This document shows positions 1 to 64,000 of a stretch of 64,000 nt of DNA, piece after piece. This stretch comes from Ilumatobacter coccineus YM16-304 (GTDB lineage Bacteria > Actinomycetota > Acidimicrobiia > Acidimicrobiales > Ilumatobacteraceae). Numbering within the stretch: the first letter of the stretch is position 1; every line of letters starts with the position of its first letter. The notes under the pieces were generated by a model. The model saw nothing but the letters and a program-made list of their open reading frames with translations, had not been told where the DNA came from and did no database searches. The stretch lies in the NCBI RefSeq assembly GCF_000348785.1, contig NC_020520.1, positions 2,232,001 through 2,296,000 on the forward strand, read 5' to 3'. The position numbers and the translations under genes were made by a program.

Positions 1-540
1 ACGTCGAACGCCACGAAGGTGCTCGACGCCGTCCGCCGACTCCTCGGCGTCGACCACGCCGAGTTCGACGACCTCGCGCTCGCCGCCGAACCGGGTGGTC
101 CGATCGTGCTGCCGTACTTCGATGGCGAACGCACGCCGTACCGCCCCGAGGCGACCGGCATGATCGACGGGATGCGCACCGACGTCTCGCGCGCCCAGTT
201 CGCCCGCGCCGCCGTCGACGGTGTGGTCTGCGGGCTGCTCGACGGACTCGACGCACTGCAGGCACACGCTGCGCTCGACGGGCGACTCGTGCTCGTCGGT
301 GGCGGAGCGAAGTCTCGAGCGGTGCAGCGGGTCGTGGCCGGGCTCACGGCGATGGACGTCGTGGTGAGCGATGCCGAACAGGCGGTGGCGACCGGGGCTG
401 CCGTGCAGGCCGCAGCGGTGCTCGAACAGTGCGATCACCGCGCGATCCAGCAGCGATGGGGTCTGGGCGAGGGCACGGTGATCAGCGGCGTCGACGGTGG
501 CGACGTGCGACTTCGATACGCGACACTTCGAGACCGATGA
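1..540 (+). CDS. xylB: Xylulokinase (FGGY carbohydrate kinase), C-terminal part
   Basis: The 5' end lies outside the window; 179 codons are visible in frame 1. This is the C-terminal FGGY domain, which binds the nucleotide and closes the cleft. Visible family motifs are PYFDGERTPYRPEATG (residues 36-51 of the visible part), RAAVDGVVCGLLDGL, and the adenosine-binding LVGGGAKSRAVQRVVAGL, followed by GAAVQAA near the end. The likely reaction is ATP-dependent phosphorylation of D-xylulose to xylulose 5-phosphate. Another FGGY substrate such as glycerol or ribulose cannot be excluded without the N-terminus. Its stop overlaps the next start (ATGA). Confidence 0.82.
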   Translation, partial: TSNATKVLDAVRRLLGVDHAEFDDLALAAEPGGPIVLPYFDGERTPYRPEATGMIDGMRTDVSRAQFARAAVDGVVCGLLDGLDALQAHAALDGRLVLVGGGAKSRAVQRVVAGLTAMDVVVSDAEQAVATGAAVQAAAVLEQCDHRAIQQRWGLGEGTVISGVDGGDVRLRYATLRDR

Positions 541-1124
541 CCGACCCGTTCCGCGAACTCGGCCTCGATCGGTCGGCGACGGCCGACGACGTTCGGCGCG
601 CCCGCCGGCAAATGGCGAAGCACGTCCATCCCGACGCGGGCGGGAAACGCTCCGAGATGCAGGCGCTCAATGCGGCGGCCGCAGCGGCGCTCGTGCAGAT
701 CGCCGACGGCGAGCGCGCCGGCGCTCGCACCGAGGCGTCAGACCCGACACCGCCGGGTACCGGCAACGATCACCACGGCGACCCGACCGACGCCCCGACC
801 GACTGGCAGCGCGACTGGTCGGGGCAGCGCATCGACACGCCGTCGTTCACGGTCGAGGCGCTGCCGGTCGAGACGTTCGAAGCGCTGCTGCTCGCCGCGG
901 CGGAGCTCGGAGAGGTCGAGGACGACGATCCTCCCTACGGGCTCAGCGTCCTGCTCGGCGAACCGCTCGTGAGCTGGTGTCGACTCGACGTCGTGCCCGA
1001 CGCCGGTGCGTCGACGGTGAGCGTGGCGATCGCTCGCGCTGGTGCGGAGCCGTTGCCGCCGATCGAAGCGGTTCGCAACGCCTGGGTCGCAACGCTCAAC
1101 GGGCTCGACTGGTCCGACCTCTGA
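537..1124 (+). CDS. J-domain-like protein
   Basis: 195 aa. Residues 1-60 look like a short J domain: DPFRELGLDRSATADDVRRA, then an HPD tripeptide in KHVHPDAGG, the signature that stimulates DnaK ATPase. After an acidic, Pro/Asp/Gly-rich linker (about 65-100) comes a C-terminal domain of roughly 90 residues (TPSFTVEALPVETFEALLLAA onward) that I do not recognise. There is no G/F region or zinc domain, so it is not DnaJ itself. The ATG overlaps the xylulokinase stop (ATGA), so the two are probably co-translated. It converges on the threonylcarbamoyl-AMP synthase gene. Confidence 0.7.
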   Translation: MTDPFRELGLDRSATADDVRRARRQMAKHVHPDAGGKRSEMQALNAAAAAALVQIADGERAGARTEASDPTPPGTGNDHHGDPTDAPTDWQRDWSGQRIDTPSFTVEALPVETFEALLLAAAELGEVEDDDPPYGLSVLLGEPLVSWCRLDVVPDAGASTVSVAIARAGAEPLPPIEAVRNAWVATLNGLDWSDL

Positions 1125-1143
1125 ACGTCGCGACGCTGCTCCA

Positions 1144-2061
1144 TCAGGGGCGGGGAGCGGCGGCCTTGGTGAGTCGATCGATGATCGCGTGTCCGAGCCC
1201 GCTCGCCGCTGGAAGCACGGCGATGAGCACCCTCACCCCGTCGGCGTCGGCACGCCGGAGTTCGTGGTAGAGGTCGCGTGCGTACCGGGCGAGATCGTCG
1301 GTGTGGTCGAGGATCCTGCTGCCCGTGGTTCCAGCCGCGAGCGCGGCCGCATCGTCGGGGGAGTCGACGAGGCGTACCTGGCAGTTCGGTGCATAGTGCG
1401 ACGCCAGCATCCCGCTGGCCCGAGCCGGGCCTGACGCTCCCTCGACATCCGATCCGATGATGTCAGCGACCTGCTCGGTGGTGATCGCCCCGGCCCGCAA
1501 CACCTGCGGCGGATCGACGGTGCAGTCGATGATGGTGCTCTCGACGCCGACCTCGCAGGCTCCGCCGTCGAGGACGAGGTCGCGGCCATCGACGAGGTGC
1601 TCGCCCAGATCGTCGAGCACGTGCTGTGCGGTCGTCGGACTCACCGCACCGAAGCGGTTCGCCGACGGGGCTGCCACCGGCACGCCGGCTGCGGCGATCA
1701 GCCGCTGGGCCATCGGATGCGCCGGTACGCGGATCCCGACGGTGTCTCGACCGCCGGCCACCTCGGCGGGCAGATGGTCGCTGCGCGGCACGATGATCGT
1801 GACGGGGCCGGGCCACATCGCTGCGCCGAGGGCACATGCGGCGGGCGACGCGTCTGGCGCCCAGCGCAGCAGGTCGTCGGGCGACGCGAGGTGAACGATC
1901 AACGGGTGATCGCTCGGCCGGCCCTTCGTCGAGAAGATGCGAGCGATCGCAGCGGGGTCGGTCGCATCGGCGGCGAGTCCGTACACGGTCTCGGTCGGCA
2001 TGGCGACGAGGCCGCCGGAGCGCAGCGCAGCGGCGGCGAGTTCGATGTCGTCGGTCAGCAT
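1144..2061 (-). CDS. L-threonylcarbamoyladenylate synthase (Sua5/YrdC family)
   Basis: 305 aa. It makes threonylcarbamoyl-AMP from threonine, bicarbonate and ATP, the first step of tRNA t6A37 modification. The YrdC domain (about 5-195) shows MPTETVYGLA (21-30), STKGRPSDHPL (44-54) and APSANRFGAVSP (131-142). A C-terminal Sua5 domain follows a linker and starts with the diagnostic SHYAP (221-225), so this is the long Sua5 type rather than the short TsaC type. The ATG at 2061 was chosen because homology begins at once; upstream in-frame residues are low-complexity. It lies 40 nt downstream of the hydrolase gene and is probably co-transcribed with it. Confidence 0.88.
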   Translation of the reverse strand: MLTDDIELAAAALRSGGLVAMPTETVYGLAADATDPAAIARIFSTKGRPSDHPLIVHLASPDDLLRWAPDASPAACALGAAMWPGPVTIIVPRSDHLPAEVAGGRDTVGIRVPAHPMAQRLIAAAGVPVAAPSANRFGAVSPTTAQHVLDDLGEHLVDGRDLVLDGGACEVGVESTIIDCTVDPPQVLRAGAITTEQVADIIGSDVEGASGPARASGMLASHYAPNCQVRLVDSPDDAAALAAGTTGSRILDHTDDLARYARDLYHELRRADADGVRVLIAVLPAASGLGHAIIDRLTKAAAPRP

Positions 2062-2101
2062 GAGCGAAACGAGGTGGGAAGCGGCCGGGTGGACGTGATG
2101 G

Positions 2102-2800
2102 TCAGGCGGCGCCGACGAACTCGAGTGCCGCGTCGAAGAATCCGAACGATTCGGTCGTGGCGAAGTGATCGGTCTTGGGCAGGGTGACGCAGCGCCCGTC
2201 GGGGAACGCGGCGGCGAGTTCGTCACCCGGCGCGGCAAAGTCGTCGGCGCCGATCACCACCAGCACGGGGCAGGTGATCGCGGTCAGCGTGTCACGGCTG
2301 ATCTCGGTGCCGGCTGGGCGGCGCATGACCGCGGCGAGTGCTTCGAGGTCGTTGCCGGGCTGTTGCGCGTACTGGGCGAACAGGCGCGCCGATTGGTCGA
2401 GCGTCGCCGGGTCGGCTCCGGCGATGAGCGCGTCGAGACCTTCGGAGATCTGCTGGGCTCCGCTGTGGTCACGGTCGAAGATGTTGCGTCCGACGCCCGC
2501 GAGCACGAGCCGCTCGAAACGATGTGGATGAGCGATGGCCGTCCGGATCAACGTCATCGCTCCGAGCGAGAAGCCGATCGCCGCGACGGTCTCGTCGCCG
2601 GGCGGGAGGGCCTCGACCAGACGCTCGGTCAGGTCGGCGTAGGCGTCGGGATCGTGTGGCTTGGGAGCCGTGCCGTGCCCGAGCATGTCGACGCCGATCA
2701 CGTCCTTGCCGCCGTCTTCGAGCAGTGCGGTGAACCCGTTGCGCTGCCAGGTCGCTTCGAATGATCCGGCCCAGCCGTGTACGAGCATCACCTTCGTCAT
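2102..2800 (-). CDS. Alpha/beta-hydrolase fold protein
   Basis: 232 aa. It has the oxyanion-hole HGWAG (8-12), nucleophile elbow GFSLG with Ser78, a probable acid in VVIGADDFAAP and the catalytic His in LPKTDHF near the C-terminus. These give a complete Ser-Asp-His triad of an esterase, lipase or haloperoxidase-like enzyme. There is no signal peptide, so it is likely cytoplasmic. The substrate cannot be read from the sequence. A TACCCT hexamer 6 nt upstream of the ATG suggests a leaderless transcript that also covers the Sua5-type gene. Confidence 0.8.
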   Translation of the reverse strand: MTKVMLVHGWAGSFEATWQRNGFTALLEDGGKDVIGVDMLGHGTAPKPHDPDAYADLTERLVEALPPGDETVAAIGFSLGAMTLIRTAIAHPHRFERLVLAGVGRNIFDRDHSGAQQISEGLDALIAGADPATLDQSARLFAQYAQQPGNDLEALAAVMRRPAGTEISRDTLTAITCPVLVVIGADDFAAPGDELAAAFPDGRCVTLPKTDHFATTESFGFFDAALEFVGAA

Positions 2801-2806
2801 GCCGTC

Positions 2807-2812
2807 AGGGTA
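2807..2812 (-). promoter_or_regulatory. Probable -10 of a leaderless promoter (hydrolase)
   Basis: TACCCT on the reverse strand, 6 nt before the ATG at 2800. It fits the TANNNT plus short-spacer pattern seen at many starts in this window; no Shine-Dalgarno fits between it and the start. Confidence 0.45.
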
Positions 2813-2813
2813 G

Positions 2814-5031
<2,218 letters not shown>

Positions 5032-5035
<4 letters not shown>

Positions 5036-5706
5036 GTCGGGTGAAGACCGGCTTCGTCGGCATGGACCGGTGGAGCATCGTGCTCTATCGCGTCGTGCGG
5101 TTCATCGTGTGCGGTGCGACGCGCGTGTACACGCGGATGTCGATCGACGGTCGTGACCGGCTCCCCGAGACGGGTGGGTACATCTTCGCTCCGGTGCATC
5201 GCAGCTACATCGACACGCCGATCTCGGGGTACGTGTCGAAGCGGCGGATGCGGTTCATGGGCAAGGACACGATGTGGAAGTACGAGCGGCTGGGCAAGCT
5301 GTTCTCGGCGTTGGGTGCGTTTCCGGTGAGTCGTGGAACGACCGATCGTGAGGCATTGAAGCGCTGTGTCGAGGTGTTGAGAGACGGCGAACCGCTGGTG
5401 CTGTATCCCGAGGGGGAACGCAAGGACGGTCCGGTCATCCAGCCGTTGTTCGACGGGGCGACGTTCGTGGCGGCGAAGGCGGGGGTGCCGATCTATCCGA
5501 TCGGGATCGGCGGCTCGGCGAAAGTGATGCCGCGGCACGCGAAGTTCGTGTTTCCGCACAAGGTGCACGTCATCGTCGGTGAGCCGATCGTGGTGGAGAC
5601 GAACGACAAGGGCCGCGCGTCTCGCGAGATGCTGCGCGATGCGACCGAACGCCTCCACACCGAACTCCAACGCCTCTTCGACGAAGCCCAGGCCGTCGCC
5701 GGTTGA
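5032..5706 (+). CDS. plsC: 1-acyl-glycerol-3-phosphate acyltransferase (PlsC family)
   Basis: 224 aa. It is a membrane-associated acyltransferase of phospholipid synthesis. Block I is HRSYID (His56, Asp61), block II FPVSRGTTDREALK, block III YPEGERKDG and block IV GVPIYPIGIGG. The N-terminus has one amphipathic or hydrophobic segment (about 14-33). cmk followed by plsC (and often der) is a common actinobacterial order. The last codons and stop (GCC GTC GCC GGT TGA) form the first unit of a 25-bp tandem repeat that continues downstream. Confidence 0.87.
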
Positions 5707-5757
5707 GACCATGGCGGCCGTCGCCGGTTGAGACCATGGCGGCCGTCGCCGGTTGAG
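5691..5757. repeat. 25-bp tandem repeat carrying the plsC stop codon
   Basis: Units start at 5691, 5716 and 5741 (the last is partial, to about 5757). Each begins GGCCGTCGCCGGTTGA and the full ones continue to ATGGC, with no mismatch in the complete units. Because the first copy encodes the end of plsC, the gene tail and its stop codon have been multiplied. The third copy merges into the 56-bp repeat that follows. Confidence 0.9.
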
Positions 5758-5918
5758 AATTGTCGGGACCAAAGTTGGTTACATCGCTCCGGGAGCAACG
5801 TAACCAGGTTGAGGATTGTCCGGACCAGAGTTGGTTACGTCGCTCCGGGAGCAACGTCACCAGGTTGTGGAATGTCGGGACCAAAGTTGGTTACATCGCT
5901 CCGGGAGCAACGTCATCA
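5751..5918. repeat. 56-bp tandem repeat, three copies, each with a hairpin
   Basis: Units are 5751-5806, 5807-5862 and 5863-5918. Each contains GTTAC(A/G)TCGCTCC, one G, then GGAGCAACGT, an imperfect inverted repeat with a perfect 5-bp core (GCTCC/GGAGC) and outer GTTAC/GTAAC arms best preserved in unit 1. The array lies in the convergent gap between plsC and the M18 peptidase gene, so it may act as a multiple bidirectional terminator. Units differ by only a few bases, suggesting recent expansion. Confidence 0.85.
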
Positions 5919-5924
5919 ACTCTG

Positions 5925-7196
5925 TCAGGAGAGGAAGGCCGTGAGGGCTCGCGCGAGGTGGGTCGGGTCGTCGCTGCCGCAGAGCTCACGGGCGGAGTGC
6001 ATCGAGAGTTGGGGGACGCCGACGTCGACGGTGGCGATGCCGAGTTGCGTCGACGTGATGGGGCCGATGGTGGAGCCACACGGCATGTTGTTGCGTGACA
6101 CGAACACCTGCCAGGGCACGCCTGCGTCGTCGCACGCCTGTTGGAACAGGGCGGCGGTCTCGGCGTTGGTGGCGTAGCGCTGGTTGGCGTTGACCTTGAG
6201 CGCCGGGCCGGCGTTGATCATCGGGAGGTGGCCGGGTTCGTGCCGGTCGACGTAGTTGGGGTGTACCGCATGAGCGTTGTCGGCCGAGACGCACGCCGAC
6301 GCAGCGAGGGCACGGTGGTAGTCGCTGCGGTCGCCGCCGAGTGCGGTGACCAGTCGTTCGAGCACGACGGCGAGAAACGGTCCCTGGGCGCCGGTGGCCG
6401 ATGACGAGCCGACCTCTTCGTGGTCGTTGAACACGGCGACGGCGATGTGCTCGGTCGGATCGGCGTCGCCGAGCGCCCGAGTCGCCGACCAGCACGACAG
6501 GAGGTTGTCGAGGCGGCCGGAGGCGAGCATCGATCGGTCGGCGCCGATGAGTGCAGCGCCTTGCACGTCGTACAGGCACAGTTCCCACCACGCTGGAGCG
6601 GTGTCGAGTTCGGCCCGTGCGCCGATCCAGTCGCCGAAGATTCCGCTGCCGCCGCTGGTGATGTCGCTGCCCACACCCCAGACCGGAGTGAGGTGCATCT
6701 GCGGATCGAGCTTGAGCCCGTCGGTGTTGACGCCGCGATCGAGATGGACGGCGAGCTGCGGAACGCGAGCGATGGGTTCGTCGACCTGGACGAGCGTGAC
6801 CGTACCGTCGGCTGCGACCACACGTCCGGCCACGCCGAGGTCGCGGTCGAGCCACGTGTTGTTGAGGATGCCGCCGTACACCTCGACGGCGAGTTGCTTC
6901 CAGCCGAGCATGTTCACGTCGGGGTTCGGCTTGACCCGCAGGCACGGCGAATCGGTGTGTGCACCGGCGATCCGGAACCCGCTGGTGGGCGACGCTTCGG
7001 CGGGGAGACGCCACGCGATGATGGCGCCGCCGCGAACGACGTAGCCGGCGGCCGGGATGTTGGCCCAGTCGTCGTGTTCGTCGAGTCGTTCGAACCCGGC
7101 GAGTCGGTCGACGGTCGATTCGACCGCGTGCCACGGCGACGGTGAAGCGTCGAGGTAGGCGATGAGGTCGTCGATCGAGTCGTCGGTGTGTGTCAT
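5925..7196 (-). CDS. M18 family aminopeptidase
   Basis: 423 aa, a zinc metallo-aminopeptidase releasing N-terminal (often acidic) residues in the cytoplasm. Metal-ligand regions are visible in order: AHTDSPCLRVKP, FNDHEEVGSSSATGAQG, SADNAHAVHPNY and SMHSARELCGSDD near the C-terminus. Length and domain order match bacterial M18 (PepC/ApeA type). The ATG at 7196 begins right where homology starts, 2 nt after the stop of the histidine phosphatase gene, so the two form an operon. Confidence 0.9.
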   Translation of the reverse strand: MTHTDDSIDDLIAYLDASPSPWHAVESTVDRLAGFERLDEHDDWANIPAAGYVVRGGAIIAWRLPAEASPTSGFRIAGAHTDSPCLRVKPNPDVNMLGWKQLAVEVYGGILNNTWLDRDLGVAGRVVAADGTVTLVQVDEPIARVPQLAVHLDRGVNTDGLKLDPQMHLTPVWGVGSDITSGGSGIFGDWIGARAELDTAPAWWELCLYDVQGAALIGADRSMLASGRLDNLLSCWSATRALGDADPTEHIAVAVFNDHEEVGSSSATGAQGPFLAVVLERLVTALGGDRSDYHRALAASACVSADNAHAVHPNYVDRHEPGHLPMINAGPALKVNANQRYATNAETAALFQQACDDAGVPWQVFVSRNNMPCGSTIGPITSTQLGIATVDVGVPQLSMHSARELCGSDDPTHLARALTAFLS

Positions 7197-7198
7197 GG

Positions 7199-7822
7199 TC
7201 AGCCTTGGAACATCCCGATGGGGAGTCCGGTCCCACGGAGATGACTGGTCTCGTTGATGGTCACGATCGATCGTTCGCCGGTGGACGCCGCGGCGATGCG
7301 GTGGATCGACGTGTAGTTGGGGTAGAAGAATCCTCGTCGGTCGGTGCCCAGTCCGAGCACTTCGCTCAGGTAGGCGTTGATGACGCCACCATGGCACACG
7401 ATGGCGACGCGTTGCCCGCGGTGCTCGTTGACGATGCGTTCGATCGCTCCGACGGTGCGGCCGTGGAAGTCGTCGTGGCTCTCACCACCCGGGTCCCAGG
7501 TGCCGTCGAGCATCTGTTGCCACCGTGGGTCGTTGGCGGCTTTGAGCTCTTCGACGGGTACGTATTCGGGGCTGTCCTTGTCGTACTCGGCGACGTCCGG
7601 CTCGATCAGGAGATCTACGTTACGATCGCGCACGACGGGCATCGCGGTCTGCTGTGCTCGTTGCAACGAGCTGGCGTAGACGGCATCGAGGTGCTCGTCG
7701 GCCAGGTAGACCCCGAGGTGCTCGGCCTGTGTGAGGCCGTGCTCCGACAGTTCGGGGTCGGCGATTCCCTCCTTCAGTTCTTTTCTCACGGGAAGGGCAT
7801 GGCGGATCAGTAACAGTTCCAT
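7199..7822 (-). CDS. Histidine phosphatase family protein (phosphoglycerate mutase-like)
   Basis: 207 aa. The LIRHALP motif (5-11) holds the phospho-accepting His7. SSLQRAQQTA carries the second catalytic Arg, and VCHGGVINAYL the second His. The length and the lack of a full 2,3-bisphosphoglycerate mutase insert suggest a broad phosphatase rather than the glycolytic enzyme. It is divergent from pyruvate kinase and followed closely by the M18 peptidase gene. The substrate is unknown. Confidence 0.82.
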   Translation of the reverse strand: MELLLIRHALPVRKELKEGIADPELSEHGLTQAEHLGVYLADEHLDAVYASSLQRAQQTAMPVVRDRNVDLLIEPDVAEYDKDSPEYVPVEELKAANDPRWQQMLDGTWDPGGESHDDFHGRTVGAIERIVNEHRGQRVAIVCHGGVINAYLSEVLGLGTDRRGFFYPNYTSIHRIAAASTGERSIVTINETSHLRGTGLPIGMFQG

Positions 7823-7910
7823 CGAACGATAGACAAGCAGATATGACGACGAGAACGAAGATCAGAGCGACGATCGGTTCGAGAACCCTTCGCGCCGACG
7901 GCGGTCGGTC

Positions 7911-9371
7911 GTGAGGCGGCGGACGAAGATCATCGCCACGATCGGCCCGGCGAGCAACTCGCCGGAGGCGCTCCGGTCGTTGATCTCGGCCGGTGTCGAC
8001 GTGGTCCGGCTCAATCTGAGTCACGGAGACGTCGAGGACCACGTGGCGTTGGTGTCGCTGGTTCGTGAGGCTGCAGCGGCGGTCGGTCGGCCGACGGCGA
8101 TCCTCGCCGACCTCCCGGGTCCGAAGGTGCGCAGCGGTCGTTTCCCCGAGGGCGGCGTCATGCTCGAGATCGGGAGTCGGTTGCGGCTGGTTCCGGGCAG
8201 TGAGCCGAGCACGGCCGAGTGCATCAACGTCGAGTACGAGACACTGCTCGATGACGTGAAGCCCGGCTCGATGGTGCAGCTCGGTGACGGCGCGATCTCG
8301 ATGAAGGTCATCGAGGTCACCGACACCGCCGCCATCGCCGAGGTGATGACGGGCGCACGTGCGAGCGGGTCGCCAGGTGTGCACCTGCCGTCGGAGTCGC
8401 TGCGCGTCTCGACCCCGACCGAGGAAGACCTCGTGTTGGCCGAGACGATGGCGCAGGCCGGCGTCGAGTTCATGGCCGTGTCGTTCGTCGCCGCGGCGAT
8501 CGATGTCGAGAAGGTCCGTGCCGTCGTCGGCGATCGAGCGCAGCTCGTGTCGAAGATCGAGACCTCCACGGCGGTCGCCCGTCTCGACGAGATCATCGCC
8601 GTGTCCGACGCGGTGATGGTGGCGCGTGGAGACCTCGGCATCGACTGCCCGCTCGACGAGGTCCCGCATCTGCAGAAGAAGATCATCCGTACGTGTGTCG
8701 AGGCAGGTGTGCCGGTGATCACGGCGACGCAGATGCTCGAGTCGATGATCACCGCACCCACGCCCACACGCGCCGAGGTCAGCGACGTGGCCAACGCGGT
8801 GTTCGACGGAACCGACGCGGTGATGCTGTCGGGCGAGACGGCGATCGGCCGCGACCCGGTCGGTGTCGTCACGACCATGGCGCTCGTCGCGGCGCGCGCC
8901 GAGTGCGAGTCCAGCTACCGGAAGTGGGCCAACCGCCTCGGCCGGATGCAGCGCGAGCACGAGGTCGGCTCCGACGATGCTCACCAGCAGATCACGATGG
9001 CGCTGTCGCATGCGGCGTCGCAAGCAGCGATGGACTGCGACGCGGCGGCCATCCTGTGCTGCACGCAGAGCGGCCGCACGGCGCGGGCCATGGCCCGCTT
9101 CCGCCCCGACGCGTTGATGGTGGGTCTGTCACCCGACCCGAAGATGGTGCGCACGATGTCGCTCACCTGGGGGATCGAGCCCGTCGAGGTCGAGACCTAC
9201 GAGTCGACCGACGAGATGGTCTGGTTCGCCGTCGAGAAGGCGTTGTTCCGCAAGCTGATCGACCACGGCGACACCGTGCTCGTGCTCGCCGGTGCGGCCA
9301 ACGGAGATCGGGAGCTGAGCCGATCGACGTCGGCGGCGACCGACGTGTTGCGGTTGGTCAAGGTCGACTGA
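7911..9371 (+). CDS. pyk: Pyruvate kinase
   Basis: 486 aa, full length. It converts phosphoenolpyruvate and ADP to pyruvate and ATP. Visible: N-terminal KIIATIGPAS, VVRLNLSHG, ILADLPGPKVRSG, the catalytic-lysine region QLVSKIET, MVARGDLGIDCP, TATQMLESMI and the C-terminal allosteric domain with TQSGRTARAMARFRP. GTG start. The 3' end overlaps that of the convergent MFS gene by 14 nt, leaving no room for a separate terminator. Confidence 0.95.
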   Translation: MRRRTKIIATIGPASNSPEALRSLISAGVDVVRLNLSHGDVEDHVALVSLVREAAAAVGRPTAILADLPGPKVRSGRFPEGGVMLEIGSRLRLVPGSEPSTAECINVEYETLLDDVKPGSMVQLGDGAISMKVIEVTDTAAIAEVMTGARASGSPGVHLPSESLRVSTPTEEDLVLAETMAQAGVEFMAVSFVAAAIDVEKVRAVVGDRAQLVSKIETSTAVARLDEIIAVSDAVMVARGDLGIDCPLDEVPHLQKKIIRTCVEAGVPVITATQMLESMITAPTPTRAEVSDVANAVFDGTDAVMLSGETAIGRDPVGVVTTMALVAARAECESSYRKWANRLGRMQREHEVGSDDAHQQITMALSHAASQAAMDCDAAAILCCTQSGRTARAMARFRPDALMVGLSPDPKMVRTMSLTWGIEPVEVETYESTDEMVWFAVEKALFRKLIDHGDTVLVLAGAANGDRELSRSTSAATDVLRLVKVD

Positions 9372-10557
9372 ACCGGCTGCGGCTGGCGGTGAAGGCGATC
9401 GCCGAGAGCGTCGCTGCACCGATCGACAGGGTGAGTGTTCCGCTCACGCCGTGGATCCCGTAGAGCCATCCACCGACGATGGTGGCGGTGCCGCGTGCGA
9501 CGGTGCCGATGCCGTTCGACAGGGCGAGCGTGGTGCCTCGCGCCGACGGCATCGCTTCGCTGACGAGCGAGAACGACGTGACGATCGCGAACTCGAACCC
9601 GCACAGGAACAGCAGGATGCCCACCACGCCGATCCACAGGGTCGAGTCGGCCAACAGCATCACGACGGCGCCGACGATCAGCAGCATGAGCGCTGACACC
9701 GTGCCGCGGAGTTTGCCGATCCGGTCGGCGAACGCGGCCGACGACAGGCTCGACAGGAGTTCGACGGCGCCGAAACCCATGGCGACCGCGCCGAGCCCTC
9801 CGGTGGGCACGCCGAACGCATCGTCGAGCCAACTGCCGGAGATGGCGAAGACCGACAGTCCGGCCATCGCCACGAATGCGGCGCCGGCGATCGTGAGCCA
9901 GGCGCGTCCGGTGACCGCGCTGATCTTGCCGGGTGGCGGCACGATCGACGGTGCCTCGTCGGCGCCGGCGTCAGGCCGTGGCGGCCGCGTGATCGCCGCC
10001 GAGCGGGCGACCACGATCGTGACGATCGCAGCGACCACGGCGATCGTGACGTAGGGGCCTCGCCACCCGAAGATCGAGATCAGCACGGCGATGATCGGTG
10101 CCCCGATCAGCAGCGCGAGCGCCCACGAGGTCTCGTAGACGCCGATCGTGCGGGCGCGTCGCTCGTACGGGACCCGGCTGCTGATGAACGAGTGTCCGGC
10201 GACGGTGATGTTGGCCACGCCCATGATCACCAGCACCGATCCGATCGCGAACGTGAACGTGGTGCCGACGAGCGCGACCAGCGACGCCACGATCACAGCG
10301 ACCAGGCCGGCGAGCAGGACGATGCGCTCGCGACCGCGGTCGAGGTGTCGGCCGACGGCGACCGTCGAGAGTCCGGCGATCTCGCTGGCGCCGAGAATCG
10401 TCGTCAACTGGGTCGTCGAGGCCCCGAAGGCCTTCTCGAGGGTGGGGAGAAACGGAGGGACCCAGCGCAGCGCCGTGTTGGCGATCCACTTGCCGAGGGT
10501 CAGCTTCGGCAGTGCGGCGGCAGCGAGCGCAGCGCTCTCGTCAGCGGTGGCGGTCAC
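9358..10557 (-). CDS. Major facilitator superfamily transporter
   Basis: 399 aa with about 12 hydrophobic segments (for example WIANTALRWVPPFLPTL, IVLLAGLVAVIVASLVALVG, LALLIGAPIIAVLISIFGW, SALMLLIVGAVVMLLADS) and a charged cytoplasmic loop after TM2 (GRHLDRGRERI) matching MFS motif A. It is an inner-membrane secondary transporter, more like a drug or metabolite exporter than a sugar importer, but the substrate cannot be deduced. The GTG start overlaps the stop of the upstream small membrane protein. Confidence 0.82.
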   Translation of the reverse strand: MTATADESAALAAAALPKLTLGKWIANTALRWVPPFLPTLEKAFGASTTQLTTILGASEIAGLSTVAVGRHLDRGRERIVLLAGLVAVIVASLVALVGTTFTFAIGSVLVIMGVANITVAGHSFISSRVPYERRARTIGVYETSWALALLIGAPIIAVLISIFGWRGPYVTIAVVAAIVTIVVARSAAITRPPRPDAGADEAPSIVPPPGKISAVTGRAWLTIAGAAFVAMAGLSVFAISGSWLDDAFGVPTGGLGAVAMGFGAVELLSSLSSAAFADRIGKLRGTVSALMLLIVGAVVMLLADSTLWIGVVGILLFLCGFEFAIVTSFSLVSEAMPSARGTTLALSNGIGTVARGTATIVGGWLYGIHGVSGTLTLSIGAATLSAIAFTASRSRFSRP

Positions 10558-10883
10558 CCGGCGTCGTCAGCGGGGGAATCGTCGGAGCGCGGGTCGCTGA
10601 TGGTGATCGTCGCCCCGAAGAACGAGCAGTCGGTGTCGATGAACGTGACGCTGGTGCCTTCACGCTCGTAGGCGTCCTTGACCTTGTCGGCGCAGTCCTG
10701 CAGCGACGCTCGCTGGCTCCACACGGCGAATGCCAGCACGGCGAGCACCAGCGCGGTGGCGACCTTCTGGATGATCGTCTTCATGATCCAGGCGGCGAGT
10801 ACCGAGCCGATCGCGAACACGACCGCCACGGCGATCGCGAGGTTCTTGGCAGCGTCGAGCGTCAGAGCGAGCACACGCTGCAT
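10554..10883 (-). CDS. Small membrane protein of unknown function
   Basis: 109 aa. Two hydrophobic stretches (about 12-32 and 38-54: NLAIAVAVVFAIGSVLAAWI and VATALVLAVLAFAVWS) precede a hydrophilic domain with two cysteines (QDCADKV and DTDCSFFG) that could form a disulfide outside the membrane. I do not recognise the family. The ATG at 10883 is preferred over an in-frame start 24 nt upstream because the hydrophobic region follows directly. It overlaps the MFS gene by 4 nt and probably shares its transcript. Confidence 0.6.
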   Translation of the reverse strand: MQRVLALTLDAAKNLAIAVAVVFAIGSVLAAWIMKTIIQKVATALVLAVLAFAVWSQRASLQDCADKVKDAYEREGTSVTFIDTDCSFFGATITISDPRSDDSPADDAG

Positions 10884-10950
10884 CGTAGAGGGACGGCCGC
10901 GCCGCACCAGCGATCATCCCCGACGCACCCCACACCGCAGCACGCAGTGT

Positions 10951-10994
10951 TTTGCCCCGCAGATCCGTCATTCGTGACGGATTGGCGGGGCAAA
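10951..10994. repeat. Composite hairpin with a TTCG tetraloop
   Basis: The outer 10-bp stem TTTGCCCCGC / GCGGGGCAAA is perfect. It encloses a 2x2 internal loop and a perfect 8-bp inner stem ATCCGTCA / TGACGGAT closed by TTCG. It is copy one of a tandem pair between a reverse-strand gene start and the DUF3151 gene start, where a terminator is not expected. Confidence 0.85.
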
Positions 10995-11010
10995 GCCGGC
11001 CGCGCCAGGT

Positions 11011-11055
11011 TCTGCCCCGCAGATCGGTCATCCGTGACGGATTGCGGGGGCAAAA
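11011..11055. repeat. Second, diverged copy of the TTCG-type hairpin
   Basis: It has the same architecture as the copy at 10951-10994: TGCCCCGC arms with a bulge, and an inner stem ATCGGTCA / TGACGGAT with one mismatch and a TCCG loop. About 60 bp separates the two copies start to start. Confidence 0.8.
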
Positions 11056-11102
11056 CGGGGTGGTGGTGCGGACCTCGGCGGGGGTGCGTCGGGTCGCGGC
11101 AG

Positions 11103-11108
11103 TACGAT
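11103..11108 (+). promoter_or_regulatory. Probable -10 of a leaderless promoter (DUF3151 gene)
   Basis: TACGAT with a 7-nt spacer to the GTG at 11116; there is no Shine-Dalgarno. Confidence 0.5.
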
Positions 11109-11115
11109 CGGCGCG

Positions 11116-11547
11116 GTGAGCGACCAGCCGATCCAGTTCTCCAGCGGAATCCCGACGACGGTGATCCCGGCGCCCGATGCCGACGACGCCGCCCGGTTGG
11201 AGGCCGCACTCGCCCGACCCGAGTCCGAGCGGCGTGCTGCCGTCGCCGAGGTGGTGGCGGCCTCGCCACGTTTTCTCGCAGCGTGGGCCGAGCTCGGTGA
11301 CCTGGGGCGAGACACGATCGAGCGCTACGCCGCGTATCGAGTCGGCTATCACCGCGGCCTCGACACCCTCCGGGCCAGCGGTTGGCGCGGCTCCGGTTAC
11401 GTCCGCTGGGCCGAGCCGACCAATCACGGCTTCCTCCGCTCGCTGCGGGGTCTCGGCGAGATGGCTGCGGTCATCGGCGAGACCGACGAAGCCGAGCGAT
11501 GCGCCCAGTTCCTGATGCAGCTCGACCCGTCCGGCATCCCGAGCTGA
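11116..11547 (+). CDS. DUF3151 domain-containing protein
   Basis: 143 aa, soluble, essentially one helical domain. Conserved-looking features are WAELGDLGRDTIERYAAYRVGYHRGLDTLR (positions about 59-88) and GYVRWAEPTNHGFLRSLRGL. The family is a small actinobacterial protein of unknown function; the assignment is from recall of the family. A GTG start preceded by TACGAT suggests leaderless translation. mobA begins 5 nt after the stop. Confidence 0.75.
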   Translation: MSDQPIQFSSGIPTTVIPAPDADDAARLEAALARPESERRAAVAEVVAASPRFLAAWAELGDLGRDTIERYAAYRVGYHRGLDTLRASGWRGSGYVRWAEPTNHGFLRSLRGLGEMAAVIGETDEAERCAQFLMQLDPSGIPS

Positions 11548-11552
11548 CGACG

Positions 11553-12134
11553 GTGCGCGTCGCCGGGGTGATGCTCGCAGGCGGCAAGAGTTCGCGCATG
11601 GGGCGCACGAAAGCGCTCGTCGAGATCGACGGGCGACCGATGGGTCGTCGCGTCCTCGATGCGCTGCGCTCGACCGGCTGTGATCCGGTGTTCGCGTACG
11701 GCGGAGACGCCGACGAGCTCGCGCCGCTCGGCGTGCGTGTCGAACCCGATCGTCATCCCGGCGAGGGGCCGGTCGGTGCCGTTGCCGGTCTGCTCGGCCT
11801 GATCTCCGAGCGCGACGCCCAGCGAGCACACGACGAGACGCCGGTCGACGGAGCCGTGGTGGTGGCATGCGATCTGCCCGACCTCGACGACACGGTCGTG
11901 CGAGCGCTGATCGATGCTGCGCAGCGACAGCCGGGTGCCGTGGCGGTCGCCCGAACCGAACGCATCGAACCATTGTGTGCCTACTGGCCCATCGGTGTCG
12001 GCGCCCAGGTCGCCAGTGCGTTCGATGCCGGTACCCGCGCCGCGCACCGTCTGCTCGACGACCTGCACGTCGTGGTCGTCGACGTGGCCCCCGGCGCGTT
12101 GCGCAACGTCAACGCGCCCAGCGACCTCGACTGA
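11553..12134 (+). CDS. mobA: Molybdenum cofactor guanylyltransferase (MobA-like)
   Basis: 193 aa. The N-terminal nucleotide-binding signature is GVMLAGGKSSRMGRTKALVE; further motifs are GEGPVGAVAGLL, VVVACDLPDLD (metal and GTP site) and ARTERIEPLCAYWP. It transfers GMP from GTP to molybdopterin. The related CofC or MocA transferases are possible, but the RxEPLxAxW-type segment favours MobA. The GTG at 11553 keeps the gene 5 nt from DUF3151; an ATG at 11571 is an alternative but would cut into the signature. Confidence 0.8.
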   Translation: MRVAGVMLAGGKSSRMGRTKALVEIDGRPMGRRVLDALRSTGCDPVFAYGGDADELAPLGVRVEPDRHPGEGPVGAVAGLLGLISERDAQRAHDETPVDGAVVVACDLPDLDDTVVRALIDAAQRQPGAVAVARTERIEPLCAYWPIGVGAQVASAFDAGTRAAHRLLDDLHVVVVDVAPGALRNVNAPSDLD

Positions 12135-12173
12135 CGTCGATGACCGCATCGTGCCGGACGCGTGACCTGCCAG

Positions 12174-12179
12174 TAGTGT
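12174..12179 (+). promoter_or_regulatory. Probable -10 of a leaderless promoter (rhodanese gene)
   Basis: TAGTGT with an 8-nt spacer to the GTG at 12188. It supports that GTG over the ATG at 12140, which would lie upstream of the promoter. Confidence 0.45.
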
Positions 12180-12187
12180 CGGCCGCC

Positions 12188-12502
12188 GTGGCAATCGAAG
12201 AAATCTCCGTGGCGGACCTCAAAGCACTCGGTCCGTCGGTCCGACTGATCGACGTCCGAGAGGACCATGAGTGGGCCGAGGCCAGGGTGCCGTATGCGTC
12301 GCACGTGGCGCTGGGCACCGTCCCCGATCACCTCGACCAGTTCGACGGCTCACCCACGTACGTCATCTGCAAGGCAGGTGGCCGCAGTCACCGTGCGTGC
12401 GAGTTCGCCGCAGCCAACGGTCACGAGGTCGTCAACGTGGCCGGCGGGATGCTCGCCTGGCACGACGCCGGCTTCGAGATCGTGAGCGACGTCCATGGGT
12501 GA
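12188..12502 (+). CDS. Single-domain rhodanese-like protein
   Basis: 104 aa. The rhodanese fold shows VRLIDVREDHEWAEARVP and the active-site loop YVICKAGGRSHRAC, with the persulfide-forming Cys in CKAGGRS. It is the size of GlpE or PspE-type sulfurtransferases. An earlier ATG (12140) would add 16 residues without homology. It overlaps the RNase D gene by 8 nt. The physiological sulfur acceptor is unknown. Confidence 0.82.
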   Translation: MAIEEISVADLKALGPSVRLIDVREDHEWAEARVPYASHVALGTVPDHLDQFDGSPTYVICKAGGRSHRACEFAAANGHEVVNVAGGMLAWHDAGFEIVSDVHG

Positions 12503-13676
12503 ACAGGCCCCGCACGAGATCGACTATCGCTGGATCGACGACCAGGACGAGTTCGAGGCGATCATCGACGAGCTCGTCGAGGTGCCTCGCTACGCCCTCG
12601 ACACCGAGTTCCACCGTGAGCGCACGTACTACCCGAAGCTCGCGCTCGTACAGGTCGCCTGGCAGCGCGCCGACGGTTCGGGCCAGGAGTCGGTGCTGAT
12701 CGACCCGCTCGCGGTCGATGTCGCCGGGTTCGCCCGGTTGTTCTCGACCGAGGCGTTGTGTGTGATCCATGCGGCGCAGCAAGACCTCGACGTGTTGACC
12801 CACGCGGTGGGCTCGGTTCCCGCTCGGATGTTCGACACACAGCTGGCCGGCGGGTTCGTCGGCTACGGCACACCGTCGCTGGTGTCGCTGCTGCAGGGCG
12901 AGATCGGCATCACGCCGGCCAAGGGCGACCGATTGACCGACTGGCTCCGTCGCCCGTTGACCGAAGCGCAGAAGCAGTACGCCGCGGCCGACGTCGAGTA
13001 CCTGCTCGAAGTGCACGATCTGCTGCTGGCCAAGCTCGAGGAGCGCGGCCGCGTCACGTGGGCCGAGGCGGCGTGCGAGGAGCTCCGAACCAAACCGGTC
13101 AGCGGTGCAGCTCCCGAAGACGCCTGGCTGAAGCTCAAGGACTCGCGGTCGATGCGGCCCAAGGGCCGTGCGGTCGCTCAGGCCGTCGCCGCGTGGCGCG
13201 AACGACGCGCGATGCGAACCGACATTCCGGTGCGGCAGGTGCTGCCCGACTTGGCGATCCTCGGCATCTCGCAGCGTGCGCCGTCGTCGCTCAAGGAGCT
13301 GAAGCAGGCGCGCGGTGTCGACGATCGACACACTCGCGGTGGCATCGCCGACGAGATCCTCGAAGCGGTCAAGGCCGGCCGTGAGGCCGAGCCACCCGAG
13401 GCGCCTCGGTCATCCGACGATCTCGATCGCAATCTCCGTCCGGCGATCACGCTCATCTCTGCGTGGGTCGGCCAGCTCGCTCGCGACGAGAAGATCGACA
13501 ACGTTCTGCTCGCCACGCGTGCCGACATCGTGGCGCTGCTGCGTGACGACGACGATGCGCGCCTCGCGTCCGGCTGGCGCGCCGAGATGCTCGGCGACGG
13601 CATCAAGCAACTGGTGAGCGGCAAGGCCGGGTTGACGTTCGACCCGGAGGGCCGACTCAAGCTGATGCCGGTCTGA
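12495..13676 (+). CDS. rnd: Ribonuclease D
   Basis: 393 aa. A DEDDy 3'-5' exoribonuclease domain (about 10-185) shows ALDTEFHRERTYYPKLALVQ (first Asp-Glu), VIHAAQQDLDVL (third acidic residue) and EAQKQYAAADVEYLLEVHD (Tyr-x3-Asp). An HRDC domain follows (about 215-290; AQAVAAWRERRAMRTDIPVR), then a second helical segment. It trims tRNA and stable-RNA 3' ends. It converges on the ParA-type gene. Confidence 0.9.
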   Translation: MGEQAPHEIDYRWIDDQDEFEAIIDELVEVPRYALDTEFHRERTYYPKLALVQVAWQRADGSGQESVLIDPLAVDVAGFARLFSTEALCVIHAAQQDLDVLTHAVGSVPARMFDTQLAGGFVGYGTPSLVSLLQGEIGITPAKGDRLTDWLRRPLTEAQKQYAAADVEYLLEVHDLLLAKLEERGRVTWAEAACEELRTKPVSGAAPEDAWLKLKDSRSMRPKGRAVAQAVAAWRERRAMRTDIPVRQVLPDLAILGISQRAPSSLKELKQARGVDDRHTRGGIADEILEAVKAGREAEPPEAPRSSDDLDRNLRPAITLISAWVGQLARDEKIDNVLLATRADIVALLRDDDDARLASGWRAEMLGDGIKQLVSGKAGLTFDPEGRLKLMPV

Positions 13677-13721
13677 CCCGGCCACTCGGCGCAGCGGACG
13701 CGGGAAGCGGCAGCGTCAGCG

Positions 13722-14504
13722 TCAGCGGCTCCGGAGGGTTCGCCGCATGGTGGCCCAGAGCCGGTCGAACACCTCGGTCGCATCGCTCGCTCGACGTCCG
13801 TACGAGTGGATCGGGCGTCGTTCGCCGACGGCCTGGTTGAACACGACCCGCTGTGGGATCGGCGGTTGCCAGATCGCTGATTTGCCGACGATGCGGCCGA
13901 GTTCGTCGATCCGCCGTTCGGCTTCGTTCGACACCGCCGGGACTCGGTTGAGCACGACTCCCGACAGCTCGAGGTCGGGGTTGTGGAGGTCCCAGACCGA
14001 GTCGATGACGTCGGCGACGCCGCCGATGCCTCGCAAGCCGAGTGCCGACGGTTCGACCACGATCAGCGCATGGCGGGCGGCGGCGAGCGCATTGGTCGTG
14101 AGGTTGCCGAGTGATGGAGGGCAGTCGATGAGGATCGCTTCGTACTCGTCGAGCGCTGCGGCCGACTTGGCCAGGACCTTGGCCAAGCGGGTCGCGGTGC
14201 CGTCTTCGAGTTGTTGTTGATCGGGCCGCGCCGGGACGACGTCGATCAGGTCACTCCATTCCGACACGACGATGGCGTCGAGGAGTGCGCCCGATTTGGG
14301 TTTGGCGGCGAGCACATCGCCGACGGAGACGACTGCGGTCTCGGGATCGACGCCGAGGACCCAACTGCTCGAGCCCTGCGGGTCGAGATCGATGACGAGG
14401 ACACGGCGTCCTGCGGACATCGCCGCTGACGCCAGACCGAGTGTGACCGTTGTCTTGCCGACGCCGCCCTTCTGGTTCAGGACGGCAACTGTGCGGTCGG
14501 TCAT
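13722..14504 (-). CDS. ParA/Soj-family ATPase
   Basis: 260 aa. The deviant Walker A is LNQKGGVGKTTVTLG (9-23), followed by VLVIDLDPQGSSSWVLG and LIDCPPSLGNLTTNAL. This is the dimerising chromosome or plasmid partition ATPase fold. There is no ParB partner beside it, so it may be an orphan ParA positioning another cargo rather than the chromosomal Soj. The C-terminus is basic (MRRTLRSR), consistent with nonspecific DNA binding. Confidence 0.85.
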   Translation of the reverse strand: MTDRTVAVLNQKGGVGKTTVTLGLASAAMSAGRRVLVIDLDPQGSSSWVLGVDPETAVVSVGDVLAAKPKSGALLDAIVVSEWSDLIDVVPARPDQQQLEDGTATRLAKVLAKSAAALDEYEAILIDCPPSLGNLTTNALAAARHALIVVEPSALGLRGIGGVADVIDSVWDLHNPDLELSGVVLNRVPAVSNEAERRIDELGRIVGKSAIWQPPIPQRVVFNQAVGERRPIHSYGRRASDATEVFDRLWATMRRTLRSR

Positions 14505-14746
14505 GGCGTGGTTTCTTCCCTCGGGCGTGGTCGGGAGCGCACCGGATCGGCCCTGTTGTCAGGGCTGATGCGCTCGGTTGCACTCATCGTGACACACCCG
14601 GCGGTCGAGGTGAACAGCGATGTGGTGACGTGTTGATGCTCCGATGGTTTTTCGGATCATTGTTCGGGCGCGGACCGCGAAGTACCAGCTTGAAGCGCTA
14701 CGATGTAGCTCAATGTAAGCTTTTCTAGAGTCATGGGAGCCCTGTC
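14505..14746. promoter_or_regulatory. Divergent intergenic region with a promoter for the small acidic protein
   Basis: A TACGAT hexamer at 14699-14704 would start a transcript near 14711, giving a short leader with GGGAG at 14735-14739, 7 nt before the GTG at 14747. The region is less GC-rich than its surroundings. I see no clear reverse-strand promoter for the ParA gene. Confidence 0.4.
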
Positions 14747-14947
14747 GTGAAGAAGGGTCGGCATCGCCGTTTCGAAGAGGCGAGAAAACTCAAGCAATCC
14801 GGCCCGGGAGCCTTTGATCTCGGGTTTGGCGATCGCGAATACGCGTCCGATGACGACGACGATGACGGCGACGACGAGTACGCCGCACTGGCGGAGAAGT
14901 ACGGCGTCACGTTCGACGACGACGAAGAAGACGAACTCGTCGACTGA
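14747..14947 (+). CDS. Small acidic protein of unknown function
   Basis: 66 aa. The N-terminus is basic (KKGRHRRFEEARKLKQSG) and the C-terminal two thirds are strongly acidic, with a run of six Asp (about 35-40) and a DDDEEDELVD end. No family is recognised. A well-placed GGGAG 7 nt before the GTG and a candidate promoter argue it is real. Such charge-segregated small proteins often bind a basic partner or RNA; that is only a guess here. Confidence 0.55.
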   Translation: MKKGRHRRFEEARKLKQSGPGAFDLGFGDREYASDDDDDDGDDEYAALAEKYGVTFDDDEEDELVD

Positions 14948-15140
14948 CCGATACATCGACGGTCGGCAGATCTCCCGTCGCCGACGTGAAAGCCATCATC
15001 ACTGCACGTGAACCGCTGCTTTGTGCTGCACCTGGTTATTCCCATCCCGGATGGAAATAACCAGGTCGCCCAAGGAGCAAGCAGGCAGTAGCGCGTCAGA
15101 TCCGTCTGCGATGTAGCTGCGACTCACGCCGAGCGTCAGG
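14948..15140. other. Non-coding stretch before the 100-bp repeat array
   Basis: Apart from the palindrome at 15030-15066 I see no gene. The DNA after it (15067-15140) shows no ORF with coding character. Confidence 0.5.
15030..15066. terminator. 37-bp near-perfect palindrome (terminator or dispersed repeat)
   Basis: The arms CCTGGTTATTCCCATCC (15031-15047) and GGATGGAAATAACCAGG (15049-15065) pair with one mismatch around a single base, and A/T at the ends extend it by one pair. The same core recurs at 47264-47314, so it belongs to a dispersed palindrome family. Here it follows the small acidic protein gene and could end its transcript. Confidence 0.7.
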
Positions 15141-15420
15141 TGCCGTTGGGATGTCACCGCGACTCAGGTCGCGCGCTCGGTGCCTTCGGCGTCCGCGACG
15201 TGGGATCTACGAACAGCCGACGTTTCGGTCGCGCGCCGGGTGCCGTTGGGATGTCACCGCGACTCAGGTCGCGCGTCAGGTGCCTTCTGCGTCCGCGACG
15301 TGGGATCTACCAACAGTCGACGTTTCGGTCGCGCGCCGGGTGCCGTTGGGATGGCACCGCGACTCAGGTCGCGCGTCGGGTGCCTTCGGCGTCCGCGACG
15401 TGCGATCTACCAACAGTCGA
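15141..15420. repeat. 100-bp tandem repeat overlapping the end of a reverse-strand gene
   Basis: Copies start at 15141, 15241 and 15341, exactly 100 bp apart; the third ends near 15420. Each holds the hairpin CGCGAC-TCAG-GTCGCG (15158-15173, 15258-15273, 15358-15373). In the third copy the TCA in that loop is the reverse-strand stop codon of the gene at 15364-16161, so the unit is that gene's last 19 codons plus stop and hairpin, triplicated. Copies differ at a few positions. Forward-strand reading frames through the array are by-products of the repeat. Confidence 0.9.
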
Positions 15421-16161
15421 TTTCACAGCCGGGTGGGGGAGTGGGACCCATTCGGTGCGGGCGAGTTGGGCGGCCATGGTGGCGTAGATGCCGGCGCCGA
15501 CGAGTTCGATGATGTCGTCTTTGGCGCTGATGTAGAGCGGTTCCTTGCCGATGAAGGCGTCGGGTTCTTCGGTGCACCACCAGCCGAAGTCGTCGCCGCC
15601 TTCGCCCCAGTCGCGTCGTTTCCATTCGCGGAGGCGTGAGGTGACGTGGCCGGATTCGTCTTCGGAGTGTTCGAGCCGCAGCGGTACTTGCCAGCAGACC
15701 TGGGGTTTCCAGTCGAGGGGCCGTTCGCCGGCGTCGACGGCGGCGATGTGGAGCGCGCAGCCGACGCCGCCGTCGAATCCGGGGCGGTTGAGGAAGATGC
15801 AGGCGTCGTCGACGAGGCGGGTCGCGATGGTCGGTTCGCCGTCGCTGTCGAGGTCACCTTGTTTGGTGAACCCCTTCTTCGCCATCTTCGAGAAGAACTG
15901 CATGTGTTCGGGGCGAACCCGCTCGGCGTGGGCCTCGACGTTCTTGAGGTCGTCGGCGTCGACGAAGTGTGCGCCGTAGCTGCAGCAACCCTGTTGGAGT
16001 TCGGGTGCCGGTTCGTCGAGGATGCCTTTGCAGCCGCATCCGTAGATGCACATGTAGTTCGAGCGGAGGTAGGTGGCGTCGAACACCCAGGTGCGGTGCT
16101 CGTCGGGGTCCTCGAACGAGATCCACTCGTGCAGATCGTCGGGGGGTGGTGGGGCGCTCAC
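15364..16161 (-). CDS. Conserved hypothetical protein with a cysteine cluster
   Basis: 265 aa, soluble. The N-terminal third has CIYGCGCKG and LQQGCCSYGAHF, five to six cysteines in about 25 residues; further Cys residues lie in DDACIFL, GVGCALH, QVCWQV and WWCTEE. This could bind an Fe-S cluster or metal. I do not recognise the family with certainty. The last 19 residues lie inside the 100-bp repeat and may be a recent tail. The GTG start has a TAGGTT hexamer 8 nt upstream on its strand. It is divergent from alaS. Confidence 0.65.
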   Translation of the reverse strand: MSAPPPPDDLHEWISFEDPDEHRTWVFDATYLRSNYMCIYGCGCKGILDEPAPELQQGCCSYGAHFVDADDLKNVEAHAERVRPEHMQFFSKMAKKGFTKQGDLDSDGEPTIATRLVDDACIFLNRPGFDGGVGCALHIAAVDAGERPLDWKPQVCWQVPLRLEHSEDESGHVTSRLREWKRRDWGEGGDDFGWWCTEEPDAFIGKEPLYISAKDDIIELVGAGIYATMAAQLARTEWVPLPHPAVKSTVGRSHVADAEGTRRAT

Positions 16162-16169
16162 GATGCGGC

Positions 16170-16175
16170 AACCTA
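16170..16175 (-). promoter_or_regulatory. Probable -10 of a leaderless promoter (cysteine-cluster gene)
   Basis: TAGGTT on the reverse strand, 8 nt before the GTG at 16161. Confidence 0.45.
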
Positions 16176-16200
16176 GCGCTCAGCGGGCGACCGGCGTCGG

Positions 16201-16206
16201 TAGGCT
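16201..16206 (+). promoter_or_regulatory. Probable -10 of the alaS promoter
   Basis: TAGGCT with 10 nt to the ATG at 16217, so the mRNA would be leaderless or start within a few bases of the codon. Confidence 0.5.
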
Positions 16207-16216
16207 CCCAAGCCGT

Positions 16217-18889
16217 ATGACGAGTGGGACGAATGCCAGCACCTCCGGGTCGATGACCGCGGATCAACTCCGTGATTCGTTCACCGGTTTCTTCGCCGAG
16301 CGCGGCCACACGGTGGTGCCGTCGGCGAGCCTCATTCCGCACGACCCGACGGTGATGTTCAACGTGGCGGGCATGGTGCCGTTCAAGTCGTATTTCGTGG
16401 GTGACGAGCAGGCCCCGTACGACCGTGCGGTGAGCTCGCAGAAGTGTGCGCGTGCGGGTGGCAAGCACAACGACCTCGACGATGTGGGGCGTACGAAGCG
16501 GCATCTGGTGTTCTTCGAGATGCTCGGCAACTTCAGCTTTGGTGACTACTTCAAGACCGACGCGATCCCGTGGTCGTGGGAGTTGATGACCTCCGATCCG
16601 AGCCAGGGCGGCTGGGGTTTCGACGGCGATCAGTTGTGGGTCACGGTGCACGAGACCGATGACGAGGCCGAGCAGATCTGGCACGAGCAGGTCGGTGTGC
16701 CGATGGAGCGCATCCAGCGCTTGGGCGACAAGGACAACTACTGGCAGATGGGCGACACGGGGCCGTGTGGTCCGTGTAGCGAGATCCACATCGACCGCGG
16801 TGCGGCGTTCGGTCCCGATGGTGGGCCGCTCAACGATCCGGCCGGCGATCGGTTCATGGAGATCTGGAACCTGGTCTTCATGCAGTTCAACCAGGCGAGT
16901 GACGGGACGCGGACTCCGCTGCCGACACCGTCGATCGACACGGGTGCGGGCCTCGAACGCATTCTGACGTTGAAGCAGGGTGTCGATTCGGTTTGGGAGA
17001 CCGACTTGATGCAGCCGATGATCGACGTCGCTCAGTCGCTCACGGGCAAGCGGTATCTCGTCGGCGACTACGACGACCGTGACAGCTTCGGCTTGCGTGT
17101 GCTGGCCGAGCACGCCCGTTCGGGGGCGATGTTGGTGAACGACGGGGTGTTCCCGTCGAACGAGGCGCGTGGCTACGTGCTTCGTCGCATCATCCGTCGG
17201 GCGGTGCGGTTCGCGTATCTGCTCGGCACCGACAAGCTGGTGATGCCGACGTTGACCGAGACGGCGATCGGTGTGATGGCCAACGCCTACCCCGATCTTC
17301 GCAAGAACCAGGACTTCATCGTCAACGTGATCGCGAACGAGGAGGAGCGGTTCCGTCACACGTTGAAGAACGGCTTGTCGATCCTCGACGGGGAGCTCTC
17401 CGACGGCGACGGCGGTGACAAGAAGGAGCTGTCGGGGTCGACGGCGTTCTTGCTGCACGACACCTACGGCTTCCCGCTGGAGCTCACGCAGGAGATCGCA
17501 AGCGAGCGCTCGGTCGAGGTCGACCTCGAGGGTTTCCGTTCGGAGATGACGGCGCAGCGTGAACGGGCGAAGGCTTCGGCGAAGGGCGCGGTCGACGATG
17601 CCACCCTCGGTGGCTACCGCGAGATCGTCGAGCAGTTCGGCGTGACCGATTTCGTCGGCTACACCGACGACGAGTCCGAGAGCCGCGTGCTCGCGGTGAT
17701 CGACGGCCCCGATGCCGACGACGGGTCGGCGACGGTCGAGATCTTCCTCGATCGCACGCCGTTCTATGCCGAGTCGGGTGGTCAAGTGGGCGACACCGGC
17801 ACCATCGTGACCGAGACCGGGCGGGCCGAGGTGCTCGACACGACGTTCGCGCTCCCGCAGTTGCGTCGTCACACCGCTCGCGTGGTCGAGGGCACGGTCA
17901 CTGCCGGGCAGACGGCGACGGCCACGATCGACATCGACCGGCGCAATCAGATCCGTCGCAACCACACGGGCACCCACCTGTTGCACCATGCGTTGCGTGT
18001 GGTGCTCGGCGACCACGTCAAGCAGGCCGGCTCGCACGTCGGGCCCGACCGGCTGCGGTTCGACTTCTCGCACTACGACGCGGTCACCCCCGAACAGATC
18101 GCCGAGATCGAGAAGATCGCGAACACCGAGACGCTCACCAACGAGCCGACGCGGGCGTTCGAGACCACGAAGGACGAAGCCGAGGCGCTGGGCGCCATCG
18201 CGTTCTTCGGCGACAAGTACGGCGACATCGTGCGCGTGCTCGAAGCGGGCTCGACCGTCGAGTTGTGTGGCGGTACGCACGTCAAGGCGACGGGCGACAT
18301 CGGCACGGTGAAGGTCGTCAGCGAGTCGTCGATCGGCTCGAACCTGCGCCGTATCGAAGCGGTCACGGGCGAGGCGAGCGTGGCACTGCTGCAGCACGAC
18401 GAGGCGCTCATCGCCGACGTCGCCGGCCTCGTCGGCACCGGTGCCGACGACGTGTTGGGCGGCGTGCAGCGCAAGCTCGACGAGATCAAGTCGCTCAACG
18501 ACGAGATCAAGTCGTTGCGCAGCCAGATCGCGATGGGCCGGGCCACCGAGATCGCTGCGATCGCCAACGACGGCGTCGTGGTGACGCGCGTCGACGGACT
18601 CGCACCCGGTGACCTCCGTGAGCTCGCGATCGCCGTGCGGCAACAGCCCAACGTCGACCTGGTGGTCCTCATCGGCGAGACCTCGACCGGTGGCGTGACG
18701 CTGGTCGCCGCGGTGCCGCCGAACAGCGACAAGCCGGCCTCGGCCCTGCTCAAAGACGCCGCGAAGGCGGTCGGCGGCGGTGGCGGCGGCAAGGGCGACA
18801 TCGCCACGGCCGGCGGCAAGAATCCCGACGGCATCACCGAAGCGCTCGGTCTGGCCGCTGCGGCCATCCCGGCGTTCCTCGGAGAGTGA
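16217..18889 (+). CDS. alaS: Alanyl-tRNA synthetase
   Basis: 890 aa. It charges tRNA-Ala. The class II catalytic core opens with LRDSFTGFFAERGH and DPTVMFNVAGMVPFK; further motifs are GRTKRHLVFFEMLGNFSFGDYF and GDTGPCGPCSEI. The editing domain shows RRNHTGTHLLHHALR (HxxxH zinc site) with the distal VELCGGTH. The C-terminal oligomerisation domain ends in a Gly-rich segment (VGGGGGGKGD). The ATG at 16217 fits the TAGGCT hexamer; an ATG at 16253 is the alternative and starts closer to the conserved core. Confidence 0.95.
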   Translation: MTSGTNASTSGSMTADQLRDSFTGFFAERGHTVVPSASLIPHDPTVMFNVAGMVPFKSYFVGDEQAPYDRAVSSQKCARAGGKHNDLDDVGRTKRHLVFFEMLGNFSFGDYFKTDAIPWSWELMTSDPSQGGWGFDGDQLWVTVHETDDEAEQIWHEQVGVPMERIQRLGDKDNYWQMGDTGPCGPCSEIHIDRGAAFGPDGGPLNDPAGDRFMEIWNLVFMQFNQASDGTRTPLPTPSIDTGAGLERILTLKQGVDSVWETDLMQPMIDVAQSLTGKRYLVGDYDDRDSFGLRVLAEHARSGAMLVNDGVFPSNEARGYVLRRIIRRAVRFAYLLGTDKLVMPTLTETAIGVMANAYPDLRKNQDFIVNVIANEEERFRHTLKNGLSILDGELSDGDGGDKKELSGSTAFLLHDTYGFPLELTQEIASERSVEVDLEGFRSEMTAQRERAKASAKGAVDDATLGGYREIVEQFGVTDFVGYTDDESESRVLAVIDGPDADDGSATVEIFLDRTPFYAESGGQVGDTGTIVTETGRAEVLDTTFALPQLRRHTARVVEGTVTAGQTATATIDIDRRNQIRRNHTGTHLLHHALRVVLGDHVKQAGSHVGPDRLRFDFSHYDAVTPEQIAEIEKIANTETLTNEPTRAFETTKDEAEALGAIAFFGDKYGDIVRVLEAGSTVELCGGTHVKATGDIGTVKVVSESSIGSNLRRIEAVTGEASVALLQHDEALIADVAGLVGTGADDVLGGVQRKLDEIKSLNDEIKSLRSQIAMGRATEIAAIANDGVVVTRVDGLAPGDLRELAIAVRQQPNVDLVVLIGETSTGGVTLVAAVPPNSDKPASALLKDAAKAVGGGGGGKGDIATAGGKNPDGITEALGLAAAAIPAFLGE

Positions 18890-18892
18890 GCC

Positions 18893-19378
18893 ATGGGGGC
18901 TGACCCGACGCGTGTGCCCGGTGTGCGTGCGCTCGGCGTCGACCTCGGCTCGAAACGCATCGGCATCGCCGTGTCCGACCTGTCGGGCACCATCGGCTCG
19001 GCGCTCACCACCGTCCATCGCTCGAGATCGCGTCGGCACGATCACGCCGAGATCGCCAAGCTCGTCCGCGACGAAGAGTGCGAGGTCGTCGTCGTGGGAC
19101 TTCCGCTGTCGCTCGACGGGTCGCACAGCCACGCGGCGAAGGCTGCCACCAAGGAGGCACGCCAGTTGGCTAGCGTCGTCGGGGTGCCGGTCGAGATGTA
19201 TGACGAACGCTTCACCACCGTCACCGCCGAACGCGGGATGATGGAAGCCGGACTCGACGCGAAGCAGCGCCGCAAGGTGGTCGACAAGGTGGCGGCTGCG
19301 GTGATGTTGCAGGCGTGGCTCGAGCATCGGCGCAACACGTGGCCCGGCGACGCATCGCAACGGGTGGTACCGCTGTGA
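18893..19378 (+). CDS. ruvX: YqgF/RuvX family nuclease (pre-16S rRNA processing / Holliday junction resolvase-like)
   Basis: 161 aa, RNase H-like fold. The metal-binding acids are in ALGVDLGSKRIGIAVSD, VVVVGLPLSLDGS and YDERFTTVTAE. Bacterial members process the 5' end of 16S rRNA. alaS-ruvX-mltG-aroE is a classic conserved bacterial order. It starts 3 nt after the alaS stop and overlaps mltG by GTGA. Confidence 0.88.
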   Translation: MGADPTRVPGVRALGVDLGSKRIGIAVSDLSGTIGSALTTVHRSRSRRHDHAEIAKLVRDEECEVVVVGLPLSLDGSHSHAAKAATKEARQLASVVGVPVEMYDERFTTVTAERGMMEAGLDAKQRRKVVDKVAAAVMLQAWLEHRRNTWPGDASQRVVPL

Positions 19379-20628
19379 CCACCAAGCTCGATCCGCTGTT
19401 GCCCGAGGCCGAGGTCGACCCCGACGCGCGCCCGGCGCTCGACTGGCCCACCGATCCGTGGGACGACGCCGATCGCACCGGCACGGTCGAACGCCTCCGC
19501 CGTCAGACCCGGTCGGTCAAGTGGATCGTGTACACGATGATGTGTCTCACGATCGTGGCCATCCTGATCGCCGGCGCGGTGGGTTGGTGGTACGTCCAGA
19601 AGATCAACCCCGAAGGCGCTCCCGGTGAGCAGATCAGCTTCACCGTCAACGAGACCGACGATCTCGAATCGATCGCGCAGCGTCTCGAAGACGAGGGCCT
19701 GGTGTCGGACGCCGGTGTGTTCGAGTGGTACGTCGACCGCAACGGCGGCATCGAGCTGACGCCCGGCTACTACCAGATCCGACCCAACGACCACATGGGC
19801 AACGTGATGGGTGTGTTCAGCACGCCACCGGGTCAGACCTACTCCCGGGTGACCTTCCCCGAAGGCTTCACGGTCGATCGCATCGCCCTGCGTCTCGAAT
19901 CGTCCGTCGAGCGACTCACCGCCGACGACTTCATGGAGGCTGCGAGCGACCCGACGCTCACGTCGATCTGGAGTCCGCCGGGCAACACCTCGCTCGAAGG
20001 CTTGCTGTTCCCCGACACGTATCAGGTGTCGAACGCCGAGTCGGAAGCGCAGGTCATCGAGCGGATGATCGGCCTGATGGAGCGCGTCGGCAACCAGGAG
20101 GAGATCGTCTCCAAGGGCGCGGCGCTCGGCCGGACCCCGTACGAGATCCTGATCATCGCGTCGATGATCGAGAAGGAAGCCAAGACCGAGGGCGACCGCC
20201 CCAAGATCTCGAGGGTCATCCACAACCGTCTGGCCGTCACCGCGAACAACCCCGACAACCCGTTCCCGCTCGCGATCGATGCGGCGGTGCTGTACGGCCG
20301 GACGCAACTCGGTCTCGACACCGACATGCCGTTCCGGGAGCTGCGCCAGATCGAGTCGCCGTGGAACACCTACCTGCTCCCCGGCTTGCCGGCCACTCCG
20401 ATCGCCAGCCCGGGTCGTGCCTCGATCCGGGCCGCGCTCAACCCGGCCCCGAACCCGCCGCCGGGTGACCCGATCTGTGAAGTGCTGCCCGAAGACCAGC
20501 GGGCCGACAACTGCTTCTACTTCTACTACGTGCTCGCCGACGAAGACGGCAACCATGCGTTCGCCGTCACGGGTGAGCAGCACAACGCCAACGTCGCGCA
20601 GGCTGCTGCCGACGGTCTGCTCGAGTGA
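19375..20628 (+). CDS. mltG: Endolytic murein transglycosylase MltG
   Basis: 417 aa. A cytoplasmic Pro/Asp-rich N-terminus is followed by one membrane anchor (about 46-70, IVYTMMCLTIVAILIAGAVG), a LysM-like segment (ISFTVNETDDLESIAQRLED) and the YceG catalytic domain. The catalytic Glu is Glu266 in IIASMIEKEAKTEGDRP; NTYLLPGLPATPIASPG is the other family signature. It cleaves nascent glycan strands. The GTG start overlaps the ruvX stop. Confidence 0.9.
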   Translation: MTTKLDPLLPEAEVDPDARPALDWPTDPWDDADRTGTVERLRRQTRSVKWIVYTMMCLTIVAILIAGAVGWWYVQKINPEGAPGEQISFTVNETDDLESIAQRLEDEGLVSDAGVFEWYVDRNGGIELTPGYYQIRPNDHMGNVMGVFSTPPGQTYSRVTFPEGFTVDRIALRLESSVERLTADDFMEAASDPTLTSIWSPPGNTSLEGLLFPDTYQVSNAESEAQVIERMIGLMERVGNQEEIVSKGAALGRTPYEILIIASMIEKEAKTEGDRPKISRVIHNRLAVTANNPDNPFPLAIDAAVLYGRTQLGLDTDMPFRELRQIESPWNTYLLPGLPATPIASPGRASIRAALNPAPNPPPGDPICEVLPEDQRADNCFYFYYVLADEDGNHAFAVTGEQHNANVAQAAADGLLE

Positions 20629-21482
20629 GCTCCGACGTTCGGCCCGAGGCCGGCAAGCTCGCGGCGGTCATCGGCTCGCCGGTGGCCCACAGCCTGTCGC
20701 CCGCCATCCATCGCGCCGCGTTCGAGGCCGCTGGGGTCGACTGGTCGTACGTGGCGTTCGACGTCGCCGAGGGTCGTGCCGATGAGGCGATCGCGGCGAT
20801 GCGACTGCTGGGTATCGCCGGGTTGTCGGTCACGATGCCGCACAAGGAGGCGATCGCTCGCCTCGTCGACCGACTCGACCCGGCCGCGCAGGCGCTCGGA
20901 TCGGTCAACACCGTGAGCTGGGACGACGGCCGGCTCGTCGGTTCCAGTACCGACGGTGCCGGTTTCGTCGCCTCGTTGGCCGACGCCGGCGTGGCCGTCG
21001 ACGGTGCACGCGTCGCGATCATCGGTGCCGGCGGTGCGGCACGTTCGGTGATCGACGCGCTGGCCCGAGCGGGCTCGCCCGACATCACGGTGCTCAACCG
21101 TTCGGCCGATCGGGCCGAAGCCGCGGCGGCGCTCGCGTCGGCAGCATCGGTGGGCATCGTGAGCGACATCACGCGAGCCGACATCGTCGTCAACGCGACG
21201 AGCGTCGGGATGGGCGTCGAACCCAGCGCTGCCACCGATGGCGACCTGCCGTGCGACCCGACGCTGCTCCACGACGGGCAGGTCGTCGCCGATCTCGTGT
21301 ATCACCCACTCGAAACCGCATGGATGGCGCGTGCGGCCGATCGTGGTGCGCGCACCGTCGACGGGTTGGGGATGCTGGTGCACCAGGCCGCGCTGCAACA
21401 GCGCATCTGGCTCGGCGCCGGCGCCGTGATCGACACGGTGGCGATGCGCGCTGCGGCCGAACGCTCGCTCGCGTCTCGGTGA
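20625..21482 (+). CDS. aroE: Shikimate dehydrogenase
   Basis: 285 aa. It reduces 3-dehydroshikimate with NADPH. The shikimate site is SPVAHSLSPAIHRAAF; the catalytic Lys is in SVTMPHKEAI, with the partner Asp in GSSTDGAGF. The nucleotide-binding glycine loop is IIGAGGAARSVIDALA, followed by a basic NRSADR segment favouring NADP. The GTG start overlaps the mltG stop. The rest of the pathway cluster (aroC, aroK, aroB) lies beyond the LysR gene. Confidence 0.92.
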   Translation: MSSDVRPEAGKLAAVIGSPVAHSLSPAIHRAAFEAAGVDWSYVAFDVAEGRADEAIAAMRLLGIAGLSVTMPHKEAIARLVDRLDPAAQALGSVNTVSWDDGRLVGSSTDGAGFVASLADAGVAVDGARVAIIGAGGAARSVIDALARAGSPDITVLNRSADRAEAAAALASAASVGIVSDITRADIVVNATSVGMGVEPSAATDGDLPCDPTLLHDGQVVADLVYHPLETAWMARAADRGARTVDGLGMLVHQAALQQRIWLGAGAVIDTVAMRAAAERSLASR

Positions 21483-21516
21483 GGCCGAGCGTCAGCCGCC
21501 CGTCAGCGCTGTGCGG

Positions 21517-21666
21517 TCAGCGGCGCCAGAAGTAGGCGTCGCGGCTGTTGCACTCGATCGCCTGCTGGCTCGGCGTGTTCGAGTAGCCCTGGCGATGTCG
21601 CGACCAGAGGTGTCCGACACGACGTGCGGACCGGTTGCGTTCTTTGGCCGGTGAGGTGATTCCCAT
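21517..21666 (-). CDS. Small basic protein, hypothetical
   Basis: 49 aa, rich in Arg and Ser (AKERNRSARRVGHLWSRHRQ) and ending DAYFWRR. The ATG at 21666 has GGGAG with a 7-nt spacer; the in-frame ATG at 21672 lies too close to it. It is divergent from the LysR gene, and the leader contains phased direct repeats. No family is recognised. It may encode a nucleic-acid-binding peptide or be a chance ORF. Confidence 0.4.
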   Translation of the reverse strand: MGITSPAKERNRSARRVGHLWSRHRQGYSNTPSQQAIECNSRDAYFWRR

Positions 21667-21813
21667 TGTCATGCTCCCATTCGTGTCGGTGATCGTCAGT
21701 TGCTCGCGAGTTGTGTGCGAGTTGCTTGCCGAGTTGCTTGTCTGCCGAGAAGCGTAGAGTGGACGACGTGCAGCGAGGTACGCATTCTCTGACATCAGAC
21801 ATTCGGAATCCGG
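21667..21813. promoter_or_regulatory. Divergent regulatory region with phased direct repeats
   Basis: CGAGTTG is repeated at 21707, 21718 and 21730, spaced 11 and 12 bp, with a related CAGTTGCTCG just before them. This puts copies on one face of the helix, as for a cooperatively bound regulator. A reverse-strand TACGCT (complement of AGCGTA near 21751) could drive the small basic gene, so the repeats would lie downstream of that start site. Confidence 0.45.
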
Positions 21814-22758
21814 ATGGCTGAGTTCGAGCAACTGTTGCCGCCGCTGGCCACGCTCGTGCCGTTCGAGGCCGCGTATCGGCTCGGCAGCTTCACCCGGGCG
21901 GCGCGCGAGCTGCACCAGTCGCAGGCCACGGTCAGCCGGCGGGTGCGCGAGCTCGAGCAGAACCTGGGCGTCGAGCTGTTCAAGCGGCAGCGCTACGACG
22001 TGAGCCCGACCGCCGACGGGGAGTTGCTGGCGGCGTCGGTGCGGTTGTCGCTCAGCGAACTCTCGGCCACCGCCGACCTGATTCGCCGACGGGCGCTGGG
22101 CAACGACTCGATCACGCTCCTCACGAGCCTGTCGTTGGCCACGGCCACGGTCGCTCCGGTGCTGGGGGAGTTCCAGCGCACCCATCCCGACGTCAACATC
22201 CGCGTGCTCGCGTCCGACGACCTCGTGGCGTCGACCGACGAGGACTTCGATCTCGCACTGGGCTACGGCCCCAACGAGTCGCCGCAGTTCACGGTCGAGT
22301 TCATCGCCGAGGAGGCGGTGTTCCCCGTGTGCTCGCCCACGTTCGCGGCACGGCTCCCGTCGCCGATCACGCCCGACGACCTCGCCGTCTTGCCGCTGTT
22401 GCACGTCGACTACGTCGATCCGGGTTGGACCACGTGGCAGGACGTGTTGGCCACCAGCCTCGTCGGCGAGGTGGGTCGGGTGAAGTCGGTGGTCTTCACC
22501 TCGTATCAGGTGTGTCTTGACGTGGCCGAACGCGACGGTGGCATCGCGCTGGGCTGGGAACGCTCGGTGCGGTCACGACTCGACGCGGGGACGCTGGTTC
22601 GCGTTCCCGACATCACCATTCCGCACGCCGGGCGCATCAACGCGTACTTCCCGAAGCGGACGGCGCAGAACCCGCACGCCGCCGAGTTCGTCGCGCTGCT
22701 GAAGCAGGTGCTCGCCGACGACGAAGCGAGCACCTCCGACCTGCTGCCGTCGAACTGA
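21814..22758 (+). CDS. LysR-family transcriptional regulator
   Basis: 314 aa. The N-terminal winged HTH (about 12-72) has FEAAYRLGSFTRAARELHQS and QATVSRRVRELEQNLGVELF. A LysR substrate-binding domain follows from about 95 (LLTSLSLATATVAPVLGEF) to the end. The protein starts unusually far (about 12 residues) before the HTH. It lies between aroE and aroC, but nothing in the sequence shows that it controls the shikimate genes; the divergent small gene is an equally likely target. Confidence 0.88.
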   Translation: MAEFEQLLPPLATLVPFEAAYRLGSFTRAARELHQSQATVSRRVRELEQNLGVELFKRQRYDVSPTADGELLAASVRLSLSELSATADLIRRRALGNDSITLLTSLSLATATVAPVLGEFQRTHPDVNIRVLASDDLVASTDEDFDLALGYGPNESPQFTVEFIAEEAVFPVCSPTFAARLPSPITPDDLAVLPLLHVDYVDPGWTTWQDVLATSLVGEVGRVKSVVFTSYQVCLDVAERDGGIALGWERSVRSRLDAGTLVRVPDITIPHAGRINAYFPKRTAQNPHAAEFVALLKQVLADDEASTSDLLPSN

Positions 22759-22823
22759 CGGCGCGTCGATCCGACCGGCGAGCTGCCGGGCAACGAAGCC
22801 GGTCGCCAGATTTGGTCCGGCGG

Positions 22824-22829
22824 TAGGCT
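22824..22829 (+). promoter_or_regulatory. Probable -10 of the leaderless aroC promoter
   Basis: TAGGCT with a 6-nt spacer to the ATG at 22836; no Shine-Dalgarno. Confidence 0.55.
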
Positions 22830-22835
22830 GCGCTG

Positions 22836-23999
22836 ATGCTCAGGTATCTCACAGCGGGGGAGTCACACGGTCAGGGCTTGGTGGTCGTGATCGAAGGCCT
22901 TCCGGCCGGTCTCGAGATCACCGTCGAGCAGATCCAGGCCGAGATGGGTCGCCGCCGACTCGGTTTCGGCCGTGGGCCGCGCCAGCGGTTCGAAGTCGAC
23001 GAGCTCACGCTGATCGGTGGAGTGCGGCACGGTCGCACCCTCGGCTCGCCGCTCGCCATCGAGATCAAGAACACCGAGTGGTTCCGCAGCGACAAGTGGC
23101 ACGAGGAGATGGATCCGGCCCCGGGCGAGACGAAGGCGCCGCTCACCCAGGTGCGGCCCGGTCACGCCGACCTCGCCGGCATGCAGAAGTACGGGTTCAC
23201 CGACGCCCGTGACGTGCTCGAACGAGCGAGCGCTCGCGAAACAGCCGCTCGCGTCGCCGCGGGTACGGTCGCCAAGGCGCTGCTCCGGCCGCTCGGCGTC
23301 GAGATCCTCTCGCACGTCATCCAGATGGGCAGTGTGCGGGTCCCCGACGGGGCGCCACGCCCCACGCCCGAACAGATCGACCGGGTCGACGAGAGCCAGG
23401 TGCGCTGCTTCGACCTCGAAGCCACCGACGACATGATCGCCGAGATCAAGGCGTGCGCCAAAGAGGGCGACTCGCTCGGCGGCGTCGTCGAAGTGCTCGG
23501 CTTCGGGCTGCCGGTCGGACTCGGCAGCCACGTGCACTGGGACCGCAAACTCGACGGCATGCTCGCGCAGGCCGTCATGAGCATCCAGGCGGTCAAGGGC
23601 GTCGAGATCGGCGACGGTTTCGACGTCGCCGGTCGTCGTGGGAGCCAGGCGCACGACCCCATCTCGTGGGACTCCGATGCACAGAAGTACCGCCGCGAGA
23701 GCACGCTCGCAGGTGGCACCGAAGGCGGCATGTCGACGGGTGAACTCCTCGTCGTGCGGGCGGCAATGAAGCCCCTCGCCACGCTCAACAAGCCGACACT
23801 CGCCACGGTCGACACGGCCACCAAGGAAGCGGGCGTGTCGTTCAAGGAGCGCACCGACGTCACCGCCGTGCCGGCGATGGGCGTGGTCGCCGAGACCATG
23901 GTGGCGCTCGTGCTCGCCGGTGAAGCGCAACGCAAGTTCGGCGGCGACTCGGTCGACGAATTCGTGCGCAACGCCGAAGCGTTCGCGGCGACGCTGTAA
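22836..23999 (+). CDS. aroC: Chorismate synthase
   Basis: 387 aa. It converts EPSP to chorismate using reduced FMN. It starts [21 protein letters not shown], with the family GESHG motif at 8-12, then [46 protein letters not shown], and GSQAHDPI near the end of the core. It begins the aroC-aroK-aroB-pepQ-efp-nusB run. Confidence 0.95.
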
Positions 24000-24009
24000 C
24001 GCGGTCGGC

Positions 24010-24540
24010 ATGGGCTCCACCTGGGACTGTTCCAAGCAGCACATCGTCCTCGTCGGGATGATGGGCGCCGGCAAGTCGTCGGTCGGTCGTGTCCTCGCGC
24101 AGCGCCTCGGCCGCAGGCTGCTCGACTCCGACGAGATGATCGAGGAACGCACCGGGCAGACCGTCCGTGAGATCTGGAACGCCGAAGGCGAACCGGCATT
24201 CCGCGAGATCGAGACCACGGTGCTCGCCGAAGCCGTGGCGGCCGACGAGCCGTCGGTCATCGCTGCGGCCGGCGGCGTGGTGCTGAGCGAGGCCAACCGG
24301 GCCGTGCTCGCCGCCAGCGGGGCGCACGTCGTGTGGCTCCTCGCCGACGTCGAGTTGCTGCTCGATCGCGTCAAGAACGGCATGCACCGGCCGCTGCTCG
24401 ACGACGACCCCGAGGGCACGTTGCGTGCGATGTTCGAGACCCGTGAGTCGCTGTACAAGGAGGTCGCCGATGCGATCGTGTCGGTCGACAACCGGACGGT
24501 CAACGACGTCGCCGGCGCCGTGCTGAGGTGCTGCGCATGA
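24010..24540 (+). CDS. aroK: Shikimate kinase
   Basis: 176 aa. It phosphorylates shikimate at O3. P-loop LVGMMGAGKSSVGR (about 14-27), the shikimate-binding DSDEMIEERTG, EPAFREIE, the glycine loop AAAGGVVLS, and LID residues in MHRPLLDDD. The ATG at 24010 is the first start before homology. It overlaps aroB by ATGA. Confidence 0.92.
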   Translation: MGSTWDCSKQHIVLVGMMGAGKSSVGRVLAQRLGRRLLDSDEMIEERTGQTVREIWNAEGEPAFREIETTVLAEAVAADEPSVIAAAGGVVLSEANRAVLAASGAHVVWLLADVELLLDRVKNGMHRPLLDDDPEGTLRAMFETRESLYKEVADAIVSVDNRTVNDVAGAVLRCCA

Positions 24541-25565
24541 GGCACGTCAGCGTGCCGATCCAGGGCCACTCGTACGACGTGATCGTCGGCAGCGGCGCAC
24601 TCGCCGAGCTGGCCGACGTGATCCCGTCGTCGGCCGAGCGCATCGCCGTCGTCACCCAACCCGGCATCCCCGCACAGTTCAACGAGCTCGCCGCCTACGT
24701 CCCCGACTGCGCGGTCGAGGTGTTCGAGATCGGCGTCGGGGAGGGCGCGAAGACCCTCGCCACGATCGAGCAGTTGATGCGCTCGTTCGCACGCATGGGC
24801 CTCAACCGCAACGACGTGGTCATCGGTGCCGGCGGGGGCATGGTCACCGACGTGGCCGGTTTCGCTGCGGCGTCGTGGCATCGAGGGATCCCGGTCGTGC
24901 ACGTGTCCACCTCGCTGCTGGGCATGGTCGATGCCGCGATCGGCGGGAAGACCGGCGTCAACCTCCCGGAAGGCAAGAACCTCGTCGGAGCGTTCTGGCA
25001 GCCGTCCGGTGTGATCTGCGATCTCGATGCGCTCGCGACCCTGCCGCCGCGAGAGATGCGCTGCGGGCTCGGCGAGATGGCGAAGTATCACTTCCTCACC
25101 GGCGACGACCTGCTCGCGATGGAGCTCGAAGAACGCATCGCTCGATGCATCGAGATCAAGGCCGAGGTCGTCGCGTCCGACGAACGCGAGGGCGGTCGCC
25201 GAGCGTTGCTCAACTACGGGCACACGCTCGCGCACGCACTCGAGATCGCCACCGATCATCGCCTCGCGCATGGTGAAGCCGTGGCCATCGGTCTGATCTA
25301 CGCCGCCGAACTCGGGCTCGAACTCGGACGCATCGACGAGGCGCGGGTCGCCGAACACCGGGCCGTCGTGGCGGGGGAGTACGACCTGTCGACTCGACCA
25401 CCCGACGGGCTGGCCGTCGACGATCTCGTGGCGCTGATGCATCGAGACAAGAAGGCGCTCACCGGCCTCACCTTCGCGCTCGACGGGCCCGATGGGGTCG
25501 AGGTCGTCACCGGGGTCGACGAGGCGCCGGTCCGCGCCGCACTCGAACGGTTCCTGGCGTCGTGA
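24537..25565 (+). CDS. aroB: 3-dehydroquinate synthase
   Basis: 342 aa. An NAD- and metal-dependent cyclisation of DAHP. The NAD and substrate site shows GAGGGMVTDVAGFAAASWHR, then HVSTSLLGMVDAAIGGKTG and NLPEGKNLVGAFWQP. A metal His lies in NYGHTLAHALE. The ATG at 24537 overlaps the aroK stop; a GTG at 24528 is possible but adds nothing conserved. Confidence 0.93.
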   Translation: MRHVSVPIQGHSYDVIVGSGALAELADVIPSSAERIAVVTQPGIPAQFNELAAYVPDCAVEVFEIGVGEGAKTLATIEQLMRSFARMGLNRNDVVIGAGGGMVTDVAGFAAASWHRGIPVVHVSTSLLGMVDAAIGGKTGVNLPEGKNLVGAFWQPSGVICDLDALATLPPREMRCGLGEMAKYHFLTGDDLLAMELEERIARCIEIKAEVVASDEREGGRRALLNYGHTLAHALEIATDHRLAHGEAVAIGLIYAAELGLELGRIDEARVAEHRAVVAGEYDLSTRPPDGLAVDDLVALMHRDKKALTGLTFALDGPDGVEVVTGVDEAPVRAALERFLAS

Positions 25566-26668
25566 ACGCGCTGCCGCCGATCGACTTCGCTCGACGTCGG
25601 CAGGCGGTGGTCGATGCGCTCGCATCCGATGAGCACGGCTGCGACGCGTGGCTGTTCGACGACCTCACCGACGTCCGTTGGCTCACCGGGTTCACCGGCT
25701 CCAACGGGTGGGCGGTGGTGCGTGGCGACGAACTCGTCCTCGGCACCGATCTGCGCTATCGGGAGCGGGCCGCCGCGGAGACGAGCGATGCCGGCGCCAC
25801 GATCGTGGCGCGACAACGAGCGGCCGACCTGCATCAGCAACTGTGCGAGGTGCTGCGAGGCGCCGATCGGGTCGGGCTCGACGCCGGTCGCACCTCGCAC
25901 GCGGCATGGACCGCATTGGCCGCCGAGATCGCAGTCGCCGCCCGCCCGTCGTGCGTCCAGCTCCTGCGCCAGATCAAGGACGATGCCGAGATCGCGCGTA
26001 TCGAAGCGGCGGCTGCAGCCACCGACGCCGCGCTCGCCGAGGTCGAACCGTTGTTGCTCGGCACCGCCGACTCGCCCGTGACCGAAGCCGAGATCCGAAG
26101 CGAACTCGAGTACCGCATGCGTCGTCACGGCGCCGACGACCGGTCGTACGACACCATCGTGGCGAGCGGACCATCGCACGCGGCGCGACCACATCACGAG
26201 GCCAGTCGCCGCACGATCGTCGAGGGCGACACGGTGATCATCGACGTCGGCGCCCTCGTCGACGGCTACCACTCCGACATGACCCGCTCGTGGGTGATCG
26301 GCGACGCCACCGCCGAACAGCGCGAACTCCTCGAACTCGTCGCCGTGGCGCAGCGGGCGGGCCTCGACGCGACGCGTCATGGCGTGACCGCCCGCTCCAT
26401 CGACGATGCGTGCCGCCAGGTGTTCGACGAGGCCGGTCGACTCGACTGGTACCTGCACGGAACCGGCCACGGCGTCGGCCTCGAGATCCACGAATCGCCG
26501 TTCCATTCGCAGACGAGCGACGACACGGTCTCGGCCGGAATGGTGGTGACCGTGGAGCCTGGCCTCTATCGTGACGGCTTCGGTGGATTCCGGATCGAAG
26601 ATCTGGTCGTTGTCACCGAGACTGGCCATCAGGTTCTCACGAACTCACCCCAGCGGCCGCTGAACTGA
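25562..26668 (+). CDS. pepQ: M24 family Xaa-Pro aminopeptidase
   Basis: 368 aa. An N-terminal creatinase-like domain (to about 130) precedes the pita-bread catalytic domain. Metal ligands appear in DVGALVDGYHSDMTRSW (two Asp), HGTGHGVGLEIHES (His), VTVEPGLY (Glu) and GGFRIEDLVVV (Glu). It releases N-terminal residues linked to proline or cleaves Xaa-Pro dipeptides; which of these is not clear. A peptidase between aroB and efp is a common arrangement. GTG start overlapping the aroB stop. Confidence 0.88.
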   Translation: MNALPPIDFARRRQAVVDALASDEHGCDAWLFDDLTDVRWLTGFTGSNGWAVVRGDELVLGTDLRYRERAAAETSDAGATIVARQRAADLHQQLCEVLRGADRVGLDAGRTSHAAWTALAAEIAVAARPSCVQLLRQIKDDAEIARIEAAAAATDAALAEVEPLLLGTADSPVTEAEIRSELEYRMRRHGADDRSYDTIVASGPSHAARPHHEASRRTIVEGDTVIIDVGALVDGYHSDMTRSWVIGDATAEQRELLELVAVAQRAGLDATRHGVTARSIDDACRQVFDEAGRLDWYLHGTGHGVGLEIHESPFHSQTSDDTVSAGMVVTVEPGLYRDGFGGFRIEDLVVVTETGHQVLTNSPQRPLN

Positions 26669-26687
26669 ACTCTCGAAAGAAGTCGCC

Positions 26688-27251
26688 ATGCCCCAGATCT
26701 CCGTCAACGACTTGAAGAACGGCATCACGCTCGAACTCGACAACACGCTCTATCAGGTCGTCGAGTTCCAGCACGTCAAGCCCGGCAAGGGCGGGGCGTT
26801 CGTGCGCAGCAAGATCCGCAACGTGCGGACCGGCGCCGTGATCGACAAGACGTTCAACGCCGGCATCAAGGTCGAGCAGGCGATCGTCGACCGCCAAGAC
26901 ATGCAGTACCTGTACAACGACGGCACCGACTACATCTTCATGAACACCACCACGTACGACCAGGTGTCGGTCCCGCCGGTCGCGTTGGCCGACGTCGTCG
27001 ACTACCTGAGTGAGCAGATGATGGCGCAGATCGCGTTCTACCAGGGCGAGATCATCGGCGTCGAGATCGCTGCGTCGGTCGAACTCGAGATCGGCGCCAC
27101 CGAGCCCGGTCTGCAGGGCGATCGTTCGAGTGGCGGCACCAAGCCGGCCACGCTGGTGACCGGCAAAGAGATCAAGGTGCCGCTCTTCATCGAAATCGGT
27201 GACAAGGTTCGTGTCGACACGCGAACCGGCGAGTACATGACCCGCGTCTGA
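26688..27251 (+). CDS. efp: Elongation factor P
   Basis: 187 aa. It relieves ribosome stalling at polyproline. The KOW-like N-domain carries the loop FQHVKPGKGGAFVRSKIRN with the tip lysine in PGKGGA; two OB folds follow. No EpmA or YmfI modification gene is visible in the window. GAAAG precedes the ATG. Confidence 0.95.
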   Translation: MPQISVNDLKNGITLELDNTLYQVVEFQHVKPGKGGAFVRSKIRNVRTGAVIDKTFNAGIKVEQAIVDRQDMQYLYNDGTDYIFMNTTTYDQVSVPPVALADVVDYLSEQMMAQIAFYQGEIIGVEIAASVELEIGATEPGLQGDRSSGGTKPATLVTGKEIKVPLFIEIGDKVRVDTRTGEYMTRV

Positions 27252-27305
27252 TCGCGGCCGCTCACCGACCCATCCCGACCCACAGACTGCACCGGTAGAC
27301 ACGAC

Positions 27306-27713
27306 ATGGCTTCCATCCCGCGCCCCGACGAGCGCTCCGACGCGCGAGAGCGTGCGCTCTACCTCCTGTACGAAGCGCAGTCGAAGGGCATCACCCCGAT
27401 CGAAGCGATCGAACTCCAGGTGATCGAACCCGACGAACTCACGCAACTGATCGTGCGCGGCGTGGCCGAGCACGGCGAACGTCTCGATGCCGCCATCGAC
27501 CGGCGCGCCACTGGTTGGACGCTCGCCCGGATGCCGGTGATCGACCTCAACGTGTTGCGTATCGGCGCATTCGAACTGGCCGAGCGCGTCGACGTGCCCA
27601 CCGCCGTGGTGCTCGACGAGGCCGTCGAGTTGGCGAAGCAGTTCTCGACCGACGACAGCGGCCGTTTCGTCAACGGTGTGCTCGCCGCGCTGGTCAGCGA
27701 CCTGCGTTCCTGA
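27306..27713 (+). CDS. nusB: Transcription antitermination factor NusB
   Basis: 135 aa, all-helical. It works with NusE in rRNA antitermination. It shows DARERALYLLYEAQSKG at 11-27, WTLARMPVIDLNVLRIGAFEL, and VVLDEAVELAKQFSTDDSGRF near the C-terminus. efp-nusB is a conserved pair. TAGACA lies only 4 nt before the ATG, so the promoter (if any) is unclear and co-transcription with efp is likely. Confidence 0.93.
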   Translation: MASIPRPDERSDARERALYLLYEAQSKGITPIEAIELQVIEPDELTQLIVRGVAEHGERLDAAIDRRATGWTLARMPVIDLNVLRIGAFELAERVDVPTAVVLDEAVELAKQFSTDDSGRFVNGVLAALVSDLRS

Positions 27714-27759
27714 GCGGTGACGTCGGGGCGGCCGACGGTCACTCCGGCGGTCGCGCCAT

Positions 27760-27783
27760 CCATGACGCCAACCATGACGCCAA
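27760..27783. repeat. 12-bp direct duplication
   Basis: CCATGACGCCAA occurs twice in tandem between nusB and the membrane protein gene. No function is apparent. Confidence 0.7.
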
Positions 27784-27801
27784 CCGGGCGGCAAATCTTG
27801 T

Positions 27802-27807
27802 CAGACT
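27802..27807 (+). promoter_or_regulatory. Possible -10 of a leaderless promoter (DUF2079 gene)
   Basis: CAGACT, 7 nt before the GTG at 27815. The spacing fits the local pattern, but the first base is C rather than T. Confidence 0.3.
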
Positions 27808-27814
27808 GTCGGCC

Positions 27815-29518
27815 GTGACCGACCTGCTCGACACCGACGCGCCCGCGCACGGCGACGACGTCGAACCCGCCGTGTCGCCGACGCTTCGCCAACGCGTCGA
27901 GGCATGGGTGTTCGGCGTCACCGCGGCGCAGGCGGTGCTGGCGTCGATCGTCGTGTTGTACGTGTGGTACTTCACGCAGCGCTCGCTCGACATCCACCAC
28001 GCGCTCGGCACGGCGAGCTACGACTCGGCGCTCTACGACCAGGGCGTGTGGTTGCTGTCGCGCGGCGAGGCACCGTTCGTCACGCTCATGGGGCGCAACC
28101 TGTTCGGCGACCACACGTCGTTCGTGCTGCTCCTGCTCGTGCCCTTCTACTGGATCTGGCCGGCGGCCGGCGTGCTGTTCTTCGCACAGTCGGCGGCCAT
28201 CGGGGCCGGTGCGATTCCGGTGTTCCTGTACGGCCGTCGGCGCCTCGGCAGCGAATGGCTGGCGCTGTTGGCCGCCGCCGGGTATCTCGTGCACCCGGCC
28301 ATCGGCTGGACGAATCTCGAGAACTTCCATCCCGACGCCTTCCTCGGCGTGTTCGTCGGGTTCGCGATCTACGCCGCGCTCGAACACAAGTGGCGGATGT
28401 ACCTGGTGTTCGTCGTCCTCGCGCTGTCGGTGAAGGAGGACGCCTCGCTGGTGCTCGTGCCGCTCGGGGTCTGGGTCGGCGTCAAGCGAAGCTGGAAGAT
28501 CGGGCTGGCCACCGTGCTGGGCAGCGTGGCGTTCATGGCCGTGGCGATGTTCGTGGTGATGCGTGGTCTGATCGGCGTGCCGACCCGCAACACCTGGCGG
28601 TTGCCGTTCAGCCGTGAGGGCGACGGCACGCTGCGAGCGGGTCTGCGCATCGTCGACACCGCGGTCACCAACCCGACCGACCTGGTCGACCATCTGCGCA
28701 GCGACGGACGACCGTGGTACCTCTGGCAGATGACCGCGCCGTTCGCCTGGCTGTTCCTCCGCCTGCCGACCGTGGCAGCGATCAGCGGTCTCGTCCTGTT
28801 CACCAACATCCTCAGCACGTTCTGGTACCAGTACCAGATCGAGTACCACTACGCGCTCGTTGCCGTGCCCGCGTTGAGTCTCGGGACGATCCACGCGATC
28901 GGCGCGATGCGCGAGCGGCGCGAGGTGCTGCTCGAAGACCCGGTCGAACACCCCGACGGCTCAGCGACCGACCGCAGCGTTGGCGTTGGTGCCGAAGCCG
29001 GAGATGCCGAGGGCGCTGGCCCGGTTGCCGTCGCGGCGCCTCGGTCGGTCACGGTGCCGGTGCGAGCCATCGCCATCGCCGTGCTCGCAGCGTCGTCGCT
29101 GGTCGGCTCGTACCTCTGGTCACCCGTGCCGTGGGGGCGGACCGAGCTGTTCTACGGACAGCCCGACAACGACTGGGCGAACGCCGCTCGCGACCTGATC
29201 GAACTGGTGCCCGGCGACGCCGTGTTGTCGGCGCACTATCGCATCACGCCCCACACGGCGCACCGGACCGAGATCTACCAGTTCCCCACGCCGTTCCGAT
29301 CGGTGCTCTACGGCCCGAACGGCAACGTCGACGGGCCACGGATTCCCGACCGGGCCGAGCGGGTCGAGTACGTGCTGCTCCCGGTGACCACCGACGCGTA
29401 TCCCCACGACGACTGGCTGCTGATCCAGGAGGCGTTCGACCTCGTCGACGCCAACGACCACTGGATCCTCTACGAGCGCGATTTCGACATCCCGCTCCCG
29501 CCCGAACGCGGGAGTTGA
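27815..29518 (+). CDS. DUF2079 multi-pass membrane protein
   Basis: 567 aa with about 9-10 membrane segments from residue 35 on (ASIVVLYVWYFTQ, FVLLLLVPFYWIW, GVLFFAQSAAIGAGAIPVFL and others). HPAIGWTNLENFHPDAFLGV and the acidic ALSVKEDASL are typical of the DUF2079 family, which resembles membrane glycosyltransferases. A Gly/Ala-rich loop (about 385-410) splits the protein before one more TM and a soluble C-terminal domain. The GTG is chosen as the last start before the globular part. Function is unknown. Confidence 0.75.
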   Translation: MTDLLDTDAPAHGDDVEPAVSPTLRQRVEAWVFGVTAAQAVLASIVVLYVWYFTQRSLDIHHALGTASYDSALYDQGVWLLSRGEAPFVTLMGRNLFGDHTSFVLLLLVPFYWIWPAAGVLFFAQSAAIGAGAIPVFLYGRRRLGSEWLALLAAAGYLVHPAIGWTNLENFHPDAFLGVFVGFAIYAALEHKWRMYLVFVVLALSVKEDASLVLVPLGVWVGVKRSWKIGLATVLGSVAFMAVAMFVVMRGLIGVPTRNTWRLPFSREGDGTLRAGLRIVDTAVTNPTDLVDHLRSDGRPWYLWQMTAPFAWLFLRLPTVAAISGLVLFTNILSTFWYQYQIEYHYALVAVPALSLGTIHAIGAMRERREVLLEDPVEHPDGSATDRSVGVGAEAGDAEGAGPVAVAAPRSVTVPVRAIAIAVLAASSLVGSYLWSPVPWGRTELFYGQPDNDWANAARDLIELVPGDAVLSAHYRITPHTAHRTEIYQFPTPFRSVLYGPNGNVDGPRIPDRAERVEYVLLPVTTDAYPHDDWLLIQEAFDLVDANDHWILYERDFDIPLPPERGS

Positions 29519-29523
29519 CGGCG

Positions 29524-29538
29524 TCGCTCCCGGAGCGA
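29524..29538. terminator. Hairpin between convergent genes
   Basis: TCGCTCC, one C, then GGAGCGA form a perfect 7-bp stem 6 nt after the DUF2079 stop and 18 nt from the end of the convergent amidohydrolase gene. The core resembles the hairpin in the 56-bp repeats at 5751-5918. Confidence 0.5.
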
Positions 29539-29555
29539 GGTCGTCGACGTGCCGG

Positions 29556-31268
29556 TCAACGGGGGCCGCGGATGAGGCGGCCAGGGAGTTCGCCGGTGAA
29601 CTCGTCGTGGTCGACGGTCTGCACGCCGTTGACGAACGTTGCCACGTAGCCGTCGGCCTTCTGCACCAGTCGCCGGGCGCCACCGGGCAGGTCGTAGGCC
29701 ATGCGCGGTGGGCCGAACGTGAGCCGGTCGTAGTCGATCAGGTTGAGGTCGGCTCGCATCCCCGGAGCGACCAGGCCGCGATCGCCGAGGCCGTAGAGCT
29801 CGGCGGTCTGACGGGTCTGGCGATGCACGACCAGTTCGAGCGGCAGCGTGGGACCGCGGCGGCGGTCGCGGGTCCAGTGCGTGAGCATGAACGTGGGTGT
29901 TCCGCCGTCGCAGATGACCCGACAGTGCGCGCCGGCGTCGGCGAGACCCATCCGGGTCGACGGGTGCTGGTGCGCTTCGTACTGGAACGAGAGGTCGCCG
30001 TAGGCGTAGTTGAAGAACGGGGTGAGGATCATCCCGTGGCCGCCGTGAGCGCAGAGCTGGTCGACGATGAGGTCGATCGGGTGCGTGCCGGTGCGAGCCG
30101 CGACCGCCTCGATCGAATCGGACGCTTCGGGTTCGTAGTCGATGTCGCCGTCGTCGACCGCCCACCAGCTGCCGATCGCGTCGAGGACGACCTTGCGGAA
30201 CAGTCCGCCGTCGTCGGGCTCGACGCGCAGCGCCGCCCGCAGTTCGCTGCCCGACAGCGCGGCCACACGCTCGTCGAGCGGCAGGTCGCGAATCGAGGCG
30301 TAGGCCGGGTGGAAGTCGAGGGGATTGAAACTGCCTTCGAGGCACATGAGGAGGCCGACGACTCGGCCGGCCACCTGGGCAACGATCGGCACACCGTCGG
30401 CTCGGGCCTCGTCGAGCAGACGCAGCACGTCACGCCAGAGATCGGGGGCGCTGTTGGGCTGGTTGAGATTGACGCTCACGGTACGGCCGGTCCGCTCGGC
30501 GATCGCTCGCATCCACGGCCACTCGGCGGTGGGCACGTCGACGTGCTCGGGGGCGAACTGGAACACGCCGTGCCCGGCGCGAGCGAGCGCATCGGCGATG
30601 CCGAGCAGTTCGTCGGCGGCGGCGTGCGTGCCCGGAACGAGCTCACCCGACAGCGACTTGTGCAAGGGGGTGCGCGACGTCGAGAAGCCGAGCGCTCCCG
30701 CTCGCAACCCGGATTCGACGATGGCCGCCATCGCGGCGATGTCGTCGGGGGTCGCGGCCTCGTTGTCGGCACCGCGGTCGCCCATGACGTACCCGCGCAC
30801 CGGGCCGTGGGCGATCTGGGCGCCGAGGTCGATCGCGTAGTTGCGAGCGTCGAGCGAGTCGAGGAACTCCTCGAAGCTCTCCCAGCTCCACTGCATGCCT
30901 TCGGTCATCGCCGAGCCGGGGATGTCTTCCACGCCCTCCATGAGCTCGATCAGCCACTCGTGGCGGTCGGGAGCGGCGGGAGCGAACCCGACGCCGCAGT
31001 TCCCCATCACCACCGACGTGACGCCGTGCCACGACGACGGCGTGAGGTACGGGTCCCACGATGCCTGTGCGTCGTAGTGCGTGTGCACGTCGACCCAGCC
31101 GGGGGTGAGGAGGAGCCCGTCGGCGTCGATCGTTCGCTTCGCTCGACCTGATCTGCCCGGCGCATCGACCGCAGCGATCGTGCCGGCGTCGACGGCGACA
31201 TCGGCGAGTCGTTGCTCGGCTCCGGATCCGTCGACCAGCGAGGCTCCGCGAATCACCAGTTCATGCAT
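29556..31268 (-). CDS. Amidohydrolase family protein (D-aminoacylase-like)
   Basis: 570 aa, the amidohydrolase superfamily with the metal motif GWVDVHTHYDAQASWD at about 58-73. Further conserved parts are VVMGNCGVGFAPAAPDRHEWL, ALGFSTSRTPLHKS, DAGAHCRVICDGGTPTFMLT with the late catalytic Asp, and APGMRADLNLIDYDRL at the end of the barrel. This pattern matches N-acyl-D-amino-acid deacylases and related enzymes; the true substrate is open. GGAG precedes the ATG at 31268. It is divergent from pyrR. Confidence 0.8.
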   Translation of the reverse strand: MHELVIRGASLVDGSGAEQRLADVAVDAGTIAAVDAPGRSGRAKRTIDADGLLLTPGWVDVHTHYDAQASWDPYLTPSSWHGVTSVVMGNCGVGFAPAAPDRHEWLIELMEGVEDIPGSAMTEGMQWSWESFEEFLDSLDARNYAIDLGAQIAHGPVRGYVMGDRGADNEAATPDDIAAMAAIVESGLRAGALGFSTSRTPLHKSLSGELVPGTHAAADELLGIADALARAGHGVFQFAPEHVDVPTAEWPWMRAIAERTGRTVSVNLNQPNSAPDLWRDVLRLLDEARADGVPIVAQVAGRVVGLLMCLEGSFNPLDFHPAYASIRDLPLDERVAALSGSELRAALRVEPDDGGLFRKVVLDAIGSWWAVDDGDIDYEPEASDSIEAVAARTGTHPIDLIVDQLCAHGGHGMILTPFFNYAYGDLSFQYEAHQHPSTRMGLADAGAHCRVICDGGTPTFMLTHWTRDRRRGPTLPLELVVHRQTRQTAELYGLGDRGLVAPGMRADLNLIDYDRLTFGPPRMAYDLPGGARRLVQKADGYVATFVNGVQTVDHDEFTGELPGRLIRGPR

Positions 31269-31320
31269 GAATTTCTCCGTCCAGTCCGTCGAGAAGGATG
31301 TCGTTCACCGTAGCCCGTGC

Positions 31321-31376
31321 TACCTTGCCGTTCTGCCCGTCAAGTGAGTCCCGAGAGGCTCATACGGAAAGGAAAA
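31321..31376 (+). promoter_or_regulatory. pyrR leader with a PyrR-binding loop
   Basis: A TACCTT at 31321-31326 is a possible -10. The transcript would carry a stem TGAG/CTCA at 31345-31362 around the loop TCCCGAGAGG. This fits the PyrR RNA-binding consensus AGUCCNGNGAGGCU. The Shine-Dalgarno AAAGGA follows within 15 nt, with no terminator between, which suggests translational repression rather than attenuation. Confidence 0.7.
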
Positions 31377-31907
31377 ATGAACGAATCCCGTGAACCACGG
31401 GAGCCCAAGTCGGTCTTGGGCTCTGACGATGTGCGCCGAGCGACGACTCGGATGGCACACGAGATCATCGAACGAAACCAGGGCCTCGATGGCGTGGCCC
31501 TGATCGGCATCCAGACCGGTGGCGTCTGGGTCGCCGACGCACTGGGCGGCGAGATCGCCCGTATCGACCCCGACTCGGCGGTTCCCGTCGGCTCGATCGA
31601 CGCATCGCTCTACCGCGACGACATCGGCCTCCGGCCCGTGTCACCCGCCGCGGTGAGCGACATTGACTTCGACATCGACGGCATCACCATCGTCCTCGTC
31701 GACGACGTGCTCTTCACCGGGCGCACCGTCCGAGCGGCGCTCGACGCGCTCGCCGACTACGGCCGACCTCGAGCGGTCCAGCTCGCTGTGGTCGTCGACC
31801 GCGGTCACCGCGAACTGCCGATCCGACCCGACTACGTCGGCAAGAACCTGCCCACCAGCAGCGACGAGAACGTCGCGGTCACCGCCGACGGGGTGGTCAT
31901 CTCGTGA
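31377..31907 (+). CDS. pyrR: Bifunctional pyr operon regulator / uracil phosphoribosyltransferase
   Basis: 176 aa. The PRPP-binding motif is TIVLVDDVLFTGRTVRAALD (about 101-120), with LIGIQTGGVWVADAL as the PPi loop and VVVDRGHRELPIRPDYVGKN as the RNA-binding and active-site region. It senses UMP and binds its own leader. First gene of the pyrimidine operon. Confidence 0.93.
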   Translation: MNESREPREPKSVLGSDDVRRATTRMAHEIIERNQGLDGVALIGIQTGGVWVADALGGEIARIDPDSAVPVGSIDASLYRDDIGLRPVSPAAVSDIDFDIDGITIVLVDDVLFTGRTVRAALDALADYGRPRAVQLAVVVDRGHRELPIRPDYVGKNLPTSSDENVAVTADGVVIS

Positions 31908-31910
31908 TCG

Positions 31911-31950
31911 CCCCCGTCATTCCGTGTCAGACACCGATTGGCGGGGGAGT
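31911..31950. other. Inverted repeat between pyrR and pyrB
   Basis: GTGTC-A-GACAC flanked by CCCCC and GGGGG arms. CCGTCATTC and GATTGGCGGGG are shared with the TTCG-type hairpins at 10951-11055, so this may be a diverged relative, or a processing site inside the operon. Confidence 0.4.
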
Positions 31951-31956
31951 GGCGCG

Positions 31957-32919
31957 ATGAGTCGCTCGCTGTTGTCGATCGAGGAACTCGGGGCCGACGG
32001 TGTACACCGCATCCTCGAACTGGCCGACACCATGGCCGAGGTCAACCGACGCCCCAACCCGAAGGTGCCCGCGTTGCGCGGCAAGACGGTGTGCAGCGTG
32101 TTCTTCGAGGACTCGACCCGCACCCGGCTCAGCTTCGAGACGGCGGCCAAGCGGCTCTCCGCCGACACGATGACCTTCGCCGTGTCACAGTCGAGCTTGA
32201 GCAAAGGCGAGAGCCTGAAAGACACGATCGAGACGATCGCCGCGATGGGCGTCGACGCGTTCGTCATCCGCCACGGCTCCACCGGCGCCCCGTGGCTGGT
32301 CGACAACTGGACGTCGGCGTCGGTCGTCAACGCCGGCGACGGCTGGCACGCCCACCCGACGCAGGCGCTGCTCGACATGTACACGGTGCGAACCGCACTC
32401 GGACGCACCGGCGGCTTCGACGGCCTGCGCGTGGCGATCGTCGGCGACATCAAGCACAGTCGAGTCGCCCGCTCGACCTCGGCGGCGTTCCACGCGATGG
32501 GCGCCGACGTCACGTGGGTCGCACCCCGCACGCTCCTTCCTCCGGTGTTCCACGAACACCACACCGAATCGCTCGACGACGTGATCGGTCCCGACGGCAG
32601 CGGCGTCGACGTGCTCTACATGCTGCGCATGCAGAACGAGCGGATGACCGAAGCACTCGTGCCGAACCTGCGCGAGTACACGAGCCGCTTCGGGCTCACC
32701 CCAGCCCGGGCCGCCCGCCTGGCGCCACACACGCTGATCATGCACCCGGGGCCGATCAACCGCGGCGTCGAGATCGCCGTCGATCCCGCCGAACTACCGG
32801 GCGCCGTCATCACCCAGCAGGTCACGAACGGCATCGCCGTCCGCATGGCCGTGCTCTTCGACCTGCTGTCGGCCGACGCCGACCCCACCTCCGACCTCGA
32901 ACGACCGGACTTCGCATGA
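31957..32919 (+). CDS. pyrB: Aspartate carbamoyltransferase, catalytic subunit
   Basis: 320 aa. The carbamoyl-phosphate site is FFEDSTRTRLSFETAAKRL; SLSKGESLKDT, DGWHAHPTQALLDMY, LRVAIVGDIKHSRVARS and LIMHPGPINRGVEI are the other signatures. No pyrI regulatory subunit is present, as usual in actinobacteria. GGGGGAG precedes the ATG at 31957. It overlaps pyrC by ATGA. Confidence 0.95.
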   Translation: MSRSLLSIEELGADGVHRILELADTMAEVNRRPNPKVPALRGKTVCSVFFEDSTRTRLSFETAAKRLSADTMTFAVSQSSLSKGESLKDTIETIAAMGVDAFVIRHGSTGAPWLVDNWTSASVVNAGDGWHAHPTQALLDMYTVRTALGRTGGFDGLRVAIVGDIKHSRVARSTSAAFHAMGADVTWVAPRTLLPPVFHEHHTESLDDVIGPDGSGVDVLYMLRMQNERMTEALVPNLREYTSRFGLTPARAARLAPHTLIMHPGPINRGVEIAVDPAELPGAVITQQVTNGIAVRMAVLFDLLSADADPTSDLERPDFA

Positions 32920-34211
32920 CCGACTCCACGTCCCTCCTCATCACCGGTGCGAACGTCATCGATGCCACCGGTGAACGACTCGCCGACGTGCGCATCGCCG
33001 ACGGCACGATCACCGACGTCGCCACCGGCCTGACCGCCGCCGACGGCGAACACCACATCGATGCCGCAGGGCTCACGCTCACACCAGGCTTCGTCGACCT
33101 CCACACCCACCTCCGTGAGCCGGGAAAGGAGGAGGCCGAGACGATCGAGACGGGTTCCCGTGCGGCCGCCAAGGGCGGGTACACCGCCGTGGTGGCGATG
33201 CCCAACACCGACCCGACGCAGGACTCGGTGAGCGTCGTCGACTTCGTTCGCCGACAGGGCCAGCTCGCCGGTCTGTGCGATGTGTACCCGTCGGGATCCA
33301 TCACCGTCGGTCGGCAGGGCACGCAGCTGACCCCGTTCGGCGAACTCTCCGAAGCCGGCGTGAAGCTGTTCACCGACGACGGCAACGGCGTGCAGGACGC
33401 GCTGCTCATGCGGCGAGCGTTCGAGTACGCCAAGGGGCTCGGCGTCACGATGGCGCAGCACTGCGAAGTCGAGCAACTGACCGGGGGAGCGGTGATGCAC
33501 GAAGGCGACTGCTGCAGCCATCTCGGCCTCCCCGGCTGGCCGTCGCTCGCCGAGGAATTGATGGTCCACCGCGACATCGAACTCGTTCGTCTGACCGGCG
33601 CACCGGCGCACTTCCTCCACCTGTCGACGATGAAGAGCGTCGAGTTGGTGCGGGCCGCCAAGGCCGACGGGCTGCCGGTGACCGCCGAGGCCACACCGCA
33701 CCACATCAGCCTGACCGACGAACTGCTCCGTTCGTACAGCGCGATCTACAAGGTGAACCCGCCGCTGCGCACGATGGACGACGTGACCGCCGTGCGCGAG
33801 GGGCTGCGCGACGGCACCATCGACGCGGTCGCCACCGACCATGCCCCGCATGTGCCCGAGAGCAAGGAGCAGCCGCTCGATCAGGCACCGCCCGGCATGC
33901 TCGGTCTCGAAACGGCGCTCGGCGTGTGCATTGCGCACCTCGACATGCCGCTCGTCGACATCGTCGCGGCGCTTTCGTGGAAGCCGGCGGCCATCGCCGG
34001 CATCGACGACGTGCACGGCCGCCCCGTGGCCGTCGGCGAGCCAGCCAACCTCACACTCTTCGATGCCGACGTGAGCTGGGAGGTCGTCCCCGCCGAGTTG
34101 GCCAGCAAGTCACGCAACACCCCCTTCGTCGGCGTCCCGCTCCGCGGGCGCACGACACACACGATCCTCGACGGCACGTTGACGGTCGAGAACGGAACTC
34201 CCACACGATGA
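32916..34211 (+). CDS. pyrC: Dihydroorotase
   Basis: 431 aa, the long type-I amidohydrolase form. It shows DLHTHLREPGKEEAETIETG with the HxH metal site, TDDGNGVQDALLMRRAFEYA, AQHCEVEQLTGGAVMHEG, AEATPHHISLTDELL and ATDHAPHVPESKEQP with the catalytic Asp. It cyclises carbamoyl-aspartate to dihydroorotate. Translationally coupled to pyrB. Confidence 0.95.
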   Translation: MTDSTSLLITGANVIDATGERLADVRIADGTITDVATGLTAADGEHHIDAAGLTLTPGFVDLHTHLREPGKEEAETIETGSRAAAKGGYTAVVAMPNTDPTQDSVSVVDFVRRQGQLAGLCDVYPSGSITVGRQGTQLTPFGELSEAGVKLFTDDGNGVQDALLMRRAFEYAKGLGVTMAQHCEVEQLTGGAVMHEGDCCSHLGLPGWPSLAEELMVHRDIELVRLTGAPAHFLHLSTMKSVELVRAAKADGLPVTAEATPHHISLTDELLRSYSAIYKVNPPLRTMDDVTAVREGLRDGTIDAVATDHAPHVPESKEQPLDQAPPGMLGLETALGVCIAHLDMPLVDIVAALSWKPAAIAGIDDVHGRPVAVGEPANLTLFDADVSWEVVPAELASKSRNTPFVGVPLRGRTTHTILDGTLTVENGTPTR

Positions 34212-34230
34212 GACGGAACCGACGCACCAC

Positions 34231-34268
34231 AATGAATGAACATTCGCTACGATGCATGAACATGCAGT
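34231..34268 (+). promoter_or_regulatory. Two ARG boxes straddling the carA -10
   Basis: Box 1 is TGAAT-GAAC-ATTCG (34233-34246; 9 of 10 arm bases match the classical TGAAT/ATTCA palindrome). Box 2 is a perfect TGCAT-GAAC-ATGCA (34253-34266). Their centres are 20 bp apart, the spacing of paired ArgR operators, and the two 18-bp boxes are separated by 2 bp. A TACGAT hexamer at 34248-34253 sits between them and is the likely -10. ArgR bound here would block transcription of carAB. Confidence 0.7.
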
Positions 34269-34287
34269 CCACTCGAAAGGCGTCGTC

Positions 34288-35415
34288 ATGACGGGGAAGA
34301 CGGGCAACGCGGTCACGGAAGGAGCGCTCGTCCTGGCCGACGGTTCGGTCTTCGAAGGCGAGCTCATCGGAGCGCACGTCCCCGTCTCGACCGGCGAGGT
34401 GGTGTTCAACACCGTGCTGAGCGGCTATCAGGAGGTCATCTCCGACCCGAGCTACGCCGGCCAGATCATCACCTTCACGTACCCGCACATCGGCAACTAC
34501 GGAATCAACGCCACCGACTTCGAGTCGGTCGGCACGTTCTGTCGTGGGGTGATCGTCCGCGATCTCGCTCGTCGGCACAGCAACTTCCGAGCGCAGTCCG
34601 ACCTCGGCTCGATGCTGTTCCAGCAGGGCGTGCCCGGCATCGCCGGCATCGACACCCGTCGGCTCACCCGGCTGATCCGTGACCACGGCGCCGTCCCCGG
34701 TGCGTTCGGCTCCGCGTCCGAGAGCGAACTGCTCGCGGCCGCACAGGCCGAACCCGGCACCGATGGCGTCGACCTGGTCAAGACGGTCACCACGCCGGTC
34801 GGCTACACCGTCCAGGCCACCGATCCCGCCAGCCGACGCACGATCGTGGCCATCGACTTCGGCATGAAGCGCAACATCGCCAACAACCTGGCTCGCTTCG
34901 GTCGTGTCGAAGTCGTCCCCGCCACCACGAGCGCCGGCGACATCCTGGCGATGGACCCGAGCGGCGTGTTCCTCTCCAACGGGCCGGGTGACCCGGCGAT
35001 GTCGCCGTACGCCGTCGACACCATTCAGGGCCTGCTCGGCGAGTTGCCGATCTTCGGCATCTGCCTCGGACACCAGTTGCTCAGCCGGGCCATCGGTGCC
35101 GACACCGTGAAGCTGCCGTTCGGCCACCACGGCGGCAACCACCCGGTGAAGAACCTGCTCGACCAGCGGATCGAGATCACGAGCCAGAACCACAACTTCG
35201 CCGTCGACGCGAGCACGCTCCCGTCGAACGCGGAGATGACCCACATCAACCTCAACGACGACGTGTGCGAAGGCATCCGTGTCGAGAGCGAGCGAGCGTT
35301 CAGCGTGCAGCACCACCCCGAGGCCAACCCCGGACCTCACGACGCCAACTACCTGTTCGACCAGTTCGCCGACCTGATGGATGCGTCGGCGTCGACCGGA
35401 AAGGCCGGTGCCTGA
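34288..35415 (+). CDS. carA: Carbamoyl-phosphate synthase small subunit
   Basis: 375 aa. N-terminal CPSase small domain ([20 protein letters not shown], then [19 protein letters not shown]) and a C-terminal class I glutaminase with the nucleophile Cys259 in [15 protein letters not shown] and the His-x-Glu pair in [16 protein letters not shown]. It supplies ammonia to CarB. GAAAGG lies 7 nt before the ATG at 34288. The dedicated promoter with ARG boxes suggests separate control from pyrRBC. Confidence 0.95.
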
Positions 35416-35416
35416 C

Positions 35417-38749
<3,333 letters not shown>

Positions 38750-38774
38750 ACGTGACCGCACGAGTCGCCGGGTC

Positions 38775-39686
38775 ATGAGCGTCGACACCACCACGACCGT
38801 CGGCTCGATCACGCTGTCGTCGCCGGTGATGGCGGCGTCGGGCACCGCGGGCTACGGCACCGAGCTGGCGCCGTACTTCGACCTCGCGTCGATCGGTGCG
38901 ATCGTCACCAAGTCACTCGCACCGTTCGAGTGGGCCGGCAACCCGGCTCCCCGGGTGCACCCGACTCGCGACGGGATGATGAACGCCGTCGGGCTCCAGG
39001 GTCCGGGTGTCGAGTACTGGCTCGCGAACGTGTTGCCGGCACTGCTCGACACCGGTGCCACCGTCGTGGCGAGCATCTGGGGGCGTTCGCTCGACGACTA
39101 TCGACAGGCAGCCGAGCAGTTGTCGGCAGCGCCCGACGGTGTGGTCGCGGTCGAGGTGAACCTGTCGTGTCCGAACCTCGAAGGGCGCGGTTCGATCTTC
39201 GCCCACGATGCCGACCTCTCCGCCGCGGTGGTCGCTGCGACCGAGGTGTGCGGTCGGCCGCGCTGGGCGAAGCTCAGCGCCAACACCGATCGGATCATCG
39301 ACGTCGCAGCCAGCGTCGCCGACGCGGGTGCCGAGGCGGTCACGTGCGTCAACACCTTGCTGGGACTGGCCTACGACCCCGTCACGTTGCAACCCACCCT
39401 CGGCGCCGGCGGCGGGGGCTACTCCGGTCGGGCCATGCATCCGGTGGCCGTACGCGCCGTGTACGACGTCCACGCAGCGCTGCCGGAGTTGCCGATCATC
39501 GGCGTCGGCGGCATCGCGTCGGGCTGGGACGCGGCCGAGATGATGATCGCCGGAGCGACCGCGGTGCAGGTCGGAACGGCCACCTTCGCCGATCCGCGCG
39601 CGCCTCGCCGCGTCCACGACGAGTTGGTTGCGTGGGCGTCCGACCGCGGAGTTGCACGCACGGTCGATGTCAGCGCGCTACCGTGA
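38775..39686 (+). CDS. pyrD: Dihydroorotate dehydrogenase (class 1)
   Basis: 303 aa, an FMN TIM barrel. It shows VMAASGTAGYG at the N-terminus, NAVGLQGPGVEYWL, the active-site strand VEVNLSCPNLEGRG with a Cys rather than the Ser of membrane-bound class 2, and GVGGIASGWDAAEMMIAGATAVQVGTA. Length fits class 1B, which normally pairs with PyrK, but no pyrK is adjacent. It stands where many actinobacteria have pyrF. Confidence 0.88.
   Translation: MSVDTTTTVGSITLSSPVMAASGTAGYGTELAPYFDLASIGAIVTKSLAPFEWAGNPAPRVHPTRDGMMNAVGLQGPGVEYWLANVLPALLDTGATVVASIWGRSLDDYRQAAEQLSAAPDGVVAVEVNLSCPNLEGRGSIFAHDADLSAAVVAATEVCGRPRWAKLSANTDRIIDVAASVADAGAEAVTCVNTLLGLAYDPVTLQPTLGAGGGGYSGRAMHPVAVRAVYDVHAALPELPIIGVGGIASGWDAAEMMIAGATAVQVGTATFADPRAPRRVHDELVAWASDRGVARTVDVSALP
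39679..39684 (+). promoter_or_regulatory. Possible -10 for mihF
   Basis: TACCGT overlapping the end of pyrD, 6 nt before the ATG at 39691; a leaderless start is possible. Confidence 0.4.
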
Positions 39687-39690
39687 GTTC

Positions 39691-39999
39691 ATGGCAACAC
39701 CACCACCGTTGACTCCGGAGCAGCGGGCAGCTGCACTCGTCAAAGCGGCTGAAGCGCGGGCCGCTCGCGCCGAGATCAAGGCACGCCTCAAGATGGGGTC
39801 GATGTCGCTCAAGGAAGCGCTCGACTCCGACGACGGAAACGTCGGCAAATTGAAGGTCGTGTCGATGCTCGAATCGCTTCCGGGCGTCGGCAAAGTCAAG
39901 GCCCGCCGGCTCATGGAAGAGATCGGCATCGCCGACAACCGTCGTGTTCAGGGACTCGGGAATCAGCAGCGCAAAGCTCTGCTCGACGAACTCCATTGA
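39691..39999 (+). CDS. mihF: Actinobacterial integration host factor (mIHF)
   Basis: 102 aa. An N-terminal helix (LTPEQRAAALVKAAEARAAR) leads into the H2TH-like DNA-binding domain with MGSMSLKEALDSDD, MLESLPGVGKVKARRLMEEIGI and RRVQGLGNQQRKALL. It is a nucleoid protein unrelated to proteobacterial IHF. mihF-gmk-rpoZ is an actinobacterial signature order. The gmk start overlaps its stop. Confidence 0.92.
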   Translation: MATPPPLTPEQRAAALVKAAEARAARAEIKARLKMGSMSLKEALDSDDGNVGKLKVVSMLESLPGVGKVKARRLMEEIGIADNRRVQGLGNQQRKALLDELH

Positions 40000-40568
40000 A
40001 ACGAACGCGGCCTGAGGCGTCGAGACGCCCTGTGATCGTCGTCGTGTCCGGCCCGGGAGGGGTCGGTAAGGGGACCATCGTCGACGCGCTCGTCGAGCGG
40101 GACGATCGGCTGTTCCTCAGCCGCTCGTGGACCACACGCGAGCAGCGACCATCCGAATCCGACGACGCGTACGTGTTCGTCACATCCGAAGAGTTCGAGC
40201 AACGCATCGAGGCCGGGGGGTTCCTCGAGTGGACCGAGTTCCTCGGCAACTACTACGGCTCGCCGATTCCGGAGCCCGGCGACGACCGTGATCTCGTCCT
40301 CGAGATCGAGGTCGACGGCGCTCAACAGGTGAAGCGGATCCACCCCGACGCGCTGCTGATCTTCGTGTTGCCTCCCTCGCGAGAGGAACAGGAGCGACGT
40401 CTCCGCGGCCGCGGCGACCTCGACCACAAGGTCCTCGCCCGGCTCAAGAAGGCCGAAGAGGAAGAGCCCATCGGTCGCCAGCTCGCGGATCACGCCGTCG
40501 TCAACGACGACCTCGAAGCCACCATCAACCAGATGCTCGAGATCATCGACGCGGCTCGTTCGGCCTGA
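39996..40568 (+). CDS. gmk: Guanylate kinase
   Basis: 190 aa. P-loop VVSGPGGVGKGT (about 16-27), GMP-binding SRSWTTREQRPSESDDAYVF and LEWTEFLGNYYGSP, then VLEIEVDGAQQVK. It makes GDP from GMP. A TTG start overlapping the mihF stop is preferred by coupling; a GTG at about 40032 would start directly at the P-loop strand. Confidence 0.92.
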   Translation: MKRTRPEASRRPVIVVVSGPGGVGKGTIVDALVERDDRLFLSRSWTTREQRPSESDDAYVFVTSEEFEQRIEAGGFLEWTEFLGNYYGSPIPEPGDDRDLVLEIEVDGAQQVKRIHPDALLIFVLPPSREEQERRLRGRGDLDHKVLARLKKAEEEEPIGRQLADHAVVNDDLEATINQMLEIIDAARSA

Positions 40569-40571
40569 GCT

Positions 40572-40617
40572 GCCGTCGTCGACTCGCCGCCCGACGGCAA
40601 CCCACGGGTTGCCCGTG
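40572..40617 (+). terminator. Hairpin cluster between gmk and rpoZ
   Basis: GCCGTCG (40572-40578) pairs with CGACGGC (40592-40598), and CACGGG-TTG-CCCGTG (40603-40617) forms a second stem followed by AATTCC. It lies just upstream of the rpoZ -10, so it may separate gmk from rpoZ transcription. Confidence 0.5.
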
Positions 40618-40625
40618 AATTCCGG

Positions 40626-40631
40626 TAGGCT
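40626..40631 (+). promoter_or_regulatory. Probable -10 of the rpoZ promoter
   Basis: TAGGCT with a 9-nt spacer to the ATG at 40641; leaderless or nearly so. Confidence 0.5.
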
Positions 40632-40640
40632 CGGACCACT

Positions 40641-40973
40641 ATGGCGCTTGACAACGACACCTTGATCACCCCTTCGATCGAGACGCTCCTCGAGAAGGAG
40701 AACCTCAACAAGTTCACGCTGGTGACGCTTGCTGCCCGTCGTGCGCGCAACATCAACTCTTACTTCAACCAGCTCGGTGACGGCCTCGGCCACATGATTC
40801 CGCCGCAGGTGTCGTCGACGGCTCGCAAGCCGCTCTCGATCGCCTTCCAGGAACTGGCCGACGACAAGATCGTCTGGACCGAAGCACCCGAAGAGCCCGA
40901 GCTGCCCGAGATCGAGGAAGATCCCGAAGCCGAGGCACAGGCTGCCGCCGACGCCGCCGAGTCCGACGCCTGA
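40641..40973 (+). CDS. rpoZ: RNA polymerase omega subunit
   Basis: 110 aa. The omega core is LLEKENLNKFTLVTLAARRA followed by RNINSYFNQLGDG, then KPLSIAFQELADDKI. The C-terminal 30 residues are an acidic tail (PEEPELPEIEEDPEAEAQ). It assists beta-prime folding and RNA polymerase assembly. Confidence 0.92.
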   Translation: MALDNDTLITPSIETLLEKENLNKFTLVTLAARRARNINSYFNQLGDGLGHMIPPQVSSTARKPLSIAFQELADDKIVWTEAPEEPELPEIEEDPEAEAQAAADAAESDA

Positions 40974-41004
40974 GTCGGCTGCCGCGAGCAGCGGGGCGAA
41001 TCGA

Positions 41005-42216
41005 GTGAGCGACGTGACCGGATCACTCGCCGGCAAGCGCATCGTGCTCGGTGTGACCGGCGGTATCGCCGCGTACAAGGCGATTGAGATCGCCCGACGC
41101 CTGGTCGACGCCGGTGCCCACGTGGTGCCGATCATGACCGAGGCGGCGCAGCACTTCGTCGGCACGACCACGCTCAGCGCGCTGGCGTCGGAGCCCGTCA
41201 AGACCGAACTCTGGCACGATCCCGAAACCCCGATCCCGCACACCAAGGCGGGGCAGGGTGCCGACTTGATCCTCGTGGCCCCGGCCACCGCCAAACTGCT
41301 GGCGGCCTACCGCATCGGCTACAGCCACGATCTGCTGCTCAACACGCTCATCGCCACTCGCGCCCCCGTCGTGGTGTGCCCGGCGATGCACACCGAGATG
41401 TGGGAGCACCCGAGCGTCGTCGACAACGTCGCCGTGCTGCGTGAACGCGGCGTGCACATCGTCGAACCCGATTCAGGGCGTCTCGCCGGTGGCGACGTCG
41501 GCGCCGGCCGCCTCGCCGAGCCGGAGCGCATCGTCGCCGAAGTCGAGCGAGTGCTCGGCCCGAACGACCTCGACGGCGTCCGCCTCGTGGTGTCGGCCGG
41601 TGGCACTCGCGAGCCGATCGACTCCGTCAGAGTCATCGCCAACCGTTCCTCGGGCAAGCAGGGGTACGCCGTGGCCGCCGAAGCGCTCGCTCGCGGCGCA
41701 TCGGTCACGATCGTGTCGACCGTCTCACTCCCGACGCCGCCCGGGGCGGTGGTCGTGCCCGTCGAGACCGCCGCCGAGATGCATGCGGCGATGAACGCTG
41801 CGGCAGACGACCACGACGTCGTGGTCATGGCGGCAGCGGTCGCCGACTTCCGTCCGGCGTCAGCGGCGACCGGCAAGATCAAGAAGCGCGATGGCGTTCC
41901 CGAGATCGTGCTCGAGCCGACTCCTGACATTCTCGCCGGACTCGGAGAGAACAAACGGGCCGGTCAGGTGCTCGTCGGATTCGCCGCAGAAACCGACGAT
42001 CTCATCGCGAACGCGACGTCCAAGCTCGAGAAGAAGCGTCTCGATCTCATCGTCGCCAACGACGTCGGCGCTCCCGAAGTCGGGTTCGCTCACGACACCA
42101 ATGCGGTTACGCTGCTCAGGCCCGACGCGAAGCCTGTCGAGATCGACCTTGCTGCCAAGCGAGATGTTGCCCGGGCCGTCATCGACACGATCGTCGACAT
42201 CAGACGCACGCGCTGA
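41005..42216 (+). CDS. coaBC: Bifunctional phosphopantothenoylcysteine decarboxylase/synthetase CoaBC
   Basis: 403 aa. The N-terminal flavoprotein decarboxylase domain (to about 185) has GVTGGIAAYKAIEIARRL and VVCPAMHTEMWEHP. The C-terminal CTP-dependent ligase shows VSAGGTREPIDSVRVIANRS, AAAVADFRP, KIKKRDG and VGFAAETDD. At the site where E. coli Dfp has its catalytic Cys (ACGD) this protein has AGGD (Gly162). GTG start 32 nt after rpoZ. Confidence 0.92.
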   Translation: MSDVTGSLAGKRIVLGVTGGIAAYKAIEIARRLVDAGAHVVPIMTEAAQHFVGTTTLSALASEPVKTELWHDPETPIPHTKAGQGADLILVAPATAKLLAAYRIGYSHDLLLNTLIATRAPVVVCPAMHTEMWEHPSVVDNVAVLRERGVHIVEPDSGRLAGGDVGAGRLAEPERIVAEVERVLGPNDLDGVRLVVSAGGTREPIDSVRVIANRSSGKQGYAVAAEALARGASVTIVSTVSLPTPPGAVVVPVETAAEMHAAMNAAADDHDVVVMAAAVADFRPASAATGKIKKRDGVPEIVLEPTPDILAGLGENKRAGQVLVGFAAETDDLIANATSKLEKKRLDLIVANDVGAPEVGFAHDTNAVTLLRPDAKPVEIDLAAKRDVARAVIDTIVDIRRTR

Positions 42217-42256
42217 TCCGTCGACGATGACCAGATCACAGTAGACAGGACATCAC

Positions 42257-43447
42257 ATGGCCAATTACTCGTTCACCTCCGAATCCGTCACCGAGGGGCA
42301 TCCCGACAAGATGGCGGACCAGATCTCCGACGCCGTGCTCGACGCCATCCTCACCGAGGATCCCGACGCTCGAGTCGCATGCGAAACGCTGGTCACGACC
42401 GGCCTGTGCGTCGTCGCCGGCGAAGTCAGCACGACCGCCTACGTCGAGATTCCGAAGATCGCTCGCGAGACCATCAACGGCATCGGCTACGACAACGCGC
42501 TGTTCGGTTTCGACGGCAACACGTGTGGCGTCATGGTCACCCTCGACGAGCAGAGCCCCGACATCGCGCAGGGCGTCGACACGAGCGAAGAGTTCCGTGG
42601 CGGCACCGCCGGTGAAGATCAGCTCAACCTGCAGGGCGCGGGCGACCAGGGCATGATGTTCGGCTACGCCTGCAACGAGACCGACGTGCTCATGCCGCTG
42701 CCGATCAACACGGCACATCGCCTGTCGGAGCGTCTCGCCGACGTGCGCAAGTCGGGTCAGGTTCCGTACCTGCGCCCCGACGGCAAGACCCAGGTCACCT
42801 TCGAGTACGACGAGAACGGCAAGCCGGTCGCACTCAAGGCCGTGCTCATCTCGACGCAGCACCAGGACGGGATCGACCGCGACACCGTCATCCGTCCCGA
42901 TCTCATCGACCAGGTCATCCGCCCCGTCATCCCCGAGCAGTTCGCCGACGACGACTACGAGATCTACATCAACCCGACCGGCAAGTTCGTCATCGGTGGC
43001 CCGGTCGGCGACTGTGGCCTCACCGGCCGCAAGATCATCGTCGACACCTACGGTGGCATGGGCCGCCACGGCGGCGGCGCCTTCTCGGGCAAGGACCCAT
43101 CCAAGGTCGACCGCTCGGCTGCCTACGCCGGCCGTTGGGTCGCCAAGCACGTCGTCGCTTCCGGCGCCGCCGATCGCTGTGAGATCCAGCTCGCCTACGC
43201 CATCGGCATGGCGCAGCCGATGAGCATCCTCGTCGAGACGTTCGGTACCGCTGCCGAAGATCCGGCGAAGATCGAAGCCGCCGTTCGCTCGACGTTCGAC
43301 CTGCGTCCCGGCGCGATCGTGCGCGACCTCGACCTCAAGCGTCCGATCTACAAGAAGTCGGCTGCCTACGGTCACTTCGGTCGCGAAGAGTTCCCGTGGG
43401 AGCAGCTCGACCGCCTCGACGACTTCAAGTCCGCGCTCGGCGCCTGA
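42257..43447 (+). CDS. metK: S-adenosylmethionine synthetase
   Basis: 396 aa. It shows [20 protein letters not shown] at 5-24, [17 protein letters not shown], the P-loop-like [19 protein letters not shown] and a complete C-terminus. It forms SAM from methionine and ATP. No SAM riboswitch is seen upstream; TAGACA lies 9 nt before the ATG as a weak -10. Confidence 0.96.
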
Positions 43448-43480
43448 CCTGACCGCACGCATCGAATTGTGTGACCGGCC

Positions 43481-45232
43481 GTGACCGACGGGTTGCTGTT
43501 CGGTCACACGGTTCGATGCGCTCGCGTGTTGCCCGACGTCACCGGGCTGGCGAAACCGTTCGACTACTCGATTCCTGACGACCTCGTCGATCAGGTCGAG
43601 GTCGGCACGATGGTGCGTGTCGAGCTGCACGGCCGCCGTATCGGTGGCTGGGTCATCGAGCTCCCCGACGAGCCGGCGGTCCCGGCCGACGAACTCAAGC
43701 CCATTGCGAAGGTGCGCGGTCATGGGCCCGCGCCCGAGCTGATCGAACTCGCTCACTGGGCCTCGGTCAGATGGGCGGCCCGTCGCATCCGCCCGTTCCT
43801 CGTCACCGCCTCACCGCGCAACGCGGTCCGGACGTTGCCGCCCCCGCACCGGCGGGCGACTGCGCCGGCCCCGAGTTCGCCGGCCACGACGAAGCTGCTC
43901 GAATCGGGTGGCGGTGTGCTCCGGCTGCCACCGCGCAGCGACGTGCTGCCCTCGGTGCTGTCGGCGATCGGCCTCGGCCCGACTCTGGTGGTCGTGCCCA
44001 CCAACCACGACGCAGCGCTGCTGGCGTCACGCCTGCGGCGCACCGGCGCGACGGTGGCCTACGTGCCCGACGACTGGGCTGCGGCGGCCGGTGGTGTCGA
44101 CGTGGTGATCGGTTCGCGCAGCGCCGCCTGGATGCCGTGCGCCGGCCTGGCCGCAGCGATCGTGGTCGACGAGCACGACGAGGCGTTGCAAGACGAACGC
44201 TCGCCCACCTGGCATGCACGCGACGTGGTCGCCGAACGGTGCCGCCGGGCCGGGGTGCCGGCCGTGTTCGTGTCGCCCGCGCCGACGCTCGTCGCGGTCG
44301 AAGAACTGGCTGGCCCCGGAGGTGTCGTTCATCCGCCGCGAGATCGCGAGCGCTTGCACTGGCCGCGAGTCGAGGTGGTCGACCGGACCGACGAGGACCC
44401 GTGGAAGCGCTCGTTGATCACCTCGGCGCTCATCGAACGGCTCCGTGATCCGCTGCAGCACGTCGTGTGCGTGAGCAACATCACCGGTCGCGCCCGGGTG
44501 TTGGCGTGCCGTACGTGCCGGGAGCTGATCCGCTGCGAGACGTGTGATGCGGCGGTCGGCCTGACCGACGACAACCGGTTGTCGTGTCGGCGATGTGGAA
44601 CCGAGCGGCCCGCGGTGTGTCAGGCGTGCGGTGCGTCGAAGTTCGCCAATCTGCGACCCGGCGTGACGCGCCTTCGCGAAGAACTGGAGGCGGCCGCGAA
44701 CCGACCCGTCGTCGCCGTGACCGGTGCCGACGACGAGCCGCCGAAGCGGGCCGACATCTACGTGGGGACCGAAGCGGTGCTGCACCGGATCGACAGAGCC
44801 GACGTCGTCGCGTTCCTGGAGTTCGACTCCGAGATGCTGGCGCCACGGTTCCGGGCCTCGGAGCAGGCGCTCGCGTTGATCATTCGAGCCGGCCGATTGG
44901 CGCCGGAGGTGATGATCCAGACGTTCAACCCTGACCACGAGGTCGTGCAGGCGGCGTTCCGCGCCGATCCCGACCTCGTGCTCGATGCCGAACGCTCCCG
45001 ACGCGAGATGCTGCACCTGCCGCCGTACGGCGCGTTGGCATCGATCTCCGGCGGGTTCAGCGACGAGGTGATCGAGCAACTCGACCGAGACGTCGTGCAG
45101 GTCGGGCACATCGACGACGATCACCATCTCGTTCGTGCCGAATCGTGGACCGTGCTCGGCGAGGCGCTCAACGCCGCCGAACGCCCGCCCGGAGCGCGCA
45201 TCCGAGTCGAGGTCGACCCCGCCCGCATCTGA
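43481..45232 (+). CDS. priA: Primosomal protein PriA, ATPase-degenerate actinobacterial form
   Basis: 583 aa, shorter than the usual 700-plus. The N-terminal 3'-DNA-binding domain (FDYSIPDDLVDQVEVGTMVR) and the zinc-binding region (CRTCRELIRCETCDAAVG, LSCRRCGTERPAVCQACG) are intact. There is no GxGKT Walker A where it should precede GPTLVVVPTNHDAALLASRL, and the DEAH-type box reads VVDEHDEAL. It is probably a helicase-dead scaffold for replication restart. metK-priA-(def)-fmt is a common order. Confidence 0.88.
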   Translation: MTDGLLFGHTVRCARVLPDVTGLAKPFDYSIPDDLVDQVEVGTMVRVELHGRRIGGWVIELPDEPAVPADELKPIAKVRGHGPAPELIELAHWASVRWAARRIRPFLVTASPRNAVRTLPPPHRRATAPAPSSPATTKLLESGGGVLRLPPRSDVLPSVLSAIGLGPTLVVVPTNHDAALLASRLRRTGATVAYVPDDWAAAAGGVDVVIGSRSAAWMPCAGLAAAIVVDEHDEALQDERSPTWHARDVVAERCRRAGVPAVFVSPAPTLVAVEELAGPGGVVHPPRDRERLHWPRVEVVDRTDEDPWKRSLITSALIERLRDPLQHVVCVSNITGRARVLACRTCRELIRCETCDAAVGLTDDNRLSCRRCGTERPAVCQACGASKFANLRPGVTRLREELEAAANRPVVAVTGADDEPPKRADIYVGTEAVLHRIDRADVVAFLEFDSEMLAPRFRASEQALALIIRAGRLAPEVMIQTFNPDHEVVQAAFRADPDLVLDAERSRREMLHLPPYGALASISGGFSDEVIEQLDRDVVQVGHIDDDHHLVRAESWTVLGEALNAAERPPGARIRVEVDPARI

Positions 45233-45237
45233 CCCGC

Positions 45238-45270
45238 TTGTTTCTTTTCGTCCCGGTCCAAGGGAAACAA
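45238..45270 (+). terminator. Hairpin after priA
   Basis: TTGTTTCTTTT and AAGGGAAACAA pair in RNA with two G-U wobbles around an 11-nt loop. It lies 5 nt after the priA stop. Confidence 0.5.
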
Positions 45271-45285
45271 CCGGTCGTGATCCGA

Positions 45286-45291
45286 TACGGT
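45286..45291 (+). promoter_or_regulatory. Possible -10 for the HelD gene
   Basis: TACGGT, 11 nt before the ATG at 45303; no Shine-Dalgarno is evident. Confidence 0.4.
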
Positions 45292-45302
45292 CGAACGCCC
45301 TC

Positions 45303-47267
45303 ATGACTGCTGACCTGTTCCCCGACCTCACCGACGAGCAGGCCCGATTTCGCGCGGCTGGGGCCGCTCGCGACCGGATGATCGAACGGTTCGAAGCGCT
45401 CGATCCCTCGGCGTCCGCCGACGAGATCACCCAGGAGTTCGTCGAGATGACGGTGGGCGATGCGCTGGAATCGTTGCGCAGCCCGGGGGCCGGCGAGTTC
45501 TTCGGACGGATCGACTGCGACGATCTCGACGGGAGCGATCGCGAGGAGTGGTACATCGGCCGGCGTCACATCGAAGACGACGCTCACGACCCGGTGGTGG
45601 TCGACTGGCGGGCGCCGATCGCCGCGCCGTTTTACCGAGCGACGGCGATCGACCCGCTCGGCGTGGCGTTCCGCCGTCGCTTCACCCTCGACGACGGAGC
45701 GTTGACCGCCTACCTCGACGAGCATCTCGACGACCCGGACGCCGGGGGAGCAGCGGCCGGAATCCCCGACCCGGTGCTCGCCGAGATCGGCGCCGAGCGC
45801 AGTGGTGAGATGCGCGAGATCGTCGCGACGATCCAGGGCGAGCAAGACGTCGTGATCCGCTCCGACATCGACCAGGTGCTGATCGTTCAAGGCGGACCTG
45901 GCACCGGCAAGACCGCGGTCGCGCTCCACCGAGCGGCGTACCTCCTGTTCGAACATCGAGCTCGCTTGGCCCGCGACGGCGTGCTGATCGTCGGCCCCAA
46001 CCAGGCGTTCCTCGACTACATCGGCAACGTCCTGCCGTCGCTGGGTGAGCGCAGCGTGCGCCAGGCGACCGCACAGGAGCTGTGCATCCCGCGTGTCGAG
46101 GTCACGGGTGTCGACGACGCCGAGGCCGCTCGCTGGAAGGGGGCAGCCGATCGGCTCGCCGACCTCGAAGCAGCGGCGCTCGGAGCGATCAGCGCCCCCG
46201 ACGACGACATCGTCGTGCCGATCGGCGTGCGCAATCACGTCATCAGCGCTGCCGAGTTCGCCGGATGGGTGGCGACGGCGAAGGCGGGCAACACGCCGAT
46301 CAACGAGCGCCGGGCTCGTCTCACGGCGATCGCCAAACGTGAACTCTTGCGGCGTAGCGGCAAGGACGATGCGTGGGCGAGCGCCGGTCCGTTGAAGTCG
46401 GCGATCACCAAGGCGTGGCCGACCCAGAAGCCGATCAAGCTCGTCGACCGGTTGCTCGCAGCGCAGCTCGGTGGCCCGAAGGGCAAGAAGCGGGCATGGA
46501 CGCCGGCCGACCAGTTGCTTGTCGACGAAGCGAATTCGCTGCTCGACGGATCGCCGTTCACCTATGGGCACGTCGTGGTCGACGAAGCACAAGACCATTC
46601 GGCGGTCGCGCTCCGTGTGATCGGTCGCCGCAGTCCGGCGTCGTCGATGACGCTCGTCGGCGACGTCGCTCAGTCCACCACGCCGGCGGGCCAGGAGCGT
46701 TGGAACGACGTGTTCGCGCATCTCGGACCCGACGGCTCGTCGGGAATCGTCGCCGATCTCACGATCGGCTACCGCGTGCCCGAGCCCGTGCTGAGCGTCG
46801 CGAACCGCTTGCTCCCGCTCACCGATGTCGACGCGACCGAGAGTCGCAGCGTGCGACTCGCCGGCGATGCGCCCGTGTGGGAATCGTGCGGCAGCGACGA
46901 GTTGCCTGGTCGCGTCGCCACCGAAGCTGCGGCGCTGAAGAAGAAGCACAAGGTCATGGGCATCGTGGCGCCGGCTCGACTGCACGATGCGATCGGCGCG
47001 TCGCTCGAAATCGAAGGTCTGACCGGGGTGGCGCACGTGCACGACCTGGGGCCGACCGAGGTGCCGGTGTTCGAGGCACACGCCGTGAAGGGACTCGAGT
47101 TCGACGGCGTGCTCGTCGTCAACCCGCACGAGGTGCTCGCCGAGGGCCGGTTGGATGTCGAGCACACACCTCGCGGCGCCCGATTGCTCTACGTCGCGAT
47201 GACTCGCGCCGTCCAGCGACTGGTCCTCGTCACCGACTCCACGCCACCCGCCGTCATCGCCAACTGA
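45303..47267 (+). CDS. HelD-family RNA polymerase recycling helicase (SF1)
   Basis: 654 aa. N-terminal coiled region (about 1-60), then the HelD signature EEWYIGRRHIEDDAHDPVVV and VDWRAPIAAPFYRA. Walker A is VQGGPGTGKTAVALHRAA, Walker B VVVDEAQDHS, motif III TLVGDVAQSTTP, and the C-terminal motif LLYVAMTRAVQRLVLV. Unlike UvrD, such proteins bind RNA polymerase and release stalled complexes; some confer rifamycin resistance (HelR). Which subtype this is cannot be settled by eye. Its stop lies in a large palindrome. Confidence 0.85.
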   Translation: MTADLFPDLTDEQARFRAAGAARDRMIERFEALDPSASADEITQEFVEMTVGDALESLRSPGAGEFFGRIDCDDLDGSDREEWYIGRRHIEDDAHDPVVVDWRAPIAAPFYRATAIDPLGVAFRRRFTLDDGALTAYLDEHLDDPDAGGAAAGIPDPVLAEIGAERSGEMREIVATIQGEQDVVIRSDIDQVLIVQGGPGTGKTAVALHRAAYLLFEHRARLARDGVLIVGPNQAFLDYIGNVLPSLGERSVRQATAQELCIPRVEVTGVDDAEAARWKGAADRLADLEAAALGAISAPDDDIVVPIGVRNHVISAAEFAGWVATAKAGNTPINERRARLTAIAKRELLRRSGKDDAWASAGPLKSAITKAWPTQKPIKLVDRLLAAQLGGPKGKKRAWTPADQLLVDEANSLLDGSPFTYGHVVVDEAQDHSAVALRVIGRRSPASSMTLVGDVAQSTTPAGQERWNDVFAHLGPDGSSGIVADLTIGYRVPEPVLSVANRLLPLTDVDATESRSVRLAGDAPVWESCGSDELPGRVATEAAALKKKHKVMGIVAPARLHDAIGASLEIEGLTGVAHVHDLGPTEVPVFEAHAVKGLEFDGVLVVNPHEVLAEGRLDVEHTPRGARLLYVAMTRAVQRLVLVTDSTPPAVIAN

Positions 47268-47314
47268 CCAACCTGGTGATTTCCTTCCCGGATGGAAATG
47301 ACCAGGTTGGTCAG
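47264..47314. terminator. 51-bp palindrome holding the stop codons of both convergent genes
   Basis: Left arm 47264-47288 and right arm 47290-47314 pair at 23 of 25 positions around one base. The HelD stop (47265-47267) is in the left arm and the reverse-strand methyltransferase stop (47311-47313) in the right arm. The inner core matches the palindrome at 15030-15066. It is a probable bidirectional terminator. Confidence 0.8.
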
Positions 47315-47967
47315 TCCGAGGTGAGGGCGAGCAGGCGGAAGCCGGCTTTGCTGGCCACGCGGGAGGTGGCGTAGCCCTGGCCGATCAGCCACTTCTGCAG
47401 CGAGTCGGCGCCGAGGTGCTTCTGCACTACGAGGGTTGCGGTGCCGTCGTCGGTGAGGCGGCCGAGCCAGTCGGTCAGCAATTCGCGCAGCGCCGGTTTG
47501 CCGATTCGGATCGGCGGATTCGACCAGATCGTCGCAAAACGCACGTCGTCGGGAACATCGCCTGGCGCGGCGACGCGCACGTTGGTGATCCCGTTGCGCT
47601 TGGCGTTGCGGGCGCACAGTTCACGGGCTCGCGAGTTGACGTCGACCGCCCACACCGTCGAACCGGGGGAGCGGCGAGCCATGGTCAGAGCGATCGGTCC
47701 GGCGCCGCAGCCGAGGTCGAGCAGGTGCCCCGACGAGGCCAGTGCGGCGTCGGAACGGATGAGCAAGCTCGTGCCGTTGTCGACGTGACCACGGCTGAAC
47801 ACGCCACGGTCGGTCTCGAGCGTGAACGCGGTGTCGGGCAGTGTCACATCGATCGTGACGGGGTCTGACGGGACCGTCGGATCGTCGTCGAAGTAGTGCG
47901 CGTCGGCGGTTTCGGACCGGCCCGTCGCAGCGTGATGATCGTCATGTTCGTCGGGTTGGGGGGCCAC
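47311..47967 (-). CDS. Class I SAM-dependent methyltransferase (RsmC/RlmG-like)
   Basis: 218 aa. The N-terminus VTLPDTAFTLETDRGVFSRG followed by VDNGTSLLI is typical of RsmC or YbiW-type proteins. The SAM-binding loop is LLDLGCGAGPIALTMAR, the acidic adenosine-binding strand VWAVDVNSRA, and the catalytic NPPxR is WSNPPIRIGKPALREL, which marks N2-guanine RNA methyltransferases. The GTG start at 47967 shares a -10 with def. Confidence 0.83.
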   Translation of the reverse strand: MAPQPDEHDDHHAATGRSETADAHYFDDDPTVPSDPVTIDVTLPDTAFTLETDRGVFSRGHVDNGTSLLIRSDAALASSGHLLDLGCGAGPIALTMARRSPGSTVWAVDVNSRARELCARNAKRNGITNVRVAAPGDVPDDVRFATIWSNPPIRIGKPALRELLTDWLGRLTDDGTATLVVQKHLGADSLQKWLIGQGYATSRVASKAGFRLLALTSD

Positions 47968-47973
47968 GGGCCC

Positions 47974-47980
47974 TAGCCTG
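47974..47980. promoter_or_regulatory. Shared bidirectional -10 element (def and methyltransferase)
   Basis: TAGCCTG reads TAGCCT forward, 7 nt before the def ATG, and CAGGCT in reverse, 7 nt before the methyltransferase GTG. Both spacings match the leaderless pattern of the window. Confidence 0.5.
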
Positions 47981-47986
47981 GCAGCA

Positions 47987-48532
47987 ATGTCGTACAAGAT
48001 CAGGACATACGGCGATCCGGTGCTCAAGAGCAAGGCACTGAAGGTCGCGGACGTCGACGGGAAGATCATCCGGCTCGTCGACGACATGTTCGACACGCTC
48101 GTCGAGTCGGGCAATGGCATCGCGCTCGCCGCGCCGCAGATCGGTGTGCAGAAGCAGGTCGTCGTGTGGGACCTCGGTGACAACCCGATGGCGATCATCA
48201 ACCCCGAGGTCGTCGAGTCCGACGGCGAGTGGGCGTACGACGAGGGCTGCCTGTCGATCCCGGGCTTGTACGTCGAGATGATCCGACCCAAGACCGTGCT
48301 CGTCCGCGGTGTCGACCTGCAGGGCGAGATCATCGAGATCGAGTCCGACGAACTCGAAGCGCGCATGTTCCAGCACGAGATCGATCACCTCAACGGCGTG
48401 CTGATGTTCGATCGTCTCGAAGGCGACCAGCGGGCCGAAGCGCTCGCCGAGTACCGCCGCATCGAAGAGCAGACCGCCGCCGAGGCGGCCGCCGCTCGCC
48501 GCAACCCGTTGCGCCGGCTGCGGTCGAGTTGA
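47987..48532 (+). CDS. def: Peptide deformylase
   Basis: 181 aa. All three motifs are present: GIALAAPQIGV, DEGCLSIPGLY with the metal-binding Cys, and QHEIDHLNGVLM with two His and the catalytic Glu. It removes formyl from nascent N-termini. The C-terminus is Arg-rich (AARRNPLRRLRSS), possibly for ribosome contact. Leaderless start likely. Confidence 0.95.
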   Translation: MSYKIRTYGDPVLKSKALKVADVDGKIIRLVDDMFDTLVESGNGIALAAPQIGVQKQVVVWDLGDNPMAIINPEVVESDGEWAYDEGCLSIPGLYVEMIRPKTVLVRGVDLQGEIIEIESDELEARMFQHEIDHLNGVLMFDRLEGDQRAEALAEYRRIEEQTAAEAAAARRNPLRRLRSS

Positions 48533-48542
48533 GGCTGGGCGA

Positions 48543-49376
48543 GTGAAGCTCGTCTACCTCGGCACCCCGGAGATGGCGGTTCCGCCGCTCCGCGCACTGG
48601 TGGACGCTGGTCACGATGTCGTTCGCGTCATCACCCGCATCGACAAGAAGCGGGGCCGGGGCGGCGCTCTCTCGCCGAGCCCGGTGAAGGCCGCTGCGCT
48701 CGAACTCGGGCTCACCGTCTCGCACGACCCCGACGACGTGCTCGCTGCCGTCACCGACGATGGCGCCGAACTCGGCGTGGTCGTGGCCTACGGACGCATC
48801 ATCAAGCCACACCTGCTCGACGTGCTGCCGATGGTCAACCTGCACTTCTCGCTGTTGCCGCGGTGGCGTGGCGCCGCACCCGTCGAGCGGGCGCTGCTCG
48901 CCGGCGACGCCGAGACCGGTGTCGACGTGATGCGGGTGGAGGAAGGCCTCGACACGGGTGGCATCTACGCCGAACGTCGGGTGCCGATCGGCGACGACAC
49001 GACGGCCGACGAGTTGCGCCGCACGCTCGTCGACGTCGGCGCCGATCTGCTCGTCGAGCAACTGGCGACACCGGTGACCGACTGGATCGACGATCCGACG
49101 CCGCAGCGCGGTGAGCCGCTCTACGCGTCCAAGCTGACCAAGGACGAGTTCGAGATCGACTGGTCGCAGTCGATGATCGACGTGCACCGCCGGATCCGCG
49201 TGGGCGGCGCCTGGACGACGTTCCGGGGCAAGCGGCTCAAGATCCACGCCGCCGACCTCGTCGACGGCAGCATCCTCCCGACCGTGGTGCAACCCGAAGG
49301 CAAGGGCCCGATGGCATTCGACGCATGGCGCAACGGCGCACAACCCACGGCCGACGAACGGTTCGGCGGCCTGTGA
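48543..49376 (+). CDS. fmt: Methionyl-tRNA formyltransferase
   Basis: 277 aa, somewhat shorter than the usual 310. It shows LVYLGTPEMAVPPLRALVDA at the N-terminus, VVVAYGRIIKPHLLDVLP with the catalytic Asn-His-Asp region continuing VNLHFSLLPRWRGAAPVERA and GVDVMRVEEGLDTGGIY. The C-terminal OB-like domain is present but compact. GTG start 10 nt after def; it overlaps the rsmB start. Confidence 0.92.
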   Translation: MKLVYLGTPEMAVPPLRALVDAGHDVVRVITRIDKKRGRGGALSPSPVKAAALELGLTVSHDPDDVLAAVTDDGAELGVVVAYGRIIKPHLLDVLPMVNLHFSLLPRWRGAAPVERALLAGDAETGVDVMRVEEGLDTGGIYAERRVPIGDDTTADELRRTLVDVGADLLVEQLATPVTDWIDDPTPQRGEPLYASKLTKDEFEIDWSQSMIDVHRRIRVGGAWTTFRGKRLKIHAADLVDGSILPTVVQPEGKGPMAFDAWRNGAQPTADERFGGL

Positions 49377-50635
49377 GCGACCAGCCGGACGCCGACCAGA
49401 CGGCCTTCGCCCCGCCGACGGGCAAGCCGCTCAACCGCAAGCAGCGCAGAGCTGCGTTGCAGACCGGCCGCAAGACGGAGGTCGGAACGACGACGCCGAA
49501 GCCGACCTCGCGAACGGCAGCGCGCGGCATGGCCCGAGGCGTCGCCCTCGACGTGCTTCGCCGTATCGAGAACGACGGGGCCTACGCCAACCTCGTGCTC
49601 GGCCCGATGCTCGCGGCGTCGGATCTGTCGGAGCAGGACCGCAAGTTCGCCACCGAACTGGTCTACGGCTCGACCCGCATGCGCCGAGCGTGCGACGCGA
49701 TCATCGACCGTTTCGCCAATCAGCCGCCCGACGACCAGACCCGCTCGATCCTCCGACTCGGCGTCTATCAACTCGTCTTCGCCGGGGTGCCGGCCCACGC
49801 CGCCGTCAGCGCGACCGTCGATCTGTCGCCGACGAAGACCCGCGGCTTCATCAACGCCGTGCTGCGGCGCGTCGCTGACTTCGACGTGGCCGACATGGTG
49901 TGGCCGTCGGATGCTGCTCGCCTGAGCTATCCCGAGTGGATCGCCGACGCGCTGGCGGCCGACCTCGGCGACGAGTCGATCGCCGCGCTCGAGAAGATGA
50001 ACGAGCCGCCGACGGTCAGCGCCCGAGACGACGGCTACGTCCAAGACATCTCGTCGCAGTGGGTCGCCTACGCCGTGGAAGCCAGAGCGGGGGAGCGGAT
50101 CCTCGACATGTGCTCGGCACCGGGTGGCAAGGCGACGGCCATGGCGCACACCGGGGCGAGCGTCGTCGCCGCCGACCGCCAAGAGCATCGCGCCGCGCTC
50201 GTTGCCGAGAACGTCCAACGTCTCGAACTCGACCTGCCCGTCCTGGTCGCCGACGGCACCCGGCCGCCGTTCAGGCCGGAAACGTTCGATGCGGTCCTGC
50301 TCGATGCGCCGTGCTCGGGCCTTGGCTCGCTTCGTCGGCGTGCCGATGCCCGTTGGCGGATCGAACCGAACGACGTGCGTGAGCTCGCACGCCTGCAAGC
50401 CCAACTCCTCACGTCGGCCGCGGCACTGGTCGGCGACGGCGGCCGTCTGATCTATTCGGTCTGCACGCTGATCGACGCCGAGTCGGTCGATCACACCACG
50501 CCCGAGGGCTTCGTCGTCGACGACACCGAGCCGCCGTCGGGTCGCTGGCGCCGTCACCAGCAGGGCTGGCGCGTACTGCCGCACGATGCCGACACCGACG
50601 GCATGGTCATGATTCGATACCGTCGGGTCTCATGA
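49373..50635 (+). CDS. rsmB: 16S rRNA m5C967 methyltransferase RsmB-like
   Basis: 420 aa. A disordered, basic N-terminus (1-50) precedes a NusB-like RNA-binding domain (about 52-180) and a Rossmann methyltransferase with DMCSAPGGKATAMAHTG. The two catalytic cysteines are in LLDAPCSGLGSLRRRADARW and YSVCTLIDAES. def-fmt-rsmB is the classic order. GTG start overlapping fmt. Confidence 0.92.
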   Translation: MSDQPDADQTAFAPPTGKPLNRKQRRAALQTGRKTEVGTTTPKPTSRTAARGMARGVALDVLRRIENDGAYANLVLGPMLAASDLSEQDRKFATELVYGSTRMRRACDAIIDRFANQPPDDQTRSILRLGVYQLVFAGVPAHAAVSATVDLSPTKTRGFINAVLRRVADFDVADMVWPSDAARLSYPEWIADALAADLGDESIAALEKMNEPPTVSARDDGYVQDISSQWVAYAVEARAGERILDMCSAPGGKATAMAHTGASVVAADRQEHRAALVAENVQRLELDLPVLVADGTRPPFRPETFDAVLLDAPCSGLGSLRRRADARWRIEPNDVRELARLQAQLLTSAAALVGDGGRLIYSVCTLIDAESVDHTTPEGFVVDDTEPPSGRWRRHQQGWRVLPHDADTDGMVMIRYRRVS

Positions 50636-51114
50636 GCGACGCGCCGAAACCCCAGGCCAAGGTGCTCACGTGTTCCGATGGCGTCGTCCACGGAACTCGT
50701 GAAGACAAGAGCGGTCAGGCGCTCGCCGACTTCCTCACCGCGAACGGCTTCGATGTCGTCGACCGCAGGGTCACCGCCGATGGCACCGAGAACGTGTCGA
50801 CCGCGCTCATCGAGATGACCGACGAGTTCGCCGGCCTGGTGGTGTCGACCGGCGGTACCGGTTTCGCTCCCCGAGATCAGACGCCGGAGGCGACCCGGTA
50901 CGTCCTCGAACGTGAAGCTCCTGGCCTCGCGGAGAAGATGCGGCTGTGCAACCCGCTGGGTCGACTGTCGCGTGGCATCGCCGGCACCCGTGGCGACGCG
51001 ATCATCGTGAACACCCCGGGGAGCACCAAGGGGTGTGTCGAGCAGTTGGAAGCGATCATCGACGTGCTCCCGCACGCTCTGCGGCTCATGGCCGACACCG
51101 ACAACGATCACTGA
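50632..51114 (+). CDS. moaB: MoaB/MogA-family molybdopterin adenylyltransferase
   Basis: 160 aa. It shows VLTCSDGVVHGTREDKSGQA, VVSTGGTGFAPRDQTPEATR and VNTPGSTKGCVEQLEAI, the conserved gephyrin-G-type motifs that bind and adenylylate molybdopterin. With mobA at 11553 it indicates a molybdoenzyme-using cell. ATGA overlap with rsmB. Confidence 0.88.
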   Translation: MSDAPKPQAKVLTCSDGVVHGTREDKSGQALADFLTANGFDVVDRRVTADGTENVSTALIEMTDEFAGLVVSTGGTGFAPRDQTPEATRYVLEREAPGLAEKMRLCNPLGRLSRGIAGTRGDAIIVNTPGSTKGCVEQLEAIIDVLPHALRLMADTDNDH

Positions 51115-51221
51115 ACGTCGCCGACGCACCTGATCCGACCGCGCCCGGGGTGGCGGGCCGTGCCGGACACCGGCCCGATGGCGTGACGCAAACGTCTGGG
51201 AGGCGCGGACCCTGCTGGCGA

Positions 51222-51227
51222 TAGCCT
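51222..51227 (+). promoter_or_regulatory. Probable -10 of the leaderless hisG promoter
   Basis: TAGCCT with a 7-nt spacer to the GTG at 51235. Confidence 0.5.
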
Positions 51228-51234
51228 CGCCGAC

Positions 51235-52107
51235 GTGCTCCGTATGGTCTTGCCCAAAGGTTCGCTGGAACGAGCGACGCTCGAACTCTTCGAGGCAGCT
51301 GACCTCCCGGTTCAGCGTTCGTCCTCGGTCGACTACCAGGCGAACATCGACGATCCTCGAATCGAATCGGTCCGCATCCTGCGCCCACAGGAGATCCCGA
51401 TGTACATCGAGGAGGGACTCTTCGACATCGGCATCACCGGTCGTGACTGGGTGGAGGAGACCAACAGCACCGTCGTCAGCCTCGGCGAACTCAAGTACTC
51501 GAAGGCGACGAGCAAGCCGATCCGTCTGGTCGTGGCCGTGGCCGGCGACAACCCGGCCGAGTCGGTCAAAGACCTGCCCAACGGCGTGCGCGTGCAGTCG
51601 GAGTACCCCGAACTGACCAAGCGGTTCTTCGCCGACAACGGCGTCGACGCCAACGTGCGTCTGTCGTACGGGGCCACCGAAGCCAAGATCCCCGACATCG
51701 CCGATGTCGTGGTCGAGATCACCGAGACCGGCCGTGCCCTGCGTGCCGCCGGACTCAAGGTGATCGACACGATCCTCACCAGCTACACCGAGGTCATCGC
51801 CAACCCCGTGTCGGCCGCCGACCCCGAGAAGGCCAAGGCGATGGAGCAGATCATGACACTCCTCAACGGCGTGCTCGACGCTCGCGGCCGCGTGATGCTG
51901 AAGCTGAACGTCAACGAGGCAGCGCGTGACGCGGTGCTCGCCGTGTTGCCGTCGATGAAGTCGCCGACGGTGTCTCCACTGTCCGACGGCGGGTTCGCTG
52001 TCGAGTCGGTCGTCGAGAAGAAGCAGATCAACCTGGTGATTCCGGCGCTCCGCGAGGCCGGAGCCACCGACCTCGTCGAGATGCCGATCTCCAAGATCGT
52101 CCCGTGA
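51235..52107 (+). CDS. hisG: ATP phosphoribosyltransferase, long form
   Basis: 290 aa. First step of histidine synthesis. MVLPKGSLERATLELFEAA, FDIGITGRDWVEE and the PRPP loop region ADVVVEITETGRALRAAGLK are visible. A C-terminal ACT-like histidine-sensing domain (about 205-288) marks the long, self-regulated form that needs no HisZ. GTG start next to TAGCCT. It is not in a his operon here. Confidence 0.93.
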   Translation: MLRMVLPKGSLERATLELFEAADLPVQRSSSVDYQANIDDPRIESVRILRPQEIPMYIEEGLFDIGITGRDWVEETNSTVVSLGELKYSKATSKPIRLVVAVAGDNPAESVKDLPNGVRVQSEYPELTKRFFADNGVDANVRLSYGATEAKIPDIADVVVEITETGRALRAAGLKVIDTILTSYTEVIANPVSAADPEKAKAMEQIMTLLNGVLDARGRVMLKLNVNEAARDAVLAVLPSMKSPTVSPLSDGGFAVESVVEKKQINLVIPALREAGATDLVEMPISKIVP

Positions 52108-52322
52108 CCGAACTCGCCCGAGGACGAGGGCTGACCGGCGTGGTCACCGAGTTCGACGCCGCCGTCGGCCTCGGATCGGTCGAGTCGGCCGACGGCGAGC
52201 GCTACGAGTTCCACTGCATCGAGATCGCCGACGGCAGTCGCGACATCCCGGTGTCGACCGAAGTCAGCTTCGATCTCCTCGCGAAGCTCGGCCGCTACGA
52301 AGCGGCGAACATCCGCCGGTGA
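52104..52322 (+). CDS. Small cold-shock-domain-like protein
   Basis: 72 aa. LTGVVTEFDAAVGLGSVES and YEFHCIEIADGSRDIP resemble a divergent cold-shock OB fold (GxVxxFD...GxG...FHC). The aromatic RNP1 motif KGFGFI is not intact, so nucleic-acid binding is uncertain. GTG start overlapping the hisG stop; GTGA overlap with the next gene. Confidence 0.65.
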   Translation: MTELARGRGLTGVVTEFDAAVGLGSVESADGERYEFHCIEIADGSRDIPVSTEVSFDLLAKLGRYEAANIRR

Positions 52323-52663
52323 CCGACCAGCGCGTCTCCGATGCCGAACGTAAACGGCAGGAGCGCGTCGAGCGAGCACGTCGCATCGTCGACGTGCTGA
52401 TGTCGCTGCGAGAGGGCGAGGTCACCACCTACGGCGACGTCGCCGAGGTGGCCGGCTATCCGAAGCAGTCACGTCTCGTCGGGCGGATCCTGCGAGTGAC
52501 CGACGTCGAGGTGCCGTGGTGGCGCGTCGTCAACGCGGCGGGAGTGTTGCGGGCGGGCGACCCGAGACTCCAGGCTCGCCTGCTCGCCGAGGAAGACGTC
52601 GTGGTGCGAAACGGCAAGATCGTCCACGCACCGGTCGGCCGCTTCCACGACCCCGAGGCCTGA
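52319..52663 (+). CDS. Alkyltransferase-like (ATL) DNA-binding protein
   Basis: 114 aa, the MGMT C-terminal fold only. EGEVTTYGDVAEVAGYPKQSR holds the recognition helix and VGRILRVTDVEVPWWRVVNAAG the active-site strand, where the methyl-acceptor PCHR of MGMT reads PWWR. It therefore cannot accept alkyl groups and should act as a lesion sensor that recruits nucleotide-excision repair. GTG start overlapping the preceding gene. Confidence 0.83.
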   Translation: MTDQRVSDAERKRQERVERARRIVDVLMSLREGEVTTYGDVAEVAGYPKQSRLVGRILRVTDVEVPWWRVVNAAGVLRAGDPRLQARLLAEEDVVVRNGKIVHAPVGRFHDPEA

Positions 52664-52707
52664 CCCGCCCGCTGGGCTGCCGCGGGCCGGGGGCGTCGCG
52701 GTGGTGG

Positions 52708-53127
52708 TCAGCCCTTGATCTGGACGAACGCGAGACGGATGTTGTTGAGCGCCTCGACCATGGTCGGTGCATCGGGGCCGAGCCGGTCGCCGAGTCCGTC
52801 GACGAGACAGGCGACCGCGTCGATGGCGAGCGCCGCCTGGACGAGGTCGGGTTCTTCGGCCGACAGGTGGATCGCAGCGAGCTCGTACAGCCCCATGACG
52901 TGGTTGGTCACGACGACTTCGGCCGGCACGTCGGCGAGTCGGGCTCGCGCCTCTTCCATGGCCTGCTGCGCCTCTTCGATCTGGCTGCGCTGCTCCGGGT
53001 CGAGGTCGCTCAGGTCGAACTCGCCGGGGCCAGCGGGGCCGTCTGTGGCCTCGCCTCCGTCGTCGTCGTCGGCCGAGCCGAAGCCCGAGAGGTTGGCGTT
53101 GAGATCGTCGAAGTCGGAATCGCTCAC
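52708..53127 (-). CDS. DUF1844 family protein
   Basis: 139 aa. A disordered acidic N-terminus (1-55, DDDDGGEATDGPAGPG) is followed by a helical domain with VVTNHVMGLYELAAIHLSAE and ALAIDAVACLVDGLGDRLGP, and LNNIRLAFVQIKG at the end, which fits DUF1844. Location near infC also fits other actinobacteria. GTG start with TATCGT 6 nt upstream. Confidence 0.7.
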   Translation of the reverse strand: MSDSDFDDLNANLSGFGSADDDDGGEATDGPAGPGEFDLSDLDPEQRSQIEEAQQAMEEARARLADVPAEVVVTNHVMGLYELAAIHLSAEEPDLVQAALAIDAVACLVDGLGDRLGPDAPTMVEALNNIRLAFVQIKG

Positions 53128-53133
53128 GCTGTC

Positions 53134-53139
53134 ACGATA
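53134..53139 (-). promoter_or_regulatory. Probable -10 of a leaderless promoter (DUF1844 gene)
   Basis: TATCGT on the reverse strand, 6 nt before the GTG at 53127. Confidence 0.45.
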
Positions 53140-53220
53140 CCGACGACGCCGTCGAGGTCTCGCCGCACCGTCGAGGTCTCGGGCGTCGCGGTTTCGGGCG
53201 TCGCCGTCTCGGGGTCGCGG

Positions 53221-54219
53221 TCAGGCCGGGCGCCGGACGACGAACGTGTTCGACATCGTCTTGGGTTCCATCCCCGCGAGGTGATCGGCGTACACCTCGA
53301 GCAGTTCGCACCCGGCGTCTCGGATGATCGCAAAGACGTCCGGTTGTGGCAGGACGTGCATGAGGATGCCGTCGACCGACTCGGGGGCGAGGTACTCGTC
53401 GATGCTGAAGTGGTAGCGGCGGTCGTAGGTCGGCAACTGGATCACCGCGTGCCCGCCCGGCCGTACCGAGGCGAGGAGTCGACCGAGGATGAACGCCATG
53501 ATCGGCGGCGGATTGTGCTGCAGGACGATGACCGAGTACACGAGGTCGACCTGGGGGAGCGCGCCGAGCCCGTCCTTGTCGGCGACGTGGAGCAGCTCGA
53601 TGTTGTCGAGCCCTCGGCGGTCGATCTCGGCGCGAGCGAGGTCGAGGTGGGGTCGAGAGATGTCGCAGCCGGTCACCTGTGCGAAGCGGCGTGCCAGCCA
53701 CACGGTCATGCGGCCGACTCCACACCCGAACTCCATGCACGATTCGACCGCAGCGACGTCGACACCGTTGCGTCGGAGGAGGGCGTCGAGATGATCGACG
53801 TGGAATTCTCCCGACGCGTAGAACTCGGCAGTGTCGGCGAGTTGGTCGCGTTTGTACTGGTCGGCGCTCAACACCGACCAGAACGGCTCGTCGACCCCGA
53901 CCGTCTCCCAGGTGGCTCGCACTCGTTCGAACGCCGCATCGAGCTGCTCCGCGCCGACCTCGACGTCGACCTCCATCGTCGGGTCGGACGGACCGAGACG
54001 GGTCTCGGCGTGGAACGGCGCTCGGAACGACTCCGCGGCCGAGAGCGTGTGGCGAACGTCGGGGTCGGTGGTGAGCCAGTCGACGAACTGCGACGACCGG
54101 AGGAGGCGTGCCCGGATGCGCTCGGACTCGACGACCCGCTGGGCGAGCGAACTCACGCCGCCCTTGGCACGAGCAGAGATGCGTGCGCCACGAGTCGCTG
54201 CATCGGGGTGGTCGTTCAT
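53221..54219 (-). CDS. Class I SAM-dependent methyltransferase
   Basis: 332 aa. About 140 residues precede the Rossmann domain, with helical segments of unknown fold. The SAM loop is CMEFGCGVGRMTVWLARRF, the acidic strand VTGCDISRPHLDLA, and the post-III strand VDLVYSVIVLQHNPPPIM. The acceptor is unknown. The ATG at 54219 has GGAG 7 nt upstream and is preferred to the in-frame ATG at 54231. A TACATT at 54300-54305 (reverse) may be its -10. Confidence 0.75.
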   Translation of the reverse strand: MNDHPDAATRGARISARAKGGVSSLAQRVVESERIRARLLRSSQFVDWLTTDPDVRHTLSAAESFRAPFHAETRLGPSDPTMEVDVEVGAEQLDAAFERVRATWETVGVDEPFWSVLSADQYKRDQLADTAEFYASGEFHVDHLDALLRRNGVDVAAVESCMEFGCGVGRMTVWLARRFAQVTGCDISRPHLDLARAEIDRRGLDNIELLHVADKDGLGALPQVDLVYSVIVLQHNPPPIMAFILGRLLASVRPGGHAVIQLPTYDRRYHFSIDEYLAPESVDGILMHVLPQPDVFAIIRDAGCELLEVYADHLAGMEPKTMSNTFVVRRPA

Positions 54220-54655
54220 GTGGGTCTCCATTCGGCCGGAATGGCGGAGGGTGCGAAGGGCGGTCGGGGCGCCGAAGCGGCCACCGATGATGTTGCGTCA
54301 ATGTAGAGCGCGTCCACCCGGATCGGGGCGACCGAATGGGGGTGCGAGGTTTCGACGGCCGCGACCGCTAGTCTGGCGGAGTTACAACTGAGGCGAAGTG
54401 GGGTTCATCCCCCACCTGGCCACAACCGATCCGGAGCGATCCGCATCAATCGTGCGCCCAGGTTCTGAGGCTGAGACTGTTCAGCGGCACGGCAGCAACA
54501 CGGTGAGTGATCACGGTGGGGCGCCGGTTCGATGACTGGTCGCTCCGCGGGACATCGCGTCGAGCACCAGTATTCATCACATGGGGAGGCCCATTGCACA
54601 GGAGTAGGCAGTCATAGCACCGCGACGACCAGAACCGCGTGGAGAACAGCACCGC
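54220..54655. promoter_or_regulatory. Divergent promoter region and long infC leader
   Basis: TAGTCT at 54369-54374 is the likely infC -10, giving a leader of about 275 nt. Near its 5' end GTGGGG (54398-54403) and CCCCAC (54410-54415) form a hairpin. A short frame ATG GGG AGG ... TAG (54581-54607, 8 codons) ends inside the GGAG at 54601. Long structured leaders before infC-rpmI-rplT often mediate L20 autoregulation; that role here is inference. Confidence 0.45.
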
Positions 54656-55297
54656 GTGAACGACCGTATCCGATCCCGTGAAGTCCGTCTGATCGGACCC
54701 AGCGGGGACCAACTCGGAATCAAACCCGTTCCCGAGGCGCTGCGTATGGCCCGAGGACTCGATCTCGACCTCGTCGAGGTCGCCCCCGGCGCGAACCCGC
54801 CCGTATGTCGAATCATGGACTACGGGAAGTTCAAGTACGAAGAGGACCAGAAGGCCAAAGAGGCCCGCAAGAAGTCGACCAACGTGTCGGTGAAAGAAGT
54901 CAAGTACCGGCCGAAGATCGGCAAGGGTGACTTCGACACCAAGACACGCAACGTCGTTCGGTTCATCGACGAGGGACACAAGGTCAAAGTGACCTTGCAG
55001 TTCCGCGGCCGCGAGATGGCGCACCCCGAACTCGGGGCGAAGATTCTCGATCAGGTCATCGAAGCGGTGGGACCGGCAGCGAAACTCGACAGCCGTTCAC
55101 GACTCGAGGGTCGTGCGATGTCGATGGTGCTGTCACCGGACAAGCAGGCCCAAGAGGCCATCAAGAAGGCTGAACTCGAGGAAGCCCAGCGCATCGAGCG
55201 CGAGGAAGCCGAGAAGGCAGCCGAACAAGACGTCGCAGATTCGACTGACACGTCGTCCGAAGCGGACGATTCGTCAGCTGCGACCGACGCCGACTGA
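54656..55297 (+). CDS. infC: Translation initiation factor IF-3
   Basis: 213 aa. N-domain NDRIRSREVRLIGPSGDQLG, linker region PVCRIMDYGKFKYEEDQKAK and C-domain with KVKVTLQFRGREMAHPELG, then an acidic C-terminal extension of about 40 residues (EAEKAAEQDVADSTDTSSEA). The GTG at 54656 has GGAGAA ending 9 nt upstream. A rare ATA at 54614, 9 nt after another GGAG, is in frame and would add 14 residues; unusual starts are known for infC. Confidence 0.93.
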   Translation: MNDRIRSREVRLIGPSGDQLGIKPVPEALRMARGLDLDLVEVAPGANPPVCRIMDYGKFKYEEDQKAKEARKKSTNVSVKEVKYRPKIGKGDFDTKTRNVVRFIDEGHKVKVTLQFRGREMAHPELGAKILDQVIEAVGPAAKLDSRSRLEGRAMSMVLSPDKQAQEAIKKAELEEAQRIEREEAEKAAEQDVADSTDTSSEADDSSAATDAD

Positions 55298-55354
55298 GGC
55301 GTCACGCCGTCTGCGGCGCACCGCAGTTCGGCTCGTACGACAAGGAGCATCAAG

Positions 55355-55552
55355 ATGCCAAAGATGAAGACATCGAAGACCGCCGCGAAGCGGTTCAAGA
55401 AGACCGGGACGGGCAAGCTCCGTCGCGAGCAGGCCAACAACCAGCACCTCTTCGAGAAGAAGTCGTCGCGCCGCAAGCGTCGCCTCGAGGCCGACGTCGA
55501 CGTGCATCCTGGTGATGCGAAGAAGATCAAGCGTCTCCTCGCCGAGCGCTGA
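55355..55552 (+). CDS. rpmI: 50S ribosomal protein L35
   Basis: 65 aa, very basic. PKMKTSKTAAKRFKKTGTGK at the N-terminus and HLFEKKSSRRKRRLEADVDV are the L35 signatures. AAGGAG precedes the ATG. Middle gene of infC-rpmI-rplT. Confidence 0.96.
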   Translation: MPKMKTSKTAAKRFKKTGTGKLRREQANNQHLFEKKSSRRKRRLEADVDVHPGDAKKIKRLLAER

Positions 55553-55589
55553 GTCACACACCCCCTGAACTCTCGAGGAGACAAGAACA

Positions 55590-55943
55590 ATGGCAAGAGT
55601 AAAGCGTGGCGTCACCAAGACGAACCGCCACAAGAAGGTCCTGGATCAGGCGAAGGGTTACTACGGCAACAAGAGCCGTTCGTTCCGCGCCGCCAACGAG
55701 CAGGTCATGCGGTCGGGCAACTATGCCTTCCGTGACCGTCGTGCTCGCAAGGGCGAGATGCGTCGCCTCTGGATCCAGCGGATCAACGCAGCGTGTCGTC
55801 TCAACGACATGAGCTACAGCCGCTTCATCGCGGGCATGAACGCCGCCGGCATCGAAGTCGACCGCAAGATCCTCGCCGATCTCGCCGTCACCGATGCAGC
55901 AGCGTTCGCGACGCTCGTCGAGAAGGCCAAGGCCGCTCTCTGA
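55590..55943 (+). CDS. rplT: 50S ribosomal protein L20
   Basis: 117 aa. [20 protein letters not shown], then [20 protein letters not shown], and the globular part with [17 protein letters not shown] and [20 protein letters not shown]. It binds 23S rRNA early in assembly and in many bacteria represses its operon. GAGGAGA precedes the ATG. Confidence 0.97.
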
Positions 55944-55977
55944 GCTGATCCCGATACCCGTCACCGGGTGTTTCGAA

Positions 55978-56010
55978 CGAGAGGCCGTGCCCACCGGGCA
56001 CGGCCTCTCG
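55978..56010 (+). terminator. Terminator of infC-rpmI-rplT
   Basis: GAGAGGCCGTGCCC and GGGCACGGCCTCTC form a perfect 14-bp stem (15 with the flanking C-G) around ACC, 34 nt after the rplT stop. It is followed by CCGTTTC rather than a long T run. Confidence 0.85.
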
Positions 56011-56022
56011 CCGTTTCGGGCC

Positions 56023-56086
56023 CTCGGTGTTTCGATCTCTGGGTGTTTCCGTCGCTCGGTGTTTCGGTCTCTGGGTGTTTCGGTAC
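56023..56086. repeat. Four 16-bp tandem repeats
   Basis: Units start at 56023, 56039, 56055 and 56071, with consensus CT(C/G)GGTGTTTCGGTCT. A related CCGGGTGTTTCG lies before the terminator at about 55965. They sit between the terminator and the methyltransferase gene; a direct-repeat operator or replication slippage are both possible. Confidence 0.8.
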
Positions 56087-56106
56087 CGTGCGGCGGCGAA
56101 AGGCTG

Positions 56107-56883
56107 ATGATGACCCCGCTGAGCATGAACAACTCCACCGTGCAGGCGCTGCGCAAGCTGCTGGCGCAACGCAGCGCCCGCCACGACGACGGCCGCTTCG
56201 TGATCGAGGGGCCGGTGTCGACCGCCGAGGCCGTGGCCGCTGGGTGGAACTGTCTGATGCAGTTCGTGCCGGAGGGGTCCGGCGTGCGCATCGAGGGGGC
56301 AGGGCCGGTCCAGGAGTTGGCCGACGGCGTGTTCGAACGCGTCGGTTCGACGAAGAACCCGCAGGCACCGTTGACGGTCTGCGAGATGCCGACGGCGTCG
56401 TCGGCTGACGTGCTGCGCGATGCCTCGTTCGTCGTCGTCCTCGACCAACTCAACGACCCCGGCAACCTCGGCACCATTCTCCGTTCGGCGGAAGCTGCCG
56501 GCGCCGACGCCGTCGTGCTCACGCCCGGCTCGGTCGACGTGTACAACCCCAAGGTCGTCCGCGCCTCCGCGAGCGCGATCTTCCACGTGCCGGTCGTGAC
56601 CGCCACGCTCGAACAGGTCGCCGATGCCGGGCTCACGCTGGCAGGCACCACCAGCCACGCGTTTCCGGGTCGCTCGGTCGTGGCGCACACCGCTGCGGAT
56701 CTGACCGGGCGTGTCGCGATCGTGATGGGAAACGAGGCCGCAGGGCTCCCCGACGAGTGGAACGACGAGGTCGGCCCCATCGGACTCTGGCTGACGATCC
56801 CGCATCGTGGACGCACCGAGTCGCTCAACGTCGCGATGGCCACGACGGTGCTCGTGTTCGAAGTCGCCCGCCAACGTACGTGA
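56107..56883 (+). CDS. TrmH/SpoU-family RNA 2'-O-methyltransferase
   Basis: 258 aa. N-terminal substrate domain (VQALRKLLAQRSARHDDGRF, VIEGPVSTAEA) and the SPOUT knot with VLDQLNDPGNLGTILRSAEA (motif 1), IVMGNEAAGLPDEWND (motif 2) and HRGRTESLNVAMATTV (motif 3). It probably methylates 23S rRNA or tRNA. A member between rplT and pheS is the actinobacterial norm (TsnR-like). The ATG at 56107 follows GAAAGG; the in-frame upstream part covers the terminator and 16-bp repeats and is not coding. Confidence 0.88.
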   Translation: MMTPLSMNNSTVQALRKLLAQRSARHDDGRFVIEGPVSTAEAVAAGWNCLMQFVPEGSGVRIEGAGPVQELADGVFERVGSTKNPQAPLTVCEMPTASSADVLRDASFVVVLDQLNDPGNLGTILRSAEAAGADAVVLTPGSVDVYNPKVVRASASAIFHVPVVTATLEQVADAGLTLAGTTSHAFPGRSVVAHTAADLTGRVAIVMGNEAAGLPDEWNDEVGPIGLWLTIPHRGRTESLNVAMATTVLVFEVARQRT

Positions 56884-56935
56884 CTCGGGCATCGGCCCGG
56901 CTCGAACGTGCCCGCTCACGACGAATGAGCGTTTG

Positions 56936-56941
56936 TAGGCT
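56936..56941 (+). promoter_or_regulatory. Probable -10 of a leaderless promoter (ybaK-like gene)
   Basis: TAGGCT with a 6-nt spacer to the ATG at 56948. Confidence 0.5.
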
Positions 56942-56947
56942 CGGCGC

Positions 56948-57439
56948 ATGGCCGACCCGCTGACCGACGCGCTCGACTCGACGGGCGTGGAGTACGAGAT
57001 CGTGGCCTGCGACCCCGACCTGGCCGACACCGCGCAGTTCTGCGAGGCCTACGGCTATTCGCCCGAAGATTCGGCCAACACCATCGTCGTGGTCGGCAAG
57101 TCCGATCCGCCCGTGTACGCCGCGTGCGTCGTGTTGGCCACCACTCGGCTCGACGTGAACAAGGCCGTGCGGAAGCGCTTCGGTGTGAAGAAGGCGTCGT
57201 TCGCGAGCGGCGACGACACCGTCGCCATCACGGGCATGCAGATCGGTGGCGTCACGCCGATCGGCCTGCCGACCGACTTGCCGATCTGGGTCGACGCTCG
57301 GGTGATGGAGCGTGACCGCATCATCCTGGGTGGCGGATCACGGGACCGCAAGGTGTACGGCCCGCCGGCGATCCTCAGCGCGCTCGGCGCCGACGTCGTC
57401 GACGACCTGGCCAAGATCCCACCCCCGGCGGCCGACTGA
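56948..57439 (+). CDS. YbaK/ProX-type aminoacyl-tRNA deacylase
   Basis: 163 aa. The fold of the prolyl-tRNA synthetase editing domain: ANTIVVVGKSDPPVYAACVV, TRLDVNKAVRKRFGVKKASF with the catalytic Lys, GMQIGGVTPIGLPTDLPIWV and IILGGGSRDRKVYGPP. Such proteins hydrolyse mischarged tRNAs in trans. Substrate unknown. It is followed 2 nt later by the VOC gene. Confidence 0.85.
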   Translation: MADPLTDALDSTGVEYEIVACDPDLADTAQFCEAYGYSPEDSANTIVVVGKSDPPVYAACVVLATTRLDVNKAVRKRFGVKKASFASGDDTVAITGMQIGGVTPIGLPTDLPIWVDARVMERDRIILGGGSRDRKVYGPPAILSALGADVVDDLAKIPPPAAD

Positions 57440-57441
57440 CC

Positions 57442-57780
57442 ATGTCGACGCAGATCTGCCCCATCCTCCGGGTCGCCGATGCCGCTCGATCGGTCGAGTG
57501 GTACGCCCAACTCGGGTTCGAGCAGATCTTCGAGCACCGCTTCGCCGACGGCATGCCGGCCTACGTCGGCATCCAGCGAGACGATGCGGTGATCCACCTC
57601 TCCGAACACACCGGCGATGCGCCGGGTCCGGGCCTGATCTACGTGTGGGTCGAGCAGATCGACCCGCTCGCGGCGCACTTCGGTACGACTCCCGACGACA
57701 TGCCGTGGGGACGCGACATCGAGGTGACCGACCCCGATGGCAACCGCATCCGCCTCGCCGAGGCCCGCAACCCGGAGTGA
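57442..57780 (+). CDS. VOC-superfamily (glyoxalase/bleomycin-resistance) protein
   Basis: 112 aa, two babab half-units. ICPILRVADAARSVEWYAQL opens the first; AVIHLSEHTGD and VTDPDGNRIRLAEAR carry a putative metal His and Glu. The bleomycin-resistance-like subfamily binds rather than cleaves its ligand; function not known. It lies in an apparent operon with the deacylase. Confidence 0.75.
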   Translation: MSTQICPILRVADAARSVEWYAQLGFEQIFEHRFADGMPAYVGIQRDDAVIHLSEHTGDAPGPGLIYVWVEQIDPLAAHFGTTPDDMPWGRDIEVTDPDGNRIRLAEARNPE

Positions 57781-57820
57781 TCGTCGCGAAACGGTCACGT
57801 TCGCCCCGTCCCACCGCCGC

Positions 57821-57826
57821 TACGCT
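57821..57826 (+). promoter_or_regulatory. Probable -10 of the pheS leader promoter
   Basis: TACGCT, 7 nt before the GTG of the leader peptide at 57834. A second TACGCT at 57953-57958, closer to pheS, could be an internal promoter. Confidence 0.5.
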
Positions 57827-57833
57827 TTCGGCC

Positions 57834-57872
57834 GTGACGACACAGTTGCAGCGATTTTCGTGCCCCGGCTGA
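57834..57872 (+). CDS. Candidate leader peptide upstream of pheS
   Basis: 12 aa, VTTQLQRFSCPG followed by TGA. It would be translated from a leaderless mRNA. It contains one Phe (residue 8), far fewer than E. coli PheM, so phenylalanine sensing is not assured; Cys-Pro-Gly at its end could stall ribosomes instead. Its last codons form one arm of a hairpin. No annotation tool would call it by length. Confidence 0.45.
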   Translation: MTTQLQRFSCPG

Positions 57873-57922
57873 ACCGGGGAATGGCCACTCGCTCCTGCGC
57901 CACGTCCTGAGTTCGTCCGGGG
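57863..57922 (+). promoter_or_regulatory. Mutually exclusive hairpins in the pheS leader
   Basis: CCCCGG (57863-57868, last leader codons) can pair with CCGGGG at 57874-57879 or with CCGGGG at 57917-57922. A ribosome on the leader would mask the first arm. This is the logic of attenuation, although neither hairpin has a T run. Confidence 0.4.
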
Positions 57923-57982
57923 ACCATCAACGACTGCACGACGCAGCACCCGTACGCTCCAACTCTGTCGAAAGGACACCCC

Positions 57983-59008
57983 TTGAACCCGGACATCCTC
58001 ACGGAAATCACCTCGGCTCGTGACGCCGCTCTCGCCGAGATTGCCTCGGCCTCGACCCCTGACGCGGTCGCATCGATGACGACGCGCTTCGCCGGCAAGA
58101 AGGGGGAGCTCGCCGGTCTCAAGAAGCGGCTGGGGTCGCTCGACTCGATCGACGAGAAGAAGGCCGCCGGGGCAGCGATCAACGAGGCGATGGCCGCCGT
58201 CGACGCCGCCCTCGACGAACAGCGATCGGCGCTCAACGCCGCCGCCCTCGCCGCCCAGGTCGAGAACGAACGACTCGACCTGACCGAATACGTCGGCAAG
58301 CCGACCCGCGGCAAGGCACACCTGGTGACCCAAGCGTGGGAACGGCTCGAAGACGTCTTCGTCGGCCTCGGCTTCCAGGTAGCCGAAGGCCCCGAGGTCG
58401 AGACCGACTGGCACAACTTCGAAGCGCTCAACATGGGGGAGGGGCACCCGGCTCGCGGTGAGTTCGACACGCTGTTCGTCGACCACGTACCGCCAGGCGG
58501 AGCGCCCGGCAGCACCGTGCTGCGCACCCACACGTCACCGGTGCAGATCCGCACGATGCTCGAGAAGGAGCCGCCGATCTACATCGTCGCTCCGGGGCGC
58601 GTGTTCCGACGCGACACGCCCGACGCCACCCACATGCCGGTGTTTCATCAGATCGAGGGGCTGGTCATCGACCGCAACATCTCGATGGCCGACCTCGCCG
58701 GCACGATCCAGGCGTTCACCACCGCGTTCTTCGGCAAGGACTGGAACTCGCGGCTGCGGCCCGACTACTTCCCGTTCACCGAACCGTCGGCCGAGTTCGA
58801 CATCCAACGCCCCGACGGCTCGTGGATCGAGCTGGGCGGCTGCGGCATGGTGCATCCCAACGTTCTCCGTGCCGGCGGCATCGACCCCGAGGAGTGGAGC
58901 GGATTCGCCTTCGGTTTCGGCATCGACCGCATGGCCCTGATGCGCCACGGCGTCGACGATCTCCGTGCCATGTACGCGGACGACCTCCGCTTCACCTCGC
59001 AATTCTGA
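57983..59008 (+). CDS. pheS: Phenylalanyl-tRNA synthetase alpha subunit
   Basis: 341 aa. An N-terminal coiled coil (about 1-95) binds tRNA-Phe. The class II core has QVAEGPEVETDWHNFEALN, LLRTHTSPVQIRTM-type motif 2 start (VLRTHTSPVQIRTML), GRVFRRDTPDATHMPVFHQI, EGLVIDRNISMADL and the motif 3 region GGCGMVHPNVLRAGGIDPEE. The TTG start has AAAGGA 6-7 nt upstream. Confidence 0.95.
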   Translation: MNPDILTEITSARDAALAEIASASTPDAVASMTTRFAGKKGELAGLKKRLGSLDSIDEKKAAGAAINEAMAAVDAALDEQRSALNAAALAAQVENERLDLTEYVGKPTRGKAHLVTQAWERLEDVFVGLGFQVAEGPEVETDWHNFEALNMGEGHPARGEFDTLFVDHVPPGGAPGSTVLRTHTSPVQIRTMLEKEPPIYIVAPGRVFRRDTPDATHMPVFHQIEGLVIDRNISMADLAGTIQAFTTAFFGKDWNSRLRPDYFPFTEPSAEFDIQRPDGSWIELGGCGMVHPNVLRAGGIDPEEWSGFAFGFGIDRMALMRHGVDDLRAMYADDLRFTSQF

Positions 59009-59018
59009 CCGCTCGCTG

Positions 59019-59037
59019 CCCGAGACGTCGTCTCGGG
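59019..59037 (+). terminator. Hairpin between pheS and pheT
   Basis: CCCGAGAC-GTC-GTCTCGGG is a perfect 8-bp stem followed by TCTTC, 10 nt after the pheS stop. It could reduce or adjust pheT expression, or protect the pheS mRNA 3' end. Confidence 0.6.
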
Positions 59038-59058
59038 TCTTCAACCTGGAGTTGAACC

Positions 59059-61428
59059 ATGAAAATTCTCTTGTCCTGGCTGAACGAGTACGGCGACTTC
59101 GGCGACCCGACCGACGCCGCCGCCGTCGAGCGCGTCGCTGCGGCCCTCACGTCGCTCGGTCTCGAAGTCGAATCGATCGATCGCGTCGGCGACACCGTCG
59201 ATGGCGTCGTGACCGCACGGATCCTGCGGCTCGAATCGCACCCCGATGCTGCGAAGGTGCAGCGTGTGTACGTCGACGCCGGCGACGGCACCGAACTGCA
59301 CGTGTGGTGTGGCGCCGACAACATCTCGGTCGACGACATCGTTCCCCTGGCCACGCTCGGTACCGCGATGCCGAACGGGATGACGATCGAGCGCCGCGGC
59401 ATCCTCGGCATCGATTCGGAAGGCATGCTCTGCTCGGCCCAGGAACTGGGCCTCGGCGAGGACCACAGCGGCATCCGACTGCTCCCGTCCGGGACCCCGC
59501 TCGGCGTGCCGTACGGCGAGGCACTGAACATCCAGCCCGACGTGCTCATCGACGCGAACGTCACCCGCAACCGGCCCGACTGCTGGGGCTACGTCGGCAT
59601 CGCCCGCGACCTCGCCGCCAAGCTCGGCGTCGAATTCCGCCCGCCCACACCGACCCTCCACGTGACCGGCGCACCTCGATCGGCGCCGGTCGAACTGCTC
59701 GACCCCGCTCGCTGCCCCCGATTCACCTCCACCGTGATCTCGGGCGTCGAGGTCAAGCCGTCGGCAGACTGGATGGCGAGCCGCCTCACCGCGGCCGGAA
59801 TGCGCCCGATCAACAACGTCGTCGACGTGAGCAACTACGTGATGCTCGAGTTGAACCAACCCAACCACGCGTACGACCTCGACACGCTCGGCGGAGGTGG
59901 GTTCCGCGTGCGCCGAGCCGCCGACGGCGAGCACCTCGTCACCCTCGACGGCGAAGACCGCACCTTCGGCACCGACGACCTCCTCATCTGCGACGCCAAT
60001 GACACGCCGATCGGACTCGGTGGTGTGATGGGCGGCCTCGACTCCGAGATCTCCGACTCCACGACCACGGTCGCGCTCGAGATGGCGTGGTTCGACCTGT
60101 CGCCGATCGGCAAGACGGTCACCCGCACCGGTCTCCGCTCGGAGGCCTCGCAGCGTTTCGAGCGCGGTGTCGACCCGCACGGCATGCCGACGGCCATCGC
60201 TCGATTCGTCGAACTGCTCGGCGAGACGTGCCCTGGTCTCACCGTGCACGACGGCGCGATCGACGAACGCGACGACGAGCACCTCCCGCCCGCCGAGCGG
60301 TACACCGAGGTGCGCATCGCGAACGTCAACCGGATCCTCGGCACGTCGCTGACCGCCGACGACCTGCCGGCGATCCTCGACCCGATCGGCTACACGGTGT
60401 CGGGCACCGGCGACACCCGGACGGTCGTCCTGCCGACCTGGCGCCTCGATTCGACCGCCGAGATCGACGTGATCGAGGAGATCGCCCGCCACTACGGCTA
60501 CGACCGGCTCGGCGCGAGCGTCCCCAAGTCGATCGAGCCCGGTGGGCTGACCGCACGCCAGCAGCGCCGCCGCCTCGTCCGCAGCGTGCTGCTCGGTCTC
60601 GGCGTCTCCGAGGCCATGCCCAACCCGTTCCTGGCACCCGACACGCTCGCGAAGGCCGGTCTGCCGAGCGAGGCGATCTCGATCACCAACCCGCTCGTGA
60701 CCGAGGAGTCGGTGCTGCGCACCTCGCTTCGACCCGGCCTGCTCCGGGCCATCGCGTACAACGAGTCGCACCGTCGTACCGGCGCCCGGTTCTTCGAGAT
60801 CGGCCACGTGTACCCGCCGAGCGACGGGGAACTCCCCGCCGAGTACGAAGCCCTCACGGTGGTGCTGGCCGGCGAAGCAGCGCCCGCCGCGCTCCAGGTC
60901 TGGCGGGAGCTCACCGCAACACTCGGCGGCGGAGCCCGCATCGATCAGAGCAAGGTGCCACCCGGACTGCACGCCACCCGCTCCGCCACGCTGCAGGCGG
61001 GCAAGCAGCCGCTCGGGGCCGTGGGCGAGGTCGCTCCCGACGTGCTCGCTGCATTCGACGTGACCGAACGGGTCGCGATCCTCGAGATCGACCTCGATCA
61101 GTTCCTCGCGCGCGAGCCGAAGCCGGTGCAATGGAAGGCCACCAGCCGGCAACCGTCGAGCGATCTCGACCTCGCGTTCAAGCTGCCCGACTCGATCGCT
61201 GCCGAGAAGCTCGACAAGGCCATCCGCCAGGGCGCTGGGAAGCTGCTCGTCGACCTCGACCTGTTCGACAACTTCCGCGGCGTCTCCGTCGGTGCCGACG
61301 CACGTTCGCTGGCGTTCCGCCTGCGGCTGCAGGCTCCCGACCGGAGCCTCACCGATGCTGACATCGCCGACGTCCGCCGTGGCGTCGAAGCCGCGGCGAT
61401 CAAACTCGGCGCCGAGCTGCGGAGCTGA
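59059..61428 (+). CDS. pheT: Phenylalanyl-tRNA synthetase beta subunit
   Basis: 789 aa. Order of domains: N-terminal B1, EMAP-type tRNA-binding B2 (VVTARILRLESHPDAAKVQR), B3/B4 editing region (NRPDCWGYVGIARDLAAKLG, then NNVVDVSNYVMLELNQPNHA), B5 DNA-binding fold (RYTEVRIANVNRILGTSLT), catalytic-like B6/B7, and the C-terminal FDX-ACB anticodon-binding domain (SRQPSSDLDLAFKLPDSIAA). CCTGGAG precedes the ATG. Confidence 0.96.
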   Translation: MKILLSWLNEYGDFGDPTDAAAVERVAAALTSLGLEVESIDRVGDTVDGVVTARILRLESHPDAAKVQRVYVDAGDGTELHVWCGADNISVDDIVPLATLGTAMPNGMTIERRGILGIDSEGMLCSAQELGLGEDHSGIRLLPSGTPLGVPYGEALNIQPDVLIDANVTRNRPDCWGYVGIARDLAAKLGVEFRPPTPTLHVTGAPRSAPVELLDPARCPRFTSTVISGVEVKPSADWMASRLTAAGMRPINNVVDVSNYVMLELNQPNHAYDLDTLGGGGFRVRRAADGEHLVTLDGEDRTFGTDDLLICDANDTPIGLGGVMGGLDSEISDSTTTVALEMAWFDLSPIGKTVTRTGLRSEASQRFERGVDPHGMPTAIARFVELLGETCPGLTVHDGAIDERDDEHLPPAERYTEVRIANVNRILGTSLTADDLPAILDPIGYTVSGTGDTRTVVLPTWRLDSTAEIDVIEEIARHYGYDRLGASVPKSIEPGGLTARQQRRRLVRSVLLGLGVSEAMPNPFLAPDTLAKAGLPSEAISITNPLVTEESVLRTSLRPGLLRAIAYNESHRRTGARFFEIGHVYPPSDGELPAEYEALTVVLAGEAAPAALQVWRELTATLGGGARIDQSKVPPGLHATRSATLQAGKQPLGAVGEVAPDVLAAFDVTERVAILEIDLDQFLAREPKPVQWKATSRQPSSDLDLAFKLPDSIAAEKLDKAIRQGAGKLLVDLDLFDNFRGVSVGADARSLAFRLRLQAPDRSLTDADIADVRRGVEAAAIKLGAELRS

Positions 61429-61435
61429 GTCTTCG

Positions 61436-61834
61436 ATGAGCGGCGCTCCGGGCGAAACCGACCTGCGGAAGATGTTGTCGTCGCTCGACGTCGAACGTCG
61501 CCCGGGATCGTTCACGTTCGTCGAGGTCGATGAGGCGACTGCGGAGCAGCTCGCCGTCGCCCACGCGATGATCGTCGAAGACGAGTCGACGACGCTCGTG
61601 CTCGACGTCGCCGAGGCCCGCCGCCTCGGCCTCCCGGTGGTGGTCGACATGGCGTGGCTCTCGCTCACCGTGCAGTCGAGCCTCGAAGCGGTCGGGCTGA
61701 CCGCAGCGTTCAGCGTGGCGTTGGGCGAGCAGGGGATCTCGTGCAACGTGCTCGCCGGGTTCCGCCACGATCACCTCCTCGTACCGAGCGACCGCGCCGA
61801 CGACGCGATCGAGGCGTTGATCGGTCTGCGGTGA
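61436..61834 (+). CDS. ACT-domain protein (DUF2241/COG3602-like)
   Basis: 132 aa with two ACT-like halves: DLRKMLSSLDVERRPGSFTF starts the first, WLSLTVQSSLEAVGLTAAFS and ISCNVLAGFRHDHLLVPSDR the second. Such small ACT proteins bind amino acids but have no assigned role. It starts 7 nt after pheT and overlaps the K+ transporter gene by GTGA, so it may ride on the pheST transcript. Confidence 0.78.
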   Translation: MSGAPGETDLRKMLSSLDVERRPGSFTFVEVDEATAEQLAVAHAMIVEDESTTLVLDVAEARRLGLPVVVDMAWLSLTVQSSLEAVGLTAAFSVALGEQGISCNVLAGFRHDHLLVPSDRADDAIEALIGLR

Positions 61835-63219
61835 TCGATCGGCGCGGCGGTGAGCGATCGGGCGTCCGCCGGGTCGTGGCGCGTCGCTCACGATCGCTCG
61901 CCACGCCGACCCGCCTGATCACACTTTCGTTCGCCGGCGCCATCGCACTCGGCACGCTGCTGCTGGCCCTCCCGGTGTCGCACGGCGACCGTCGCATCGG
62001 CGTGCTCGATGCGCTGTTCACCGCCACGAGTGCCGTGTGCGTCACCGGCTTGGCCGTGGTCGACACCGGGACCGCTTTCAGTGGGTTCGGGCAGTTCGTG
62101 ATCCTGCTCCTCTTCCAGTTGGGTGGCCTCGGCCTGCTCACGATCGGCACGCTGCTCGCGCTCGCCACGGGACGCCGGCTCGGTGTCGGCGATCGTCTGA
62201 AGGTGCAGGAGCAGGTGACCGGGTCGGATGCCGGCGGCATCGTCGCACTGGTGCGATCGATCGCCGTCGTCGTTGCGCTCGCCGAGATCACCGGGGCGCT
62301 GCTGCTCTACAGCCGTTTCGCCTCGACCGAAGGCATCGGAACCGGAGCCTGGCACGCGGTGTTCCACAGCGTGTCGGCGTTCAACAACGCCGGATTCTCG
62401 CTCAACAGCGACAGCCTGATGGGCTACGTCGACGACCCGATCGTCAACGTCACCGTGATGCTCCTCATCGTCGTCGGCGGTCTCGGTTTCATGGTGATCA
62501 CCAACCTGTACCGATGGTCGCAGCGGTCGTCGCCGCGAGTACGGCTCACCCTGCACACCCGCATGGTGGTGTCGATGACGGCGTTCCTGACCGCGGCGGG
62601 GGCGAGCCTCATCCTGATCACCGAGTGGAACAACGACGACACGCTCGGTGCGCTCGGGGCACCCGGTCGCGTGCTGGCCGGGATCTTCCAGTCGGTCACG
62701 CCGCGCACCGCCGGGTTCAACACCGTCGACTACGGCGATCTCACCACTGCCGGACTGCTGGTCACGATGCTGCTCATGTTCATCGGTGGCAACCCGGGCT
62801 CGACCGCAGGTGGCATCAAGACCATCACGTTCTACGTCGTCGTGCTGAGCATCTGGAGCACCCTGCGAGGACGGGCCGACACCACGGTGTTCCACCGGCG
62901 AATCGCCCAGGAGACCGTCGCACGTGCGGCTGCCATCGCCGGTGGTGCGGCGATTGTCGGCGGGGCCGCCGTCACGATGCTGGCCATGCTCGAACCCGAC
63001 ATCGCGCTGCAGTCGTTGTTGTTCGAGACGATCTCGGCGCTCGGCACCGTGGGTTTGTCGGTCGGAATCACAGCAGAACTCGGAGATTCCGCCAGACTGA
63101 TCGTCATCATGTTGATGTTCGTCGGCCGCATCGGACTGCTCACGTTCGCACTGGCGCTGGTGAGTCGCGAGCGGCCGACCACGATGCGTCATCCGGTCGA
63201 AGACGTGGTGGTCGGCTGA
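61831..63219 (+). CDS. TrkH/KtrB-family potassium transporter, channel subunit
   Basis: 462 aa. The four selectivity-filter P-loops are visible: TSAVCVTGLAVVDTGTAF, HSVSAFNNAGFSLNSDS, SVTPRTAGFNTVDYGD and ISALGTVGLSVGITAEL, each with the conserved Gly. About eight transmembrane helices with paired pore helices. Length is close to KtrB. The GTG start overlaps the ACT gene. Together with the next gene it forms a gated K+ uptake system. Confidence 0.9.
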   Translation: MIDRRGGERSGVRRVVARRSRSLATPTRLITLSFAGAIALGTLLLALPVSHGDRRIGVLDALFTATSAVCVTGLAVVDTGTAFSGFGQFVILLLFQLGGLGLLTIGTLLALATGRRLGVGDRLKVQEQVTGSDAGGIVALVRSIAVVVALAEITGALLLYSRFASTEGIGTGAWHAVFHSVSAFNNAGFSLNSDSLMGYVDDPIVNVTVMLLIVVGGLGFMVITNLYRWSQRSSPRVRLTLHTRMVVSMTAFLTAAGASLILITEWNNDDTLGALGAPGRVLAGIFQSVTPRTAGFNTVDYGDLTTAGLLVTMLLMFIGGNPGSTAGGIKTITFYVVVLSIWSTLRGRADTTVFHRRIAQETVARAAAIAGGAAIVGGAAVTMLAMLEPDIALQSLLFETISALGTVGLSVGITAELGDSARLIVIMLMFVGRIGLLTFALALVSRERPTTMRHPVEDVVVG

Positions 63220-63875
63220 TGATCGGGCAGTACCTCGTCATCGGCGTCGGACGCTTCGGATCCGCAGTCGCGCGCACCCTCTACGACCTCGGTCACGAGG
63301 TGGTGGCCGTCGACCGCGACGAAGCCGAACTGCAGGCGGTGATGGGGCACGTCACGCACGCAGCGGTGCTCGACGCCACCGACGAACGAGCGCTCGACCG
63401 GCTCGGTCTGGCTCACTTCGAAGTGGTGATCGTGGCGATCGGCGACGACCTCGAAGCGAGCATTCTCGCCACCGTCGGCTCGAAGGCCGGGGGAGCGCGA
63501 TACGTGATCGCCAAGGCCAACGATCGATCGATGGCCCGGATCCTCGCCACCGTCGGCGCCGACGAGATCGTGCGGCCCGAACACGACATGGGCGCTCGTC
63601 TCGCGATGCAGTTGGCGTCGCCCAGTGAGGTGGCGTCGCTCGAACTCGGCCCCGACAACAGCATCGTCGAACTCGATGTCCGCGACCTCCTCGTCGGGAC
63701 ACTCGAAACGCTCCGCTTGCCGGCCAGGTTCGGTGTGCAGGTGCTTGCGGTGCACCGCGGTCGCGACGTGATCGTGTCGCCGGGTGCGTCGTTCGCGCTC
63801 GCCTCGGGTGACCGAATCGTGGTGATCGGGAAGAACAGCGATCTCGACACGCTCAGAGAGCACCTGCCGCGATGA
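63219..63875 (+). CDS. TrkA/KtrA-type RCK regulatory subunit
   Basis: 218 aa. RCK_N Rossmann domain with YLVIGVGRFGSAVARTLYDL (5-24), the acidic EVVAVDRDEAELQ and a conserved Asp in HAAVLDATDERAL; then an RCK_C domain (about 140-218, VIVSPGASFALASGDRIVVI). One RCK pair makes it KtrA-like rather than the double-length TrkA. It overlaps the channel gene by 1 nt. Confidence 0.9.
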   Translation: MIGQYLVIGVGRFGSAVARTLYDLGHEVVAVDRDEAELQAVMGHVTHAAVLDATDERALDRLGLAHFEVVIVAIGDDLEASILATVGSKAGGARYVIAKANDRSMARILATVGADEIVRPEHDMGARLAMQLASPSEVASLELGPDNSIVELDVRDLLVGTLETLRLPARFGVQVLAVHRGRDVIVSPGASFALASGDRIVVIGKNSDLDTLREHLPR

Positions 63876-64000
63876 AGTGGATCTCGTCGATCGCTCGCTT
63901 CGCCACACGTCCGGTGGTGGCGACGTACGGGAGCATGGCGTTGCTGTTCGTCGGCCTCGTCGTCGATCTCAACAGCGACCAGGCGCTGGTCGTGTCGATC
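63872..64000 (+). CDS. Membrane protein, N-terminal fragment
   Basis: 43 codons are visible before the window ends. A basic start (MKWISSIARFATRP) leads into a hydrophobic stretch (VVATYGSMALLFVGLVVDL), one membrane segment or signal anchor. The ATG overlaps the stop of the RCK gene. Identity cannot be judged from this fragment. Confidence 0.5.
   Translation, partial: MKWISSIARFATRPVVATYGSMALLFVGLVVDLNSDQALVVSI

Follow-up and report, generated by a model that had tools for sequence, protein, structure and literature searches.

A predicted ArgR-repressed carAB promoter nested in a PyrR-type pyrimidine operon of Ilumatobacter coccineus

In Escherichia coli, the P2 promoter of carAB is repressed ~50-fold by arginine-bound ArgR at two ARG boxes three base pairs apart; transcripts that begin at P1, the promoter under pyrimidine control, can proceed (PMC6245113). 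For Streptomyces coelicolor, published work describes a typical ArgR site as two contiguous 20-nucleotide boxes, equivalent to 20 bp from centre to centre, together with ArgR binding to pyrR, pyrB and pyrA fragments and expression of the pyr genes that rises close to fourfold without ArgR (PMC5839063, PMC3293853). An arginine-repressed carAB promoter (in E. coli) and ArgR binding in a pyr cluster (in Streptomyces) are already known. The instance described here, from the 64,000-nucleotide stretch of the Ilumatobacter coccineus YM16-304 chromosome that was analysed (the window), appears to be new, and a search of the open-licence literature by title found no paper on an Acidimicrobiia carA operator. 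It is very probably a carAB promoter repressed by ArgR, set within a PyrR-type operon and analogous to carAB P2 of E. coli.

The genes of interest lie in the order pyrR, pyrB, pyrC, carA, carB, as judged from their reading frames and, in the case of pyrR, pyrC, carA and carB, from matches to the respective families; the assignment of pyrB was read from its translation, with no family match behind it. The features referred to below are as follows.

31347-31360, + strand: PyrR-type RNA loop, AGTCCCGAGAGGCT, closely followed by GGAAAGGA and the pyrR ATG
31377-31907, + strand: pyrR (reading frame and family match)
32916-34211, + strand: pyrC, dihydroorotase (family match)
34233-34246, no strand: ARG box 1, TGAATGAACATTCG, matching TGNATNNNNATNCA at 7 of its 8 fixed letters
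34248-34253, + strand: predicted -10 hexamer TACGAT of a carA promoter, lying in the linker and sharing its last base with box 2
34253-34266, no strand: ARG box 2, TGCATGAACATGCA, matching all 8 fixed letters of TGNATNNNNATNCA
34275-34280, + strand: likely carA ribosome binding site GAAAGG, read from the sequence
34288-35415, + strand: carA, carbamoyl phosphate synthase small subunit (family match; inferred start codon)
35381-38749 (ORF limits), + strand: carB reading frame, with a TIGR01369 match from window position 35420

The carB family gave five hits in the genome, and only the carB of the window scored over the cut-off, so that dual control of carbamoyl phosphate synthase makes metabolic sense. 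The corresponding search for carA gave three hits, one of them full length and one weak and partial (31%, E-value 9e-13).

Both ARG boxes are 14-bp palindromes, and their centres, at 34239.5 and 34259.5, are 20 bp apart, in agreement with the original prediction; counted as 18-bp units, they are separated by 2 bp. They share the 76-bp gap between pyrC, whose stop codon ends at 34211, and the likely carA ATG at 34288, with box 1 starting 21 bp past the end of the pyrC stop. The hexamer TACGAT, which had been placed between the boxes, is present there, and its final T is also the first base of box 2. From the sequence we infer ArgR binding, promoter activity, arginine repression and read-through from pyrR, and propose that the two palindromes form one tandem ArgR operator. 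Arginine-loaded ArgR, presumably a hexamer, would occupy both boxes, covering the -10 element and the start of the carA promoter, and plentiful arginine would turn the nested promoter off. Some carAB would still come from the pyr transcript that starts upstream and is subject to PyrR at the leader loop, and the single carbamoyl phosphate synthase would thereby answer to both end products.

The likeness to E. coli P2 (PMC6245113) lies in two tandem ARG boxes at what is here a predicted carAB promoter specific for arginine, with transcription under pyrimidine control probably arriving from further upstream, and in a lone carbamoyl phosphate synthase that serves both pathways. There are also clear differences: the E. 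coli boxes are 3 bp apart and lie over the -35 element, whereas those described here are 2 bp apart around a predicted -10; the E. coli carAB genes are unlinked to the pyr genes, whereas here they lie inside the pyr cluster; and the E. coli P1 start is 67 nucleotides away, with sites for PurR, RutR, PepA and IHF, whereas here a PyrR-type loop is found ~2.9 kb upstream (PMC6245113). In Streptomyces coelicolor, pyrA, pyrB and pyrR are listed with single boxes of 5.6-9.3 bits, in contrast to the one strong pair, at carA, of the window. The carA site, as far as its sequence can tell, combines E. coli-like logic with Streptomyces-like spacing inside a PyrR-type cluster. It would add the Acidimicrobiia, for which literature searches on ArgR returned only unrelated titles, to the groups in which arginine controls the shared carbamoyl phosphate synthase, in this case from within a PyrR-type operon.

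The single box pattern is not rare, and the significance is carried by the pairing in register. Single boxes with at most one mismatch occur 3 times in the window against 1.58 expected, a count reached by 21 of 100 shuffles; genome-wide there are 314 such boxes compared to 182 for the control, and 15 exact boxes compared to 4 for a control with the pattern reversed. The abundance of single boxes lends something to the view that the palindromes are the site of another regulator, or chance occurrences, which we nevertheless regard as extremely improbable given their register, the matching site at argC and the conservation described below. Dinucleotide shuffling of the 76-bp gap, repeated 20,000 times, never produced a 20-bp pair with at most one mismatch, while 2 shuffles gave a pair with at most two mismatches and 9 with at most three. 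When the window and a 19-kb stretch carrying the arg genes were scanned for 20-bp pairs with at most three mismatches, only the sites at carA (1 mismatch) and argC (0 mismatches) were found. Spacings of 14-30 bp, scanned in the window, the arg stretch and the argG locus, yielded no pair with at most three mismatches beyond reuse of the carA and argC boxes. No further ARG pair was found in the 5 kb before carA in the window, for example before pyrR, and none more than 400 bp from carA in 53 related loci with up to 5 kb of upstream sequence. An origin of the palindromes by chance was rejected on the evidence of the shuffles, the argC twin and conservation.

The original prediction required an argR gene, and the genome (4.83 Mb, one contig) encodes a single protein that matches the ArgR DNA-binding family. 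This protein carries the DNA-binding and the C-terminal Pfam domain (PF01316, 6.5e-22; PF02863, 8.2e-19) and scores over the cut-off of TIGR01529 (argR_whole). Its C-terminal part contains GTVAGDDTM, which is similar to the motif GTIAGDDTL/I given for corynebacteria (PMC5839063). The gene is located in an arg cluster with the order argC, argB, argD, argF, argR, argH, in which argC, argR and argH were checked by family and argB, argD and argF were read from translations. The argC operator consists of TGCATGAACATTCA, six bases and TGTATGATCATGCA, a pair free of mismatches whose centres are spaced by 20 bp, as at carA; box 2 ends at L017:6197 and the argC ATG is at 6199, leaving one base between them. 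The expectation of boxes before arg genes thus holds for the argC cluster and fails for argG, which lies outside it (L198): no pair was found there, the best 20-bp pair at that locus having mismatches at 7 of 16 positions. Two further features of the arg cluster were noted. Five-base repeats (CGTGA, then CATGA units) at L017:6110-6146 lie directly upstream of the argC operator and could vary in length between strains, and there is no argJ between argC and argB (argB, L017:7113-8171).

The conservation of both operators was examined in 60 genomes, comprising the Ilumatobacter source genome and 59 relatives, with the source genome counted among those that have the pair at carA and at argC; ArgR was detected in 55 of the 60. 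A carA pair with 20-bp spacing and mismatches at no more than 3 of 16 positions, a limit chosen, like the 20-bp gap limit used below, after the data showed two clear groups, was found in 19 of the 58 genomes examined, namely 19 of 34 in the family Ilumatobacteraceae and 0 of 24 outside it, so that the predicted conservation of the palindromes in related species is borne out within one family only. The 58 consist of 55 genomes plus three (G012, G045 and G054) included by match position; two others (G005 and G006) were without a usable carA start, and for G058 only ~180 bp upstream of carA was available. The mismatch groups are well separated: 0-3 in the 19 genomes, 4 in G008, 5 in G054 (outside the family) and 6-10 in the others. 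Among spacings of 12-30 bp, 20 bp was the best in 18 of the 19 carA-pair genomes and tied in 1. The argC pair (20 bp, at most 3 mismatches) is more widespread: of the 42 genomes in which argC was examined, with its start placed by tblastn, 34 have it (31 of 32 family members and 3 of 10 others).

The carA pair is absent in 15 of the 34 family genomes examined, including two relatives of the same genus: G007, with no trace of a pair and a pyrC-carA gap of -1, and G008, in which it has decayed to 4 mismatches. At the loci of these two relatives (L131 and L132), pyrC and carA abut in one, and the decayed pair of the other retains ctacaa in its linker. A set of named loci (L018-L070, n = 53), which shares species with the 60-genome set and was left out of its counts, includes 11 in which such a pair lies within 400 bp upstream of carA, and the closest named loci mostly have Ilumatobacter or Ilumatobacteraceae in their titles. 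One of the named loci without the pair, L019, is titled Ilumatobacter nonamiensis. No pair was found in the 400 bp before carA in 27 more distant named loci (L071-L097). One locus titled Saccharibacteria (L065) has a carA (58% identical) that ranks among the Acidimicrobiia loci; it is perhaps a mislabelled bin.

Alignment of the carA pairs on box 1 revealed TA at linker positions 2-3 in 12 of the 19 (the -10 counts rest on the 55-genome carA set, with G012 left out), giving TANNNT with the first T of box 2, as in TACGAT, TATTAT, TACAAT and TAGAAT. By comparison, TA occupies 9 of 1,482 places in the 40-bp flanks of the same pairs, and the next-highest place within the pair, inside box 1, has it in 6 of 19. 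Since a -10-like TA is kept at the linker place, the notion of boxes straddling a -10 is supported. Within the same genome, the argC operator shares with carA the boxes, the 20-bp register and the presence of one pair, but the predicted argC -10, TATGAT, lies inside box 2 and would place the message start at or next to the ATG, whereas the predicted -10 of carA is 7 bp further upstream, in the linker. The same difference is found among relatives: TA at the linker place is present in 3 of 34 argC pairs versus 12 of 19 carA pairs (Fisher p = 5e-5), and in 33 of 34 argC pairs bases 3-5 of box 2 read TAT, mostly within TATGAT or TATGGT. TAT also occurs in box 2 of three carA pairs that lack the linker TA (G023, G030 and G034), and in four of the 19 (G016, G017, G026 and G029) a -10 is seen at neither place. 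A single type of operator thus seems to accommodate the -10 at either of two positions separated by 7 bp.

This anatomy bears on the direction of control. ArgR might bind the carA boxes and either activate carAB or leave it unaffected, and work on Streptomyces does describe a case, glnA, in which expression needed ArgR as an activator. We consider such a role at carA very improbable, as the boxes cover the predicted -10 and start, the same register is found before argC, and the Streptomyces pyr genes are derepressed without ArgR (PMC5839063, PMC3293853). The claim that carAB has its own arginine-repressed promoter is instead supported by the ArgR gene, the argC twin, conservation and the -10-like element, and on this sequence evidence the conserved ArgR operator is very probably real and an internal carAB promoter is probable.

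A scan of 34100-34400 for sigma-70 promoters and terminators found no site, and no -35 was seen at the expected distance from TACGAT. Weak -35 elements are common in actinobacteria. The lack of a -35 near carA, and the location of the pair inside a gene cluster in the window, would suit an operator that mainly stops RNA polymerase coming from the pyr promoter, with little or no promoter at carA. This possibility is unlikely in our judgement: the -10-like element is kept at a fixed place between the boxes; the pair is present in 5 of 5 family genomes whose ~1.4-1.5 kb preceding carA contain no pyrC, a setting that makes read-through from pyr genes improbable; and in E. coli, transcription from P1 passes ArgR at P2 (PMC6245113). 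The five genomes are drafts whose upstream neighbours were read by eye, and their best pyrC match is on another contig.

On the pyrimidine side, the element AGTCCCGAGAGGCT at 31347-31360 has 0 mismatches to the PyrR loop consensus, and the pyrR leader stretch is predicted to fold into a hairpin (z = -2.25). Similar loops, with at most one mismatch, are present in 24 of 53 related loci, and 23 of them lie 2.7-3.3 kb before carA; of the 29 loci without a loop, 8 have less than 2.8 kb of upstream sequence. An Rfam search of the whole window returned no family at the gathering score, the PyrR element included. As the loop adjoins the pyrR ribosome site, its position suggests control of pyrR translation rather than of termination. 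Translational control has been proposed for mycobacterial PyrR, and a literature search by title on this topic found no paper. PyrR-controlled read-through into carAB, as originally put forward, remains plausible from the PyrR-type loop, while the position of that loop suggests a translational mechanism in place of termination. Another PyrR-loop-like match with one mismatch, at window 53081-53094, is probably due to chance.

The presence of the carA pair varies with the gap between pyrC and carA. In family genomes in which pyrC precedes carA, the pair is found in 14 of 18 with a gap of at least 20 bp and in 0 of 10 with a gap of less than 20 bp (Fisher p = 1.5e-4; gaps were measured to the alignment-inferred carA start in the 55-genome set, with G012 left out), leaving four with the wider gap and no pair. 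In those 14 genomes, the start of box 1 ranges from 6 bp before to 21 bp beyond the last base of the pyrC stop. The link is suggestive and in part follows from the geometry, as a gap of less than 20 bp leaves little room for a 34-bp pair, and adjustment for kinship left 5 independent comparisons with no significant association (sign test, median p = 0.25). A quick tree built for 30 family genomes implies at least 9 changes of state for the carA pair. We tentatively hypothesize, at somewhat less than even chances, that in the Ilumatobacteraceae the two -10 registers could set different depths of arginine repression, and that the carA operator has been repeatedly gained and lost, the losses occurring as pyrC and carA close up, such that species switch between dual and pyrimidine-only control. 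Presence and absence among close relatives offer a natural series for the cost or benefit of dual control. The carA loci with no pyrC in the upstream stretch are L143, L144, L149, L152 and L162, and in two of them (L149 and L152) the upstream gene resembles, by eye, the membrane gene that precedes the pyr genes in the window.
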